Shown in pieces: positions 1-64,000 of a DNA stretch of 64,000 nucleotides. The first letter of the stretch is position 1; each line of letters opens with the position of its first letter. The translations under genes and the position numbers were made by a program. The DNA is from Methanosarcina horonobensis HB-1 = JCM 15518 (GTDB lineage Archaea; Halobacteriota; Methanosarcinia; Methanosarcinales; Methanosarcinaceae), in contig NZ_CP009516.1 in NCBI RefSeq assembly GCF_000970285.1, positions 4,133,036 through 4,197,035 of the forward strand. Reading direction: 5' to 3'. The notes under the pieces were generated by a model. That model saw only the letters and a program-made list of their open reading frames with translations, did not search any database and was not told where the DNA came from.

Positions 1-1
1 C

Positions 2-1438
2 GGGCATGAACTTTCCATGAGTCTTGGGGCTTACGAAAGGGCTGTGACAGCTCTCCTGAACGCCGAACTGATCCCGGTAAGCAAGCAGTTTATCAAATCC
101 GTCCAGGCAGTAATGGAAGAAAAGGAAATAAAAGCAACCCTGATGATGATGAAGTGCGACGGATCTCTTGTTCGCATAGAAGAGGCCCTGCAAAAACCCG
201 TAGAATCAATCTTTTCCGGACCTGCAGCAAGCCTTGTGGGGGCTGCACATCTTACCGGGCTTGACACCTGTGCAACCGTGGATGTAGGAGGCACAAGTAC
301 CGATATTGCCATGGTTTCCGGAGGTGTTCCGGAGATAAGTGATTCCGGAGCAAGAGTGGGGGGCTGGAAAACAATGGTAAAAGCGATCAGGATGGAGACT
401 TCAGCCCTCGGTGGAGACAGCCTGGTCTGGATCAGAAGAAAGCCATTTCTGGGTCCGGCAAGAGTGATTCCCCTCTGCCTTGCAGCCTCAGAGTTTCCGG
501 GACTTTTAAAGAAACTGGAGAAAAGTGATCTTCCTAACGAACGTATAATGGACGAGATCATACAGCCAACTTCTTTTTTTGTAAGGAACGGAGGAGATTC
601 TTTCGAACTTCTCAGCGGTGATCTCGAAGAAGATGAGAAGATGATTCTTGAATGTCTGGGAACTGAGCCTCTTTCAATATCCGAGCTCTCTGAAAAGACA
701 GGCAAACACCCGCTACTGTTTGCAGGAAATCTGAAAGACCTCATCAGGAAAAGGCATGTAAGCCAGATAGGGTTTACCCCAACCGATGCCCTTCACGTGC
801 TTGGAGAATATGTAAGATGGGACGGAAGAGCTTCCTTTACAGGAGCAAAAATCCTTGGAAAAACCCTCAAACAGGGAGCAGAGGATTTTTCAGCCAGGAT
901 TAAAGCTGAAGTCGTAAGAAAACTTACTCTTGAACTGATTTCTTTCTTTGCGGAAGACCTGAAAAAAGAGGACATTGAAAAGCTTCTGGCAAAAGAAAAT
1001 GTCCTGAGATTCCACGTAAATGTCCCTGTAGTGCTGGTAGGCGCACCTGTAAGGGCATATCTGAAAGAACTGAACAGGGCTGTGGACGCAGACATAAGGA
1101 TTCCTGCTTTCCACGAGGTAGGAAATGCAGTGGGTGCCCTTGCAGGAAAAGTTGTCCACAGGACAGAGATCCTTATCCGCCCTTCAGCAGCAGGGAACGC
1201 AGAATATTCCGTATTCTCAAGGCTTGGAAAAGAAGTTTTTGAGGATTACGGAGAAGCTCTGGACTACGGGCTTAAGCTGAGCCACAGGTTGATTTCGGAG
1301 TACATGGACGGATACGGGCTTGAAATGGACAATGTGAAATTTGACCTTAAACAGAACGATGTGGGAAGCAGAGGAAAAGCCCCTCTGGAAACCCGCCTGA
1401 TCGGAGTCGGAATAGGGACGACCGGGAAACTGGCGTAA
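2..1438 (+). CDS. Hydantoinase/oxoprolinase family protein (HyuA-like), 5' end outside window
   Basis: The reading frame is open from the first complete codon at position 2 (GHELS...) and runs to TAA, so the gene begins upstream of the window and about 478 C-terminal residues are seen. The ATG at 17 is internal. The family (N-methylhydantoinase A/5-oxoprolinase A) has an ASKHA ATPase fold and usually about 650 residues. The phosphate-binding motif VDVGGTSTDIAMVSGG and the upstream FSGPAASLVGA are clear. Methanogen members often lie near methyltransferase genes and their activases, as here, but the substrate cannot be told. The chaperonin gene follows 95 bp downstream on the same strand. Family assignment is firm; the reaction is unknown. 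Confidence 0.85.
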   Translation, partial: GHELSMSLGAYERAVTALLNAELIPVSKQFIKSVQAVMEEKEIKATLMMMKCDGSLVRIEEALQKPVESIFSGPAASLVGAAHLTGLDTCATVDVGGTSTDIAMVSGGVPEISDSGARVGGWKTMVKAIRMETSALGGDSLVWIRRKPFLGPARVIPLCLAASEFPGLLKKLEKSDLPNERIMDEIIQPTSFFVRNGGDSFELLSGDLEEDEKMILECLGTEPLSISELSEKTGKHPLLFAGNLKDLIRKRHVSQIGFTPTDALHVLGEYVRWDGRASFTGAKILGKTLKQGAEDFSARIKAEVVRKLTLELISFFAEDLKKEDIEKLLAKENVLRFHVNVPVVLVGAPVRAYLKELNRAVDADIRIPAFHEVGNAVGALAGKVVHRTEILIRPSAAGNAEYSVFSRLGKEVFEDYGEALDYGLKLSHRLISEYMDGYGLEMDNVKFDLKQNDVGSRGKAPLETRLIGVGIGTTGKLA

Positions 1439-1532
1439 GGCAGAATATAAAAGCATACATCAAAACTACAGGCTTCAGCAGGTCATAACAGCAGAAACAA
1501 AACACAGGAGCCACAGCAAATGAGGAAAAAAC

Positions 1533-3140
1533 ATGGCAAGCGAATTAAAAGTACCGGGCAGCACGAGCCTTGAAAGCCAGGACGGAATGGCAAAACTGGC
1601 ACGGACAATAAGAGACAAGATTCTCATTGATGAGCCGGTAAAAGAAGAAGGGCTGATCGACCAGCTTGAAAGGGCATCCATAGAGATTGACGAGCTGCTT
1701 GGCTCATCCCTGGGACCGAAAGGGATGAACAAGATAATAGTAAACCCGGTGGGGGATATTTTCGTTACGAGCGACGGCAAAGTCATCTTAAAAGAAATGG
1801 ATGTGCTTCACCCGCTCGTGACTTCCCTTAAAAAGCTTGCCGAATCAATGGACAAAGCATGCGGGGATGGAACAAAAACTGCCGTGATTTTTGCAAGCAA
1901 TCTCATAAAAAACGCTGTCAAACTGATAAGGGCAGGAGTGCATCCGACAATCGTTATCGAAGGATACGAACTTGCCATGCAAAAAGCCTACGAGATGTTG
2001 CAGTACAGCATAAAGCAGGCATCTGAAGAGGATGTACGCACTACTATAATGTGCTCTGCAACAGGAAAGGGGATTGAAAGGAATCAGGCAGAAGCCGTAA
2101 CTGATATTGTCCTGAAAGTTATCAACCACCTCAACGAAAAACAGGCCGGAAGGCTCGACCTGAACAGGAACATCAAAGTCCTCAAAAAGAAAGGCGGACC
2201 TGAAATCGTTGCAGTGGAAGGCCTGATTATGGATGAAAATCCTGCAAGGGTTGACATGCCAGCCGAATTTGAAAACCCTAAGGTTTTGATTACGAACTAT
2301 GACCTCAAGATTAAAAGCGGATACTTAAACCCACAGCATAACCTCAAAATGGACTCCGTGAAGACTGCACTCCTTTTTGAAGAAAAGAAAAAGCAGATGT
2401 GTGCGAAAATTGCCAGAAAAATAATTGATTCGGGAGCAAATGTGCTCTTTTCCGAGGGAGATATTGATCCCTATATTGAAACTCTGCTGAGGGACAATAA
2501 TATTCTGGCTTTCAAGAAGCTGAAAACGAAAGACCTCGAAAAGCTTGCGGAAGCAACAGACACTACACTGATGAGCCCGAAAGATGAGATTCACCCCTGC
2601 GATCTCGGAAAAGCAGACAGCATAAGAGTAGAAAAGAAAAACGGAGAAAATTTTGTTTTCGTTACCGTGAAAGAAAAGGCAATAGCTACTATCCTGATCT
2701 GGGAACCTGTGAAATATGGGCTTGATAAGGTCGAAGAGGCTGTTGACGATGCACTCAATAATGCGGCTTTCCTCCTGAAAAACAGAGGAATAGTAAACGG
2801 GGGAGGGGCAATTGAGTTTGAACTTGCGCATATGGTAAGGCTCTTTGCATCGACACAGACAGGAAAAAGACAGATGGCAGTTCAGGCGTATGCAGAGGCT
2901 CTCGAAAAAATCCCAACTATTCTTGCAAGAAATATGGGGATGAACTCGATTGATGCAATGGCGCAGATGAGAAACTCATATGCAAAAGGGGTAGAGGCAA
3001 GGATAGACCTTTCAGGAAAGGTAACGGACAAAGGAAAGAAAGTTTACGATTCGGCAACAGTAAAAACGCTGGCAATTATCGCAGGAACTGAGACGGCAAG
3101 GAATGTGTTAAGGATAGATGAAATTGTTCCAAAGAAGTAA
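1533..3140 (+). CDS. Divergent group II chaperonin (thermosome/Hsp60-like subunit)
   Basis: The 535-residue protein keeps the group II chaperonin layout: equatorial, intermediate, apical, intermediate, equatorial. Visible motifs are SSLGPKGMNKI near residue 63, TSDGKVILKEMD, GDGTKTAV, SATGKGIE and NGGGAIEFELA near the end. Family consensus is TSLGPKGMDKM and GDGTTTAV, so two nucleotide-site positions are changed (D to N, T to K). The usual Gly/Met-rich C-terminal tail is absent; the protein ends DEIVPKK. Methanosarcina species are known to carry divergent extra chaperonin subunits besides the main thermosome, and this looks like one. GAGG lies just before the ATG. Whether it still hydrolyses ATP or joins mixed rings is open. 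Confidence 0.88.
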   Translation: MASELKVPGSTSLESQDGMAKLARTIRDKILIDEPVKEEGLIDQLERASIEIDELLGSSLGPKGMNKIIVNPVGDIFVTSDGKVILKEMDVLHPLVTSLKKLAESMDKACGDGTKTAVIFASNLIKNAVKLIRAGVHPTIVIEGYELAMQKAYEMLQYSIKQASEEDVRTTIMCSATGKGIERNQAEAVTDIVLKVINHLNEKQAGRLDLNRNIKVLKKKGGPEIVAVEGLIMDENPARVDMPAEFENPKVLITNYDLKIKSGYLNPQHNLKMDSVKTALLFEEKKKQMCAKIARKIIDSGANVLFSEGDIDPYIETLLRDNNILAFKKLKTKDLEKLAEATDTTLMSPKDEIHPCDLGKADSIRVEKKNGENFVFVTVKEKAIATILIWEPVKYGLDKVEEAVDDALNNAAFLLKNRGIVNGGGAIEFELAHMVRLFASTQTGKRQMAVQAYAEALEKIPTILARNMGMNSIDAMAQMRNSYAKGVEARIDLSGKVTDKGKKVYDSATVKTLAIIAGTETARNVLRIDEIVPKK

Positions 3141-3156
3141 GCCGGAAAAACGGCTG

Positions 3157-3204
3157 GAGTGTAAGTAAACCATGAGTGTAAATAAACCTGAGTGTAAATA
3201 AACC
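3157..3204. repeat. Three tandem copies of a 15-bp unit
   Basis: The unit GAGTGTAAATAAACC occurs at 3174-3188 and 3190-3204, with a one-base variant (GAGTGTAAGTAAACC) at 3157-3171. It sits immediately downstream of the chaperonin stop codon. The role is unknown. The rest of the spacer up to the promoter near 3589 shows no gene that I can support. Confidence 0.7.
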
Positions 3205-3588
3205 AGATTAAAATGGACCGTAGTATAATCCTGGTAATGCCATCCTGAGTAATGCCTGAAAAACGATATTTTTCAACTCTCTTTCAAATTTTTATTTCCT
3301 CTTTTTAATTTCGGAAAGAGATGCCAGAAAGGCTGGCAGAGGAACTTCATGATATCTTAGTCAAAAGTTGCCTCAAAGATCAAGGAAATATTTCTTAAGC
3401 TGCGGCTGGCTACAATCCTGTGTGGTTCAGGGGAAGAAAAAGTAAAAATAACTTTTAGGGATCTGAGATAGTATTGGTGGGTTGGCCGTAGCAACCGTAG
3501 ATTTGAGATAACCAAACCTACGAATTTAGCTTAAAATGCCGCATATGTACATTAATTAATATAATTAGTTCACAGATATTTTAAATGA

Positions 3589-3600
3589 AAAATATAAAAG
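3589..3600 (+). promoter_or_regulatory. Probable TATA box for the MtaA-like gene
   Basis: The run AAAATATAAAAG matches the archaeal TATA element and lies about 90 bp before the start codon, implying a leader of roughly 60 nt. No BRE was scored. No strong Shine-Dalgarno sequence is seen near the start. A 13-bp duplication (ATGGCAGATTTTA then ATGGCAGATCG) at 3669-3692 places a second, out-of-frame ATG at 3669. Confidence 0.5.
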
Positions 3601-3681
3601 TGATTCTGCGCGTAATAGTTCTCAGGAGAAAAAAGCTGTAAAGACTTCACTTAATAAAAAGAATGTTAATGGCAGATTTTA

Positions 3682-4752
3682 ATGGCAGATCGAGACCTAA
3701 GAGACTGTTTCCTGAATACACTGCATGGAAAAGCTGTGGATAAGGTGCCTGTTCTTTCTGTGACCCAGACAGGGACCGTTGAACTGATGAAAAAGAGCGG
3801 AGCAGCCTGGCCAGAAGCTCATTTTGACGCTGAAAAAATGGCAGACCTCGCCCTTTCAGCTCATACTATAGCAGGCCTTGAAGCCGTTCGCTACCCTTTC
3901 TGTCTCACTGTCCTATCTGAAGCTTTGGGCTGCAGGGTTAACCCGGGCAGATAGGATATTCAGCCGTCACCAGGGTCCAACCCTTTTGCAGAGAGAACGG
4001 AAGAGCTCGAACTTCCCCAGGATTTTGCGGAGAGAGGAAGGGTTCCTCTTATTGCTGATGTGACCTCCATCCTTAGGGAAAAGGCAGGCGAAGAAGTCCC
4101 CCTTATAGCAGGTATGGAGGGCCCGGCATCTCTTGCTTCAAGGTTGCTTGGTACTTACAATTTTCTTACCTGGATAATCAGAAGGCCCGAGACCGTAAGG
4201 GAATGCCTCAAAGTTACAGGGTCGATCTGTTCCGAATATGCAGGAATCCTGTCCGATGCCGGGGCAGATGCGGTCTGCATTGTAGACGGAATAGCAGGAC
4301 CGGATATGCTTGACCCCAGACAATTTGACTCCCTCATAAAACCAAAGTACGAAAGGTTCTGCAGGTCAGGAAAAGGAATAAAGCTAATACATGTCTGCGG
4401 AAACTCAACTCCTATCCTTGAAATTCTTTCGAAATGCGGTTTTCAGGGGATCAGTATCGAAGAAAAGGTAACTGACCTGCGGGCTGCAAAAAAGCTTGTC
4501 GGAAGAAAAACAAGCTTAATAGGAAACCTTTCCTCTTCAGGAATCATTCTCAACGGGACCTGTGAAGAGATAAAAGAAGAAGCGCAGAAGTGCCTTAGAG
4601 ATGGAATCGATATACTTGCTCCGGGGTGCGGAATTGCGCCGAAGACCCCTACAAGAAACATAAAGGCCCTTGTTGAAGCGAGAGATGAGTATTATCACCT
4701 GAATTACGCCTCTGGAGGACACGGTCCTTTTCGCTTTGCTCAAGAAGACTAA
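3682..4752 (+). CDS. MtaA/MtbA-like methylcobamide:CoM methyltransferase with in-frame UAG (probable pyrrolysine at residue 91)
   Basis: Two open segments in the same frame, 3682-3951 and 3955-4752, are separated only by TAG at 3952-3954. Read through, they give one 356-residue UroD-fold protein of normal family length (about 340). The N-part has VDKVPVLSVTQTGTVELM and the C-part has GMEGPASLASRLL, the zinc ligands of LIHVCGN (H237, C239) and PGCGIAP (C316). All are typical of MtaA/MtbA, which move the methyl group from methyl-corrinoid protein to coenzyme M. The UAG sits in VNPGR-X-DIQPSP, aligning by memory with MGTKNRQPSV of MtaA, where X falls on or next to a lysine. In Methanosarcina UAG is decoded as pyrrolysine, so readthrough is plausible. 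A recent nonsense mutation is the alternative. Confidence 0.8.
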
Positions 4753-5341
4753 TTTAAAGCTGGTAAAGTAAAAAAACAAGGAAAAAGACCTTGCAGATAA
4801 AAAAACAAAAAAAGAAACCCAGAGAGTAAAAGCAAAGGAGAAATATAGGTAAATTAACTGGAAAAACTCTTAAAAATGGATAAAACAGAACTATTCTTCT
4901 TGAAAAATATCTTTTTAATATCCTTCGTTTTGGTCATAACGATTCTCTTTGAATGAAATTACTTCTAATTTTTTACTTCTAATTTTTCTTTTGGTGTTTT
5001 AATTTTAACTTATTTCCTTTATTTTCCATTGTTCGCCAGATATAGCCATAGACATGGATTCGCAATCAGTCATTCATGACGAGTGTTGTATATAATTAAT
5101 AGTTGCATTTTTTTGAATTAATCTTTCTCTATTCCCCTGTAACTTGCCAATAATATACGATGCATATACAAAAGAAAAAATATTTTAGAGCAGTATTTAA
5201 TTAGCAAAATATTAAAGAAGTACTTTGTAGATATTACTTGATAAAAACGGATATTAGCTGAACAGAAATTTCTCGGATTTATCTGGGATACTTATCCCGG
5301 CAGATAAGAAATGTTCAATCAGTTAAAGGAAAAGAACTGAA
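4753..5341. other. AT-rich intergenic region, no gene seen
   Basis: This 589-bp spacer lies between the MtaA-like gene and the symporter pseudogene. It is AT-rich, with oligo-T runs near 4950-5030 that could end transcription from upstream. I see no convincing ORF or RNA gene. Confidence 0.6.
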
Positions 5342-7146
5342 ATGAGATGGCAAAACCTTAGCATGACCTTCTGGATATTCCTGGGCTCATCTCTGGCGTC
5401 CTCTCCGGTCTATTCTTTGGTGACCTCTTATCGGTCTTGACGCCTCTCAGTCAGGCCTTCATCAAAATATGGCAAATAACTATCATCCCTTCAGTGACAA
5501 TATCGCTTGTACTGGGTATAGGCAGCCTGAACCATTCCAACTCCAGAGGTTTGTTATTCAAGGCAGGCCAGGTTTTGTTAATGTTTTGGACAATTGGAAT
5601 AGCGATCTTTTTTTCATTTCAGTTTGCTTTTCCCGTTCTAGAAGCTGCTTCTTTCTTCAGTACTCAGGATCTGATCAGTCCAGAAACCTTAGATTTCATA
5701 GACATATTCATCCCTTACAATCCTTTTCATTCCCTATCCGAAGGCTTTCTGCCTGCTATTGTACTCTTTTGCTTGTGTTTGGGTTTATCCCTTATGGGAG
5801 ATGAAGAGAGCAAACCACTCATGAATTTACTGAGCATCCTCCAGGCAGCTCTTAACCGAATTACCGGCTTTCTGGCCAAGACCTTTCCCATAGGAGTCTT
5901 CGTCATAATGGCTCAGACAATGGGCACTATCACTTTTGAGGGATTATTGGAACTTCAGGTATTTTTGATATATTTAGCTTTCCTGGCTGCTCTGGTGATC
6001 TTTGGTGTCTTACCACTGCTTGTCTCCTGTTTCACTACTTTCCGTTACAGGGACATCATCTCCGCATCGTCCAGGGCAGTAATTCTTGGATTTTCAAGCG
6101 GCACAGAGTTCATAACTCTGACACTGATCAATGACGGCGTCAAAAAGCTCTTTTGGGACTCACTGGATAATAGAGAAATTAAGGACGAGATAGAGTCATA
6201 CAGTAGAGTTCTGGTCCCGGTGGGATACACTTTTCCCTTGCTGGGATCTTTTGTCCCTTTTTTGTTCATCCTCTTTGTAGCCTGACTCTATCAAACTCTC
6301 CTGGATCTGCCCGAACAGCTGAAGCTTGCAGCGGTTGGAATTCCCAGCTTCTTCGGCTCGTCAAAGATCTCAGTTGAGTGGCTCCTGGATTTGATGCACC
6401 TTCCTGCGGACTCATTCAACCTTTACATCAGCACGGGCATACTGCGCCAGAGCTTTGTCGCAGCGATGGCTAGCATGTCGATTTTCTCATTTACTGCTCT
6501 ATCAGCGCAGCTTTGATCTCTGGACATTATAAGTTGCAATGGAAGAAAGCTATTTTTTCATTATTGCTAGTAATTTTTGTCCTGGTCGTCCTTCTTGCAG
6601 GACTAAATTCTGGCTTTGCCCACTTCCTTGCAAACACCTATCACGGAAGCGATACAATATCCAGCATTGAGCTTCCCAGAAACGCCCAGGGAGTGAGACA
6701 GGATGAAATGGTTAGCACTAAGGTCTATCTCAGCTGGAATGATTCTCTACTTGCTGCCTCAGACAACCAGTCTCAAGGAGATACCATACAGAACATAAAA
6801 AATAGAGGAGCTCTGCGAGTGGGGTACAATCTGGGATTTCTTTGATCAGGATAAAGCAGATGTTCTTTTTATAACCGCCGAAGAGGGCTATACTATGACT
6901 CTAGTACATCCCTTCTACGACGTAGCTATATTTGAGCCCAATGGTTCCTATAAGGTGCTGTACGCTTATCCCGTGTCAAAGAACAGTAGTGGAAATTTCC
7001 TCCTGCTTTTAAATTACTGGATAAAGATGGAAAGGGATTATGGGGAACTTGACAGAAAATATAACTACTGGATACTGAGAAAGAACCCAGAAGAGAGTGA
7101 ACCTCGATGGTCCGTGGTAAGAAATGTTCTTTACTGGGTCAATTGA
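5342..7146 (+). pseudogene. Decayed dicarboxylate/amino acid symporter fused to a solute-binding domain
   Basis: Conceptual repair gives a DAACS-type transporter (MRWQNLSMTFWIFLG..., then LSQAFIKIWQITIIPSVTIS) followed by a TM segment and an SBP_bac_3-like domain (IKNRGALRVGYN, then DKADVLFITAEEG and YNYWIL). At least four lesions are visible. A frameshift near 5386 moves the frame from 5342 to that of 5437. TGA stands at 6283-6285 inside homologous sequence (FLFILFVA*LYQTLLDLPEQL). A TGA at 6514 comes with a frame change. Near 6845 another frameshift coincides with loss of most of the binding domain. The longest intact piece is 5437-6285. No functional product is expected. Confidence 0.82.
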
Positions 7147-7424
7147 TGTCAGTAAAAAAACTAATTAATGCATAATAGAATCATTGATTGTGGTTGCACA
7201 TTTCTTTTTCTCTCACTCTTTCTTATCCCAATCATTTTTGATGTTTTTATCCTGGCTGTTTTTTAGATCACAGAGCAGCTATTTTAGATCCATTAGCAGC
7301 TAAACTCCATAATCCCTACCTTTAACCTCCAACCACTTCCTGCTGTTGCTGCTGTAAACTTGTCAGCTAAAAACGCCTAACCTATAACGCATGAATCAAG
7401 ACTCTAATTTAAAATTCTCGAAAT

Positions 7425-7460
7425 CTATATAAAGTAGCAGAATAAAATAAATTAAGGAGT
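7425..7460 (+). promoter_or_regulatory. TATA box and ribosome binding site of the bacteriohemerythrin gene
   Basis: CTATATAAAG at 7425-7434 is a good archaeal TATA box. AAGGAGT at 7454-7460 is a strong Shine-Dalgarno six bases before the ATG at 7466. The expected transcript start lies only a few bases before the Shine-Dalgarno. The rest of the 7147-7424 spacer holds nothing recognised. Confidence 0.6.
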
Positions 7461-7465
7461 TATAC

Positions 7466-7873
7466 ATGCCATTAATAACATGGACAGATTCATTCAGCGT
7501 GAAAGTGGTAGAAATCGATACCCAGCACAAAAAGCTCGTAGAGATCATAAACAGGCTATACGACGCAATGAAAGTAGGAAAAAGTAAAGATGTGATGGGA
7601 GAAATACTAAACAATCTGATATCATACACAGCAACCCACTTTAAAACAGAAGAAAAGTACTTTGATTTATACAGCTACCCTGAAAAAGAAACTCACAAAG
7701 CCGAACATGAAAAATTCGTCGAAACAGTGACAAAATTCAAGGAAAACTTTGACTCAGGAAATGCAATAATATCAATAGAAGTCATGAATTTTCTGAAAGA
7801 CTGGCTGACAAACCACATCAACGGAACAGACAAGAAATATACGAAATGCTTCAACGACCATGGCCTAAAATAA
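7466..7873 (+). CDS. Bacteriohemerythrin
   Basis: A 135-residue single-domain hemerythrin. The di-iron ligands are all visible: H21 (DTQHKK), H58 and E62 (THFKTEE), H77 and H81 (ETHKAEH), H117 and D122 (NHINGTD). The start WTDSFSVKV is typical of bacteriohemerythrins, which bind O2 reversibly in the cytoplasm and may buffer oxygen or deliver it. It stands alone with its own TATA box and Shine-Dalgarno. It differs in type from the two hemerythrin-domain genes near 12 kb. Confidence 0.93.
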   Translation: MPLITWTDSFSVKVVEIDTQHKKLVEIINRLYDAMKVGKSKDVMGEILNNLISYTATHFKTEEKYFDLYSYPEKETHKAEHEKFVETVTKFKENFDSGNAIISIEVMNFLKDWLTNHINGTDKKYTKCFNDHGLK

Positions 7874-7959
7874 TCCCAAATCATTCCTATTGATTACAGG
7901 TTAAATGTTTCATTCCTTCTTCTCTTACTCTTTTTATTTTCAATCCTTTGAGTTCTCAA

Positions 7960-8076
7960 TTAAATAATTTCCACTGCCTGAATTGTCATAAGCCCTTTTC
8001 CTATAATTTCTCGCAATTATGGAATAAGAGATCTGATTTTTTCTTTATCGCCAACCGCTTCTACAACACTGGAAGT
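7960..8076 (-). pseudogene. C-terminal remnant of a second DUF190 gene
   Basis: On the minus strand one frame reads SSVVEAVGDKEKIRSLIP, then TAA, then LREIIGKGLMTIQAVEII and a stop. This matches the C-terminal pattern of the intact DUF190 protein just upstream (PILIEVADLEENIDRIRPKL...GLITEEKVKIV). It therefore looks like the tail of a former second copy, broken by one in-frame stop and lacking its N-terminal two thirds. I find nothing else in 7874-8217. Confidence 0.55.
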
Positions 8077-8217
8077 TCATTGCTCAAAATTAGATTATAG
8101 AATGCTATTCCGAATTAAACAATAATGAAAACAGGCGCGGCAGATTGGAAGACCGCACTTGAATGATTAATTCATCAGGATAGACCAACTTATGGTATTA
8201 CAGTAATAGTTAGCGAA

Positions 8218-8598
8218 TCATTTGTTCTTATCACTGTCATAGAATACAATTTTAACTTTTTCTTCTGTGATCAATCCTTGATTAATTACTTCATCTAATT
8301 TTGGTCTGATCCTATCGATATTCTCTTCAAGATCAGCAACTTCGATAAGTATTGGCATGTCAGTTGATAAACGCAGTATAGAAGTTGTATGAATTCGGCT
8401 ATGTTTTCCAAAGCCAGCAATGCCCCTAAAAACAGTAGCTCCGGCTACACCTTCAGTTTTTAGCATTTCGACAATGTGCATATATAACGGCTTACCTTTG
8501 AAATGATCAGATTCCCCTATGAATATCCTCAATAATATGGCTGTAGACTCTTTTTTCATGCAATTTTCCTCACAACCCATCATTTGATCCGTTTTCAT
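8218..8598 (-). CDS. DUF190 family protein, partner of CrcB
   Basis: A 126-residue cytosolic protein with the DUF190 pattern: LLRIFIGESDHFKGKPLY, then GAGFGKHSRIHT-like GIAGFGKHSRIHTTSILRLS, then PILIEVADLEENI. Members form PII-like trimers and often accompany fluoride channel genes; the exact role is not settled. Its ATG overlaps the crcB stop by four bases (ATGA) and GGAGGAAT lies just before, so the two are translationally coupled and presumably under the same fluoride riboswitch. Confidence 0.85.
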   Translation of the reverse strand: MKTDQMMGCEENCMKKESTAILLRIFIGESDHFKGKPLYMHIVEMLKTEGVAGATVFRGIAGFGKHSRIHTTSILRLSTDMPILIEVADLEENIDRIRPKLDEVINQGLITEEKVKIVFYDSDKNK

Positions 8599-8993
8599 TT
8601 CATTCCTCCTAACAGGTAAGAGCTAACACTTAGAGCTACAATCTTACCTAAATATACAGCCAGCATGGAAAATAATACTGTCGATACCACATTTATCGTC
8701 ATAAATGTTAATTTTGAGTCATCAAGTAATCGGAATGACTCATAACCGAACGTTGATAGAGTTGTAAAAGCTCCCAGAATGCCTATTGTAAGAAATATTC
8801 TGGTTTGACCACTAAAGAATCCCTGATATTCAGAAAGATACATTATTAAGCCCAAAAAGAAGCTGCCAATAGTGTTTATAGCTAGAGTCCCTACTGGAAA
8901 ATTAACAAAATTGTTCTGTATCCATCCACCTAAGGTAAATCTCAGGATAGCACCTATAAAGCCGCCTATACCGACTAACAAAATAGTATACAC
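8595..8993 (-). CDS. crcB: Fluoride ion channel CrcB/Fluc
   Basis: A 132-residue protein with four predicted membrane helices. It has the Fluc family signatures GIGGFIGAILRF, FPVGTLAINTIGSF and GILGAFTTLSTFGYE (the phenylalanine/threonine-lined pore). Fluc channels are small dual-topology dimers that let cytoplasmic fluoride leave the cell. It is the first gene of a two-gene unit with DUF190, and a fluoride riboswitch lies directly upstream, which supports the function strongly. Confidence 0.93.
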   Translation of the reverse strand: MYTILLVGIGGFIGAILRFTLGGWIQNNFVNFPVGTLAINTIGSFFLGLIMYLSEYQGFFSGQTRIFLTIGILGAFTTLSTFGYESFRLLDDSKLTFMTINVVSTVLFSMLAVYLGKIVALSVSSYLLGGMK

Positions 8994-9013
8994 ATTAAAA
9001 CCTCAACTGTTAT

Positions 9014-9070
9014 GTAGAAGTCATCAGCGTAAGCGGTTTAGACTATAAAGTCCAGGCGGACCTCATCACC
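9014..9070 (-). ncRNA. Fluoride riboswitch (crcB motif)
   Basis: Read on the minus strand, the element starts GGTGATGAGGTCCGCC, continues through a short stem to AACCGC, and ends CTGATGACTTCTAC. This is the order of conserved blocks in the crcB-motif RNA (GGNGAUG, the pseudoknot-forming segment, CUGAUGACUCCUAC). It ends about 20 bases before the crcB start codon, so it could control translation by hiding the ribosome site or end transcription early. Identification rests on the conserved blocks and the gene context. Confidence 0.85.
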
Positions 9071-9649
9071 TATAGGATAGCGTTTGCCGACATTAAATAA
9101 ATAGATTACGAAAAAACCAATGAGGATCACGCAGTTAAAAAACAAATGCATATTATGAAAGAAATTACAAGGCCAACAATATAAGTTTAATTTCTTTGGT
9201 TTTATGAAAGTCATTTGTTAAATCAGCCATTATTAAACAACATATAAGAATACGGCACTTATTGTTTCTGTCATATCTTTACATCCAGTAAATTTTCAAG
9301 AAATATGACATTTTTCACGATGCTTGGCTCCCTCAATATTATCATAGCTTCTGTAAAATCGATACCCCTCAAAAATCAATGCCCCCTCAAAAATCAATGC
9401 CTTCACTCAAATCAGGACCCTTTACGATAAGCTGCGAATTATGTTATATAGATTTAAGCCTAAAATTTAGTTAAAAAAGACTGAAAAACAGTGAAGAGCT
9501 GCGCAGCCTATTTCACTGCCTGAAGTTAACCCGGTATACGTATCCTGAGTATACAGTATCCTGATGTGGACAGGATAGAAAGGATATGAAAGGATATGAA
9601 AGGATATTTTTTTCTTAATTTCAACGACTGCTGCAAGTGGAGTATAAAA
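9071..9649. other. Divergent intergenic region with short tandem duplications
   Basis: This holds the promoter of the riboswitch/crcB unit (leftward) and the leader of the RamA-like gene (rightward). An 18-bp unit CCCCTCAAAAATCAATGC is repeated head to tail at 9365-9382 and 9383-9400. GGATATGAAA is repeated near 9580-9606, just before the RamA-like start, and makes spurious upstream ATGs. A possible TATA (TTATATAG) lies near 9443. Confidence 0.55.
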
Positions 9650-11329
9650 ATGTACGGGATTGCACTTGACCTGGGTACCAGCGGCTTTAGAGCGCAGCTT
9701 ATAGACCTGGAAACAAAAAAAGTTGTAAAAACTGCCATGACGATGAGGCACCCCCTGCCAGGGGGCAACGTGATCGACCACCTGGACTTCGCACTGGAAG
9801 TAGGAGAAGATATTGCAAACAACATCATACTGGATGCGGTATGTAAGATTATTGAAACCTTCGAGATTGATCCTGCCTGCATCCGGAAACTGGTCGTATG
9901 CGGAAACCCTATCCAGCTTTCGCTCTTCCAGAACTCGGAGATAAGAGACCTTGCTTTTGCCGGAAAGAATATGCAGAGAAGGCTTGGAGTCGAGAATGTG
10001 GATAGGAGTGCAAGAGTATTTCCGGCATCCGAACTTTTCAGGGGAGTCCTGGATCTGCCGAACTGCGAAATAACCGTGCCTCCGGCTATCGCCCATGAGA
10101 TCGGAGCCGATGCCCTGGCGATGATGATCGAAACTGATTTCCTGAACCAGAAAGAAGTCTCCATTGTCACTGATTACGGTACTAACGCGGAAATGGCGAT
10201 AAAAGCAGGAGACAGGATTATCACGGGCAGTGCTGCTGCAGGACCTGCAATAGAGGGGCAGGGTATAAGCTGCGGAATGATTGCAAGCCCGGGCGCGATT
10301 TCAGATGTAAACATTGAAAAGGATAGTAATGGAAATGACTGCTGGCGGCTTACAGTCCTGAATGAAAAGATGGAAGGAAGACCCGGAGATCTGATAAAAC
10401 CCATTAACGGCGAAACTGTAGAAAAAGGAGAAATAGAGGCAGTGGGAATTACCGGAACCGGAGTGATTGCAGTTATTGCTCTTGCAATGGAGACAGGGCT
10501 TATGCAACAGCCTCCGAAACTGCCCAACGGGAGGCTGATCCTTGGCAGCGGGATAGAGATTACAGACGGGGATATTGCCGAAGCCGGAAAAGCTATAGGA
10601 GCAATCAGGGCAGCTCAGCTTACACTCCTGCTTGAAGCGGGAGTCCCTTTCGAAGAACTCGAAAATGTTTACATGTCAGGAGCTTCAGGGACGTATGTTG
10701 ACTGCAGAAAGGCCAGAAAAATAGGTTCCTGCCCTGATTTTTCAAAGAAGGCTGTCCAGTTTGGAAACACTTCCATCGCTCTTGCACGCGAACTTATTCT
10801 GGACCCATCCAGGCTTGAGGAAATAATCGCTCTTGCAGGTACTATAAAAGCAGACCACCTGATGATGGCTACTAGCGAGACCTTCAAGAACATTTACACA
10901 TGTGAGCTTTCTTACTGGACAGAAGGTATGAGTATGAAGCTCTACAAGAAGTTTTTCAAAATGTATAAGTACCCTTCTCTCCCGGAACCCGTAGAGAATG
11001 CAGTAATGGAAAAAAGAGCTGCCAGAGATATCGAGGAAACAGGAAACGTTCCTGTAGAAATTGTGGAAGATGTCGGGATCACCATAGAGGTCCCTCTGGA
11101 AAGCTGCCTCCAGTGCCAGCGCTGCAATGAAGAATGCCCGGAAAATGCACTTGTGACCATTGAGAAAAACGGAAGCTACTTTGCAAGCTGCAGGACTCAG
11201 GACTGCCTCGGGACAAGTTGCAGACGCTGTGTCCGTGCGTGCCCGATAAAAGCAATAGACTTCAAAAACATTGCTACTCTTGGTGTAAACGGACTTCAGA
11301 GAAGTGGGATAACCGGCGGGGTTTACTGA
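9650..11329 (+). CDS. RamA-like ATP-dependent reductive activase of corrinoid methyltransferase proteins
   Basis: I start at ATG 9650 (MYGIALDLGTSGFRAQL), because the 18 residues encoded upstream do not fit the family; this gives 559 residues. An ASKHA-type ATPase (GIALDLGTSG at the N-terminus, TDYGTNAEMAIKAG, then GSGIEITDGD and YMSGASGTYVD) is followed by a C-terminal two-cluster ferredoxin. Its cysteine motifs are CLQCQRCNEECP and CLGTSCRRCVRACP. RamA and relatives use ATP and low-potential electrons to reduce Co(II) corrinoid proteins to active Co(I) in methylamine, methanol and methylsulfide metabolism. No corrinoid protein gene is adjacent, so the target is unknown. A Cys-rich small protein follows. 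Confidence 0.9.
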   Translation: MYGIALDLGTSGFRAQLIDLETKKVVKTAMTMRHPLPGGNVIDHLDFALEVGEDIANNIILDAVCKIIETFEIDPACIRKLVVCGNPIQLSLFQNSEIRDLAFAGKNMQRRLGVENVDRSARVFPASELFRGVLDLPNCEITVPPAIAHEIGADALAMMIETDFLNQKEVSIVTDYGTNAEMAIKAGDRIITGSAAAGPAIEGQGISCGMIASPGAISDVNIEKDSNGNDCWRLTVLNEKMEGRPGDLIKPINGETVEKGEIEAVGITGTGVIAVIALAMETGLMQQPPKLPNGRLILGSGIEITDGDIAEAGKAIGAIRAAQLTLLLEAGVPFEELENVYMSGASGTYVDCRKARKIGSCPDFSKKAVQFGNTSIALARELILDPSRLEEIIALAGTIKADHLMMATSETFKNIYTCELSYWTEGMSMKLYKKFFKMYKYPSLPEPVENAVMEKRAARDIEETGNVPVEIVEDVGITIEVPLESCLQCQRCNEECPENALVTIEKNGSYFASCRTQDCLGTSCRRCVRACPIKAIDFKNIATLGVNGLQRSGITGGVY

Positions 11330-11370
11330 AGGAAGTCCTTAAAAATTATCTAAATCGAAGGGACTTCAAA

Positions 11371-11742
11371 ATGACAAAAATAAACTTATCTTCCCGCATC
11401 TGCGGTATAAGCCACACGGTTAAAGGAAGGGTTGAAGGAGACAAAATAATCATAGAGATTGATACTCCCTGTGAGAAGTTCAGAGAGCTCTCCTGCCTTG
11501 AAATTCCGGTTCAGAGATTGCCGGATAACGAGATAAATCTCGTAAAAGAAATGGAAAAACAGATGAACCATTCCCTTGAGTGCACAAGGGAATGTGCCAT
11601 GGATTGTACCGGCCAGTGCCTTATTCCTTCTGCCGTATTCGATGTCTGCCTTATAGAGAAAGAGCTGACAGAAGAAGAGCTTGTAAAAACGTCTTATATG
11701 GAAGTCACTGAGTATACCGCCTCAGAGTACCAAGATTATTGA
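11371..11742 (+). CDS. Cysteine-rich conserved protein downstream of RamA-like activase
   Basis: The 123-residue product starts at ATG 11371 (MTKINLSSRICGISH); the longer upstream frame overlaps the activase. It has nine cysteines, including a cluster HSLECTRECAMDCTGQC (C-x3-C-x3-C-x3-C), suggesting an Fe-S cluster or metal site. The pattern 'CGISH..V.....GD.I.I.I.TPCEK' is one I associate with a small family found beside methyltransferase activases in methanogens, but I cannot name a function. The spacing of 41 bp and shared strand suggest co-transcription with the activase. Confidence 0.7.
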   Translation: MTKINLSSRICGISHTVKGRVEGDKIIIEIDTPCEKFRELSCLEIPVQRLPDNEINLVKEMEKQMNHSLECTRECAMDCTGQCLIPSAVFDVCLIEKELTEEELVKTSYMEVTEYTASEYQDY

Positions 11743-11744
11743 GT

Positions 11745-11792
11745 AGAGATTTTCTTAGGGTTTTTTATACTTTCCTTGTTTTTTATTCCCAA
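11745..11792 (+). terminator. Oligo-T terminator after the activase unit
   Basis: After the TGA at 11742 come several T runs (TTTTCTT, GTTTTTTATAC, TTGTTTTTTATT), the usual archaeal termination signal. The convergent hemerythrin gene ends at 11800. Confidence 0.5.
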
Positions 11793-11799
11793 AGATTTA

Positions 11800-12252
11800 T
11801 TATGTAAGGGATTCCCCAGCTTCTATCTTACGCATGTAATTCTTTTTGAACTCAAGGTACTTTAGGGTAAGTTCTCCCACCTGCTGCTGGCTCAGGATGT
11901 TTCGAGATTTCTCAAATATCTGACCTTCTTCATCCTGTACGTGATGAGTTATAACTTCTTTTAGCTCATTGAGTCTGGCAGTCCAATTCTCACTCTTCTT
12001 ACCCATACCCTCGAGTTCGTACATCAGAGCTCTTTCTTCATTATGTTCTATATAGGCTTTACGAGCAATGTCACGTGACTCTTCTTTTTCCTCAAGAAGA
12101 GGATAGTAAAGTTTCTCTTCCCCTTCCATGTGGAGATCAATCTCAGCTTTTATCCTAAAGAGAATTTCTTTTGAGCCGCTGCTCATAGCTTCTTCAAACA
12201 TACTAAGTACATGCTTATGTTCCTGGCTCAAAACATCATAAATTGTTTCCAT
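11800..12252 (-). CDS. Hemerythrin-domain (HHE) protein, copy 1
   Basis: I choose the ATG at 12252 (METIYDVLSQEHKHVL), preceded by GGGGGAG, because it matches the start of the neighbouring paralogue; this gives 150 residues. The HHE cation-binding pattern is visible: SQEHKHV, then ID-LHMEGEEKLYYP, YIEHNEER and ITHHVQDEEGQIF. Such proteins hold a di-iron site and are linked to oxygen or NO sensing, or to iron handling. The gene lies 155 bp downstream of its paralogue on the same strand. The pair shares layout and ribosome site, so it is a tandem duplication. Confidence 0.88.
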   Translation of the reverse strand: METIYDVLSQEHKHVLSMFEEAMSSGSKEILFRIKAEIDLHMEGEEKLYYPLLEEKEESRDIARKAYIEHNEERALMYELEGMGKKSENWTARLNELKEVITHHVQDEEGQIFEKSRNILSQQQVGELTLKYLEFKKNYMRKIEAGESLT

Positions 12253-12407
12253 AATTTCTCCCCCAGTTTGAGACCTAAAAAAGATACTGAGTTTGAGACC
12301 TAAAAAGATACTGAACAACTGAAAAAAAGAATAAAAAAAGCCGGTTAAATAACCAGATAGAAACCAAATCTGGTACCGGTGATCTCCTTTTCTTTGCTTT
12401 TTAGTAT

Positions 12408-12848
12408 TTAAGGCATAGGATGCTGTTGTTTAAAACTCTTAGAGAAATCAAGGTACTGCTGAGCTATCTGTTGTGCTTTGTCATCGCTCAGGGCTCTCTG
12501 AGCCTCAGGGAATACTTTGTTTTCTTCTTCTTCTACGTGGTGAGTTACACTTTCATTCAATTCCTTGATCTTGGAAGTCCAGTTAGGACTGCCGGCATCC
12601 ATACTTTCCAGTTCAGAAGATATTGATTTTATTTCATTATGTTCTTCGTAGGCATGACTGACAAGTTCACGTAATTCTGATTTCTCCTCAAGTATCGGAT
12701 AGAAGAGTTTCTCCTCTCCCAGTAAATGAGGCTCGGTTTTAGCTTTTATTTTAAAAAAGGTCTCCTTTGAGCCATCGCGCATTGCTTGTTGTATAAGATC
12801 AGCTACTTGCTTGTGTTCTGCTTTTAGAATATCATAAATTGTTTCCAT
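12408..12848 (-). CDS. Hemerythrin-domain (HHE) protein, copy 2
   Basis: A 146-residue HHE protein, paralogous to the downstream gene. It shows METIYDILKAEHKQV, EPHLLGEEKLFYP, YEEHNEIK and VTHHVEEEENKVFPEA. The ligands are histidines and glutamates in four helices, as in the hemerythrin-like family. The ATG is preceded by GGGGGGAAATT. It is transcribed first of the pair. The C-terminal part (residues 125-146) differs most from the paralogue. The substrate or partner is unknown. Confidence 0.88.
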   Translation of the reverse strand: METIYDILKAEHKQVADLIQQAMRDGSKETFFKIKAKTEPHLLGEEKLFYPILEEKSELRELVSHAYEEHNEIKSISSELESMDAGSPNWTSKIKELNESVTHHVEEEENKVFPEAQRALSDDKAQQIAQQYLDFSKSFKQQHPMP

Positions 12849-13161
12849 AATTTCCCCCCTCTTATTAGAGGTATAACAGAGGTTATTCGGTCAAGTGTAT
12901 AAATAGGTAACCGGTACCCCCAAATTATAAAAACAGTAGCGGTAGAAAGGAATTACTAATTTCTTTTTATGGATACCGGTTTAAAGATAAAAACAAATAT
13001 AAAGAATGTTTATATATTTCCTGAAGATATCCATATATCCCTTTTACAATCTGGAGATAAACTCCCATTTTCCAGCCAGACAGTCTCACCTGTTTTATAG
13101 CATGAGTAACAACCTGAACTCTCAACCTTTTCACCTGTTTTGTGAAAGTTTAATCCCTTTA
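12849..13161. other. Intergenic region upstream of the hemerythrin pair
   Basis: This AT-rich spacer carries the promoter of the leftward hemerythrin genes. GGTAACCGGTACC near 12905-12917 and another ACCGGT near 12975 are short palindromic blocks, possibly operator-like. I see no gene. Confidence 0.4.
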
Positions 13162-13392
13162 TCATATCTTCGGAAATTGCAGGCAAACCATGTTTTCGTT
13201 TTCCAGCGGAAGCTTAAAAACACTCACGTTTCTACCTCTTTCAAGGAAAACAGTCTTGATTTTCCCCAAACTTCTTATGTTCGGGTTTCTCAATAGAAGG
13301 AAAACTTCATCCTGCATAGGTATATGCCTTCCTATTTCCTTCGAATTCAGAATTCCGTTACTTATTATTTTTATGGATTTACCCTGAATCAC
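13162..13392 (-). pseudogene. Possible C-terminal fragment of a DUF421/YetF-like protein
   Basis: The 76-codon frame (GTG start) reads VIQGKSIKIISNGILNSKEI..., then DEVFLLLRNPNIRSL and TVFLERGRNVSVFKL. This order (G-K-x-I-x-II-NG-I, D-E-x-x-x-LLR, LE-x-G-x-x-SVFK) resembles the cytosolic C-terminal domain of DUF421 proteins. The membrane segments of that family are missing. The frame continues without a stop up to the TGA of the upstream methyltransferase gene. I see no ribosome site before the GTG. It could be a remnant or chance. Confidence 0.35.
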
Positions 13393-13479
13393 GTTCTTGT
13401 ACCTGGGAGATTGTTTATCAAAATTGTCTGTACCCTGTAAATACAGGTCTTCAACAGGAGTTAAGATTGCACCTGTGCT

Positions 13480-14556
13480 TCATTCATATCTGCCGTATTT
13501 TTCTGCTGCATCCATCATTGCCATCACCTTTATAGGCGCTGCATTGACAGGGAATTCGCAGCCCGGAGAAAGAACAAATCCATATGGAGAATTGATCCCT
13601 TCTTCAATATTCTGCCTGCAGATTTCCACAACTTCTTCGTATGAACTGGTAAGGAAGAGCGGAGGGTTGATATTTCCACATATAACGTCGTGGTCACCAA
13701 ACATTTTGATCTGATCTTTGATAGGTGTTTCCGGCCCGAAGAGCCAGAAATACTTTCCTGACCAGTTCAATTCTTCTCTTAACCTTGCATAGTATGGTAG
13801 GTTCAGATTCTGATCAGCACAGGGGTGCATGAGCAGGGCACCTATCCCCAGTTCCTTTGCATGGACATGAACCTTTTTCATGTACGGGTATGCAAACTCC
13901 TCAAACATCTGCGGAGGAATCATGTTGTTCGATTCTGATGGTCCTCCATCAAAAGGCAACAGGCTTTCTGAACCGTATTTATCTACAAAATAATCCAGAG
14001 CGTTGATAAACATATCACTTACCTTGTCAAGTAAGAAGTGGACAGCTTTTGGATCCATAATAAGCCATGTTAAAAACTCAGAAGTATCCGCAACGACCGA
14101 AGCTGCAGTAAAATTGCTGCCTATCTGTACAGTTACCGGCATCCCAAGTTCAAAGCATCTGGTTGCAACTCTATCTGCAATTTTATACGCACCGGGCAAT
14201 TCTTTTTCAAAATCGGGGACTTCAAGCTTTTCAATATCTTCTATGGTATTCACAGGATGCTTTTTCACAAAAGGTGCACCCTGTCCCTTTCCGTAAGGAA
14301 AGCCGATCTCTCCTCCAAATTCCCATGCTCCGCACGATGCATACCCGTACATTGGAGTCTGTTCATAACCGTGAAGCCGCATGGACGCAAACTGCGCTTC
14401 AAAACATTTGTCCCCGTCCGCATAAAAATCTCCAAGAGATATACCCGTAATTTTTGCAGAATACCCCTCTATAAACGGGATTACCGGTATACGATCAGGC
14501 TTTTGCCCTGACATAAGAGCTGCCATACGCTCTGATGATGTCATTCTGGCTACCAT
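13480..14556 (-). CDS. UroD-fold corrinoid methyltransferase homologue (MtbA/CmuA-like)
   Basis: A 358-residue protein of the uroporphyrinogen decarboxylase/methyltransferase superfamily. It starts with TSSERMAALMSGQKPDRIPV, a usual family opening. Likely zinc ligands are LLMHPCADQ (H-x-C) and LSPGCEFP (C), the same three-ligand pattern used by MtaA and MtbA to bind the CoM thiolate, which favours methyl transfer over heme synthesis. It is more distant from MtaA than the gene at 3.7 kb. It is not in an operon with a corrinoid protein. The substrate is unknown. Confidence 0.8.
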   Translation of the reverse strand: MVARMTSSERMAALMSGQKPDRIPVIPFIEGYSAKITGISLGDFYADGDKCFEAQFASMRLHGYEQTPMYGYASCGAWEFGGEIGFPYGKGQGAPFVKKHPVNTIEDIEKLEVPDFEKELPGAYKIADRVATRCFELGMPVTVQIGSNFTAASVVADTSEFLTWLIMDPKAVHFLLDKVSDMFINALDYFVDKYGSESLLPFDGGPSESNNMIPPQMFEEFAYPYMKKVHVHAKELGIGALLMHPCADQNLNLPYYARLREELNWSGKYFWLFGPETPIKDQIKMFGDHDVICGNINPPLFLTSSYEEVVEICRQNIEEGINSPYGFVLSPGCEFPVNAAPIKVMAMMDAAEKYGRYE

Positions 14557-14797
14557 TGAAACTATTCCTCCACTATTTATATTTCTTTTAAATATGTAAC
14601 TTAGAACATAAATATATACCGAAAAGTTATAATTTAAACAAAAATTATCGTATAACGAATGAGAAGTTTACAGGAAATAACCAAAAACAGAGAAAGATCT
14701 AAAGAAATCGAAATTCTAAAAAAACAGGGATAAAAGAAATTAGTTTTAAAAGAAATCAGTTTTAAAAGAAATAAGTGAAAAATAAGTAAAAATTAGG

Positions 14798-14907
14798 TGC
14801 CCGGAGCGTGACTCGAACACGCGACCTCCAGATATCTCAGGAGATTAAAGACGCCTCATATAAAGTCCCTATGAGTCTGGCGCCCCAACCGACTAGGCTA
14901 TCCGGGC
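14798..14907 (-). tRNA. tRNA-Met (CAU), elongator-type, with 36-nt intron
   Basis: The acceptor stem GCCCGGA/TCCGGGC, D-stem GCCT/GGGC, TPsiC arm GCGTG-TTCGAGT-CACGC and anticodon stem CCAGA/TCTGG all pair. The anticodon CAT is at 14871-14873. The intron at 14834-14869 lies after position 37, the canonical archaeal site, leaving the loop CTCATAA. Mature length is 74. The loop and stem agree better with elongator than initiator tRNA, which usually has three G-C pairs at the base of the anticodon stem. CC but not A of CCA follows in the DNA. Confidence 0.9.
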
Positions 14908-15741
14908 TTGCAACACACAAATGTATTAACATATATTAAAGGGTAACGATCGGAAGAGGGTAAAAATGGTATTTTCACTACTTTTGGTGCTGGAGATGCG
15001 ACGCCATAATATAAACTGCTACTCCGCAAAATAGAATACTCCGTAAAATAGAAGAAATAAACCTGAAAGTTCTCAGAGCGCATGGGGAGGGTCAGTTATC
15101 ACGTTATGTTAGAGGCAACATAATATGGTAATATATATCAAAAGGAAACTATTGGATATAGTCAGTATAGCAGATAATTATATAATTATGAAGTAATATA
15201 ATATAAGCTTTCAGATCGATTTTTAAAAACAGGGAAAGCTGAAAAGTGAATCAAGCGAGAGTTTAAAAATTTATTTCCAGTCTATAGGCTGAAAACATAC
15301 ATAAATCTGAATAAATATATATAATTCATATAATTATAATGATTGATCGAAATAAATTCTCAATCAAAGGAGAATCCGGAAGGTTACATTTTTCATACCG
15401 GCAAATCTCTCCGGGACTTAAACGTCAGCAGAGGACTTGATTTTGATCACATTTCAAAAATTTGCTTTAACAATTTAACTCTAACAGTATAGCTTACTAA
15501 AAGCTAATCCCGCGAAGTTAACTCCCAAATTGAAATCTTTAATTTCCTCATTAATCCAAATATTAAAATTTACTGGACAGTGGCTGACCTTGCACCAGCA
15601 GTCAGTTCTAGCAAGATGTTGAGATCGCCAGGTCAAAAAGGCTGTCAGAAAACAGAGAATTCGGGATTAATTCTTCAAAAAGTGATCCAACTCATTCAGC
15701 TTATTGAAATACCTGGACTAAACTCCAGATGAGGAATTTCC
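14908..15741. other. Long leader/promoter region before fwdDBAC
   Basis: The first half is very AT-rich, with TATA-like runs near 15190-15200 and 15305-15345. The second half, about 15360-15740, has higher GC and would be the transcribed leader if the promoter lies near 15320. I see no known riboswitch or ORF in it. The ribosome site GAGGAAT precedes the fwdD ATG. Confidence 0.45.
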
Positions 15742-16125
15742 ATGAAAATAAAAGCAAACCTCATATCCGGAAGGACCGCCGACCAGGGCGCACATCTGGA
15801 AGCAAAAACACATAAAGGTTATTTTGATGCCTGTGCTTACTGTGAACTGAACTCCGCAGATCTTGAGAGGCTGGGAGCCTCCGAAGGGGACAGCCTGAAA
15901 GTTACCACCGAGTTTGGGGAAGTGGTGGTATTTGCAAAGGCAAACGAAGGAAACCCTGAAGGTCTTGCCTTTATCCCTATGGGACCCTGGGCAAACGCAG
16001 TATTGAGCCCTGACACACACGGCTGCGGAATGCCGGGATTCAAAGGTGTTCCTGCTGAAATCGAAGTCACGGACGAAAAGCCCCTGGAAATGAAGGCGCT
16101 CATGAGGAAGTACCTGGAAGACTAA
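15742..16125 (+). CDS. fwdD: Formylmethanofuran dehydrogenase subunit D
   Basis: A 127-residue protein of the molybdopterin-dinucleotide-binding beta-barrel family. It shows LISGRTADQGAHLEAKTH, YCELNSADLERLG and PMGPWANAVLSPDTHGCGMP. Subunit D completes the pterin-cofactor pocket of subunit B. The enzyme reduces CO2 to formylmethanofuran at the start of CO2-reducing methanogenesis, or oxidises the formyl group when methyl compounds are dismutated. The D-B-A-C order matches the tungsten-type fwd operons of Methanosarcina rather than fmdEFACDB. The metal cannot be proved from sequence. Confidence 0.93.
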   Translation: MKIKANLISGRTADQGAHLEAKTHKGYFDACAYCELNSADLERLGASEGDSLKVTTEFGEVVVFAKANEGNPEGLAFIPMGPWANAVLSPDTHGCGMPGFKGVPAEIEVTDEKPLEMKALMRKYLED

Positions 16126-16201
16126 ATTTCAGATTTTCCTGAAACAATAAACTCAAATTTTCATCAGATCCGGAGAAACAAAAAATTCGGAGGATAAAAG
16201 T

Positions 16202-17506
16202 ATGCCAGTAATTAAAGACGCAGTATGTTCCCTCTGCGGGTCCCTCTGCGACGATATCACAGTCACTGTTGAAGATAATAAGATTACAAAAATAGAAAAC
16301 GCCTGCATTCTCGGGCAAAGCAAGTTTGTCGGCATGTTCAAGCATGACAGGATAGAAACCCCGATGATCAGAAAAGACGGGGAGCTTGTGCCTGTACCCT
16401 ATGAAGAGGCAATCGAAGCCGCCGCAAAAATCCTGGTAAATTCCAGAAGGACACTTTCCTACGGCTGGTGCTCTACCTCATGTGAAGCGGTCAGCGGAGC
16501 AATTCAGCTTGCAGAAGAAACAGGTTCAGTCATAGATTCTACAGCAAACGTCTGCCATGGGCCTACAGCCCTTGCAGCCCAGGAGAAAGGAGCACCTTCA
16601 GCCACTCTTGGAGAGATAAAGAACAGGGCAGATGTAATCATTTTTTGGGGGTGCAACCCTGTGCATGCCCATCCCAGGCATATGGTCCGCTACTCGAGCT
16701 TCTCAAAAGGTCTTTTTACCGAGAAAGGGCGGAAAGGCAGAAAAATGATAGTTGTCGATGTTAGAAAAACTGACACTGCAAAATTGGCTGACAGCTACAT
16801 AGAGATTGAACAGGGATCAGATCTGCTCCTGGTTACAGCTCTTCGTTCAATTGTAAACGGACACGAAGACGTTATTCCGGAAACAATTGCAGGCGTTCCT
16901 AAAGCAGAAGTTCTTGAGCTTGCGGAAACCTTGAAGAATGCAAAATTTGTCTGTATTTTCTTCGGTATGGGAGTCACCCAATCCCGTTCTAAATATAAGA
17001 ACGGAGATGCCATGTCCTCTCTCATTTCAGATCTTAACCAGCACACCAAAGCCGTAATGATCGGAATGCGCGGGCACTATAATGTTACCGGTTTCGGACA
17101 GGTAGCGACATGGGAGACCGGTTTCCCCATGGCAATTGACTTCTCGAAAGGATATCCCTATTACAACCCAGGAGAAACCGGAGCAAATGACCTGCTTGTG
17201 CGTGGGGAGCCAGATGCTGCAATTATAGCTGCAGCTGATCCAGGGGCTCATTTCCCGCAAAAAGCTATCAGGCACCTTGCAAAGATTCCTGTAATCCAGA
17301 TTGACCCGTATGCCAACCCGACAACCGAAATTGCAGACGTGGTGATCCCATCGGCAATAGTGGGAATCGAAGCGGAAGGTACGGCTTACCGTATGGATGC
17401 AATCTCCCTCCGCATGAAGAAATTGATCGAATCCAAGTTTAAGACCGATGAAGAAATCGTAAAAGACCTGACTGCAAAGGTCAGGGAATTGAAGAGAGGT
17501 GCATAA
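16202..17506 (+). CDS. fwdB: Formylmethanofuran dehydrogenase subunit B (catalytic, W/Mo-pterin)
   Basis: A 434-residue catalytic subunit of the molybdopterin oxidoreductase family. The [4Fe-4S] ligands are C9, C12, C16 (CSLCGSLC) and C35 (ENACILGQ). The metal-ligand position is Cys118 in TANVCHGPT, so this is the cysteine and not the selenocysteine form. GCNPVHAHPRH and QIDPYANPTTEIADVVIPS are cofactor-binding regions. A strong GGAGGATAA precedes the start. It is second in the D-B-A-C operon, with fwdA beginning one base after its stop. Subunit B reduces CO2 to formate, which travels to FwdA. Confidence 0.95.
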   Translation: MPVIKDAVCSLCGSLCDDITVTVEDNKITKIENACILGQSKFVGMFKHDRIETPMIRKDGELVPVPYEEAIEAAAKILVNSRRTLSYGWCSTSCEAVSGAIQLAEETGSVIDSTANVCHGPTALAAQEKGAPSATLGEIKNRADVIIFWGCNPVHAHPRHMVRYSSFSKGLFTEKGRKGRKMIVVDVRKTDTAKLADSYIEIEQGSDLLLVTALRSIVNGHEDVIPETIAGVPKAEVLELAETLKNAKFVCIFFGMGVTQSRSKYKNGDAMSSLISDLNQHTKAVMIGMRGHYNVTGFGQVATWETGFPMAIDFSKGYPYYNPGETGANDLLVRGEPDAAIIAAADPGAHFPQKAIRHLAKIPVIQIDPYANPTTEIADVVIPSAIVGIEAEGTAYRMDAISLRMKKLIESKFKTDEEIVKDLTAKVRELKRGA

Positions 17507-17507
17507 G

Positions 17508-19226
17508 ATGTCGGAAATCCTGATTAAAAACGCCAGCGTTTGTGACCCGACGCAGGGCATTAACTGCGAGACCATGGACATCTGCATCAGAGACGGCAAG
17601 ATCGTGGACAGTGTCTCTGGAAATGCAAAGGTTATCGATGCAGAAGGCAAGCTCACCATGGCAGGAGGCTTTGACGGGCATACCCACAGCGCAGGTAAAA
17701 TTAACGTGGGCCGCTTCATGAACCCCAATGATGCAAGGAAAACCCTTGTACCAGGACTTTCGGGTCAGGTTGCCCGTACCGAAAAGACAAGAGCCCAGGT
17801 AGGGTATAATACTCCCAACACTTACGCAATTGGATACAGGTATGCAAAACTGGGGTACACAACTATCTGTGAGGCTGCAATTCCCCTGCTTGCTGCAAGG
17901 CACACCCATGAAGAATTCAAAGAAATCCCTATCCTTGACAAAATGGGGCTGTCTCTCTTCGGAAGTAACTGGCAGGTCATGGAATATATCCGTGACAAGG
18001 AACCAGAAAAACTTGCAGCATACATTGCCTGGGGCCTGAGAGCCTCAAGAGGCTATGGAGTAAAGATTGTAAACCCCGGAGGCGGAGAAGCCTGGGGCTG
18101 GGGAAGAAACGTAAGCGGACTTTATGACCCCGTGCCTAACTTTGATGTAACTCCTGCGGAAATCCTCATGGGACTCGCAGAGGCTAATGAACGCCTGCAG
18201 CTTCCGCACTCCGTGCATGTGCACTGCAACAATCTCGGAAAGCCCGGAAACTATGCAACTACCATAGAGACCATGAAACTTTTTGAGAAAATTAAGCCGA
18301 GCAGGGACAGACAGGCTCTCCACGTAACTCACGTGCAGTTCAATGCATATGCAGGGACTTCCTGGAGGGACTTCGAAACCGGAGCTCCAATGGTTGCAGA
18401 CTACGTGAACGGGGCAAACCACCTGACTTTCGACCTTGGACAGGTTATCTTCGGACCTGCTGTGACCATGACTGCAGACGGGCCTGTTGAGTATGCAAAC
18501 GCAAGAATGCTGCATGAGAAGTGGAGCAACCAGGACATTGAACTGGAAGATGCTTCCGGAGTCGTGCCCCTGTTCTATTCGCCAAAGAGCTTCGTAAATG
18601 CAGTCCAGTGGGCAATCGGGCTTGAACTCGCCCTGCTTGTAAAGGACCCCTGGAAAGTTATGTTTACAACTGACAGCCCTAACGGCGGCTCTTTCGTAAA
18701 CTATCCTGAAGCCTTTACCTACCTTATGAGTGCTAAGAGAAGAGCAGAAGTAATTTCAGGCTTTTCCAAGATGGCTCTTGACAGGATGGTACTGCCCGGA
18801 ATTGACAGGGAACTGGACTTCTATGAGCTTGCTGTCATGACAAGGAGCACACAGTCAAAGATGTACAGCAGGCCGGAGAAAGGGAACCTTAAAGTGGGTT
18901 CTGATGCTGATATTGCAATATATGACATCCTTCCAGGTCAGATTGACCCCTCGACTGAGTACGTGAAGGTTAAGGAAGCTTTCTCAGGTGCAGCATACAC
19001 CTTGAAGAGCGGAGAAATCGTTGTAAAAGATGGAGAAATCGAAGAGACCCCGAAAGGAAAGACTTACTGGGTGAACGCGAAGGTTCCTGAAAGCATCGAT
19101 ACTGCAATGCAGAAAGATATAGACCGCAAATTCAGGAAGTACTACACCGTGAGCAAATCCAATTACATGGTTGAGGACTCATACCTCCAGAAGCCTGTTG
19201 AGATCGGCACTGAGGGGGTTTTCTAA
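17508..19226 (+). CDS. fwdA: Formylmethanofuran dehydrogenase subunit A (metallohydrolase)
   Basis: A 572-residue amidohydrolase-superfamily subunit, with the start chosen at ATG 17508 because the upstream GTG lies inside fwdB. The binuclear metal site is marked by GGFDGHTHSAG, the carboxylated-lysine region KIVNPGGGEAWGWG, HSVHVHCNN and HVTHVQFNAY, with the late aspartate in FTTDSPNGG. FwdA condenses formate with methanofuran to give formylmethanofuran. It ends directly against the fwdC ATG (TAA-ATG, no gap), showing translational coupling. Length and motifs fit the family. Confidence 0.95.
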   Translation: MSEILIKNASVCDPTQGINCETMDICIRDGKIVDSVSGNAKVIDAEGKLTMAGGFDGHTHSAGKINVGRFMNPNDARKTLVPGLSGQVARTEKTRAQVGYNTPNTYAIGYRYAKLGYTTICEAAIPLLAARHTHEEFKEIPILDKMGLSLFGSNWQVMEYIRDKEPEKLAAYIAWGLRASRGYGVKIVNPGGGEAWGWGRNVSGLYDPVPNFDVTPAEILMGLAEANERLQLPHSVHVHCNNLGKPGNYATTIETMKLFEKIKPSRDRQALHVTHVQFNAYAGTSWRDFETGAPMVADYVNGANHLTFDLGQVIFGPAVTMTADGPVEYANARMLHEKWSNQDIELEDASGVVPLFYSPKSFVNAVQWAIGLELALLVKDPWKVMFTTDSPNGGSFVNYPEAFTYLMSAKRRAEVISGFSKMALDRMVLPGIDRELDFYELAVMTRSTQSKMYSRPEKGNLKVGSDADIAIYDILPGQIDPSTEYVKVKEAFSGAAYTLKSGEIVVKDGEIEETPKGKTYWVNAKVPESIDTAMQKDIDRKFRKYYTVSKSNYMVEDSYLQKPVEIGTEGVF

Positions 19227-19985
19227 ATGCAGGTCGTAAAACTTTCCCTCAAAAAAGCAAACAAAATCCCTATAGAAGCCGACAATATAAACCCTGATAA
19301 CTTTGCCGGCAAAACCGCAGAAGAGATAAAAACAATTCCTCTCTGGTACGGAAACGGACAGTGCCCTCTTGGAGACTTCTTTACCGTTGAGGTTGAAGGC
19401 AGCGACTCCGTAGAAAACGTAAAAATAGTTTTCGAGGGTGATGTCTCCAGAGTAAAGCGCATAGGCCAGAACATGAGTGCAGGAGAAATCGAGATCAACG
19501 GCAACGTGGATATGCACTGTGGCTTTGGAATGAAGGGCGGAAAAATCGTAATCAACGGAGATGCTGACAGCTGGCTAGGCTGCGAGATGACAGGCGGGGA
19601 AATTATTCTCAACGGAAATGCTTCTTATTATGTAGGAGCAGGCTACCGCGGAGAGGCCTGCGGCATGAAAGGAGGAAAGATTACAATCAACGGCAATGCC
19701 AAGGACTACCTCGGAGAGCACATGTGCGGAGGGGAAATCCTTGTGAAAGGCAATGTTGGACTCCTTCCTGCAATCTCAAACAATGGCGGAAAAATAGTCA
19801 TTGAAGGCAAAGCAACCATGCCTGCAAATGAGATGAAGAACGGAACGGTTATTATCAAAGGTGAAGTGTTCGACCTGCTTCCCTCCTATAAAGAAGAAGG
19901 GACAGAAGAGGTTGAAGGCGTCACATACCGTAAGTTCACAGGTGACGTTAATGCAGGCGGAAAAGGCGTGTTGCTTGTAAAATGA
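19227..19985 (+). CDS. fwdC: Formylmethanofuran dehydrogenase subunit C
   Basis: A 252-residue right-handed beta-helix protein related to the C-terminal domain of glutamate synthase. Repeats of the type GGxIxINGxA..LG are plain: GGKIVINGDADSWLG, GGEIILNGNASYYVG, GGKITINGNAKDYLG, GGEILVKGN and GGKIVIEGKA. FwdC is a structural subunit holding FwdA and FwdB together. It is last in the D-B-A-C unit; no fwdE, F or G lies here, so polyferredoxin subunits must come from elsewhere. Confidence 0.94.
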   Translation: MQVVKLSLKKANKIPIEADNINPDNFAGKTAEEIKTIPLWYGNGQCPLGDFFTVEVEGSDSVENVKIVFEGDVSRVKRIGQNMSAGEIEINGNVDMHCGFGMKGGKIVINGDADSWLGCEMTGGEIILNGNASYYVGAGYRGEACGMKGGKITINGNAKDYLGEHMCGGEILVKGNVGLLPAISNNGGKIVIEGKATMPANEMKNGTVIIKGEVFDLLPSYKEEGTEEVEGVTYRKFTGDVNAGGKGVLLVK

Positions 19986-20325
19986 ACGACCTGAGTAAGA
20001 AATATAAAATGTAACCGAAGCTCCTCGAATAATATTCAGGGAGTATGATTGAATAAAAGTGACGGATAAGAAATAGAAAAACAGATCCTATCAACTCTTT
20101 CTTATCCGTTTGCTATCCGTTTGCTCTTTCTTTTTTACCGTTTTGATTTTGTTTATTATCTATGGTCTTAATTTTTATCTTTTTTTCAGTTACAATAGGC
20201 CAATTCAAATACAGATCAATTTATAAACAGAGCTTGGTCCTACACATACCCTTGTCTCTCAGGACACAGAAAGCAGAAAAAGGAAAAAAGAAAAGAAAAA
20301 GGAAAAATCAGGTAACTGAAAGAAA
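19986..20325. other. Intergenic region between convergent genes, T-rich
   Basis: T runs near 20090-20190 probably end the fwd transcript. TATCCGTTTGC is duplicated at about 20103-20125. I see no gene. Confidence 0.5.
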
Positions 20326-20913
20326 TCAGTATCCTGTTGCTTCTGCCAGCTGCTTTACCAGGGTATCATCAGTGGTACTTCCGGAGACTACAAGCACATA
20401 ATTTTCGTTGCTCCAGACATATGAGTACCTTGGTACGTCAGCCCCTCCGGTTCTTATATATTCCGTAATTCTTACAGCAGAGTGCCCGTTAAAGGACTCC
20501 TCAACAAAGCGAGAACCGGACTGCAGTGGCTTGAAAGAAGCCCTGTATGTGGAGATAAAACTATTTGCATCCTCGGCATCTTCAAACTCGATTGCATCGA
20601 TGTAGAGATCAGTAGTTTCACTGGCATTTGTATATTTATAGAGCCCTTCGGATCCTCCAAGGATTCCTGAGACATTTTCAGCTTTATAATCACTTTTAAT
20701 CTCATCTATGGAGAGCGGAAGAGTACCAACATATTCAAAGCCCGCAGGAAGGGTTTCAATTGTGCTTACTCCGGCTGCATCTTCATCAGAAATTGCTTTT
20801 GTTTCCGGATTGTCCGAATCTGTCCCGTTAACTGCAGGAGTGTTATCCACGCAGCCTGAAAACGCGATCATCAAAACCGCAAACACAGATATTAAAGCTA
20901 TACTTTTTTTCAT
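20326..20913 (-). CDS. Predicted lipoprotein, Methanosarcina-type, unknown function
   Basis: A 195-residue secreted protein. The N-terminus MKKSIALISVFAVLMIAFSGC is a signal peptide with a lipobox-like (A-F-S-G-C) cysteine at 21, then a low-complexity acidic linker and a compact domain of about 140 residues (ETLPAGFEYVGTLPLSID...YVLVVSGSTTDDTLVKQL). The domain resembles small secreted proteins common in Methanosarcina, but I cannot name the family. It lies downstream of the S-layer gene on the same strand, separated by 175 bp. Confidence 0.75.
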   Translation of the reverse strand: MKKSIALISVFAVLMIAFSGCVDNTPAVNGTDSDNPETKAISDEDAAGVSTIETLPAGFEYVGTLPLSIDEIKSDYKAENVSGILGGSEGLYKYTNASETTDLYIDAIEFEDAEDANSFISTYRASFKPLQSGSRFVEESFNGHSAVRITEYIRTGGADVPRYSYVWSNENYVLVVSGSTTDDTLVKQLAEATGY

Positions 20914-21087
20914 AAAACTTCACCTTGATCTTAATCCTGAAAAACCACGCGGTTTATAGAATAAGGATTTCAGATTTAAAAGAATCGCCAGAACTAAGAA
21001 ATCAGCAAATAAAAAGTTATCTGCAAAGAAGAAACCAAAAAAGAATTTAAAAGAGAGAAGGGTAGGAAAACCCTTCACTCAGAAAAT

Positions 21088-23055
21088 TTAGTTGTTCCTC
21101 CTGACGAGGTAGACAACTGCAAGAAGTCCGACAAGACCAAGGACAACTCCGAAGCCAGGAGTGGTGTTGTCTGTTGGTTCGGTCTCTACGGGTTCAGTTT
21201 CTCCCGGGGTTGGGGTTACTCCCTCGGTTGGGGTTACTCCCTCGGTTGGAGTTACTTCTTCGGTACCATTGGTCGTATTATTGGTTGGTACCTCATCATC
21301 ATCAGGCGGGGTTACCGTTTCGTTTCCGACAGTTACCTCAATGTACGGGTAGTACCTGAGCTGGCTGGCGTCAGCGACCTTGAAGTACATACCTTCGCCG
21401 ATTGCGACCTTTTTATCCCTGGTGAGACTGATGGTGTCTTCATTTTTAATTTCAAGGTAGTCATCACCGATGGAAACATCGTCGAGGTCACCAAATTCGT
21501 CGTCAGAGTCAATGGTCCTTGCGTTTGCGTAGTCAATGAGCCAGAGACCCTCGATCTGGGCAATGCTGTCGACTGCACCCTGGAAGACCTGGTTGACATG
21601 GACTCTGAGGACAACGACATCGTCTTCGTCCTGGATGTCATCAAGTTCGACTTCCCAGGTGTTGTTTGAACCGCTAACGACTGAGATGATTTCGTCGTCT
21701 ATGAATTCTCCGTCCTTGCTGAACTCGAGCCAGACTTTCTCACCGTCAACGTCAACCTGCTTGGCTTCGATAGTGTAGCCCTCGCCGAGATCGAGCTGTT
21801 CACCGGTTCTGATGGTGTACTTGTCATCGCTGTCAAGGATCAGCTTTGCGAGCTTGTCAGGGGTGGTTCCTGTGATTGGGATATATTTCTCTGCAAAGAG
21901 ACCCATAACAGGGTACTTGCCAAAGGGCTCGTAGTCAAAGTCGACTTCCTGGATAGTGCTTCTGTAAATGAGACTGTTCTTATCAATCTTCCTGTCAGTA
22001 ATCGAAGTGATAGTAAGGTTTTCTGTCTGGACATTATCTTTGAGGTCATAGAAGAAAGCTGCGAAAGAGGTTGCGTTCCAGCTGGCTGGGCCTGTAGCGA
22101 CCTTTCCCCTTACTTCATAGGTGCCTGGTTCTGTATACTCCTTCATGACATAGAACCTGAGAGCACTGCTGTCAGCTGTCTTGAAGAACAGACCCTGACC
22201 TATTTCGATTTCTTTATCCCTGGAGAGGGTGATGGTGTCTTCATTTTTGATTTCAAGGTAGTCATCACCGATGGAAACATCGTCGAGCTTACCGAACTCG
22301 TCGTCTGAGTCGATGGTCATTGCGTTTGCGTAGTCAATGAGCCAGAGACCCTCGATCTGGGCAATGCTGTCGACTGCACCCTGGAAGACCTGGTTGACAT
22401 GGACTCTGAGGACAACGACATCGTCTTCGTCCTGGATGTCATCAAGTTCGACTTCCCAGGTGTTGGATGAAGTGTTGGAGGTGCTGACTGAGATGATTTC
22501 GTCATCTATGAATTCTCCGTCCTTGCTGAACTCGAGCCAGACTTTCTCACCGTCAACGTCAACCTGCTTGGCTTCGATAGTGTAGCCCTCGCCGAGATCG
22601 AGCTGTTCACCGGTTCTGATGGTGTACTTGTCATCGCTGTCAAGGATCAGCTTTGCGAGCTTGTCAGCACTGGTAGGTTTGAGAGGAATATATTTCTCTG
22701 CAAAGAAACCGATCATGCTGTAATTGCCCCATGGCTCATACTCGAAGTCAATTTCATTGATTTCTGTACGGTATGTAAGAGCTTTTTCTCCAATAACGTT
22801 ATTGTTGGCGCCCGTTCCACCAGATGCAATGGTAAGGGTTTCGGTTGTTACGTTATCGTCAAGGTCATAGTAGAATGCTGCAAAATTAGTTGCATCCATT
22901 GAAATTAAACCACCCTCAGCATCAACAATTCCTGAGATGGTAGTACCATTGTACACTGGACCACGGATCTCAACGACATTTGCTGCACTTGCGGCGGAAG
23001 CAAATACAGTAAGAATCATGAGGGCAGCCAGTGATAATGCTGCAAATCTCTTCAT
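21088..23055 (-). CDS. Major S-layer protein (two DUF1608-type domains)
   Basis: The 655-residue precursor has a signal peptide (MKRFAALSLAALMILTVFASAASA), two tandem S-layer domains of about 260 residues (roughly 25-300 and 305-570), a Thr/Pro/Glu-rich stalk with GVTPTE repeats, and a C-terminal anchor TPGFGVVLGLVGLLAVVYLVRR. This is the layout of the main Methanosarcina S-layer lattice protein, which forms a porous glycosylated sheet. The PGF tripeptide suggests archaeosortase-type processing. GGAGG lies just before the ATG and the 5' region is long. The two domains share long stretches of identical sequence. Confidence 0.94.
   Translation of the reverse strand: MKRFAALSLAALMILTVFASAASAANVVEIRGPVYNGTTISGIVDAEGGLISMDATNFAAFYYDLDDNVTTETLTIASGGTGANNNVIGEKALTYRTEINEIDFEYEPWGNYSMIGFFAEKYIPLKPTSADKLAKLILDSDDKYTIRTGEQLDLGEGYTIEAKQVDVDGEKVWLEFSKDGEFIDDEIISVSTSNTSSNTWEVELDDIQDEDDVVVLRVHVNQVFQGAVDSIAQIEGLWLIDYANAMTIDSDDEFGKLDDVSIGDDYLEIKNEDTITLSRDKEIEIGQGLFFKTADSSALRFYVMKEYTEPGTYEVRGKVATGPASWNATSFAAFFYDLKDNVQTENLTITSITDRKIDKNSLIYRSTIQEVDFDYEPFGKYPVMGLFAEKYIPITGTTPDKLAKLILDSDDKYTIRTGEQLDLGEGYTIEAKQVDVDGEKVWLEFSKDGEFIDDEIISVVSGSNNTWEVELDDIQDEDDVVVLRVHVNQVFQGAVDSIAQIEGLWLIDYANARTIDSDDEFGDLDDVSIGDDYLEIKNEDTISLTRDKKVAIGEGMYFKVADASQLRYYPYIEVTVGNETVTPPDDDEVPTNNTTNGTEEVTPTEGVTPTEGVTPTPGETEPVETEPTDNTTPGFGVVLGLVGLLAVVYLVRRNN
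21526..21864 (-). repeat. S-layer domain repeat, copy 2 core
   Basis: This block encodes part of the second S-layer domain and is nearly identical in nucleotides to 22319-22670. The run covering the RVHVNQVFQGAVDSIAQIEG-coding region appears identical over more than 120 bases, third codon positions included. The copies differ mainly at a short linker (VVSGSNNTW against VSTSNTSSNTW). Confidence 0.85.
22319..22670 (-). repeat. S-layer domain repeat, copy 1 core
   Basis: This is the partner of the repeat at 21526-21864. It codes for the first S-layer domain from YTIRTGEQLDLGEGYTIEAK to the GLWLIDYANA region, almost unchanged at DNA level. Confidence 0.85.
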
Positions 23056-24084
23056 TTTATTGTTTCCTCCATGTTTGTTAAGATATATCGTATGTAAGAA
23101 GAAGTGTCGGGATCGAACACTTAAAGGGTTTCACCATTCTTCACCAAATCAGACTTGTCCATTTCGTCTATTGCCGAAGAGGATTTCATTCCCTCCTTAT
23201 CCCTCTAAATTGGATTACAAGTGTTCTATAAAATAATTGCATTATTAAATCTTTTGTGGTCTATTTCCTGGGAATTAAAGAAGAAAAGCGCAAAACAACG
23301 ATACAAATGACGGTAAATGTCGAAAGAACTCGGCCAGAATATTCGTCAAAGGTTAACATAGGAGATTAAGTAGAAACACTTATAAAACACTATGGAAAAA
23401 AGATAATACGTTTAATGTGTATAGCTGAATAATTTGAAACAATACTGATTTTAAAAAACCATTCTGTAAAAACGCTCTGATTCGGTGTTACCAATTTTGA
23501 AATATTCTTTCAATCACCAAAATATTCTACATTTCGTATGTAAAAGATTCTTTTTAATTATAACCCAGAGTAGAACCTGAATTCTTCGACAACCAGCCCG
23601 TATTTTTATTAGATATAAAAGGCATATTAAAGAAAAAAATGGCCTTGGAATCTCTATGCTGGCTTTCTTTTACCATGCCCTGTTACTGAACACACCACCC
23701 AGCGGGAAAAGTATCAACCTAAAGTATCAACCTATAAATTGATCTGATAAAAGGCCGGCAAATAACGTGGGCAAGCTGTAGATAAACATCTGAAACAATT
23801 CACGTACTTTCCGCACGTACTTCCATTAATTTTATAATAATAAAAGTCGAAGATTGTCCATTTTGCACGATGTACAGTATAATATATAGCCTATTAGAAA
23901 TTGACGATATAATAAGAGAAATATAAAATAAGAAAAATATATAAAAGAGCAGGATGAAAAGTACCTGAAGAAAAGACGCCATGAAGATATGGCGCTCTGG
24001 AATTCATATACAGAAGCCTGTATAAAACTATATTTATACCTGAACAATGCAACATAGGATAAAAAACAACACGGGGTATCAGTT
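23056..24084. other. Long divergent intergenic region upstream of the S-layer gene
   Basis: The left part is the leader of the S-layer gene, including the Shine-Dalgarno GGAGG near 23075. The spacer of over 1 kb contains AT-rich stretches suited to a strong promoter (for example TTTATAGAACAC on the minus strand near 23225). AAGTATCAACCT is repeated at about 23708 and 23720. Short frames here lack coding character. I see no known RNA. Confidence 0.45.
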
Positions 24085-24660
24085 TTGGAATGCCAAGATA
24101 TTATTGAAAATGTCCTCTGCAGGATAAAAGCCATGAAAGGCGTGGAAGATACATACATTTTAAGTGAAGAAGATAAGGAAAAAATATTTGAGCTCGAGAA
24201 AAAAGCCGAAGGGGCAGTTTTGATGGGCATGGGAGTAGGAGATAACAGGGGAATCAAGGAAGTTCTCAAACGCCAGTTAATCATAGCCTTTACAACCAAT
24301 ATGGATTATGTATGGCCTGAAGGACCCAACGTGATTCTCATGCAATACGGGGAAAAAGTGGGTGAGGATATTTATGACCCTGAAAAACTCGAAGAGTGTA
24401 AAATGTGCAAGGACATGATGGTGATGGGAAATTTCGTAATTTATAGAAGCGCAGTACCAAAGCCAAAGGATGCAAAAAAGGAGCCTATTACCGTTGTTCT
24501 TCCTCCTCAAAAATGTAAAGATTTAGAAGAAATGGGCGGGCTAGCCAATGTCGTACTGGCTTCTCCTTCCACTCCTACCGATGAGTATATCAGGTCTGTG
24601 ATGGGTCTTAAACCCGCAGTGGGTCAGGGAACTTTTATCATAGGATTTGATATCTGCTGA
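24085..24660 (+). CDS. Conserved hypothetical protein
   Basis: A 191-residue cytosolic protein starting at TTG 24085 (or at the internal ATG 24133). I do not recognise the family. Features are a glycine-rich stretch GAVLMGMGVGDNRGIKEVL, a C-x2-C pair in EECKMCKDM and FVIYRSAVPKPKDAKKEP, plus three further cysteines including the penultimate-region FDIC end. The composition suggests a real soluble protein, possibly metal-binding. A strong hairpin follows the stop codon. Confidence 0.65.
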   Translation: MECQDIIENVLCRIKAMKGVEDTYILSEEDKEKIFELEKKAEGAVLMGMGVGDNRGIKEVLKRQLIIAFTTNMDYVWPEGPNVILMQYGEKVGEDIYDPEKLEECKMCKDMMVMGNFVIYRSAVPKPKDAKKEPITVVLPPQKCKDLEEMGGLANVVLASPSTPTDEYIRSVMGLKPAVGQGTFIIGFDIC

Positions 24661-24666
24661 TCAAAA

Positions 24667-24799
24667 TCAGGTAAACGGATTTCAGGTAAACGGAATTTGG
24701 ACTCACCTGAGTACCCGGAAAATCTTAACACTAAAACAGTTGTGATACAGGTCGACAGGTTCAATTGATCGGTTGACTATGTTCCAATCGATCAATTGA
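24667..24799. repeat. Direct repeat and 15-bp inverted repeat after 24085 gene
   Basis: TCAGGTAAACGGA occurs twice near 24667-24692. TCAATTGATCGGTTG (24761-24775) and CAATCGATCAATTGA (24785-24799) form an inverted repeat with one mismatch and a 9-base loop. It could be a terminator-like hairpin or a dimeric operator for the Elp3 side. The remaining 24800-25068 spacer shows no gene. Confidence 0.6.
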
Positions 24800-25068
24800 C
24801 TATATTATACTGTAATTGGTACAGGCACCTGATACAAGTGTTAAAGACTAAACTAGCGGTCACCAATGTAAAAAAGACAGAAATTATTTTTAAGATTCAG
24901 TAGCAGGTTTACCAAAACTGGTTAATAGGAAAGATCAAAAGAAGGAATTCGAAGTGTGCGAATCTGGGAGTCATGTAACTTAATCATCAGTCTAAAAGAC
25001 GAATTTCCAATTACAACTGCTGCCGAAAGAAAGAGCCGGGAACATGACCAGAAAAGACGGAATTTAAA

Positions 25069-26712
25069 ATGAAAGAAGCTGAGTATAACAGGGCCTGCAG
25101 GAGTATCCTTGAAAAGGTACTTGCCGGCGAAACAAAAGACGAAGACCAGTTGAACAGAGTAAAAAAAGATGTGAGTAAGCAAAATCATCTTTCCAGCCTG
25201 CCAAGAAACGGAGATATAATTATGCAGGGTACACCTGAGGAGCAGGCTGTAATAAAAGAATTCCTCAGGCGAAAACCCGTAAGGACAATTTCAGGAGTCG
25301 CAGTAATTGCTGTAATGACTTCTCCTGCCCCATGCCCTCACGGAGTCTGCCTTCCCTGTCCCGGCGGCCCCAATTCGGCATTTAAATCCCCTCAGAGCTA
25401 CATGGGAAGAGAACCCGCAGCAATGAGAGCTATTCAACATGAGTTTGACCCTTACTCCCAGGTCCAGTCCAGGCTTTCCCAGTTAAAGGAAATAGGCCAT
25501 GATGTGGAGAAAGTGGAACTGATAATTATGGGAGGCACTTTTTCCGCACGCAGCCTTGACTATCAGGAATGGTTCAGCAAACGCTGTCTGGAAGCAATGA
25601 ACGATTTCACAGGCACGGAATGGAGGAACAGAGCCTGGAAGATCGGAAAAATCTCTCCGTATATTCCTCTTGAAGAGGTTCAGAAAGCCAACGAAACAGC
25701 TGATATCCGCAACGTGGGAATAACCTTCGAGACACGGCCAGATTGGGCAAAAGAGGAGCATGTAGACGAATTCCTCAGGCTGGGCGGGACAAAGGTCGAG
25801 CTTGGAGTCCAGAGTGTTTATGATTTTGTTTTAGCCAGGATGCAGAGAGGACACGGAGTTGCGGAAATTGTCAGAGCTAATCGGGTTTTAAGGGACAGTG
25901 CATTTAAAGTAGGTTTCCACATGATGCCTCACCTTCCCGGAGCAGATTCCGAACTCGACCTGAGAGGATTTAAAAAACTCTTTGAAGACCCTCGTTTCAG
26001 GCCGGATTACCTCAAAATTTATCCTACTCTTGTGACTGAAGGTACACCTCTGTACAGAATGTGGGAAGCCGGAGAATATCACGCACTTTCAGACGAAGAG
26101 GCTGCAGAGCTTGTTGCGGACATAAAGGCTGTCCTGCCCAAATGGGTAAGACTCCAGCGCATCCAGAGAGATATTCCTGCCCATCAAATTTATGCAGGCG
26201 TCAGAAAAAGTAATCTCAGGCAGCTTGCAGAGGAAAAACTCAGGGAAAAAGGAGGAAAGTGCCGCTGCATACGCTGCAGAGAGGTTGGACATAACAGCCT
26301 GAAAGGGAGAAGGATAAGCGAAAAAGATATCGAGCTAACTACGGAAACTTACGAGGCCTGTGACGGTAAAGAGCACTTTATCGCATTTGAAGACCTTTCG
26401 GCAGATGTCCTTATAGGTTTTACACGTTTGCGTTTCCCGGCTGCTCCTCACCGCCAGGAACTGCAGAACTCTGCCCTTATAAGAGAACTGCATGTTTACG
26501 GCTCGATGGTGCCTGTAGGAAAAGGAGCAAAGCAGAAGGAATGGCAGCACCGCGGGTATGGAAAGGAACTCATTGAGCGCGCTGAAGAAATTGCATCAGA
26601 GTCCGGCTACGAAAAACTTGCAATAATCAGCGGAATAGGTGCCAGGGAATACTACCGAAAACTCGGGTACAGTCTTGACGGAGTATACATGTCAAAACCT
26701 ATGAGGGACTAA
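25069..26712 (+). CDS. elp3: Elp3, tRNA U34 carboxymethylation enzyme (radical SAM/acetyltransferase)
   Basis: A 547-residue protein. The radical SAM cluster motif is C89-x4-C94-x2-C97 (CPHGVCLPCPGG), with GGTFSARSLDYQEWF and GVQSVYDFVLARMQRGHG as further SAM-domain features. A cysteine group KCRCIRCREVG follows near 400, and the C-terminal GNAT acetyltransferase runs from about 450 to the end (WQHRGYGKELIERAEEIA). Elp3 adds a carboxymethyl group to wobble uridine of tRNA using SAM and acetyl-CoA; archaea carry it alone without the other Elongator subunits. No neighbour shares its transcript. The start has only a weak ribosome site. Confidence 0.95.
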   Translation: MKEAEYNRACRSILEKVLAGETKDEDQLNRVKKDVSKQNHLSSLPRNGDIIMQGTPEEQAVIKEFLRRKPVRTISGVAVIAVMTSPAPCPHGVCLPCPGGPNSAFKSPQSYMGREPAAMRAIQHEFDPYSQVQSRLSQLKEIGHDVEKVELIIMGGTFSARSLDYQEWFSKRCLEAMNDFTGTEWRNRAWKIGKISPYIPLEEVQKANETADIRNVGITFETRPDWAKEEHVDEFLRLGGTKVELGVQSVYDFVLARMQRGHGVAEIVRANRVLRDSAFKVGFHMMPHLPGADSELDLRGFKKLFEDPRFRPDYLKIYPTLVTEGTPLYRMWEAGEYHALSDEEAAELVADIKAVLPKWVRLQRIQRDIPAHQIYAGVRKSNLRQLAEEKLREKGGKCRCIRCREVGHNSLKGRRISEKDIELTTETYEACDGKEHFIAFEDLSADVLIGFTRLRFPAAPHRQELQNSALIRELHVYGSMVPVGKGAKQKEWQHRGYGKELIERAEEIASESGYEKLAIISGIGAREYYRKLGYSLDGVYMSKPMRD

Positions 26713-28053
26713 TGACTAACTAAAAACGACTATTTCCTATTAAAATCTTAAATTAAGTTTTCTAGCCTAATACTTATGAACCATTTTGGGCTCGGAATTC
26801 CATTCAGAATTAGCCGCACTCTTAAAAAATCGCTTAAAACTGTTCTTGAGAGACTTTGATATCTATTTTTATCTAATACATTGTAATGATACTGGCAGGA
26901 ATATCATCTCAAAAACCTGCAGTTTGTCCTCAGTTTTACATTAAAGAGTCGTTCTCATTGACTATTTTCTAACTTCATTTCTCCATTATTTCCGGGCTTA
27001 TTTTAAAACTAAATTTCTACGAGTTTATAAGAATTTAATTGATTAAAAGCATATTTTTTGAGAATTGTTTTTTGTTTTGGATTTTGAAGGTTAAAAAGAT
27101 GTGAACACAAAAATATGAAAACTAAATTTTCAAAGATATGTAAAGAGATTAGAACGATAAAAAAGAGTGACATAAAAATACTGCATATTGGTTTTGTTGT
27201 TAGGTCCAAAAAGCCAGTTTTAGGTATAAACACTTTAGAGAAAGAAAAAGCTAGATCGTAATAAACAGGACAATAGAGAATTGTCAGTAGAGTTATATTA
27301 TAACTTCATTTTTATACTAATAAATTTTATTTTAGGAATATAATATCTTCCAGATATAAACAATGTAAAAATATAAATAGTACTGTGTAAATAAAGTAAG
27401 TCAACAGAATAATGGCGTTGAATTATAAGTTAAAAGTTTTACATCAATACGTTAAATCAGGCAGAAACAGAAAAGTCTTCACTGCCTAGAATCCAACTTG
27501 GATATTAATTTGGGGATTTTAAGGGGAAATTATGTAAAATTTGAAATTATATTGGATATACGTGACTTTAGATTCTTAATATTCAACTAAATAAATAAAA
27601 AGTAATTATAATAATAATTCTTTAACGAAAATCCCTATCCAGGGAGTTTAAATTAACGTGTTTCATAAAAAGATTTACAGAAAAATGTTAAATAGAATGG
27701 TATATTATCGTATACTCTCCTTCAGTAACAGTACAAACCGATTAATCCAATATGAAAAATAGAAAAATTATAAAATTGATTTTAGAAAAATATTCTTTGA
27801 AGATCAAAAAGCAGATTGTTGGTCATTTAAAGACTAAGTATCAATATAAATCGTGAGTTTTGATTAATAAAGCTAAAGTCAATGAAACAGTCACTAACAA
27901 ATTTAGCTTTACGAACAAATTAAGATTAAAATAAAAGCCTAAAAACATTCATAAAAAAATAAATATCATGAGTCATTAACATAAGAAAAAACGTAATATA
28001 TTAGACTCAAAACTTGCTTAGGCTCACAGTTTTAAAGGCAAAAAACTTTAATT
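26713..28053. other. Long AT-rich intergenic region, no gene recognised
   Basis: About 1.3 kb with very low GC. Short frames in it (for example 27009-27233 minus) are rich in F, I, L and K as expected from composition and show no domain. There is room for small RNAs, but I could not find a known one. Possible TATA-like elements are too frequent to be informative. Confidence 0.5.
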
Positions 28054-28104
28054 AAACCCTAAAAATCTAAAAAACCCTAAGAAACCCTAAATTAAACCCT
28101 AAAA
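28054..28104. repeat. Degenerate AAACCCTAA repeats upstream of DUF1699 gene
   Basis: AAACCCTAA or AACCCTAA occurs four times between 28054 and 28104 with A-rich spacers, and CAAACTCTAAAAAACC follows. They lie 40-90 bp before the start codon of the DUF1699 gene, in what would be its leader or promoter. The origin is unknown; the likeness to telomere repeats is probably chance. Confidence 0.65.
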
Positions 28105-28140
28105 CAAACTCTAAAAAACCTGGAAAGAACGGTGATAAAA

Positions 28141-28536
28141 ATGAAAATTAGAGTTGTAAGCTCAAAAGAAGAAATTGACACTTTAAAACTCAATGAGGAA
28201 ATTGTCCATCTCGCATTCAGACCATCTAACAAGGACATTTTCAAGCTCATTCTGAAGTGTCCAGAGGTGAAAGCGATCCACATCCCGAGCTCATACAAGA
28301 GAACGATTTCCAGTTCTGCACAGATGTATCTTTCTATGCAGAACATTGCTCTGCTTGAAGGTGATGTGTGGGGACACAGAAAAGACATTAACGAATATTC
28401 CGAAGTATCCGAGCATGTGTTTGATCGCATAAAGGAACTGAAAGATGAAGGGCTTTCCGATGAAGACACCATCGAAAGACTTGTAAGGGAAACAAGACTC
28501 AGCCCTGACTTTGTGACCTTTATCATATCAAACTAA
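28141..28536 (+). CDS. DUF1699 family protein
   Basis: The 131-residue protein starts at ATG 28141 (MKIRVVSSKEEIDTL) with GGTGA before it; the GTG nine bases earlier would overlap that site. The sequence AFRPSNKDIFKLILKCPEV, KAIHIPSSYKRTIS and QNIALLEGDVWGHRKDINEY fits DUF1699, a small family that I know from Methanosarcinales only. The function is unknown. It is a monocistronic gene flanked by long AT-rich spacers. Confidence 0.82.
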   Translation: MKIRVVSSKEEIDTLKLNEEIVHLAFRPSNKDIFKLILKCPEVKAIHIPSSYKRTISSSAQMYLSMQNIALLEGDVWGHRKDINEYSEVSEHVFDRIKELKDEGLSDEDTIERLVRETRLSPDFVTFIISN

Positions 28537-29040
28537 AGTGGATTTTTAAATTTAAAACGGATTCTCGAATTAGCCGGTCAAAGTCATGATCGGCATTCAT
28601 TTTTTCTGCAGAATCTCTGCTTAAACTTTTTTATATCTCAAGTGTATGTACTGAAATAAACTTCGTAAGTATTAATCTATTCAGAAATATTTATTAGAAA
28701 AGATGTTCTAGAAACTGATGAATTTAAGAATGCCAGTTATCAGTAGGTTTATAGAGGAAAATATCTTCAGAAGCCTCATACAGGAGCTTTTATTCTCTCT
28801 GCCTCAGACTGCTTATCCGAATGTTATTTAGGCTTATCTGCCTTAATTTATCATATATCAATCAGTTGTATCCTTTACCTGCGCTCTTACTCTTCCCATA
28901 GGCTTACTCTTAGACCGTATTCCGTACCACCTGATATTAACACTTATGATCCAAAAAACATAAATGAGTCAAGAGAATAAACCTGCTTATAGTTCTTATA
29001 ATTTAACTAAAAAATAGAGTAAATAGAGAAAAATAGGAGA
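28537..29040. other. Intergenic region, no gene seen
   Basis: A 504-bp AT-rich spacer. TTAAACTTTTTTATATCTC near 28620 is TATA-like. I see no ORF with coding character and no recognised RNA. Confidence 0.5.
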
Positions 29041-29553
29041 ATGGATCTAGTGACCGAATTCGAACGTGTGCTTGTAAACTCTTTTAACTCATATATTGAA
29101 GAAAAAGGCATAAGAGCCATCTCCTACCGGCTTAAGCAACACAGGTTTACCGCTCAGTTCCTTGACGTGCTTGTAGATTCTCTTGACCCTGACCTTTATC
29201 TCGGGATAGAATGCAAAAGTATCTCCGTGGATAAAGGAGCAACTGCGCTTTATTTTTCCCAACATTTTACTGTAGATAAAAAGGGTGTCCACCAGATAGA
29301 TAGGATTTCAGATTACCTTAATAAATCTGGAAGAAGAGGATTCCTGGCAGTGGAACTTCGCCTCGGGATGGGACACGGTAGGGAAGCATATATGGTTCCC
29401 TGGGAAGAACTGGAGAAGAATTATCATACAGAAAGTCTCAAGCTCACAGTACAGGAGATCCGAAATTTTCCGGAAATAAAAAGGGACGGAAAAGATTACA
29501 TAATAAACCCGAAAGAATGGGGAAGTAAAAACCACTGGGAAAAAGACAGTTAA
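29041..29553 (+). CDS. PD-(D/E)XK nuclease-like protein upstream of RecJ-like gene
   Basis: A 170-residue protein with the motif pattern of Holliday-junction-resolvase-like endonucleases: D42 in QFLDVLVDS and E57-x-K59 in LGIECKSI, after an N-terminal helix with E7. It would cut or bind structured DNA, but the family is not certain. It lies 32 bp before the DHH phosphoesterase gene on the same strand, so a DNA repair role alongside that nuclease is a reasonable inference. No ribosome site better than TAGGAG is seen, five bases upstream of the ATG. Confidence 0.65.
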   Translation: MDLVTEFERVLVNSFNSYIEEKGIRAISYRLKQHRFTAQFLDVLVDSLDPDLYLGIECKSISVDKGATALYFSQHFTVDKKGVHQIDRISDYLNKSGRRGFLAVELRLGMGHGREAYMVPWEELEKNYHTESLKLTVQEIRNFPEIKRDGKDYIINPKEWGSKNHWEKDS

Positions 29554-29585
29554 ACTGAAGCTTGCAGAGAATCTCGGAGAAACTA

Positions 29586-30986
29586 ATGACTGAAATAATA
29601 AAAACATTCAGAAAAGAAGCAGGCAGATGTGCCGAAGAGATCAAGAAACACAGATCTGTACAAGTAGTATCTCATATTGATGCAGACGGACTGACTTCTG
29701 CAGGGATTATCTGCACAGCTCTTGAAAGGGGAAATTTTGAATATACAACCCGCTTTGTAAAGCAACTCGACGAAAAAGCCCTTGACACCATTGCAGATGA
29801 GAACCATGAACTTGTGGTCTTTACGGATCTCGGAAGCGGAATGTGCGAACATATAAAATCCCGCGGGATTAATGCCGTAATCTCGGATCATCACCAGCCT
29901 CAGGGAACTCTGGAGTTCCATCTCAATCCTCATCTTTTTGGGGCAAACGGTTCTTACGAACTTAGCGGTTCGGGAAGCACTTATCTTCTTGCTTCTGCCC
30001 TTGGAAAAAACCGAGACCTCTCCTCGCTTGCCATAGTAGGCGCTATCGGAGACATGCAGCACCTTAAAATGGGACAGCTTGTAGGGATTAACAGGGAAAT
30101 TCTGGAGGAAGGTGTAAAGGGAGGGAACCTCGAGTTCAAAAAAGATCTGACCCTGTTTGGAAAGCAGACACGTCCTATTTATAAACTTCTTCAATATTCA
30201 TCCGACCCTTACCTTCCAGGACTTACCGGAGACGAAGAAGCTTGCATAAATTTTCTTCACTCCCTGAATATTCGCTTCAGCCAGGATGAACGCTGGAGGC
30301 GCTGGATAGATCTTGAAATGTCGGATAAGCAGAAAATTATCTCAGGACTTTTCCAGTACTGCCTTAAATCGGGGATACCCTCATACAGAATTGAGCGCCT
30401 GATAGGTGAGGTGTATGTTCTTCTCAATGAAAGAGAAGGAACGGAAATGAGAGACGCCTCGGAGTTCTCCACTCTTCTCAATGCTACTGCCAGGTATGAT
30501 CATGCCGATATAGGGCTTTCAGTCTGCATGGGGGACAGGGAAAATGCCTACGAAGACGCCAGAAAGCTGCTTGCCGAACACAGGCAGAACCTTGTTAACG
30601 GGCTTATGTATGTAAAAGAGAATGGGGTTATTCAGCTCGAAAACATCCAGTACTTTGATGCAGGTTCACAGATAAAGGAGACCATTGTGGGAATAATTGC
30701 AGGCATGAGTTCCACGATAGTTGAAAACCGAAACCTTCCGATTATTGCCTTTGCAAAAACAGATGGCGGGGTTAAGGTCTCAGCAAGAGGGACACAGGAC
30801 CTCATCCGCAGAGGGGTAAACCTATCTGAAGCAATGTCAACTGTTTCTGCAGAAGTCGGAGGCGCAGGCGGCGGACATGATATTGCTGCTGGGGCAACTA
30901 TCCCTGAAAATGCAAAAGAAGAGTTTGCTCGAAAACTTGATTTTTTCATAGGGGAACAGCTTCGACGAAAAGCGAATTCAGGATAA
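29586..30986 (+). CDS. Archaeal RecJ-like single-strand exonuclease (DHH/DHHA1)
   Basis: A 466-residue protein with start ATG 29586 (MTEIIKTFRKEAG). DHH-family motifs are in order: VSHIDADGLTSAG, VFTDLGSGM, ISDHHQP, GAIGDMQH, and the C-terminal DHHA1 motif VGGAGGGHDIAAGATIP. Archaeal RecJ homologues (including the GINS-associated nuclease group) are Mn-dependent exonucleases acting on single-stranded DNA or RNA at forks and in repair. Methanosarcina has several homologues, so the exact paralogue cannot be assigned. Probably co-transcribed with the preceding nuclease-like gene. Confidence 0.88.
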   Translation: MTEIIKTFRKEAGRCAEEIKKHRSVQVVSHIDADGLTSAGIICTALERGNFEYTTRFVKQLDEKALDTIADENHELVVFTDLGSGMCEHIKSRGINAVISDHHQPQGTLEFHLNPHLFGANGSYELSGSGSTYLLASALGKNRDLSSLAIVGAIGDMQHLKMGQLVGINREILEEGVKGGNLEFKKDLTLFGKQTRPIYKLLQYSSDPYLPGLTGDEEACINFLHSLNIRFSQDERWRRWIDLEMSDKQKIISGLFQYCLKSGIPSYRIERLIGEVYVLLNEREGTEMRDASEFSTLLNATARYDHADIGLSVCMGDRENAYEDARKLLAEHRQNLVNGLMYVKENGVIQLENIQYFDAGSQIKETIVGIIAGMSSTIVENRNLPIIAFAKTDGGVKVSARGTQDLIRRGVNLSEAMSTVSAEVGGAGGGHDIAAGATIPENAKEEFARKLDFFIGEQLRRKANSG

Positions 30987-31108
30987 GGGGATGCTCCGAA
31001 AAATCGAATTCCGCAAATCGAATTCCACAAAAAGCAATTCGATCATGGTATAGCTTTGTAACAAAGCTGGAATATAAATTATCGTGGTTCTATCATAGTT
31101 ATTTGACG

Positions 31109-31198
31109 TCTGCTGAACGCAGGGAAGAGCCTGGAGACTTGCTCTCTAAAGAGAAGGATGAACTAGGAAGCCCGTCACTTCAGTGGCGAGTAGTTCAC
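31109..31198 (+). mobile_element. Remnant of an IS200/IS605-group (IS1341-type) element: TnpB tail and right end
   Basis: One frame reads SAERREEPGDLLSKEKDELG followed by SPSLQWRVVH, a pattern typical of TnpB C-termini in archaeal IS1341-type elements. The DNA GAACTAGGAAGCCCG, hairpin CGTCAC-TTCA-GTGGCG and GTAGTTCAC match the usual right-end structure, which also forms the 3' scaffold of the TnpB guide (omega) RNA. No tnpB body or left end is present. A separate hairpin AGCTTTGTAACAAAGCT lies near 31053. Reading is from memory of such elements. Confidence 0.65.
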
Positions 31199-31243
31199 GG
31201 GCTTCACCAGATCTTTCTATATTAAGGTTTTAGGCCAAATTTC

Positions 31244-32116
31244 TCAGACAAGATCTTCAATCCGGCTCATTTCCTTAAAGGAAATTAACCTCGACATTGC
31301 ACTTGTGTCTATGGGGATTCCATACTCCTGCACAACAGCCATCGGATTTGTTCCTCCAATGACAACTATTCCGAGATGGTCTCTCTCAATAGGGACGTCC
31401 AGAACCCTTGTATTCGGTTCTCCCACTTCCAGAATTCCGCTGAAGCCTGCGTCCAGAAGATCGGAAAGGTTGCTCTCAATCTCGTCTCTTGCAACCATGG
31501 GAGCTTCCCTCAGATTTGCAAGAACCTTACCGGAACCTGTTCTGAGCATTTCAGATACTGAAGTAATCCCCTGAGACATCAGGATTTCAAGGGGATCTAC
31601 AGTTGTACTCACATATGTAAGCACGTCAGTGAAGCGTACAGGAATTCCATTCCGTATCTGGACAACCCCACCAAGCTTCGGATTTACGGGAATTCCTGCT
31701 TTTAGCAGTACACCGTCAATAGTTATGCTGCATACGGTCCCGATTCCTACCTTTCCCTTCTCAATGGTCATGTTTCCTATTGATTCCCCTTCGGAAATTA
31801 CTTTCACATATGGGGTCACGGAAAGTCCGCTTGAGATGACCATCTTGAAGATGCCGAGTACATCGTCCAGATCTTTTTTATCTATAAGCGAGAGATTAAG
31901 AATGACGTCTCCATCCATTTTCTTTGGATTAAATGTGGTTCTGTACATGAGATCTCGGATTCTGGATGATGTAAATTGAACACGGTATCCATTTTTTTGC
32001 ATTTCAACCCTCCAGTAATTGAAAGTATTTGTACCTATTATAAGTTGTGTATTATTGTGAAGAAAAATATCCTTTCGGCCGATAGTAACCCTCTGCCTGT
32101 AAGCCTTTGCCTTCAA
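31244..32116 (-). CDS. NrpR-domain (DUF128) transcription regulator, lacking a clear HTH
   Basis: A 290-residue protein covering about one NrpR regulatory domain. [21 protein letters not shown] is the typical domain start, then [37 protein letters not shown] and [20 protein letters not shown]. NrpR is the 2-oxoglutarate-responsive repressor of nitrogen genes in methanogens. Methanosarcina uses two partners, one with the DNA-binding domain and one without; this one has no recognisable winged helix in its first 45 residues, so it may be NrpRII-like. The start codon is uncertain; [10 protein letters not shown] at residue 39 is an alternative. Confidence 0.72.
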
Positions 32117-32234
32117 AAATCATAAAAGAAAAAGGTAAAATTAAAGTTTCTTAGAGGAGTCTTCGGGAAGAGATATTAGAATATGAAGTGTTAGAATATG
32201 AAGTCCTTATCCGTTATAAAAGTTCGGAGCCTTT

Positions 32235-32975
32235 TTAGAGCACTCCTGATAAGAAACTCATAAAGTCCTGCGGAGCAGTCAGGAATCTTAGCCTGTCCGC
32301 ACTGTGTATGAGTTCATACATATTTTCTCTGGAGTCAAGCCCGAATTCATCAGAGCTTAGAGGTGTAACGTAGCGAATGGACGGAATTTCTCTGTAAAGA
32401 GGATTTTTGGCAAAACCGTCTTTAAGAAGGAAATAGGCAGCTCCGGAAAGCCTTTTTACAGGCTCATAGACAGAAGAAAAATCCCTGCAAACCCAGTTTG
32501 CCATCTCAAGAGTCTTTTCCGAGGCATTTATTGTTACATGTCCATATCCGGGCGGGACAAGTACCACATCTCCTTTTTCAGCTTTGATAACTGCAACATC
32601 CAGAACAATGTCCTCTTCTCCAGGCTCTACCTTTTGCAGCAGGTAGGTGGCAGAACCTTCAAGCACCTGGTAAACTTCAGGATAGGATACATCTGTTCCC
32701 GGAACCTGCGGGTGGTAGTGGCCCACGGTTTTAGTGTATTCAGACCCTAGCATTCCGGGAGGGATTCTTGTGATGTCATATCTGAGGTAGTGGGATTTAA
32801 TGATCTCAAGATCAGAGTCACTTTTGGCAAGGTCCCTGAACATGTAATACATATCTCTATTTATCTCATCTGTCTTTTCAAACCATTCTCTATCAAACAC
32901 CACATCTTCCATATCATGGAGTTTTCTTACATCTGCCACAGTGACTTTGTCCCCGAACTTCAGTGTTACTTCCAT
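32235..32975 (-). CDS. pgi: Cupin-type glucose-6-phosphate isomerase
   Basis: The 246-residue protein starts at ATG 32975 (MEVTLKFGDKV), preceded by AAAGGGGA; the 20 codons upstream do not fit the family. The cupin metal-binding motif GHYHPQVPGTDVSYPEVYQV and the second motif VLVPPGYGHVTIN are those of archaeal phosphoglucose isomerases, which interconvert glucose-6-P and fructose-6-P with a bound metal. The family is about 190 residues; this one has an extra C-terminal 50 residues (PLSSDEFGLDSRENMYELIH). It would serve gluconeogenesis and glycogen or surface-sugar supply. Confidence 0.9.
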   Translation of the reverse strand: MEVTLKFGDKVTVADVRKLHDMEDVVFDREWFEKTDEINRDMYYMFRDLAKSDSDLEIIKSHYLRYDITRIPPGMLGSEYTKTVGHYHPQVPGTDVSYPEVYQVLEGSATYLLQKVEPGEEDIVLDVAVIKAEKGDVVLVPPGYGHVTINASEKTLEMANWVCRDFSSVYEPVKRLSGAAYFLLKDGFAKNPLYREIPSIRYVTPLSSDEFGLDSRENMYELIHSADRLRFLTAPQDFMSFLSGVL

Positions 32976-33186
32976 TGAATTCCCCTTTCTTTTAAGTATG
33001 CGGATAATCATCGATATCATACAGAGCCTGTTCAACTACACACATGATTCTGCCATAAAAGCTAACAGAAACCAGTAAGCCAAAATCCAGAACAGCAATA
33101 TAGATTCAGTTATTAACCGACACAATATATACCTGTTACTGACATTTCTACTTTTTGGCGAAACCCTTAAAGGAAAACCACACGTT

Positions 33187-33936
33187 TTACGTCTTCAGAG
33201 CCTTTTCAACCATTTTAGAATAAGTAAGTTCAATAATGGATTTCAGGTTTACTATATCCTCTCTGTTGTATTTAACAAGCAGGGCAAGAGCTTCCTCATC
33301 TCCTTTTTCATACTTCTTCCAGAGCCGAACCGCATCAAATCCATTCATGCCATCCGTATCCTCGCTTCTGCAAATTCCGAGCAATTTTTCGATGTTTTTG
33401 AGGCCTCCTCCATATCCTATACGTCTTAAAGGATACATCAGATCTATATGGAGCTGCTTGAACTCTATTTCGGGAAATTCGGATTTTATGAAAGGGACAT
33501 CAAAACGAGCTCCGTTAAAGGAAACAAGGAGCCTGTATTTTGAAAACTCCTCTATGATATCTTCAAGATTGATTCCCCTTACATACGTTTTGGTCTCATT
33601 CCCATTATAGATTCCAACAACAGTTATCTTATCCCTGCACGGGGAAAGTCCTGTGGTTTCGATATCAAAGAAAGCGACAGAGTCAGAAAATAGAGAATAG
33701 GCCCTCCAGTGTTCTGCAGAAGGGAGGCGTTGTGAAAAAAAGAAGCAATCTTTTGCGGCCAGATGTCTGGAAGATATCTTTATTCCTTCACATATTCTGG
33801 CTCTCTTGCTCGAAGGAATTGAAATCCTGCCTTCCATTTCAAGGAATTCGTCCCAGGTACGTATACCTGAGGCCCAGATTTTCTGTTCAAGCGCTTTTCC
33901 TACGCCCGGAATGTGAATATAAGTGTTCTTCAGCAT
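33187..33936 (-). CDS. RNase H-like 3'-5' exonuclease (YprB type)
   Basis: A 249-residue protein. An N-terminal helix-hairpin-helix-like part (NTYIHIPGVGKALEQKIWASG) is followed by a DEDD-type exonuclease: VAFFDIETTGLSP (D, E), LLVSFNGARFDVPFI (D), HIDLMYPLRRIGYGGGLKNIE and LVKYNREDIVNL (final D). The substrate is unknown; relatives are presumed to act in DNA or RNA repair. The GVG-type hairpin could contact DNA. Monocistronic. Confidence 0.85.
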   Translation of the reverse strand: MLKNTYIHIPGVGKALEQKIWASGIRTWDEFLEMEGRISIPSSKRARICEGIKISSRHLAAKDCFFFSQRLPSAEHWRAYSLFSDSVAFFDIETTGLSPCRDKITVVGIYNGNETKTYVRGINLEDIIEEFSKYRLLVSFNGARFDVPFIKSEFPEIEFKQLHIDLMYPLRRIGYGGGLKNIEKLLGICRSEDTDGMNGFDAVRLWKKYEKGDEEALALLVKYNREDIVNLKSIIELTYSKMVEKALKT

Positions 33937-34401
33937 TTTTCCCCTGAACCATTGGACGTGATCTTTAATAAAAATACTGCATAAGGGCTGAAAGTGATAT
34001 AGAACACATATAGTTATTTCAAGTGGCTATAAATCCAGAGTTAAAATACGGGAACAGAGAAATAGTTAGCTAAAAAGCTGTAAATCCAGGTCAATTATTT
34101 TTACATATTTTTAAGAGCCAGATCTGTCTTATAAAATCACTCATAGTTCATGCCAACAAGATTAATATATTTAACTATTAATAATATGAGGTACTCTTTA
34201 TCTCTGTGGGGGCAGAATATAAAAAGGGCTTATAGAATTTAACTTAATAAGATGGGGTAAAAAACAAGTTAAGAGTTCTAGAATGCCAAAAAAATAAATA
34301 TTAAGATATAGTTACCACCAGACCTATTAGAAAAGAATCGATTTTTAGAGGCAGGATTTAAGGAATTCCTGCAGATAAATTTTGATACAGGTGTGCAAGT
34401 A
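33937..34401. other. Promoter region of malate dehydrogenase
   Basis: AGAATATAAAAAGG at 34214-34227 is a good TATA box on the plus strand, about 175 bp before mdh, giving a leader of roughly 150 nt. Another AT-rich stretch lies near 34160-34190. No gene is seen. Confidence 0.5.
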
Positions 34402-35325
34402 ATGGCTAAAATTTCCGTAATTGGTGCAGGAAATGTAGGTGCGACCACAGTCCAGCGGCTGGCCGAACTGGAAATTGGCGAAGTTGTCATGACAGATATC
34501 GTGGAAGGCCTACCACAGGGAAAAGCTCTCGACCTTATGCAGGCAGGAGCAATTAATGGTTATGATACCAGGGTAACAGGTACTAACGACTATGCGGATA
34601 TTGCAGGCTCGGACCTGATAATTATTACAGCAGGGATTGCCAGAAAGCCCGGAATGACCAGGGAAGATCTTATCAAAACCAATTCAAAAATAATAGGAGA
34701 TGTAGCAAGAAATATTGCGAAATATGCTCCGAACTCTATTGTTATGAATGTCACAAATCCGCTTGACATTATAACATATGTAGCTATGAAGGCAACTGGC
34801 TTTGAGCCAAAAAGGGTCTTCGGAATGAGTGGAGTTCTTGATGCCGGTCGTTTTGCAAGCTTCATAGCAGAGGAACTGAAGTGTTCGAAAAAGGATGTTG
34901 AGGCAATGGTCATAGGAGGTCATGGAGATCTTATGGTACCGCTTCCCCAGTATACCACAGTCTCGGGAATTCCACTTCCGGAACTGCTTCCGGACAGGAC
35001 AATTGACAGGCTTGTTGAAAGAACGGTAAACGGAGGAGCCGAAATAGTGGAACTTCTCAAGCAGGGAAGTGCTTTTTATGCACCTTCCTCAGCTATTGTG
35101 CGCATGGCAGAAGCCGTGATAAAGGATTCGAAGCGGATAATTCCTGCATCTGCATATCTTGAAGGGCAGTACGGGCAGGAAGGGATTTACTTCGGAGTAC
35201 CGGTAAAACTGGGAGCAGCTGGAATAGAAGAAATTATTGAACTTAAACTTGAAAAAAGCCAGTTCGAGATACTCAGAAAGTCCTCAGAAACCATCCGGAG
35301 AGGAATTTCACAGCTGGGTTTATAA
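34402..35325 (+). CDS. mdh: Malate dehydrogenase (LDH-like)
   Basis: A 307-residue enzyme with ATG 34402, preceded by AGGTG. Rossmann motif ISVIGAGNVGATTVQRLAE, catalytic loop GIARKPGMTREDL (substrate arginines), VTNPLDIITYVAMKATGF and the catalytic histidine in VIGGHGDLMVP. MD at the end of beta-2 (VMTDIVEG) gives an aspartate that favours NAD(H) over NADP(H). Arg at the 'GIARKPGM' discriminator position supports malate over lactate. It interconverts malate and oxaloacetate in the partial reductive TCA pathway of methanogens. Confidence 0.95.
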   Translation: MAKISVIGAGNVGATTVQRLAELEIGEVVMTDIVEGLPQGKALDLMQAGAINGYDTRVTGTNDYADIAGSDLIIITAGIARKPGMTREDLIKTNSKIIGDVARNIAKYAPNSIVMNVTNPLDIITYVAMKATGFEPKRVFGMSGVLDAGRFASFIAEELKCSKKDVEAMVIGGHGDLMVPLPQYTTVSGIPLPELLPDRTIDRLVERTVNGGAEIVELLKQGSAFYAPSSAIVRMAEAVIKDSKRIIPASAYLEGQYGQEGIYFGVPVKLGAAGIEEIIELKLEKSQFEILRKSSETIRRGISQLGL

Positions 35326-35601
35326 AAAAAGAGCCTGAAGAAACGCAGACAAATCAGAGATTAAAGGCAAGTACTAATAAAAAACAGGCTTCTGTTAACT
35401 GGCTGATCTCAAAACTCAACGGAAAAAATTCTTTTTTTCTGGCTGATTAGAGTAAATCTGGAAAATATGTTTTTTGTCGACAGGAGAGCTCGGTAAAACT
35501 GTAAGATATATAAGTATGTTTTTCATATAAGGTAGAGGAAGAAATTTAAATAAATTTAGGATGCATAGATAACTTAAAGTAATTAGCATAGCAGGGATAT
35601 A

Positions 35602-35859
35602 ATGCGCGCAGAACTCACATCACTCTTTGGCCTAAACATATACACAAATAATGGTGTTTATGTAGGGAAGTTGCAGGACCTTGTAATTGATGTAGAGGAA
35701 CAGAAAGTAACAGGGCTTGCTGTTTCTGATATAAACAGGGAGCTTTTTGACCTTAGCAGCAGAGGTATCATCATTCCCTACCGGTGGGTTATAACCGCAG
35801 CAGATATTATTATAATTAGAGACGTAATCCAGAGATACAAAAAGAGAAAAGAAGACTGA
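35602..35859 (+). CDS. PRC-barrel domain protein
   Basis: An 85-residue protein consisting of one PRC-barrel: MRAELTSLFGLNIYTNNGVYVG, DLVIDVEEQKVTGLAV, GIIIPYRWVITAADIIII. Such single-domain archaeal proteins are thought to take part in RNA processing or, in some cases, cell division. It lies 20 bp upstream of thg1 on the same strand, so the two may form an operon with tyrS. No catalytic residues are expected. Confidence 0.88.
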   Translation: MRAELTSLFGLNIYTNNGVYVGKLQDLVIDVEEQKVTGLAVSDINRELFDLSSRGIIIPYRWVITAADIIIIRDVIQRYKKRKED

Positions 35860-35879
35860 ACGGTCTTTTGAAAAAGTAT

Positions 35880-36611
35880 ATGAAAAACCGAGAAATCTAT
35901 GCTGAAATGCGCTGTATCCCGCCAGTGGTCTTGCGCGCTGACGGCAGGAATTTCAAAAATACACTTTCAGGCCTGGGTTTTGAAAAACCATACGATGAAA
36001 CCTTCGCCAGAGCTATGGCGGATACCGCTGAACTCTTCATGAGAAAAAGCGGTTTAAGCCCTCTTTTTGCCTATACTTTTTCAGATGAGATCAGTTTTCT
36101 GTTCACAGACCTTCCTTTTGACGGCAGGGTGGAAAAAATCGATTCTGTCGTGGCAAGCTTTCTTGGAAGCGCTCTTACAATAAGATTGCGGCTTGAAACC
36201 CCCATAGCCTTTGACTCCAGACTGGTGGCTCTTCAGAAAGAGGAAGTCCCTGAATATTTTCACTGGAGGCAACTGGAAGCCTGGCGCAACTTTGTCGTAT
36301 CATGGGGGTATTATGCCCTCAGAAACGCAGGTGTTGAGAAGGATGAAGCTGCAAAGCGTCTGAAAGGAAAAAAAGAATGGGAAATCCATGAGATGCTTTT
36401 TGAGAAAGGAATAAATCTTGCGGCACTTCCTGCCTGGCAAAGAAGAGGAATTATAATCTCTAAAAAAGAACATGAAATCTCAGGTTTTAATCCGATATCT
36501 GGCAAAGAAGTAGAGTCTCTGCGAAGAAAAATAACTCAGAACTGGGAAATTCCAAAATTCAAATCCGAAGAAGGAATAGCGTTTTTAGAGAAACTTATTA
36601 ATAGAAACTGA
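35880..36611 (+). CDS. thg1: tRNA(His) guanylyltransferase (Thg1-like)
   Basis: The 243-residue enzyme starts at ATG 35880 (MKNREIYAEM); TTG 35868 is possible. Metal ligands are in VLRADGRNFKN (D21, G22) and YTFSDEISFLF (D69, E70). Thg1 adds nucleotides 3' to 5', giving G-1 of tRNA-His or repairing 5' ends. In M. acetivorans the orthologue is known to contain an in-frame UAG (pyrrolysine); here the frame is open from start to TGA with no UAG. It is followed at 37 bp by tyrS. Confidence 0.92.
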   Translation: MKNREIYAEMRCIPPVVLRADGRNFKNTLSGLGFEKPYDETFARAMADTAELFMRKSGLSPLFAYTFSDEISFLFTDLPFDGRVEKIDSVVASFLGSALTIRLRLETPIAFDSRLVALQKEEVPEYFHWRQLEAWRNFVVSWGYYALRNAGVEKDEAAKRLKGKKEWEIHEMLFEKGINLAALPAWQRRGIIISKKEHEISGFNPISGKEVESLRRKITQNWEIPKFKSEEGIAFLEKLINRN

Positions 36612-36648
36612 GTTTTTCAGAGTAAGAAATAAAAGGAATGTAGATGCA

Positions 36649-37602
36649 ATGGACAGACTTGAGCTTATAAAAAGAAATGTTCAGGAAATTGTAACCGAAG
36701 AAGAACTGGAAGGACTCCTTAATAAAAAAGAAGCTCCCCGTGCTTATGTAGGATACGAGCCAAGCGGAAAAATCCACATGGGGCATGTCCTTACCGTAAA
36801 CAAGTTAATTGATTTGCAAAAAGCAGGGTTCAAGATTACTGTCCTGCTTGCAGATGTACACGCTTATCTTAACAAAAAAGGAACTCTGGAAGAAGTCAGG
36901 AAGATTGCAGACTACAACAGACGTTGCTTTATTGCTCTCGGGCTTGATGAAGAACTAACCGATTTCATTTACGGTTCAGATTTCCAGCTGGGAGCCGAAT
37001 ATATGTTAAACGTACTCAAACTCTCAAGAGCAGTAACTCTTAACAGGGCAAAGAGGAGTATGGACGAAGTCGGGCGCGCAATGGATGACCCTACGGTTTC
37101 TCAGATGGTTTACCCCCTGATGCAGTCTATTGACATTGCCATGCTTGAAGTGGATGTGGCAGTTGGAGGGATTGACCAGAGAAAGATCCATATGCTTGCC
37201 CGCGAAAACTTAAAGAGCCTCGGATTTGAAACTCCAATCTGTATTCACACTCCTATCCTCCTCGGGCTTGACGGAACCAAGATGGCTTCTTCAAAGGACA
37301 ATTATATTTCAGTAGATGATACGGAAGAGGAGATCTACAGGAAGTTCAAGAAAGCTTTCTGCAAGATGGGGGATGTGGAAGAAAACCCGATTCTCGCTCT
37401 TTTCCGTTATCACATCTTCCCAAGATACGAGACCATCATTATTGAAAGACCTGAGAAATTCGGTGGAAACCTTACCTACAACAGTTATGCTGAGATGGAA
37501 AGCGACTTTATAGAAGAAAAGGTCCACCCAATGGATCTCAAAAACTCAGCTGCAAAATATATAAATGAAATTCTGGACCCTGTTCGGAAAGTTCTTCTTT
37601 AA
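36649..37602 (+). CDS. tyrS: Tyrosyl-tRNA synthetase
   Basis: A 317-residue class I synthetase of archaeal type. The HIGH region is SGKIHMGHVLTVNKL, the tyrosine-site residues appear in AYVGYEPSG and QSIDIAMLEVDVAVGGIDQRK, and the KMSKS equivalent is DGTKMASSK. Length fits the archaeal enzymes that lack the bacterial S4 domain. It charges tRNA-Tyr. It is the last gene of the likely PRC-barrel/thg1/tyrS group. AAAGGA lies 10 bases upstream. Confidence 0.96.
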   Translation: MDRLELIKRNVQEIVTEEELEGLLNKKEAPRAYVGYEPSGKIHMGHVLTVNKLIDLQKAGFKITVLLADVHAYLNKKGTLEEVRKIADYNRRCFIALGLDEELTDFIYGSDFQLGAEYMLNVLKLSRAVTLNRAKRSMDEVGRAMDDPTVSQMVYPLMQSIDIAMLEVDVAVGGIDQRKIHMLARENLKSLGFETPICIHTPILLGLDGTKMASSKDNYISVDDTEEEIYRKFKKAFCKMGDVEENPILALFRYHIFPRYETIIIERPEKFGGNLTYNSYAEMESDFIEEKVHPMDLKNSAAKYINEILDPVRKVLL

Positions 37603-37776
37603 ATTCAGGAAGGGTAAAGCCCTTCCAAAAATCATAGGAATTCTGGGGTAAAGGCATATTCTTGAGGGGAGAGGGGAGCACTATTAAATAATGCATTAAG
37701 ATCCTGGATAAAATGTTATATAGCTATACTGCATAGAATATTTGGAGAGTTAGTTCAGAATTCCAGGGTGCTTTTT

Positions 37777-38949
37777 ATGAAATATATTTACCAGGACTCT
37801 ACGGAACTGCCTGTACAGAGGGATTTCATTGAGGATCTGAAGGCATTCATAGATATAACTGCTCGAGTAATTCCTCTGGAGAATTCTATCATAGAACTAA
37901 AGTGTAAACACAAAGAAGAGCTCCATAAATTGAACAATAGAATTATGGGAATGAACCTTTTTGAGGAAAAACTCAGCATACTGACCAAGAAATTAGCAGA
38001 TGATATAGGTACTGAGGATTTAACATCCTGTATTGACGCAATTCTGGTCACGTGCAGCGAAAATCTCGGGCGAAAGCGTGAGATTCTCGAAATCGAGTCC
38101 GGAAAAATTAAAAGCGGAGCCGCTCAGGAGTACCAGAAAATTGAGATCAAGGTCCTTGAGGTTCTCACCCCTTTTTTAATCTCGGGAATATACGGAGCAG
38201 AAAAGAGATTTGAGCTTTCCAGCAATACAAACGGAATTTCAGGAGTAATGGAAGGTTCGATTTCAGGTATGCAGTATTACTACAGACTCTGGTTTACAGA
38301 AGAGCTTCTGACAGTAGAGAAACTCATTGGTAGCCTGAGCCTGCCGGGCTGGACAAAAACAGGAATTTTGCGTAAAGAAGAGAAAATAAAAATGCAGGAT
38401 CTCTCCGAATTTCTCGTAAGCTCCCTTGAATATGACAGCGAGAAAAATATCCGTCTTATTCTTGAAAATAAAAAAGCGAATAGGAAGTTCAGAATAGAAG
38501 GCGGAGGGCTCAATTACTTTGTATACGAAGACGACAGAGAAATTACTGCGGACAAAGAACTTGGAGCTTTCATCGACATGACGGCTCTCGTTAAAATTCC
38601 GGAGAAAGTTCAGAACTACCTCAGGGCAAATATCCGGACTTATACCCTGTCAAAAGTTCTGCTTGACGAAGAGGATGCGGTTTCCACAAACCAGATTTTC
38701 GACTGCCTGAAAGTGATTGCTGAGCAGTACGGCGTGATCGTTCATGAGTGTCTGGCAAAAGGGCATAATAAAGAGGAAATTACCATCAAAATAGAAGAGG
38801 CCGACGGAACAAGAACCGAAAAGTATATCTCAAAGTCTGAAATGTACACCCGACTTTCTGATGTCGGCAGCGAAGGTGTTGAAATTGCCGAAATACTCGG
38901 CGTAGACAGCAGAGCTCAGATTAAAGACAGCAAATACCTGATTGTCTAA
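37777..38949 (+). CDS. Hypothetical protein with N-terminal coiled coil
   Basis: A 390-residue cytosolic protein, start ATG 37777 (MKYIYQDSTELPVQR) after GGTG. Not recognised. Residues 30-120 are charged and helical (ELKCKHKEELHKLNNRIMG), then a mixed domain with GISGVMEGSISGMQYYYRLWF, RKEEKIKMQDLSEFLVSS and DDREITADKEL. No membrane segment or signal peptide is seen. TATA-like TTATATAGC lies near 37711. It follows tyrS with its own promoter. Confidence 0.75.
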   Translation: MKYIYQDSTELPVQRDFIEDLKAFIDITARVIPLENSIIELKCKHKEELHKLNNRIMGMNLFEEKLSILTKKLADDIGTEDLTSCIDAILVTCSENLGRKREILEIESGKIKSGAAQEYQKIEIKVLEVLTPFLISGIYGAEKRFELSSNTNGISGVMEGSISGMQYYYRLWFTEELLTVEKLIGSLSLPGWTKTGILRKEEKIKMQDLSEFLVSSLEYDSEKNIRLILENKKANRKFRIEGGGLNYFVYEDDREITADKELGAFIDMTALVKIPEKVQNYLRANIRTYTLSKVLLDEEDAVSTNQIFDCLKVIAEQYGVIVHECLAKGHNKEEITIKIEEADGTRTEKYISKSEMYTRLSDVGSEGVEIAEILGVDSRAQIKDSKYLIV

Positions 38950-39437
38950 TTTATTTAAATTACTTTTCAGGTTATCTTTTTTTCAGGTTACCTTTTAGAT
39001 TTTTACTTCTTATATCAACGCGATATGTTTCTTTACTAAATTTTTATATTCATCGTTTTTGAGCCTTTTTTCTTTTTCTCTATTGTCCGTAAGGCTACGT
39101 AAGGTCATCTGTTCTGCAGAACAACTTTTTACTTGATATGTAAGATAGTGAGGAAAACTCACCAATAAGGAGAAAACATTTGTAGAGTTCGCTTTCCGAT
39201 AAGTAAAGTTTGGGGGAAAGGAATTGAGAGTGTAGAGCCTTAAATACAGGGCAGGAGAAGTAATATATCATACAAAGTAACCCTCGTGCAAGTATAAACC
39301 TTTTGCAGATGGAGTTTACTGAAATTATCCGAGAAGAAATTAAAAACGTAATTTCGATGATTTACAGCTACCTGTTAATAAACTACTGATGTACCAGACA
39401 TTTCCTTTATAGACATGTGGGGCGGAGGCTGCTTAAA
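38950..39437. other. Intergenic region with T-rich terminator and a palindrome
   Basis: T runs near 38965-39080 probably end the upstream gene. A perfect palindrome GTTCTGCAGAAC lies near 39110-39121. The rest up to the CARDB gene holds no gene. GGCGGAGG at 39421-39428 is its Shine-Dalgarno. Confidence 0.5.
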
Positions 39438-41657
39438 ATGAAAGGAAATTTTTTCCACTCTTTGGTTTACGTGTTGATAATAACGTTTATAATTTCTGGA
39501 ACTGCTCCTGTTATGGTTGCTGCAGATGAGGGTATACCTTCCGAAGGTGACGGAAATTCAACTACATTACTGCCTGACCTGATAATTAATGATCTTTCCT
39601 GGAGTCCGGCTAATCCAGAAACCGGAGAACAGGTAACTATCACAGCAACGGTAAAAAACCAGGGAGATGCAGCTTCAGGATCAACAAATATAGTTTTTTA
39701 CAGTAACGGAAACAATATAGGGCAAAGCTCAGTCCCTGAATTAGAAGCCGGAAACAGTGAAAAAGTAGATATCTCATGGAGCTCGGAAACTGAAGATACG
39801 GTGGAGATAAGTGCAAAGGTAGACGAAGCAAACTCAGTGGAAGAAAAAGATGAGAATAATAACGTCATAATTTCGGGCTCTATAACTTTCAAAAAAACAA
39901 AACTTCCAGACCTGATAATAAACAGTCTTGAACACTCTGCATATCCCACACCAGGAGACTTTCAGAGGATATATATAAGTATTAAGAACCAGGGAAGCGA
40001 GGCTTCACAAGAAACAAAACTATTGCTCTATATTGAGGGGGCTCCTGTCAGTGATTGGAATGTGCCCAGATTGTCTCAGGGAGAGAGCAGCTATTTTTCA
40101 TATGATAGGATTACATTACCTGGAGATTCTGTAGAAATAAAAGCCGTGGTTGATAAAGACAATTTGATCAGAGAGAGTGATGAAGAGAATAATGAAAAAA
40201 CAATTACCATGACAGTAGCAAGAGAGTTCCTTCCCGATCTCATAATCGAAGACCTTGTACCCGAATCAACTGAGGCTGAGAAAGGAAAAACTCTGAACCT
40301 TACCCTGAAAGTAAAGAACCAGGGAACAGCTTCCTCGGAAGAAGTTCTGGCAGAATACTATATTAACGGAACTGTCCAGCCTGATAAGATTCGCATTCCG
40401 GCTCTTTCAGAAAGAACAGGATCAAACATTACATTCTCTCTAACGCCGGATAGAGAAGGACAGATGGAAGTAAAAGTGATTATTCCCTCTGGAACATTCG
40501 TTCCTGAAAGTAATGAAGAGAACAATGTATTCACGAAAATCATAAATGTAAAAGTTATACGCCCGGACCTTGTAATAGAGTCACTTTTTTTAAACCCGGA
40601 AGTCCCAAAAATAAACGATAACATTACTTTCACAGTGTCAATAAAGAACAAAGGGCTCAAAGACTCGGCAAGCAGCGAGCTAAATTACTATATCAACGGG
40701 ACCAACGTAACTCACAGCGGTAAAGTGTCAGTGCCAGCGATTAATATCGGAGAAACCACAAAAGGTACATTCTACTGGACTCCCGAAGAAGAAGGAAGCT
40801 TGATTATGCATCTGGTAGCAGATGCAGGAAATGCTATACTTGAAGACGACGAAACAAATAATAAATTAATTAAAACTGTTAGTATCTCCAAACAAACCAC
40901 TTCCAGCAGTGGAGGGGGTTCAGGTTCCACTTCCAGCAGCACCAGCAGTAGCAGCATGGGGAGTGGTGTGTCCAAAGAGCCGGCCAGAAATGTAGAGGTT
41001 AAAGAGCTTGCTACAAGGAACATTATTAGTGGATACCATATAAAGTATGATTTCGCTAAAAATGTTACATGCGTCACATACATAGAGTTTGACTCAACGA
41101 AGACCTTTAAGAAAACGACAGCTACCGTAGAAGTTCTCAAGGAAAAATCCACTTTCGTTCAAAATAACCCTCCTGGGAGGGTATATAAGCAAATAAACAT
41201 ATGGGTAGGAAATAAAGGAGCAGGGCTTTCGGATTCCCATAAGAACGCTTATACAGGGTTCAAAGTCGACAAGGAATGGATAAAAAACAACAGTGTTAAC
41301 GAATCCAATATAGCCCTTCTCTGGTACGATAATAAATGGGAGCCTCTGAGAACCGAAAAAACAGGAGAAGATGATAACTACGTTTATTTCAGGGCAAAAA
41401 CATCCGGCTATTCTTGCTTTGCAATAAGTGAGTATACAGGAGAAAAGGGAACTGTAGAGGAATCCGGAGATGAAACGGGAATACAGGAAACCCTGAGAAG
41501 CTGGGATGGCGAAGGGAAAGCAATCCTGAGCAGCAGTGCAGAAAGAGAAGAAGGCATGGAAAAAAAGCCAATGGAGGCAGCTAAAACACTTATTGCGTTT
41601 TCTCTGCCGTTATTTGCATTCCTTGTAGGATATGCCGTGTTGAAGAAAAAGATCTGA
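39438..41657 (+). CDS. Surface protein with four CARDB domains and PGF-pre-PGF domain
   Basis: A 739-residue secreted protein; ATG 39438 is chosen because GGCGGAGG lies 9 bases before it. After a signal peptide come four CARDB-type Ig-like repeats, each beginning PDLIIxxL or PDLVIESL and ending DExNN, at about 45-150, 155-265, 270-375 and 380-485. A serine-rich linker (SSSGGGSGSTSSSTSSSS) follows, then a PGF-pre-PGF domain (RNIISGYHIKYDFAKNVTC...FRAKTSGYSCFAISEY) and a C-terminal TM helix. It is probably anchored in the membrane and displayed at the S-layer. The ligand is unknown. The C-terminus lacks an obvious PGF itself. Confidence 0.88.
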   Translation: MKGNFFHSLVYVLIITFIISGTAPVMVAADEGIPSEGDGNSTTLLPDLIINDLSWSPANPETGEQVTITATVKNQGDAASGSTNIVFYSNGNNIGQSSVPELEAGNSEKVDISWSSETEDTVEISAKVDEANSVEEKDENNNVIISGSITFKKTKLPDLIINSLEHSAYPTPGDFQRIYISIKNQGSEASQETKLLLYIEGAPVSDWNVPRLSQGESSYFSYDRITLPGDSVEIKAVVDKDNLIRESDEENNEKTITMTVAREFLPDLIIEDLVPESTEAEKGKTLNLTLKVKNQGTASSEEVLAEYYINGTVQPDKIRIPALSERTGSNITFSLTPDREGQMEVKVIIPSGTFVPESNEENNVFTKIINVKVIRPDLVIESLFLNPEVPKINDNITFTVSIKNKGLKDSASSELNYYINGTNVTHSGKVSVPAINIGETTKGTFYWTPEEEGSLIMHLVADAGNAILEDDETNNKLIKTVSISKQTTSSSGGGSGSTSSSTSSSSMGSGVSKEPARNVEVKELATRNIISGYHIKYDFAKNVTCVTYIEFDSTKTFKKTTATVEVLKEKSTFVQNNPPGRVYKQINIWVGNKGAGLSDSHKNAYTGFKVDKEWIKNNSVNESNIALLWYDNKWEPLRTEKTGEDDNYVYFRAKTSGYSCFAISEYTGEKGTVEESGDETGIQETLRSWDGEGKAILSSSAEREEGMEKKPMEAAKTLIAFSLPLFAFLVGYAVLKKKI

Positions 41658-41721
41658 AAAAGATTTTTTCTTTAACCCTATTTTTTTGTTACAAATCTTT
41701 AGTTTTTGACATCAAGTCTTT

Positions 41722-42078
41722 TCAGACAGCTTTTCTTGAAGCCAGAAGAGCTCCAATTACAGAGCCGATAATGCCTGTTATAGCAGTATGGGCTACAATG
41801 ATGATTGTTATTACGAAAGCAGAGGCTACTACAAATCCCCCAAGAACAGGAGCTTCACGCAACACGGCTCCGAGTACCCCTCCAAGAAGAAAGCCTGGGA
41901 TTATCATAAAAATCGTCATCAAGACTCCTGACTTGAGACCTCCTTCAAAGCCTCCATCTGCATAATAACCAGCCAGCAAGCCCCCAAGAAGAGGAGCTAT
42001 TGCATTTACGGCAGGAATAAAGTAAAAAATCAAAGTACAGACCATACCTATTAGTGCACCAGTTATGGTTCTACCCAT
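41722..42078 (-). CDS. DUF5518-type small membrane protein
   Basis: A 118-residue protein with three to four glycine-rich membrane helices: TGALIGMVCTLIFYFIPAV, LLGGLLAGYYADGGFEGGLK, SGVLMTIFMIIPGFLLGGVLG and ITIIIVAHTAITGIIGSVIGA. The GGLLAGYYADGG turn is typical of DUF5518 proteins, which are common in archaea and of unknown function. A ribosome site (GGGGGTATAAATA) precedes the ATG. Confidence 0.8.
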   Translation of the reverse strand: MGRTITGALIGMVCTLIFYFIPAVNAIAPLLGGLLAGYYADGGFEGGLKSGVLMTIFMIIPGFLLGGVLGAVLREAPVLGGFVVASAFVITIIIVAHTAITGIIGSVIGALLASRKAV

Positions 42079-42169
42079 TATTTATACCCCCATATTAAAG
42101 CAAGTTGAACAAGAAATTAATATAATTCGATTTAATAATTGATTAAATATATAGTTGAGCCCTTGTGAA

Positions 42170-42481
42170 TTACTTCCGAAAAGAAACAATTTTATTTTCA
42201 GATCCATGCACTTTTTCTCCAAACTTTAAAACTGAGCTTGCATAATCATTCTTAAGCTTGAGCCCGAGAAGAGAGGCGGCAAGAATAACAGAAACACTAT
42301 TTGCAGCAATTATTGCAGGGTCGTTTATCTGAATTCCATGAACCAGCCAGAGGGCCATGCCAGATGTTGAGCAAAACAGCATGAGAAGAGATACATCCTT
42401 TGTTGATTTCGTTTTCAGAGCTTTAATGAGCTGAGGGGCAAAAGCTATGGTTGTTAGGGCACCCGCAATGTAACCGATCAT
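42170..42481 (-). CDS. SemiSWEET-type transporter (PQ-loop)
   Basis: A 103-residue protein with one three-helix MtN3/PQ-loop unit: GYIAGALTTIAFAPQLIKALKT, KSTKDVSLLMLFCSTSGMALW, and PAIIAANSVSVILAASLLGLK. The PQ in FAPQ and KTKSTKDVS are family hallmarks. SemiSWEETs dimerise and let small sugars cross the membrane; the substrate here is unknown. The C-terminal 25 residues are a charged cytosolic tail. Monocistronic. Confidence 0.88.
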   Translation of the reverse strand: MIGYIAGALTTIAFAPQLIKALKTKSTKDVSLLMLFCSTSGMALWLVHGIQINDPAIIAANSVSVILAASLLGLKLKNDYASSVLKFGEKVHGSENKIVSFRK

Positions 42482-42644
42482 ATAAATTCACTCTCGAGAG
42501 TTTTAATTTGGCGCTGAGAAAAAGGCATCTTAGGGGGACTCTAGAATAATTATAATATAGTTAAGATCAGGATAGTAGTTAAACTTAGTGAAGAAACAGA
42601 ATCCTGATATAAGTGAGCACCCTAAACCTTTATGGGGATACATT

Positions 42645-43064
42645 ATGACAGAAAGTTGCCTTTTCTGCAAGATAATATCAGGAGAGATTCCTTCAGAGAG
42701 AGTATACGAAGACGATGCTGTTTATGCATTTCTTGACATTTACCCGGCAAGTGAAGGACATACGCTTGTGGCTCCCAGAAAGCACTTCAGCAAATTCACG
42801 GATATGGGCGCAGAGGATGTTGCCGTGCTCTTTGAAGCTGCAAGAAAAGTTACTGCTGCAGTTGAGAAAGCGTTTTCAGCAGAAGGATCTAATGTTGGAA
42901 TCAATAACGGGGAGGTAGCTGGGCAGGAAGTCCCCCATGTACATGTGCATGTTATTCCAAGGAAAAAAGGGGACGGAGGAAGGGGAATAAAATCAATCGT
43001 ATGGACAGAACCTGATAGGACCAATCTGAAAGAAGTTGCAGAAAAAATAAGAAAAAACCTGTGA
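42645..43064 (+). CDS. HIT family nucleotide hydrolase
   Basis: The 139-residue protein starts at ATG 42645 (MTESCLFCKIISGEIP) after GGGGAT; the longer upstream frame adds nothing family-like. The histidine triad is PHVHVHVIPRK, and CLFCKI with the downstream AYAFLDIYPASEGHTLV-like segment (AFLDIYPASEGHTLVAPRKH) is the usual HIT beginning. HIT proteins hydrolyse or transfer AMP from nucleotide phosphoramidates. It lies 190 bp upstream of the sulfur gene cluster. Confidence 0.92.
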   Translation: MTESCLFCKIISGEIPSERVYEDDAVYAFLDIYPASEGHTLVAPRKHFSKFTDMGAEDVAVLFEAARKVTAAVEKAFSAEGSNVGINNGEVAGQEVPHVHVHVIPRKKGDGGRGIKSIVWTEPDRTNLKEVAEKIRKNL

Positions 43065-43253
43065 GTGAAAAAACCTTGAGAAAAAATTCTACAGGCAAGA
43101 GGCATGGGATCAGCCGGATAGAAAAGAGGCAACTCCAGGATAACATTTTTAATACGAAACGATAATATATTTTTTGGAATATAGTGAACTTAAGGGAAGA
43201 AGGCATAATTATTTTGGAAATATTCCATTTCTCTTATTTCGGGGGTAAGAACA

Positions 43254-43481
43254 GTGGCAGAGCTGGAAATAGATGTTAGAGGGCAGACCTGCCCGGTCCC
43301 GCTGGTAGAGTGCAGAAAAGCGTTCAAAAAAGCCTCTCCAGGAGACCTTGTGATTGTAAAAGGTACGCATCCGGCATCAAAAAAAGAAATTCCCATGGCA
43401 TGCGAGGCAATGGGGCTTAAAGTGCTGGAGATCAAAGACAAAGAAGAAGGGAAAGAGTGGGAAATAAAGATCCGGAGGTAA
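43254..43481 (+). CDS. TusA/SirA-like sulfur carrier protein
   Basis: A 75-residue protein starting at GTG 43254, with GGGGGT seven bases upstream. The family motif RGQTCPVPLVECRKA has the sulfur-carrying cysteine at position 13 and the CPxP helix cap. TusA proteins accept persulfide sulfur from a cysteine desulfurase and pass it on. It is the first of four same-strand genes: TusA-like, DsrE-like, IscS-like, IscU-like. The DsrE-like start is 20 bp after its stop. Confidence 0.92.
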   Translation: MAELEIDVRGQTCPVPLVECRKAFKKASPGDLVIVKGTHPASKKEIPMACEAMGLKVLEIKDKEEGKEWEIKIRR

Positions 43482-43501
43482 AAACCGGAAAAGGAGTGGA
43501 A

Positions 43502-43921
43502 ATGGAGGAAAAGGCAGTCATTATCCTGCACAGTGGGGACATGGATAAAGTATACAGCGCACTTATAATTGCAAACGGAGCTCTGGCAATGGGTATGGAA
43601 GCCTCAATATACTTCACTTTCTGGGGGCTTATGAGGCTTAAAAAAGGAGAGCTCGAAAAAGGACCGCTTTCTAAAATGAACATGATGGGCGCCGGCAGGA
43701 AGATGGTCAAACAGAGGATGGAAAAAGCCCATGTTGCACCGCTTGAAAAGCTGATGAGCGATTTTAAAGAGCTTGGAGGAAAAATAATAGCCTGCGAAAT
43801 GACCATGGAAATAATGGGTATAGACAAAGAAGAAATTCGAACGGAATGGGTAGATGAATGGGGAGCTGTAGGTTCGTATATCCATGAAGCAAGGGATGCA
43901 ACTATAACTCTTTTTATCTGA
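43502..43921 (+). CDS. DsrE-family protein (DsrE2/peroxiredoxin-like)
   Basis: The 139-residue protein starts at ATG 43502 (MEEKAVIILHSGDMDKV), preceded by AAAGGAG; the upstream 15 codons overlap the tusA gene. The layout KVYSALIIANGALAMGMEASIYFTFWGL fits the DsrE2 group, and AHVAPLEKLMSDFKELGGKIIACEMTMEIMGI holds the usual conserved cysteine (in IIACEM). DsrE-type proteins exchange sulfur with TusA. Adjacent tusA and dsrE genes are a recurrent pair, so joint sulfur transfer is a good inference. Confidence 0.88.
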   Translation: MEEKAVIILHSGDMDKVYSALIIANGALAMGMEASIYFTFWGLMRLKKGELEKGPLSKMNMMGAGRKMVKQRMEKAHVAPLEKLMSDFKELGGKIIACEMTMEIMGIDKEEIRTEWVDEWGAVGSYIHEARDATITLFI

Positions 43922-44114
43922 TTCTGCGAGAGTTAGAAATTAAATCCAGCGCAATGATTCGAATTTCTTTTAAAATTTTGTTTTTCACCTGGAAACCCAT
44001 CATGTTTATTCCGACTAAAGGTTACTGGAGATTTAATTAAAGAGAATGAAAATTTGATTATGGGAATTAGAACTTTATCATATAATCTGAGGAGGGGAAA
44101 AAATATTTGAAAAT

Positions 44115-45269
44115 ATGATTTATCTTGACAATGCTGCATGCACACGGCTGGACGAGAGAGTGCTTGAAGCAATGACGCCCTACTTTTTTGATACTTATGC
44201 GGTAGCGACATCTGAGTTTGGCTATTCTATGGGCATTGATGCAAAAGAAGGGCTTGAGAACTCAAGGGAAGGTATAGCTTCACGGCTTGGTGCGGGTTCC
44301 GAAGAAATAATCTTTACTTCAGGGGATACGGAATCAAACAATATGGCACTTAAAGGAGTTGCCTGGGCTCTTAAAGAAAAGAAAGGAAAGCATATCATCG
44401 TCTCACAGATAGAAGATTTTCCTGTATTAAATACGGCAAAAGCCCTTCAGAAACAGGGCTTTGAAGCGACTTTTCTGGACGTTGACGGAGAAGGGTTTGC
44501 GGACCTTGAAGGGCTCAGGAAGTCCATTACAAAGGAAACTGTCCTTGTCTCGATCCAGCATGCCAATCAGGAAATAGGAACTGCCCAGGATCTGAAGGCT
44601 ATTTCTGAAATCTGTAAAGAAAAAGATGTGCTGTTGCATACAGATGCTACCCACAGTTTTACCCGGCTTCCCCTCAATGTGAAAGAACTGCCTGTTGACC
44701 TTGTGACAGTATCCGCCCACACAATTCACGGCCCCAGGGGAATAGGTGCGCTCTATATCCGGAAAGGCACTCCCATAACCAAATTCATGGACGGAGGTTT
44801 TCAGGAGTCCAACATGAGGGCAGGAATTGAAAATATACCGGGAGCTGTCGGGTTTGCAACGGCTGTAGAGCTCGTTACTGAAGATGAGACCAGACAGCTT
44901 GAAGCTATGAGGAACAGGGTAATTGACAGAGCCCTTTCCGAAATTCCGGATGTTACGTTAAACGGGAGCCGGGAGAAACGTCTGCCTCAGAATGCAAACC
45001 TGACTTTCCATTATGTGGAAGGGGAATCCGTAACCCTGCATATGGACATGCGAGGGTTTGCAGTGAGCACGGGTTCAGCCTGTTTTAGCCGTTCCCTTGA
45101 AGCCAGCCACGTTATACGAGGAATCGGAGGCGATCACGAAAGAGCTCACGGCTCTGTACGCTTCACTTTCGGACGCTATAACCAGATGGAAGATGCGGAT
45201 GCGGCAATTGATGCCATGAGTGAGGTTGTGGCAAGGCTCAGGGAAATTAGCCCGCTTGCAAGGAAATAA
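44115..45269 (+). CDS. Cysteine desulfurase homologue (IscS/NifS-like) lacking the PLP lysine
   Basis: A 384-residue class V aminotransferase-fold protein with IscS layout: YLDNAACTRLDERVLEAM, FTSGDTESNNMALKG, SIQHANQEIGTAQ (H149), LLHTDATHS (D177) and STGSACFSRSLEASHVIRGIG with the persulfide cysteine C323. The PLP-binding lysine, normally in SAHKxxGPKG, is threonine: VSAHTIHGPRGIGALY (codon ACA at 44721-44723, residue 203). The usual Gln three residues after Asp177 is His180. Classic PLP chemistry is therefore doubtful, although the sulfur-accepting cysteine remains. GGAGG lies 17 bases before the ATG, unusually far. iscU follows 71 bp later. Confidence 0.88.
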   Translation: MIYLDNAACTRLDERVLEAMTPYFFDTYAVATSEFGYSMGIDAKEGLENSREGIASRLGAGSEEIIFTSGDTESNNMALKGVAWALKEKKGKHIIVSQIEDFPVLNTAKALQKQGFEATFLDVDGEGFADLEGLRKSITKETVLVSIQHANQEIGTAQDLKAISEICKEKDVLLHTDATHSFTRLPLNVKELPVDLVTVSAHTIHGPRGIGALYIRKGTPITKFMDGGFQESNMRAGIENIPGAVGFATAVELVTEDETRQLEAMRNRVIDRALSEIPDVTLNGSREKRLPQNANLTFHYVEGESVTLHMDMRGFAVSTGSACFSRSLEASHVIRGIGGDHERAHGSVRFTFGRYNQMEDADAAIDAMSEVVARLREISPLARK

Positions 45270-45340
45270 TTGAACGGAAGGGAAAAGAGAGCGCGGAGAA
45301 AAGGCAACAGAAGAAGTAAGAAAAGAAGGAGAGAGCAGGA

Positions 45341-46000
45341 ATGAAAATAGAAAAGAAAAGTGAGATGAAGTTTCCTTATAGCGAAAAAGTTCTGGAGCAT
45401 TTCAGAAACCCGCATAACGTAGGAAAGATAGAGAACCCTGATGGAAAGGGCCTGGAAGGAAGTCCGGCATGCGGGGATATGGTTGCCGTATATATTAAGG
45501 TCGAACCTGAGACAAAGGTTATTGAGGATGTAAAATTCGAATCTTACGGCTGCGCGTCAAATATTGCTACCGGGTCTGTGATCACGGACCTTGCAAAGGG
45601 AAAAACCCTGGATGAAGCAAAGAAGATAACCTGGAAACAGGCTTCTGAAGAACTGGGTGGGCTTCCTCCGATTAAAGCTCACTGCTCCGTGCTTGCGGTT
45701 GAGGGTCTGCGTGCCGCTATCCGGGACTATGAGGAAAAGCACGGGCTTGTGACTGAGAAAGAACCTACAACGGAAGAAGTCGTCCAGCAGAGGCTAAAGC
45801 ATGTCATGAACCCGTTAACAGGGCTTGATGTTATCCGTACGAACCTTATTCTTAAAACAAGTGTTGAAGCAGGAGTTGTCAGGGTAGTGGTTGACCTGCC
45901 TGCTGACCACCAGTTTGCTCCGGCAATAAAAGAGGACATAATGGAAAAACTGGGATCTTTGTGGGATGTGGAAAGAGTAGACGTGGTGTTTACAGCCTGA
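45341..46000 (+). CDS. iscU: IscU-like Fe-S scaffold fused to a DUF59/MIP18-like domain
   Basis: A 219-residue protein. Residues 10-135 are IscU: FPYSEKVLEHFRNPHNVG, GSPACGD (C44, D46), SYGCASNIATGS (C71) and KAHCSVLAVEGLRAAI (C115). All three scaffold cysteines and the aspartate are kept. Residues about 145-219 (TEEVVQQRLKHVMNPLTGLD to DVERVDVVFTA) resemble the DUF59/MIP18 fold of SufT-like proteins, which help in Fe-S maturation. A strong AAGGAG precedes the start. It follows the IscS-like gene as in isc operons. The domain fusion is unusual compared with bacterial IscU. Confidence 0.86.
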   Translation: MKIEKKSEMKFPYSEKVLEHFRNPHNVGKIENPDGKGLEGSPACGDMVAVYIKVEPETKVIEDVKFESYGCASNIATGSVITDLAKGKTLDEAKKITWKQASEELGGLPPIKAHCSVLAVEGLRAAIRDYEEKHGLVTEKEPTTEEVVQQRLKHVMNPLTGLDVIRTNLILKTSVEAGVVRVVVDLPADHQFAPAIKEDIMEKLGSLWDVERVDVVFTA

Positions 46001-46024
46001 ACTCATCTGGACGCGGGGGGAAAC

Positions 46025-46822
46025 ATGAAGAAAATCGGAGTTTTAAGCGTATTATGTATCCTTGTATTATCAACAATTGTAGTTTCTGGATATGCCGAAG
46101 AAGATTTCCGGACACTGTTTGAAGCTCAGACAGAAAATCAATCCTTATCGGAAACATTCACAGGAGAAAGTAAAGCCCTTGGGGATGGAATAGCTTATTC
46201 CTGGGCAACCCTTGATGCAGAAGGGAATCCTTCCGCAATAGGGGTGAATTTCACAGAACTTTCCCTCTATGGTCTGCCTGAAGGAGAACTTACGGAATAC
46301 ATCCTTCCCTTACCTGAGGAAGCCTCAGCTGCTGCTTATGACCATATAGGAATTGACTGGAACCCAAAAGGACATGAGCCTCAGGGAATCTATGACCGCC
46401 CGCACTTTGATGTCCACTTTTACATGATAGGTCAGAAAGAGAGAGACAAAATTACGGCAACTGAAGAGGATATGGCAAACCTGTCAAAAGATCCTGAACC
46501 CGAATATGTTCCGGAAGGATATGTCTCAACTCCCGGAGGAATCCCCAGGATGGGAGCACACTGGATTGACCCGACTTCCCCCGAATTCAACGAGCAGCCT
46601 TTCGAAGAGACCTTTATCTACGGCTTTTATGATGGAGAAATGGTATTTGTCGAACCAATGGTTACCATAGATTTTCTTAAAACAAAACCCGAGCTTACAA
46701 AACAGCTCAAGTTACCGAAGTGTTATCCGACAGAAGCTTATTACCCTACCAGTTATTCTATAAGATACGCCGAAAATACTGAAGAATATACAGTCTCCCT
46801 TGAAGGAATGACTCTCAGGTAA
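46025..46822 (+). CDS. Secreted protein with DUF5602-like domain
   Basis: A 265-residue protein with a signal peptide (MKKIGVLSVLCILVLSTIVVSGYA). The mature part contains FTELSLYGLPEG, EYILPLPEEA, HIGIDWNPKGHEPQGIYDRPH and FDVHFYMIGQKERD, and MGAHWIDPTSPEFN. The H-P/HFDVHFYMI region is the hallmark that I associate with DUF5602 (TTHB210-like) proteins; several histidines could bind metal. The function is unknown. A GGGGGG ribosome site lies 24 bp after iscU, so it may be read from the same transcript. Confidence 0.78.
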   Translation: MKKIGVLSVLCILVLSTIVVSGYAEEDFRTLFEAQTENQSLSETFTGESKALGDGIAYSWATLDAEGNPSAIGVNFTELSLYGLPEGELTEYILPLPEEASAAAYDHIGIDWNPKGHEPQGIYDRPHFDVHFYMIGQKERDKITATEEDMANLSKDPEPEYVPEGYVSTPGGIPRMGAHWIDPTSPEFNEQPFEETFIYGFYDGEMVFVEPMVTIDFLKTKPELTKQLKLPKCYPTEAYYPTSYSIRYAENTEEYTVSLEGMTLR

Positions 46823-46933
46823 AACCTACCGGGGAGAAGAAGGAAATGTGATCAGGAGTGATTACAGAGAAATTCCTCTTCTCACAACTTTTTTCCAGAA
46901 AAAAGCAAGAAAAATCAAAAAAATCTGCTGGCT

Positions 46934-48091
46934 TCAACTCGGGTAAACACTCAAGATACGCTTTTGTTTTCCCTTTCTTTTCTCCAGATTTTCAGGCACA
47001 CAGTGACAGCACTCACCTGAGGCTGTAACGGGATCGACGTGGATGGTGGTCCCGGAAAGATAGGAGAAATTCTCCAGAAGCTTTTCTCTTACGGCATTGG
47101 CAATTTCATGCCCCTCTTCCACAGAGAGAGAAGGATCAACAGAAGCATTAATCTCTGCATGAAGTCTGTGCCCGATCCAGCGTACTCTGATGTCTGTAAC
47201 TTCGCAAATGCCCTCAACACTCTCAGCAATATCTTTTACCTTATCAAGGACTTCAGGCTCGACTCCGTCAAGCAGGCGGGTAAACACGAGTTTGCTCGAG
47301 TCAAGTACTATTTTGAGGATGGCAATTGTTATTAACATTCCAATAAGGGGGTCAAGAATCGGATACCCTGACCAGACACCTATTGCCCCTATGAGGACTG
47401 CAAGGCTGGTAAAACCGTCAATCCTCGCATGGTATCCGTCAGCAATGAGGGCTGCACTACCTATTTCCTTTCCGACTTTCATGCGGAACTCTGCAACAAC
47501 CTCGTTTCCGATGCAGCCTATAATTGCGGCAAGAGCTACGGCCTGCAAATGCCCTACAGGTCTGGGATCCAAGAAGCGGGTTAAGGACTCGTATCCTGCA
47601 ACTGCTGCGCTGAAAAGGATAAGAAGAATGATGATTACCCCTGCAAGGTCTTCTACCCTGCCGTACCCGTACGAAAAGCGTTTGCTGGGCTTTCTTCTTG
47701 CCAGAGAAAAGGCGATTGCAAGGGGAATTGCTGTTGATGCGTCTCCGAAGTTGTGGATAGTATCGGCAAGAAGGGCAACACTGCCCGAAAGATAAACAAT
47801 GAAAATTTGCAGAATGGCTGTGACCATCAGTCCTATAAATGACCATTTAACAGCCCAGAGCCCTTTATTGGTTGTGGTTATTGAGGGATCGACCCTCCCG
47901 TGTGTATGGCTGTGACCGTGGGAATGTTTATGCGGATGTACATGCGAATGAATATGGGAGAGCTTATGAGAGAGAGAATGAGGAGAAAGATAGGAGTTGA
48001 AAAGCCCATCATGATTATGACTTTGCTCACAGGACTCTTCAGAAGCACTCTTTTTATCATGCAGGTGACTGATAGAATTCTCTCTGGACAT
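46934..48091 (-). CDS. Cation diffusion facilitator (Zn/Cd-type exporter) with His-rich N-terminus
   Basis: A 385-residue CDF transporter. The N-terminal 70 residues are loaded with histidine (HSHVHPHKHSHGHSHTHG), a common metal-sensing loop. Six membrane helices follow with the zinc-site motifs LLADTIHNFGDAS and ADGYHARIDGFTSL (HxxxD). The C-terminal cytosolic domain (VRWIGHRLHAEINASVD) ends with GECCHC, a further possible metal site. CDF proteins export Zn2+ or similar ions in exchange for protons. GAGGGG lies eight bases before the ATG. The gene is convergent with the upstream cluster. Confidence 0.92.
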   Translation of the reverse strand: MSRENSISHLHDKKSASEESCEQSHNHDGLFNSYLSPHSLSHKLSHIHSHVHPHKHSHGHSHTHGRVDPSITTTNKGLWAVKWSFIGLMVTAILQIFIVYLSGSVALLADTIHNFGDASTAIPLAIAFSLARRKPSKRFSYGYGRVEDLAGVIIILLILFSAAVAGYESLTRFLDPRPVGHLQAVALAAIIGCIGNEVVAEFRMKVGKEIGSAALIADGYHARIDGFTSLAVLIGAIGVWSGYPILDPLIGMLITIAILKIVLDSSKLVFTRLLDGVEPEVLDKVKDIAESVEGICEVTDIRVRWIGHRLHAEINASVDPSLSVEEGHEIANAVREKLLENFSYLSGTTIHVDPVTASGECCHCVPENLEKRKGKQKRILSVYPS

Positions 48092-48842
48092 TTATTTCCC
48101 CTCATTTTGATTCAGTTCTCAATATTAAACTTGGCAGTGGCTTTATAAATAGGTATTTATCTTTAAAAAAGAATTTATTATGCATCCAATCATACCTTTT
48201 TTTGGGAAAATAGCATAAAAAGGAGCTCTTTTATTTACGTCTTTCATTTCCGGTGCATTGCAAAATAAGAAAGAATTGAGTATTTATTACTCAGAGAGAT
48301 AACATGCCTTATACGTTGGATAAATACATGATAACGATGTTGATTATTCCGCAAATAGCTGTTTTTTTGAAGTTTCAGCTTTTTAGATCAAGATATCGCG
48401 TATGATTTTTAAATAAATTTTTTATTTTTGATTTTACTGATTGGCATATGCAGGCACAAAAGTATTAATTCTTCAAAAAATTGTTTTAAAAATGATAACA
48501 AAAAATTATGGATTTACGTCATCATATGAGCAAATAAGAAAAAGAGAGTTTGAAAAAGGAAAAGCAAAGATACACTAAAGGAAGGAGACAAAGTTGCTTT
48601 CAAGGGGGATCTGGTCTTGAAAAAAAAGGAGTTTACTCCTTCCTAACTCAAAAGGCGACATATAACACAAATTGCATTGTTATTTGCCCTGACAGGACTC
48701 TCAAATCAGAGACTTTGTCACTAAAAAGCTTATCAGCAGGACTCATTAAGGACTCATTATCTTGATAACTAAGAGCTATTACCCAAATCCTTACCCTTAC
48801 GTAGTTTTCGAGTTCTAATTAAAATGGATAGAAATCAATCCC
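48092..48842. other. AT-rich intergenic region with hairpins
   Basis: No gene that I can support; the 71-codon frame at 48550-48765 lacks domain features. A perfect inverted repeat AAGGAGTTTACTCCTT lies near 48627-48642. Several T runs near 48340-48440 could end transcription from either side. Confidence 0.45.
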
Positions 48843-48925
48843 CTATCCTGCAAGCGAACAGATATGCAAAATCAGCTGGCGCTTATCCCGGGACTGTGCA
48901 GCCCGGGAGATGTCCGGCAGGATAG
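48843..48925 (+). ncRNA. Candidate structured RNA: three-way junction upstream of a small ORF
   Basis: The segment folds by eye into P1 CTATCCTGC (48843-48851) with GCAGGATAG (48917-48925), P2 AAGCG with CGCTT (48852-48856/48880-48884) and P3 TCCCGGG with CCCGGGA (48886-48892/48902-48908). All pairs are Watson-Crick, in a GC-richer island within AT-rich DNA. Thirty-five bases further lies a strong Shine-Dalgarno and a 44-codon ORF. I cannot match it to a known riboswitch or RNA class. The strand is assumed; the complement would fold similarly. It could also be a small mobile-element relic. Confidence 0.45.
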
Positions 48926-48972
48926 AAAGAGGACAATTCATAAAAACGAGAGGTGAAACAGGGAGGAACAGG

Positions 48973-49107
48973 ATGATTAACGCTAAAACAATAGCTAGAG
49001 AACCAGAGATTATATGGAATCTCGACATTAACAAAGATGGAAAGTCTTACCAGGAAAATTACATGCTTTTATTCCCCAGGTATGTCAGTGCCATCGATGA
49101 AGAGTGA
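48973..49107 (+). CDS. Small ORF, 44 residues, with EF-hand/dockerin-like loop
   Basis: ATG 48973 is preceded by GGGAGG at 48961-48966 with good spacing. The product contains WNLDINKDGKSYQENYMLLF, in which D-I-N-K-D-G-K resembles a calcium-binding loop of dockerin repeats (DxNxDG). It has no signal peptide. It could be a genuine small protein, or a remnant of a dockerin-bearing gene. A palindrome AAGAGTGAAATTTTCACTCTT (49100-49120) overlaps the stop codon and may be a terminator hairpin. Confidence 0.4.
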   Translation: MINAKTIAREPEIIWNLDINKDGKSYQENYMLLFPRYVSAIDEE

Positions 49108-49522
49108 AATTTTCACTCTTAAAAAGAACTCAAAAGAAAACAACCCAGTTTTCAATATTCAACTCAAGTATCGCTCGGGAGAAGGCTCTCTCGGGCAAAC
49201 CTCCATTCCATATATCCTGCAATAACGGAAACAGACATGTCAGAAACAGACTTACATTTCACGAGAAACTGAGCTATTTAACCTTTTTTGTCAGGACAAC
49301 TTGACCATTACTTAGTCCTAATCCGTTACAGTTTAATCCTTTTTCGAGTTTAGAGCAGTTTAATGATTTTTTAATTTAGAACAACTTAGCCTTTCGGACT
49401 CAAATGATTTAACCCTCTCCTATTCTCTTCCTGTCCGCATAATAATAAAATAAACAATTATATCAAAATTGAGAACATAAAATAGTACCATTGCAGGTCA
49501 AGAGGAAATTAGTAAGAAAGAA
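49108..49522. other. Intergenic region, no gene seen
   Basis: It begins with the palindrome overlapping the preceding ORF. GGGAGAAGGCTCTCTCG near 49178 can form a short hairpin. AT-rich DNA towards 49440-49490 probably holds the promoter of the methyltransferase gene. No coding region is recognised. Confidence 0.45.
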
Positions 49523-50227
49523 GTGGATGAAATGAATAAGGAAGCTACTGATGGCGAAGAAATAGAGCACGGCGTGGAAAAAGAGATCCTTAACGAGCAG
49601 CAGCCTCAATGGGAGAGAGTATTTTCGAACAATTGCTCGAGGTTCGGAGACGAACCAAGTTATCCTGCCAGAAAAGCTACAGCCCTTTTCGAAAAAGAAG
49701 GAAAAAAGAAAATTCTGGAACTTGGAGGGGGGCAGGGTAGGGATACCTGCTATTTTGCCAGCAGGGGTTTTTCAGTCCATTCGCTTGAGTACACTGAAAG
49801 CGGGTCAAGAGCGATAAAAGAAAAAGCCGAAAGTATGGGCCTTTTAGCTTCGGTAACTGCTCTCAGGCACGATGTGAGAAATCCTCTACCGTTTGAAGAT
49901 GAAAGTTTTGATGCTTGCTATTCTCACATGCTCTACTGTATGGCTCTAACCACCGATGAACTGGAGTTCCTCTGCAGTGAAATCAGAAGAGTGCTCAAAC
50001 CAGGCGGGTTAAATGTCTATACGGTCAGACACACAGGGGATGCCCATTACGGGACGGGAGTACACAGGGGAGAGGATATGTATGAAATCGCGGGAGGCTT
50101 TATAGTGCATTTTTTCAGCAAAGAAAAAATAGAGCACCTTGCAAAAGGATACGAGGGTTTCGAAATCGAAGAGTTTGAGGAAGGAGAGCTCCCGAGGAAA
50201 CTGTACATGGTAACCATGAGGAAATGA
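49523..50227 (+). CDS. Class I SAM-dependent methyltransferase
   Basis: A 234-residue protein; the start is GTG 49523 or ATG 49532. The SAM motif I is KILELGGGQGRDTCYFASRG, motif II region VHSLEYTESGSRAI, motif for LRHDVRNPLPFEDESFDACYSHML, and RRVLKPGGLNVYTVRH. This is the Methyltransf_11 type acting on a small molecule, the substrate being unknown. The N-terminal 40 residues (QQPQWERVFSNNCSRFGDEP) are typical of a subgroup in methanogens. It is convergent with the catalase gene. Confidence 0.88.
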   Translation: MDEMNKEATDGEEIEHGVEKEILNEQQPQWERVFSNNCSRFGDEPSYPARKATALFEKEGKKKILELGGGQGRDTCYFASRGFSVHSLEYTESGSRAIKEKAESMGLLASVTALRHDVRNPLPFEDESFDACYSHMLYCMALTTDELEFLCSEIRRVLKPGGLNVYTVRHTGDAHYGTGVHRGEDMYEIAGGFIVHFFSKEKIEHLAKGYEGFEIEEFEEGELPRKLYMVTMRK

Positions 50228-50394
50228 TAGCAGATCGAAAAAAGAGGAAAAGAAAAAAGCAGGAAAAAGAAGTAGAAAAACAGGAGAGATATATTATTAA
50301 AAAAGAGAGAAGAGAAACACTTACAAGAGAAACACTCTTCTCAAAAAAGCTCAGGCAAGAACGAAGAGAGAAGAAACATTTCTCTCAAAAAAGT

Positions 50395-52530
50395 TCAGGC
50401 CGGAACCTGTTCCTTCTTCTCCCTATCCCAGTGCCTGTGTTTTGCAATTGCGGCAGTAAAGGATTCGTTGAAGGAGCTGCTGCCTCCCTCTTTTTTGATG
50501 GTCACTACGCCTTTATCGGACACGACCTGGTCAGATGATTCCTGTCCTGCAAGTTTTATACCGGGGAGGTTTGCAGCTTTGAGCAGCTTAACCCCTTCAC
50601 CGCTTGCTCCCACTGGCTTGCAGTGCTTGAATGCTTCATTAACGAAGTGGATTGCATCTCCCTGCATCTTCAGAGTCTCTATGCTTTCTTTTCCGCCCGG
50701 AACGTATACGGCATCATATAATACCGATGCTGTAGTGCGATAATTTTTGTCAACTTCAATTTCTTCGCCTTTTGAGCTCTTTAGCATACCCTGGTATTTC
50801 GAAATGATGTGGACATTTGCTCCACCAGCCTTTAAAGCCTGCATCACCTGACTCAGATCTTTGTGATCATATCCCTCCGCAGCAAGGATGGCGATTTTCC
50901 TGGTTTTGATAGTATTCTTAACCGTATGTTCACTGCGTTCCTGGCTAAGATTTGGTGACTCTTTAGTTACCGGAGACCCTCCTTTTTGTGCCGGAGCCGG
51001 GACACCCACCCCTTTTGCGATTTCTATTGCAAGATCACCATCGACATTGTTAAATACATCGACGACTGCCTGCCTGATTTTCTTATCTTTGACTTTTCCT
51101 ACTTCAAAATGGAAAGCCTCTATGATATGCTCTTTTTCAGGTTTTGACATGCTGTTCCAGAATAATTTTGCCTGGCTGTAAAAGTCTTTGAACTTCTCGC
51201 TACGAGCACGGATTTTTTTGCCTTCCACTTTTTCCATATAATGGACGTATCCGTCTTCCTCTGCAGAAGCTGGACGTGGCAGGTTTTCCCCTACTGAATT
51301 AGGGAAATAACTGGTTTTGCCTTTGTTTATTGTTGTTCGGTTATATCCTTCCCTCTGATTATTGGCTATCGGTGCCAGCGGCCGGTTGATTGGGATTTCG
51401 TGGAAATTAGGCCCCCCAAGACGGATTAGCTGGGTGTCGAGGTATGAGAAAAGGCGTCCCTGAAGAAGAGGGTCATTGGAGAAATCTATCCCTGGAACCA
51501 CGTTCGCAGGGCAGAATGCAACCTGCTCGGTCTCAGCAAAGAAGTTGTCAGGATTGCGGTTAAGGGTCAGTTTCCCTATCCATTTAACAGGCACATCTTC
51601 TTCCGGCCAAACCTTTGTAGGGTCAAGAATATCAAAATCAAATTTAAACTCGTCCTCTTCCTCGAGAATCTGCACTCCGAACTCATATTCAGGATAGTCG
51701 CCCATCTCAATTGCTTCCCAGAGGTCACGGCGATTAAAATCAGGATCTTTTCCTGCTATCTTCTGAGTTTCATCCCAAACAAGAGAATGAATTCCGAGTA
51801 GGGGTTTCCAGTGGAACTTTACAAATCTGCCCTTGCCTTCCGCATTAACGAAACGGAAAGTATTAACCCCAAAACCCTGCATCATCCGGTAACTCCGGGG
51901 AAGTGCACGGTCCGAAAGAACCCACATGATCATATGTGCAGTTTCCGGATGGCAAGCCACAAAGTCCCAGAATGTATCATGTGCTGCAGAGGCCTGAGGA
52001 ATCTGATTGTCCTGTTCGGGTTTAATCGCGTGAACAACGTCCGGAAACTTAATGGCGTCCTGAATGAAGAAGATTGGGATATTGTTGCCGACAAGATCAT
52101 AATTCCCATCCTCAGTATAGAATTTAACTGCAAAACCCCGGACGTCCCTGACTGTATCTGCCGAACCTCTGAACCCCACGACAGTAGAAAACCGCACGAA
52201 AATCGGCGTCTTTTTATTTGGATCCTGCAGGAATTTGGCACCTGTATATTCCGTCATGGGTTCGTAGACCTGAAAGAAACCATGTGCTCCTGATCCACGG
52301 GCGTGAACGACCCTTTCAGGGATTCTCTCATGGTCAAAATGGGTTAATTTCTCTCTGAAGTGAAAGTCCTCAAGAAGGGTGGGCCCTCTCTCTCCTGCTT
52401 TGAGTGAGATATCAGTATCACTTACCCTGACACCCTGATTCGTGGTCAGAAATTCACTTTCCGGATCTTCCCTGACCGTTTCTAATTGCTCGTCTTTGCT
52501 TTTTTCATTAACCATCCTCTTTCTATCCAT
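50395..52530 (-). CDS. katE: Monofunctional large-subunit catalase (HPII/KatE type)
   Basis: A 711-residue heme catalase. Active-site His in [16 protein letters not shown], Asn in [19 protein letters not shown], and the heme-ligand Tyr in [19 protein letters not shown] are all present. Beyond residue 550 there is a flavodoxin/GATase-like C-terminal domain ([20 protein letters not shown]...[14 protein letters not shown]), as in E. coli HPII. It breaks down H2O2 in the cytoplasm. AAAGGTGA lies before the ATG. A 7-bp inverted repeat at 52692 is about 165 bp upstream. The gene is intact and has probably been acquired from bacteria at some time. Confidence 0.94.
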
Positions 52531-53146
52531 AGTATAGTCACCTTTCCATTCTTTTAGGTCAGTTTATTTTCAATGTTAGGCCCTTAAGGGTTAAAAATTC
52601 GACAACCCTGGACCACATATGCTATACAGATTCCGATGGAAGCGAAGGCGAGTAGTATAGCTCAATGTAAGTAGTAACTATGTTTGAAATTACCCTATTC
52701 GATATAGGGTCGGAAAATTCAGGATTCGGTAATTTATAAACTCTAAACCCTGATCAAGCGCCCAAACTTGAAAGTCAGTTTACAACCTACATTTGAGTAC
52801 ATTTCTATATACCCAACTCCCCATCTCTAAAACGTTTTGTTATTATATGAATTTTTTTATAAATATTCTAATTTATTTGGAGAGAAAAAGAATTCTGGCA
52901 GGAGTGAGAAATAGGTAAGCAGAAGGATAGAGAAAAGAAAGATAGAAAAATTTCATTACTGAGAACTTCCATTTCGAGTTGTACAATTTTTGCATTTTTT
53001 TCGTATTTCAGAAAGATATGAAATATTGACCAGTAAGAGTTAATACAACACCGAACCCAGGAAAAAAGGAGAATAAAACACATGACCGAATATGTTCACG
53101 ATTATTCCGAGAGATAAAAGTAGTGAAACATTAGAGAGAATAAATA
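52531..53146. other. Intergenic region upstream of katE
   Basis: This holds the katE promoter (minus strand) and the space after the regulator gene. The inverted repeat at 52692-52710 is the main visible element. AT-rich DNA lies near 52835-52875. The frames at 52868 and 53092 are not convincing. Confidence 0.45.
52692..52710. promoter_or_regulatory. Inverted repeat ACCCTAT-N5-ATAGGGT upstream of katE
   Basis: ACCCTAT (52692-52698) and ATAGGGT (52704-52710) form a perfect dyad with five bases between. It could be an operator for a dimeric regulator of the catalase gene or a small hairpin in its leader. Nothing links it to a specific protein. Confidence 0.4.
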
Positions 53147-54016
53147 TTAGAGAGAATAAATCGGCCTGGCATTCTTTTTGTAATATGCAAAAAGCTCTTC
53201 TCCCCATTTTAGAGCTTCTGGTTCAAAACTTACAATATAGTGGCGGTCAACCCTGCAATGTTTATCAAGCAGGGAAAGCGCAAAGATTTTATCAGTAACT
53301 ATCAACATCATGGGCTTATTTTCCCCCTCAGACACGAAAAAATGTGAGTTTTCGCAGTCCAAAAAAAGCTGAATTTCTTTTTTATACTCCGGAAGGTCCA
53401 GCTTAAGAACGGAAATATCACTAAAAACTGCATCTGATTTCGGGAGGCACTCGGCCTGAATATTCTCAAAAACCGATTCGGTCATGATAATTGTAACGTC
53501 AATTTTCTTTTCAATAAACTCCAGACAGGCCACATGGTAAGCTGGATGGACAGCTGAAACAAATACCATGATGCGTGAAGAAGCAAGCATACATTTTACA
53601 ATGTCTTCCTGAACTTTAAATATGTGAGAGAGGTCCGGTTTGAGGACCTTACACTGACCGAGTTCTCCAATTCTGGTAAGAAGATGAAAAGGAATGGAAC
53701 TCAAATCATGTTCGGACCAGAAGTCTCTGTTATCCTCATATATCTTCAGGGTGTTTAGCAAAAATTGCATATTTGTTGCTATTACTGTCCCCATTTCAGA
53801 GAGAGAATATACTCCATCTGTCTGGATAACCATACCCAGCTCAATAAGCTTTTTGATCTGTGGAATCATTGACTTCCAGGGGAAATCAAAGGCATCTTTG
53901 ATCTCGTCACTGCTTTTAGGGCCTTCTTCTTTCAACAGCAGAAGGAGGTTCTTTCTTTTTTCAGAAAGGAAAATTGCATCAAGCAACGAAGAACTGGTAC
54001 CAGAAGCTTGGCTCAT
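53147..54016 (-). CDS. FilR1/Msr-type winged-helix transcription regulator, copy 1
   Basis: A 289-residue regulator. The N-terminal winged helix covers about residues 10-75 (LSEKRKNLLLLLKEEGPKSS and FPWKSMIPQIKKLIELGMV), followed by the FilR1 middle domain (DUF1724; LSSIPFHLLTRIGELGQC... and SHFFVSEGENKPMMLIVTDK). Proteins of this type in Methanosarcina control methyltransferase and methyl-sulfide genes. It is paralogous to the gene at 54544-55437, in the same orientation. A tandem direct repeat lies just before the start. Target genes are unknown. Confidence 0.88.
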   Translation of the reverse strand: MSQASGTSSSLLDAIFLSEKRKNLLLLLKEEGPKSSDEIKDAFDFPWKSMIPQIKKLIELGMVIQTDGVYSLSEMGTVIATNMQFLLNTLKIYEDNRDFWSEHDLSSIPFHLLTRIGELGQCKVLKPDLSHIFKVQEDIVKCMLASSRIMVFVSAVHPAYHVACLEFIEKKIDVTIIMTESVFENIQAECLPKSDAVFSDISVLKLDLPEYKKEIQLFLDCENSHFFVSEGENKPMMLIVTDKIFALSLLDKHCRVDRHYIVSFEPEALKWGEELFAYYKKNARPIYSL

Positions 54017-54029
54017 GAGTTTGTCTCGC

Positions 54030-54054
54030 TTAGAATCTATTTTTAGAATCTATT
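54030..54054 (-). promoter_or_regulatory. Tandem direct repeat in the leader of FilR1-type copy 1
   Basis: TTAGAATCTATT occurs at 54030-54041 and again at 54043-54054, one base apart, directly upstream of the ATG at 54016. The period of 13 bp is not a full helical turn multiple. Minus-strand TTATAATTT near 54062-54070 could be the TATA box. It may be an autoregulatory site. Confidence 0.35.
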
Positions 54055-54543
54055 ATAACAAAATTATAAGTTAACTGGAAAGCCCTCAAGATACTCAGAT
54101 AAATACCGTTTTTTGAACCTCATAACAACATAGGAAGATTCCAAAGAGTGTTGCCATATCCAAAGCCATTAGAATATTCCAATTGCAGAGTAAAAATCAT
54201 TATCGTTTTGGCTATATATGAGTAAGAATTATATAAACTCGATAGATAGAACCACCATTCTATTGTCGTTTCGATTGGGTGAATGCTAAGATGTGGTAGA
54301 TATGCTGTGGTTTTCTTCAAGAGCTGTCGAGAAACCTAATACTCTCCCAAGTACGCTGTTGATGAAAGAAGTCTCATCATCAACGCATTTCTAGAAGCTC
54401 TGAGGTAAAACCTACAGCTAAATACGAAACTGATTTTTAAGAAAACCTTTCAAAGTAAGCTAATCTTTTTGAAGCCTGAGACTGCCCTATCCGTCCTATC
54501 CGTATTAGCCATATCTGAAACTATAACCGATCTGAAACAAGTC
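54055..54543. other. Intergenic region between the two regulators
   Basis: No intact gene. GTTGATGA and TCATCAAC near 54358-54383 form an 8-bp inverted repeat. One frame near 54350-54420 has a short open stretch, but nothing recognisable as a protein. A decayed mobile element is possible but not demonstrable. Confidence 0.4.
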
Positions 54544-55437
54544 TCAAAGGGTAGACAGAGATTCGATGATCGGCTTTGACCTCTCCTTATAATACACGAA
54601 AAGTTCTTCTCCCCATTCTAGAGCCGCAGGCTCGAAGCTGATAAGAAATTTGGTTGTTAATCTTCCTTTTTTGTCCAGAAGAGATAACAAAAAAATCCTG
54701 TCAGTAACAATCATTGACATCGGTTTTAAGTCACCTTCGTAGACCAGAAAATTGGAAGCTTTACTGTTCAGAATATGCTTTATTTCCTGCTTGTATTCGA
54801 TAAGGGCTCTATTAAGGATTGAATTGTTCGTTTTTATAAATGGAAGATCGAAAGTACATTCTGTCTGAAGAATTTCAAGAATGGGTTTCGTAACAATTGC
54901 CGTAGCTTCAATGCCCTTTTCCAGATATTCAAAATAAAGAAAAGGAGAAGATGGATGGAATACCGAAACAAAAGACATAATACGCTTCGAGTCCACCAGA
55001 TTCTTTGTGATCTCTTCCGGAATCAGAAAAATATTTGAAAGGTCTCTTTCCAGAATATTAACGTGTCCCAGCTCTCCGACCCTTGCAAGCAGATGGAGAG
55101 GAATAGAACTCAGGTCATGATCATACCAGAAATCAAGGTTTTCTTCGTATATAGAAAGCGTATTCAGAAGAACCTGAACCTTCTCGGCAATTACTGAACC
55201 CATATCGGAGAGAACGTACAGCTCACCTTCCTCAAGCACAAGACCCCAATCGATTAATTTTCTTATCTGTGGGGTAATCGATTTCCAGGGAAAATCAAAC
55301 ATGTCCTTAATTTCTTCACCGCTTTTAGGCCCCTCTTCTTTCAGGAGCAAGAGAAGGTTCTTTCTTTTTTCAGACAGAAAAATAGTATCCAGAAGCGATG
55401 GTCTGGTTTCTACCCGGATATGTGCTTTTGATTTCAT
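54544..55437 (-). CDS. FilR1/Msr-type winged-helix transcription regulator, copy 2
   Basis: I start at ATG 55437 (MKSKAHIRVETRPSLLD), giving 297 residues, because a TATA box (TTTATATAATC on the minus strand, about 55463-55473) would put the transcript start near 55440. The upstream ATG at 55476 would lie above it. Winged helix (LSEKRKNLLLLLKEEGPKSG, FPWKSITPQIRKLIDWGLV) and FilR1 middle domain (LSSIPLHLLARVGELGHVN, NFLVYEGDLKPMSMIVTDR) match copy 1 closely, especially the recognition helix region. The two arose by duplication. The transcript would be nearly leaderless. Confidence 0.88.
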   Translation of the reverse strand: MKSKAHIRVETRPSLLDTIFLSEKRKNLLLLLKEEGPKSGEEIKDMFDFPWKSITPQIRKLIDWGLVLEEGELYVLSDMGSVIAEKVQVLLNTLSIYEENLDFWYDHDLSSIPLHLLARVGELGHVNILERDLSNIFLIPEEITKNLVDSKRIMSFVSVFHPSSPFLYFEYLEKGIEATAIVTKPILEILQTECTFDLPFIKTNNSILNRALIEYKQEIKHILNSKASNFLVYEGDLKPMSMIVTDRIFLLSLLDKKGRLTTKFLISFEPAALEWGEELFVYYKERSKPIIESLSTL

Positions 55438-55462
55438 CTCGTCCCAATAATACTTGAAGGGA

Positions 55463-55473
55463 TTATATAAAGT
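55463..55473 (-). promoter_or_regulatory. TATA box of FilR1-type copy 2
   Basis: Minus strand TTTATATAATC matches the archaeal TATA element. It lies about 26-36 bp before the ATG at 55437, which fits a leaderless or near-leaderless transcript and decides between the two possible starts. Confidence 0.5.
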
Positions 55474-55723
55474 CACTGAAAAAGTCTTCTCCTCTGGAAA
55501 AGTGCCAAAAGATCTGACTTTTCAACACTGCTTAAGGCAGCTCAAAATGGCCAGTGCTTTTTGCTTTTTCCATGGGCATTTGCCAGGCAAGACAATCCGA
55601 ACCATTCCTGCAATGAAGAGAAAAAACAATACCGTTTTGGCTATATTAAACATAGGACAAAACGTAAGATGGTATCCCAAAAAAGAGCTGGATAAAAAAC
55701 TGTGAAAACCTGGAGGTTTTAAG

Positions 55724-56476
55724 ACGAAAAACTATAATAAAACCATTATTTTTGCCCTTCTATTAGTGACAATTCTTTTCATGTCAACGGGTATGGCAGC
55801 GGCAAAAGAGACAAAACTGGTTGTAAAAAGTGCTGATACCTCTGCTAATATGGTAGTTATTTACAGCACATTTGCACCCGAGACAATCGAGATAAACACC
55901 GGAGAGGAGGTAACCTGGTTCAACTTCAAGAAACCGAAAACCCCAATGGTGCTGGTAAGTGAAGACGGGTTGTGGGAAGAAACGACCCTGTACTATGGGA
56001 AAGCCTTTTCATATACTTTTGAAGAGCCAGGCACCTATGTATTTACCCTCAAAGATAACCCGGAAATAAAGGGAACTGTAATGGTATATGCCTCAGAGCT
56101 ACAGGAAAAGGATCTGGAAACTCCCAGCAAAATCGCTACTGCAGAAACGACAAGGGCTACGGCAGAAGCATCTTCAGCTTCGAATTCAGGGAAAAACAAT
56201 AAAGAAAATGTCCAGAATGAAGAAAAAATGTTAATTTACTCAACGATGTTTTCTCCCGAAACCATAGAGATAGAAAAAGGAGATACGATTACCTGGATAA
56301 ACCTCAAAAGACCAAAAGGACCCTCAGTGCTTGTAAGTAATAATGGGCTGTGGGAAGATGCAACCCTGTACTACGGAAAAACCTTTTCGTATACGTTTGA
56401 AGAAGCAGGTACTTATACATTCAGTCTGGAAGCCATGCCGGAAACAAAATCTACGGTTATAGTACGTAAAAAGTAA
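55724..56476 (+). CDS. Secreted tandem cupredoxin-like protein, probable ACG start
   Basis: Two cupredoxin-fold domains of about 80 residues (IYSTFAPETIEINTGEEVTW...GTYVFTL and IYSTMFSPETIEIEKGDTIT...GTYTFSL) joined by a Ser/Thr linker. In-frame codons upstream of GTG 55766 encode a complete signal peptide (KNYNKTIIFALLLVTILF, MSTGMAAA), and GGAGGT lies six bases before ACG at 55724. Initiating there gives a normal 250-residue precursor, so ATG appears changed to ACG. Copper-ligand His/Cys residues of true cupredoxins are missing in both domains, so copper binding is unlikely. The role is unknown. Confidence 0.72.
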   Translation, partial: TKNYNKTIIFALLLVTILFMSTGMAAAKETKLVVKSADTSANMVVIYSTFAPETIEINTGEEVTWFNFKKPKTPMVLVSEDGLWEETTLYYGKAFSYTFEEPGTYVFTLKDNPEIKGTVMVYASELQEKDLETPSKIATAETTRATAEASSASNSGKNNKENVQNEEKMLIYSTMFSPETIEIEKGDTITWINLKRPKGPSVLVSNNGLWEDATLYYGKTFSYTFEEAGTYTFSLEAMPETKSTVIVRKK

Positions 56477-56765
56477 TCTCATAGTAGTCTCGTAATATTA
56501 TAAAAAAATCAAAAATAATCTCGTAATATAAAAACGAAAAAACAGCCTCATGATACAGTAAGTAAGAAATAACCTCGTAATCGATAAAAAGAAAAACAGA
56601 CAGAAGTTTGTGTTGCAGAATAAAGATCAAGAAAAACAAATCTACGAAAAATGGTTAAACTTTGAAGAAAGTTTGCTGCCGACCCAACAGAACTCTTTAA
56701 ACCAGATTTGATCTACCCTGAAGACAAAATTACAGAAGTTTAAAGGATTATGGGAAAAACGGACA

Positions 56766-57893
56766 TCATTTCCCAAATAGTCTAACAACTTCTTTTAACA
56801 TTTCCCTGATAGGAGTTTTCTGAGGGCACTTTTCTTCACACTGCCCGCATTCCGTACAATTTGATGCCTGACCTTCCAGGCCGCTGTACAGAGCTTTTTC
56901 TCCTTCTGCATTATCAAACATTTCGGCATTGTTCAGGAATTTGAAATTCTCAGGAATGTTCACCCCTGATGGGCAGGGCATGCAGTACCGGCAGCCGGTA
57001 CAGTTAACTCTTGTTTTTGACCTGTAGATTTCTTTTACACGCGAAATGAGTTTTCTTTCCTCCACGGTCAGTGAATCAGGAAAGCCTTCAGCTGCAAGTT
57101 TGACGTTGTCCTCTACCTGCTTTATATCTGACATTCCGCTAAGAACTACACTTATTTCCGGGTAGTCCCACAGATATCGCAGACTCCACTCAACAGGACT
57201 CCTCTGCGTACCGGCAGAATCCCAGATTTCCTGAACTTCAGGTGGGACATTTGAGACAAGATAGCCACCCCGCATAGGCTCCATAATAACAACTCCAAGA
57301 CCCTTTGAAGCTGCATGCAGCAGATCCTCTTTTCCTGCCTGGAAATTTTCATCCATGAAATTGTACTGGATCTGACACAGAGTCCATGGATAGGAATCAA
57401 TTACTTCTTTAAATAAGTCAAAGTTGTCGTGGAAAGAGAAGCCTGTATATTTTATTTTCCCTTCCTTAAGCGCAGAATCAAGGAAATCAAGAACATCGTG
57501 TTTTTTGACAATGTTCCAGAAGTCCCTGTTTAGAGCATGAAGGAGATAAAAATCAATGTAATTGGTTTTGAGCCTTTCAAGCTGTTCGTTCAAATATCGG
57601 TCCATATCCTCTCTGCTCGTAACCAGCCAGCTTGGGAGTTTGGTTGCAAGATAGACCTTTTCGCGATAGCCGTTCTCAAGCGCCTTCCCAAGAACGGTTT
57701 CGCTCATGCCTCCATGGTAAGGATAGGCCGTGTCAATGTAATTAACACCTGAATCGATGGCATAACGGATCATCTGTATAGCTTTTTCCTTATCAATCCT
57801 GGTATCGTCTCCCCCTATTACAGGAAACCGCATGGTACCAAAACCCAGTATTGAAACTTCCCCTTCCGTCCTACCAAGTCTTCTGTATAACAT
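56766..57893 (-). CDS. Aldo/keto reductase with C-terminal [4Fe-4S] domain
   Basis: A 375-residue protein. AKR barrel with catalytic residues in NYIDTAYPYHGG (D, Y), YLATKLPSW (K) and YLLHALNRD (H). The C-terminal ferredoxin-like part has CTGCRYCMPCPSGV and CTECGQCEEKCPQ, giving two clusters. Such fused AKRs are frequent in methanogens and anaerobes; the substrate is unknown. GGGGACG precedes the ATG. Monocistronic. Confidence 0.92.
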   Translation of the reverse strand: MLYRRLGRTEGEVSILGFGTMRFPVIGGDDTRIDKEKAIQMIRYAIDSGVNYIDTAYPYHGGMSETVLGKALENGYREKVYLATKLPSWLVTSREDMDRYLNEQLERLKTNYIDFYLLHALNRDFWNIVKKHDVLDFLDSALKEGKIKYTGFSFHDNFDLFKEVIDSYPWTLCQIQYNFMDENFQAGKEDLLHAASKGLGVVIMEPMRGGYLVSNVPPEVQEIWDSAGTQRSPVEWSLRYLWDYPEISVVLSGMSDIKQVEDNVKLAAEGFPDSLTVEERKLISRVKEIYRSKTRVNCTGCRYCMPCPSGVNIPENFKFLNNAEMFDNAEGEKALYSGLEGQASNCTECGQCEEKCPQKTPIREMLKEVVRLFGK

Positions 57894-58300
57894 ACACTTT
57901 CGTCCCCCTCAACAAAAAATACTGGAAAACACACTGAATTAGTCCCTTACTACCCTTTTATCACGATAGAAGATAACACTTTGCGTAGACTGAATGCCGT
58001 ATGAGAGCAAACAGGGATTCGAAAAAGAAACAGTCCCTGCGTAAAGAGAGATTCCTGAAAAATGAGAGAATCCATGGTCGGAAAACGTATTTGAAACTCA
58101 AAACATAAGAAAAAACAGTGATAATAGATATTATATAAAAAGAGCCTAATTTAGAATGGGAAATGGATGGGGAAAACGAAATATATTTCTCTCGAATCTC
58201 GAGTCTGGGACATATGGAAAGTAATTTAGGGATATCAAAACTTAAGATGCTGCTTTTTCAGTCTGGAAAACTGCTTGAGTAATGTCAGTTCAGACTACGG
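57894..58300. other. Divergent intergenic region, no gene seen
   Basis: This holds promoters for the aldo/keto reductase (leftward) and the flippase-like gene (rightward). AGATATTATATAAAAAGAGC near 58128-58147 is a good plus-strand TATA region. No ORF or RNA is recognised. Confidence 0.5.
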
Positions 58301-59362
58301 ATGTCATCTAATAAAGAAAAGACCCAAAATCGGGGTAGTTCAACTATTGGAAAAAGTGTAATTTGCGGCAATTCCGCACTGAGTCTCTACGAAGGTGTAT
58401 TATTGAGCCTGGTTACCTTGAAAAAAGCCACTGCGGGCCTCTTGATACTTACGGTAATATTTCTGGTCCGCACTCACTGGACAGAGATTGTACCTTTGCT
58501 GGAAGAAAGCTGGAAAATCCTCAGCGAAACACGGATTATTTATGTTATTCTAGCGTTCTCAGTTTATCTGCTGAGTGTGTACTTCTTTGCAGTCCGCTGG
58601 CAGCAGGTTCTCTCTTCTATTGGCTATAATCTTAGAGCAAAAAGTCTTTTTCCAATTCTTTTCGGATCAATATTCGTAAATAACCTCACTCCGGCAAACA
58701 GGACAGGAGGCGAGACCCTGCGAATACTCTGGGTAAAAAAACAATTTGGAGTAAGCTATACTAACGCTTTCATAACAATCCTTTTCGAAAGGGTGGTTGA
58801 AATAGTTCCTATCACGTTGCTCTTAATTTATGTGCTGTATGCATTTCCCTCATTAAAAGGCAAACTCTTACCTCTGACAAACCATCCAATGCCAAACTCA
58901 ATATTTCTGTTGCTCTTAGTCTTCGCGATAACAGGAACAGTAATATGGTATCTCAAAGAAAAATTTGCTCCCCTTCTCAAGGAGATACAACAAAATTGGA
59001 AACAGCTTAACAAATCCTTTACCTCTGTTCTCCTGCTATCTTGCTCAGTCTGGATTCTTGATATAATACGTCTCAAGTTGATCGCTTTAGCCCTTAATCT
59101 CCCTCTCTCTATGTATATTATTACAGCAGTCTCAATACTGTACCTATTTCTCGGACTTCTACCAGTAACTCCGGGGGGGCTTGGAATAGTTGAAGGAGGT
59201 CTCATCTCTTTGCTTCTATTTTTTGGGTTACCCTTTACTTCCGCAGGAAGCTTCGTTTTTCTGGAGCGTTTCATCTCCTATGGGCTAAGTAGCCTTATAG
59301 GATTTCTATATCTGTTTTATTACGGTGGGTTTAAGATATGGGAAGATACAAAATTGCATTGA
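58301..59362 (+). CDS. Flippase-like membrane protein (UPF0104/LPG synthase TM family)
   Basis: A 353-residue membrane protein with about eight helices. The family motifs FAVRWQQVLSSIG, FGSIFVNNLTPANRTGGETLR and LFLGLLPVTPGGLGIVEGGL are clear. Members (AglD-like or MprF membrane domain) are linked to lipid-linked sugar handling. The first 40 residues are hydrophilic and may not be translated if a later start is used. It overlaps the next gene, a GT4 glycosyltransferase, by 25 bp, and a polysaccharide deacetylase follows. The three probably modify a surface glycan or glycolipid. Confidence 0.87.
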   Translation: MSSNKEKTQNRGSSTIGKSVICGNSALSLYEGVLLSLVTLKKATAGLLILTVIFLVRTHWTEIVPLLEESWKILSETRIIYVILAFSVYLLSVYFFAVRWQQVLSSIGYNLRAKSLFPILFGSIFVNNLTPANRTGGETLRILWVKKQFGVSYTNAFITILFERVVEIVPITLLLIYVLYAFPSLKGKLLPLTNHPMPNSIFLLLLVFAITGTVIWYLKEKFAPLLKEIQQNWKQLNKSFTSVLLLSCSVWILDIIRLKLIALALNLPLSMYIITAVSILYLFLGLLPVTPGGLGIVEGGLISLLLFFGLPFTSAGSFVFLERFISYGLSSLIGFLYLFYYGGFKIWEDTKLH

Positions 59363-60468
59363 TTAGTGACTGGTATTTTCCGAAACTGGGAGGAATCGAG
59401 TATTCTATGCATGCTCTTGCTAAAACCCTGAGCATGCATGGTCACGAGGTAAATGTTATTACGAGGAGCTATCCGGAAGTCCCCGAATACAGTATGAGGG
59501 ACGGAGTTCCGGTAATAAGGATTAAAGGTAAACCATTACCAGGACAGCAACGTTTACTCATGCCAAGTGCATACAAAAGACTCTATACCCTTTTAAAAGA
59601 AAGTAATTATGATATTATTAACTGTCACGGACTGGATTCTCCTATTGGCATGTCTGCCCTTGTTTCAGCTAGAAAACTCGGAATTCCTGTAGTAGTTACT
59701 AATCACTCCCTTGTAGGACATACCCTGAATAGCTCTCTTTTGTATCTTGCAGGCAAACTGTTTCTAAAAAATGCTGATGCTGTAATTGCCGTCAGTTCAG
59801 CAGTTGAAAAAGATTCAGAAGTAATGACTACAAAACCTATTTACCGGATATTTAATGGAGTTGACTCTGAGAATATAACTGCCGGGGTTATCTCTCCTTT
59901 TAATATGGAAGGAAAACTTATAATCATAACCGTAGCACGCATGACAAAGAAAAAAGGCGTGAAAAAGATTGTAGATCTTGCTCCTTCCCTTCTGGCAAAA
60001 AATGAAAACCTGCTATTTGTAATGATAGGAGACGGTCCTCTCAGGAAACGCCTGGAAAAAAAAGTAGAAGAAACCGGATTATCCAGTAATTTTTATTTTA
60101 CAGGGGAAATTTCCCGAAGGGAGGTATTTGGATATTTGGACCAGGCAGATATCTTTGCCCTTCCTTCCAGTGATGAGGCCTTTGGGATTTCGATTCTGGA
60201 AGCAATTTCAAAAAAGGTCCCTGTTGTGGCAATGAATCATAGCGGGGTTTCAGATATTATCAAAAATGGTGTAAACGGCTACCTGGCAGATAACCTTGCA
60301 GAATTTTCGTTCTACCTTCAAACTCTGATTGAAAGCCCAGCCCTACGAACCTCGTTTGCCAGGGAAGCGAGCAAGGAGCTTTCAATTTACGATTGGAACA
60401 GAATATATGAACAGACAAACCAGGTATATGCAAAGGTCATTTATGAAAAACATCACAATAACAATTGA
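59338..60468 (+). CDS. Family 4 glycosyltransferase
   Basis: A 376-residue GT-B enzyme of the GT4 family. The N-terminal acceptor domain begins ISDWYFPKLGGIEYSMHALA. The donor site has VGHTLNSSLLYLAGK-region helices, IITVARMTKKKGVKKIVD, and the E-x7-E motif in SSDEAFGISILEAIS. It transfers a sugar from a nucleotide sugar to a lipid or glycan acceptor. It is sandwiched by overlapping genes, so the three are co-translated. The sugar cannot be told. Confidence 0.92.
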   Translation: MGRYKIALISDWYFPKLGGIEYSMHALAKTLSMHGHEVNVITRSYPEVPEYSMRDGVPVIRIKGKPLPGQQRLLMPSAYKRLYTLLKESNYDIINCHGLDSPIGMSALVSARKLGIPVVVTNHSLVGHTLNSSLLYLAGKLFLKNADAVIAVSSAVEKDSEVMTTKPIYRIFNGVDSENITAGVISPFNMEGKLIIITVARMTKKKGVKKIVDLAPSLLAKNENLLFVMIGDGPLRKRLEKKVEETGLSSNFYFTGEISRREVFGYLDQADIFALPSSDEAFGISILEAISKKVPVVAMNHSGVSDIIKNGVNGYLADNLAEFSFYLQTLIESPALRTSFAREASKELSIYDWNRIYEQTNQVYAKVIYEKHHNNN

Positions 60469-61150
60469 TGTGGAAGAAGACTGTCCACCCATGCTTACGA
60501 GTACCAGAGGCATAGAAGAAGGCCTGCCAAAACTGCTGGATCTTTTCAAAAAAGAAAGAATAAAGGCTACCTTTTTCGTGACGGGAGAGATGGCAGAGAA
60601 GTATCCAGATCTCATCCGCCGTATTCCGGAAGAGGGACATGAGCTGGGCTGTCACGGATATACCCACGCCCGTTTTGACCGCATGAGAGAAGAAGAAGCA
60701 AAGATTTCCCTGAAGCAGGCAGGATATGTGCTCAGGCAGTTTGAAAAGCGGGTGGTTTCCTTCAGGGCTCCAAACCTTCAGTTCCCTGAAAGTTATCTCG
60801 AACTCCTGGAAGAAGAGGGCTTTCGGTATGACTCTTCCCTTGCGGCTTACAAGCCTCCATTTTCTCGAAAAACAAAGATAGAAGGCAAAATAATCAGGAT
60901 TCCGACAACGATTACCTCCTCTTTTCTGAGATTATCCCCGGATATTTTTCTCCCATTTCTCAGGCATATAACAGCTCCTGTAATTTTTGTCCATCCATGG
61001 GAATTTGTGGACATGTCCGGAATGCCTGTACGTCTGGACTGCAAGTTCAATACCGGAGAAAAAGCTCTTGAGAACCTTAAGGTTCTGATACATGCTTCTA
61101 AAGCTGAAAACTGTCTTTTTTTAACTCTGGAAGAAAGAGCATCCTTCTAA
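60443..61150 (+). CDS. Polysaccharide deacetylase (NodB-type)
   Basis: A 235-residue protein starting at ATG 60443 (MKNITITIDVEEDCPPM), overlapping the glycosyltransferase by 26 bp. NodB features are TIDVEED (catalytic acid/metal Asp), ATFFVTGEMAEKYPDLI, GHELGCHGYTHARFD (metal-binding H-x3-H) and VSFRAPNLQFPESYL. VHPWEFVDMSG is the late histidine. It removes acetyl groups from an amino sugar. It has no signal peptide, so it acts in the cytosol on a lipid-linked sugar, as expected next to a GT4. Confidence 0.92.
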   Translation: MKNITITIDVEEDCPPMLTSTRGIEEGLPKLLDLFKKERIKATFFVTGEMAEKYPDLIRRIPEEGHELGCHGYTHARFDRMREEEAKISLKQAGYVLRQFEKRVVSFRAPNLQFPESYLELLEEEGFRYDSSLAAYKPPFSRKTKIEGKIIRIPTTITSSFLRLSPDIFLPFLRHITAPVIFVHPWEFVDMSGMPVRLDCKFNTGEKALENLKVLIHASKAENCLFLTLEERASF

Positions 61151-61283
61151 AAATTATGAGCTGGATTAGGAGAAATGGTTTCAAAAGATTTTGAACTAAT
61201 ACTTAAATACAAAAAATATCATAATACGCTTATTGACTTAACACTGTGAACATGCAGTACACAGTAAAAAAGGAGCCACAGAA

Positions 61284-61607
61284 ATGAGAATGCTGGAAGA
61301 ATTTTTCCCTGAATTCACCCAGAAGCTGGACGAGATTGACCAGCTCTATGCCGAAAAAAGGATGATTGACGAAAAGACCTACCAGTTCATTTGCTTCGCC
61401 CTCTCGATTAAAGCCAGATCAAAACCATGTGTCCTGAAACATTTCAAGGGTGCCCTCGAAGCAGGAGCTACGGTCAAAGAACTTTCATATATCTTTGCCC
61501 TGGTCATGAGGGAAGCCGCAGGTGCAGACGACTGCTGGACTCATGACGTAATCGGAGATTGGAAAGAGATCCTGAAAGGAAACATTTCCTGCAGCTGTCA
61601 AAAATAA
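61284..61607 (+). CDS. Carboxymuconolactone decarboxylase/AhpD-like protein
   Basis: A 107-residue CMD-family protein: MIDEKTYQFICFALSIKARSK, then PCVLKHFKGALEAGATVKEL. The AhpD core is C-x2-C-x3-H; here the first cysteine position is serine (SKPCVLKH), leaving a single cysteine plus a C-terminal C-x-C (ISCSCQK). It may be peroxide- or redox-related, but the resolving cysteine is changed. A plus-strand TATA-like AAATACAAAAAATATC lies near 61205. Ribosome site AAAGGAG precedes the start. Confidence 0.85.
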   Translation: MRMLEEFFPEFTQKLDEIDQLYAEKRMIDEKTYQFICFALSIKARSKPCVLKHFKGALEAGATVKELSYIFALVMREAAGADDCWTHDVIGDWKEILKGNISCSCQK

Positions 61608-61674
61608 AAGCTTGATTCTTTTTTACTACTTTTCCTTTTTTCATGCATTCTACAAAAGCAGTTCAAAATTCCTC

Positions 61675-62604
61675 TTAAAAGTCCGTCAGCCTGAGCTGCT
61701 TTGGGTTTGAATATTTTATTTCCAGAGGTTTCATGTAGTCGGCTGAAAGATTGTATTTCTCCATGAGATTCCTGAGTACCCCGTAAAGTTCAGCTTTATA
61801 AGCTCTGTCAGCCCCGCCTTTTGCATACAATTTATTATAAGGACCCAGAAGTTCGGGAAAACTGCATGCAAGAAAATTGAAAAAATGCTTTCTGGTTTCG
61901 CCCCTGAGATAAAGCAAGCTCGGAAGAGCGTAATCTACTTCACATTCGGCTGCACTGGAAAGAATTTGTTCGATGTTTTCAGGGCTGTCGGTAAGAAAAG
62001 GAAGAATTGGCATCATATGGAGCCCGGTAGTAGCTGCTGTATCTTTGAAAGCTTGAAGAACTGAAAAACGTTTTTCGGGAGAAGAAGCAACGGGTTCCAG
62101 CAGAGAACTCAGTTTTTCATCCATAGTTGTAACCGTGACCGCAACGTTTACGTGCGTCAGTTCAGCAAGTTCTTCAAGCATGTCGTAATCCCTGAGGATA
62201 AGATCGGATTTTGTGGATATGGTGATCGGGCTTTCGTATTCAATCATTACCGACAGGACTTTGCGCATCAAGCCATATTTTTCCTCAGCTGGCTGGTAAC
62301 TGTCACATACCCCGCCTATGTTAATTACCTCTTTTTTCCAGGAACGGGCTCCAAGCTGTTTTTCAAGGGCTTCTGCGATATTTGTCTTTACATATATTTT
62401 TCGGAAAAAATCAGAGTCTTTTTTCCCTGCACAGGAAATTTTCTCTTCTTTTTCCAGATAGCTGTGGGAATACATTGCATAACAGTAATTGCAGCCGTGT
62501 TCACATCCTCTATAAATATTCAGATCCCATTGGAACGGCAGTGCAAGCCTGCTTGTTTCCTTTATTTTATTAAGGGCTTTTTTAGCCTGGATTTCTTCAA
62601 ACAT
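61675..62604 (-). CDS. Radical SAM protein, spore photoproduct lyase-like (SPL) family
   Basis: A 309-residue protein with the C-x3-C-x2-C cluster motif in [38 protein letters not shown] and [18 protein letters not shown] are typical of the COG1533 SPL-like group. It has no clear photoproduct-lyase activity in relatives and the substrate is unknown. Length fits. The gene is convergent with the AhpD-like gene. Confidence 0.9.
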
Positions 62605-62669
62605 CCTGGGATAAGATAAGGTTGAAAGCTATAAGAAACTTGATGAAAACGGACTTTACGGCACGAAGC

Positions 62670-62903
62670 CTATTCTGAAAAATTCAGAGTCATGTTGCAG
62701 CTTTCAAGGATAGCTTTAACTTCCGAATTGGAGACTCCATCTTCGAATTAAATTTGCATACCACCTACCTTAAGCTCATCACTAACAGATGTTTTCTTAT
62801 CAACTGGTATTTTAAAAGGTAGTCCCGCAAGCATTACGAGAATTAGAAAAACAATAAAAACAGCAATTTTCCCGTTAATTTTACTTATATCAACCACCAA
62901 CAA
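62670..62903 (-). pseudogene. UPF0228 family remnant
   Basis: One minus-strand frame reads (TTG/GTG start) VDISKINGKIAVFIVFLILV, MLAGLPFKIP, DELKVGGMQI, then TAA (62748-62750), then FEDGVSNSEVKAILESCNMT and a UAG at 62670. This matches the beginning of UPF0228, a family of Methanosarcina secreted or membrane proteins (VGGLxIxFEDGxxExEVKxIL). An in-frame TAA interrupts it and the C-terminal half is missing. Best regarded as a dead fragment. Confidence 0.65.
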
Positions 62904-63029
62904 AAAGATAAGGAGCTAAACCTCTTCACATGTGTGGATAGCTTCGACACATCAGGTTTCCATACTTCATATCAGATCCGACAGTCAATTGACTATTGGT
63001 ACCAGCAAGTCGATTATCAGAGCTCTGCA

Positions 63030-63998
63030 TTACTTCTTTCTGAGTTTCCAACATCCATACAGGCAGGCTAGACTTCCCAATAATCCGAAGCCTGGAGTAG
63101 AGTTATTTTTGCTCGATTCATTTTCATTTGAGCTATTATCACTGCCAGATTCGGAATTATTCTTTTTTGAATTATTGAGTTCGATAGTGTTTATTTCTTC
63201 AGACGGTGATAAGTTAGTTTTTTCAATTCCTGTATCTTCAGTTGCATTATATGGTGATGATATCACTTTTGTACTGGTGTTTAGTTTGTTACTTAGTTTT
63301 TTCATATTCTCTTCAGTAATTGGCGCACTGATATCAATTCCGATATCATTTATTTCTTGTTCGAATTTTTTAGTAAACTGTTCACTCTTTTGCCAGTCTT
63401 TCAAATTCTCATCTATTTTATCCTTTGATACCTGTTCATACATCGACCAGACCCCAAGTTCGGTTTCAGTCGCAGGTTTGTCTTGCACCTCTTCAAGTGT
63501 GTGCGCATCTACAAATATTCGATGTTCAACTCCAGTAGTCTTATCTTTTACTATGGTCATTGCCCCTACGCTAGGATAGTCATATACAACCATATTTGTT
63601 GATACGATTTTTCCAGTTGGGTATTTTGCTTTGGCGATTTCTATTGACTTCTCTATGGCTTCAGCCACGTTATAGGGTTTAGGATTAATTTCGAGGAGTC
63701 GGAGTGCACTTCCCAGCGTTTTATTAGCACCAATATCGATTCTACTTATCAGAGTACTTTCTTTATATACTGAAAATTCATAATATAATTTTTGACCGTT
63801 TATATCATAAAGCTCCAATGGTTTGGAATCAATATACGTTCCTTCCCATTTTTCATAATCACTTTCAGCTGCTATAAACATCGTCATGCGTGTATTTGCG
63901 TGTTTAAAAGCTTCCTCAGCAGTTACAGAATAATTATCCTCTTTCTGTGCACTTGCTGCCGGTATCAACGCCATACCAACCAGCATTACCAAAAGAAT
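63030..63998 (-). CDS. Secreted PGF-anchored protein, start outside window
   Basis: About 322 residues are visible; the frame is open to the right edge and the start codon lies beyond it. The visible start ILLVMLVGMALIPAASAQ is the end of a signal peptide. The mature domain has SVTAEEAFKHANTRMTMFIA, YEKWEGTYIDSKPLELYDIN, KYPTGKIVSTNMVVYDYPSVG and AHTLEEVQDKPA, without a recognised family. A Ser/Asn-rich linker leads to STPGFGLLGSLACLYGCWKL, a PGF-CTERM-like anchor ending RKK. It is a cell-surface protein, probably processed by archaeosortase and tied to the membrane. Confidence 0.8.
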   Translation of the reverse strand: MLLVMLVGMALIPAASAQKEDNYSVTAEEAFKHANTRMTMFIAAESDYEKWEGTYIDSKPLELYDINGQKLYYEFSVYKESTLISRIDIGANKTLGSALRLLEINPKPYNVAEAIEKSIEIAKAKYPTGKIVSTNMVVYDYPSVGAMTIVKDKTTGVEHRIFVDAHTLEEVQDKPATETELGVWSMYEQVSKDKIDENLKDWQKSEQFTKKFEQEINDIGIDISAPITEENMKKLSNKLNTSTKVISSPYNATEDTGIEKTNLSPSEEINTIELNNSKKNNSESGSDNSSNENESSKNNSTPGFGLLGSLACLYGCWKLRKK

Positions 63999-64000
63999 TA

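Follow-up and report, generated by a model that had tools for sequence, protein, structure and literature searches.

A conserved in-frame UAG, probably read as pyrrolysine, in an MtaA-family methyltransferase gene of Methanosarcina

In the methylamine methyltransferases MtmB, MtbB and MttB pyrrolysine is found in the active site, and the only other known pyrrolysine proteins named are transposases and Thg1 (PMC8211752). The annotation of M. acetivorans (Galagan et al. 2002), as described in PMC1914089, includes an amber-containing methylcobamide:CoM methylase. This methylase was missed by a 2007 conservation screen because it was present in just one species of the dataset (PMC1914089), and a 2005 screen predicted read-through of an M. 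acetivorans ORF with homology to the methylcobalamin:CoM methyltransferase of M. mazei (PMC1242214). Given that annotation and that prediction, the mtaA candidate described below was already known as a prediction, and the assumption of a sequence-only reading of this DNA that pyrrolysine in a CoM methyltransferase was unheard of does not hold. Experimental proof of pyrrolysine in the amber methylase was not found in the literature. What is new here is the cross-species conservation of amber mtaA, the evidence for selection on it and the history of its codon. Judging by its title, a 2009 study by Heinemann et al. reportedly concerns the tRNA-His guanylyltransferase Thg1 in a subset of Methanosarcinales and attributes its pyrrolysine to neutral evolution. 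Thg1 resembles the mtaA candidate in that its pyrrolysine lies outside the methylamine methyltransferases, although the protein is a different one.

The gene lies at 3682..4752 on the forward strand of the window, that is, of the whole 64,000-nucleotide stretch of DNA that was analysed, in a Methanosarcina genome assembled as a single contig of 5.02 Mb. As the sequence-only reading had proposed, it is a single frame of MtaA length (356 codons, from an ATG start to a TAA end) that is broken only by a TAG at codon 91 (3952..3954, forward strand). The read-through protein scores 503.9 bits over residues 5-338 against the NCBIfam equivalog MtaA_Meth (NF040654.1), for which the curated cut-off is 400 bits, and URO-D (PF01208) is matched on both sides of the TAG, by two parts of the protein that fall on colinear segments of the profile. 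The suggested comparison with MtaA gave a gap-free alignment of residues 4-338 (335 residues) to the M. mazei structure 4ay7, on which the fold assignment is based; AlphaFold2 with a seven-sequence alignment returned no usable model (mean pLDDT 34). The M. mazei enzyme shares family, zinc ligands and length with the TAG gene product, but its gene is without UAG and a Lys (in MGTKNRQPS) aligns with codon 91. The MtaA-type pattern of H-x-C followed by a later C is present after the TAG, as had been claimed, in His237 and Cys239 (4390..4398, forward strand) and Cys316 (4627..4629, forward strand), which are predicted zinc ligands and are invariant across seven aligned orthologues. Around the start codon, at 3669-3690, ATGGCAGAT is present in two copies spaced by about 13 bases and lying in different frames, a small duplication where translation begins.

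The machinery for decoding UAG is present in the host genome, which contains tRNA-Pyl (anticodon CTA), pylS, adjoining frames read by eye as pylB, pylC and pylD, and two mtmB genes with one TAG each. Both pylS and a TAG-containing mtmB were also found in M. acetivorans and in Methanosarcina sp. DH2; neither was found in the approximately 60% complete assembly of MAG UBA8098. Within the window, none of the 40 long ORFs picked as genes, a small sample, ends in TAG. A search for a PYLIS-like RNA element in the 120 nt after the TAG revealed no unusual structure (z-score 0.27). Such an element is not required after UAG, and pyrrolysine insertion is probably governed by competition with release factor (PMC8211752, PMC9499178).

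Conservation of the codon in other Methanosarcina, which the earlier reading had offered as a check, was followed in 31 genomes, the window genome counted among them. The 13 copies of the orthologue are 69-90% identical to the window gene and are separated by a clear gap from the paralogues, which reach at most about 56%. Codon 91 is TAG in four of them, from the window species, DH2, M. acetivorans C2A and UBA8098, and is otherwise TAT (UBA10923 and G018), TAC (G009 and strain 2.H.T.1A.6), TTG (two copies), CGC or CGT (two copies) or AAA (one copy). Among 186 genomes of the order searched, no more close copies with an internal TAG were found. TAA or TGA stops were reported for some orthologues and paralogues, and those examined proved to be ordinary gene ends. 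The M. acetivorans copy (G001:C1:1011089-1012105), which is 85% identical to the window gene and has TAG likewise at codon 91, is, of the M. acetivorans matches listed, the sole one interrupted by TAG, and is very probably the annotated amber methylase; a gene previously recorded in one species is therefore seen here in four. Position 91 has five states among the 13 orthologues (Tyr, Leu, Arg, Lys and, for TAG, putative Pyl), and only eight of 338 positions, itself included, have at least as many. It is flanked by R90 and D92, both invariant in the seven closest sequences. The best reading of this comparison is that position 91 is tolerant and non-catalytic, such that the identity of the residue would hardly matter.

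The chance that the TAG is a sequencing or assembly error is practically nil, given that the identical TAG in independent assemblies of four species rules out a sequencing error and nothing was found in favour of one. It is also quite improbable that the locus is a pseudogene or makes a truncated product of 90 residues. Termination at the UAG could still occur, and UAG-free MtaA paralogues, also present in the host genome, could supply the function, which means that the TAG gene is possibly dispensable. However, the part before the TAG is without any zinc ligand, and the frame after it is under purifying selection. For the four TAG genes, post-TAG dS is 0.52-0.81, dN is 0.046-0.089 and dN/dS is 0.087-0.124, and the bootstrap intervals for dN/dS fall below 0.2 in all four pairs tested, including the window gene with DH2 (0.087, 95% CI 0.049-0.140, at dS of about 0.52) and M. 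acetivorans with UBA8098 (0.104, 95% CI 0.062-0.163, also at about 0.52). TAG-free orthologue pairs give a dN/dS of about 0.10-0.18 by the same measure, and by this comparison selection is not weaker in the TAG genes. Up to residue 338 all four are free of additional stops and indels, which extends to four species what the sequence-only reading had noted for one; other inactivating lesions in orthologues, which that reading had set against its own claim together with a sequencing error, are absent from the TAG genes. When neutral decay was simulated with approximate branch lengths, all four frames remained stop-free in 0 of 2000 runs, with a mean of 5.9 extra stops per gene, and the TAG itself was retained in all four genes in just 3.6% of runs. 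Both a sequencing error and recent pseudogenisation can be set aside for the TAG gene.

The history of the codon was traced on a tree built with codon 91 removed. The TAT-bearing gene of UBA10923 groups with the window gene and is nested in the TAG clade, with the two nearest branches supported at 92.8/91 and 97.6/98, and an exclusive clade of TAG genes without UBA10923 is rejected (AU p = 0.022). This nesting suggests a reversal, and the shortest account of the tree would be one gain of TAG and one change from TAG back to TAT; parallel gains, recombination or an error in the MAG may also explain the nested gene. An origin of the TAG from a lysine codon, AAG to TAG, as had been put forward from the sequence, is rejected. 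At this codon the nearest orthologues encode Tyr (TAT/TAC) or Leu (TTG), the closest sense codons, which makes that route unlikely, and Lys is found at position 91 solely in one distant orthologue and in paralogues. Synonymous distance between the window gene and STD2/G007 is 0.40-0.43 before codon 91 (3682-3951) and 0.87-0.99 after it (3955-4695), and this halving upstream of the codon suggests past recombination within the gene.

The surroundings of the TAG genes agree wherever the contigs extend far enough. The window and DH2 share the order of a hydantoinase/oxoprolinase-like gene (17..1438, forward strand, with its start probably before the window), a divergent group II, thermosome-like chaperonin (1533..3140, forward strand), mtaA and a RamA-family corrinoid protein reductive activase (9596..11329, forward strand; TIGR04270, 737 bits). 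The first two genes are also upstream in M. acetivorans, and RamA is found at the UBA8098 locus. The 535-residue chaperonin scores 372 bits against an archaeal thermosome cut-off of 671 and is syntenic with mtaA in several species; it is perhaps a diverged chaperonin tied to the mtaA locus. In M. acetivorans, a frame assigned by eye as a CobW/COG0523-like GTPase (L049:8529-9632, reverse strand) separates the chaperonin from the TAG-containing mtaA, and is missing at the corresponding spot in the window. A second URO-D family methyltransferase-like gene (13480-14556, reverse strand), under all curated CoM-methyltransferase cut-offs, is located about 9 kb away from the TAG gene, close to a RamA-family activase.

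If the UAG is translated, the role of the inserted residue can be read in more than one way. MtmB, MtbB and MttB share with the TAG gene an in-frame UAG, the same organisms and the same pathway, and there the UAG is pyrrolysine; they belong to other protein families and have it in the active site, whereas the position in mtaA is variable. This common pathway and amino acid system would fit a catalytic or structural role, in which pyrrolysine acts in methyl transfer as it does in those enzymes. Such a role is highly improbable, since codon 91 of mtaA is among the more variable positions, with Tyr, Leu, Arg or Lys in orthologues, and the zinc ligands are elsewhere in the sequence. A conditional switch, by which full-length enzyme is made only when charged tRNA-Pyl is supplied, as in methylamine growth, and translation otherwise terminates, would make pyrrolysine regulatory rather than catalytic, and is compatible with read-through by pyrrolysine, which it extends. 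Retention of the TAG in four species across dS of 0.5-0.8 and the RamA-family activase downstream speak for a switch, as does Acetohalobium, where UAG decoding varies with carbon source according to a passage of PMC8211752 that cites Prat et al. 2012. We nonetheless regard it as unlikely; TAT in the nested orthologue and Tyr, Leu or Arg in other lineages indicate that a switch is not generally required. The related idea of a sensor-like CoM methyltransferase, with full-length synthesis tracking pyrrolysine supply, is similarly doubtful; if true, it would couple a methyl-transfer step to methylamine growth.

There is, in our view, a strong probability that the UAG at codon 91 is decoded as pyrrolysine, giving a full-length, working MtaA-family enzyme with pyrrolysine at a tolerant site. 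The sequence-only reading had already called the codon a probable pyrrolysine, and is borne out by the TAG in four species, the purifying selection after it and the complete pyl system; an in-frame UAG with conserved coding downstream, in a genome with tRNA-Pyl, PylRS and pyrrolysine biosynthesis, is what a pyrrolysine protein would present. The tRNA-Pyl and PylRS of the same cell would read the internal UAG, and read-through would yield a predicted methylcobamide:coenzyme M methyltransferase with pyrrolysine at a non-catalytic site, where other orthologues place Tyr, Leu, Arg or Lys. The most likely source of the TAG is a single base change in a Tyr or Leu codon, in a Methanosarcina where UAG was already being translated, and the codon would have been retained because it does little harm. 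We infer that the protein is made with pyrrolysine as the inserted residue, and that retention is neutral rather than regulatory. By analogy, the UAG of mtaA would very probably work like the read-through of MtmB, except that pyrrolysine would be a bystander, as is reportedly proposed for Thg1.

Very few pyrrolysine proteins have been confirmed besides the methylamine methyltransferases. With a TAG kept at dS of 0.5-0.8 in four species, a freely exchangeable site and an apparent reversal from TAG to TAT, the UAG at codon 91 offers a natural test case for UAG as a tolerated sense codon in Methanosarcina, and a test of whether pyrrolysine can be nearly neutral, in a gene that is carried by the genetically tractable M. 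acetivorans.
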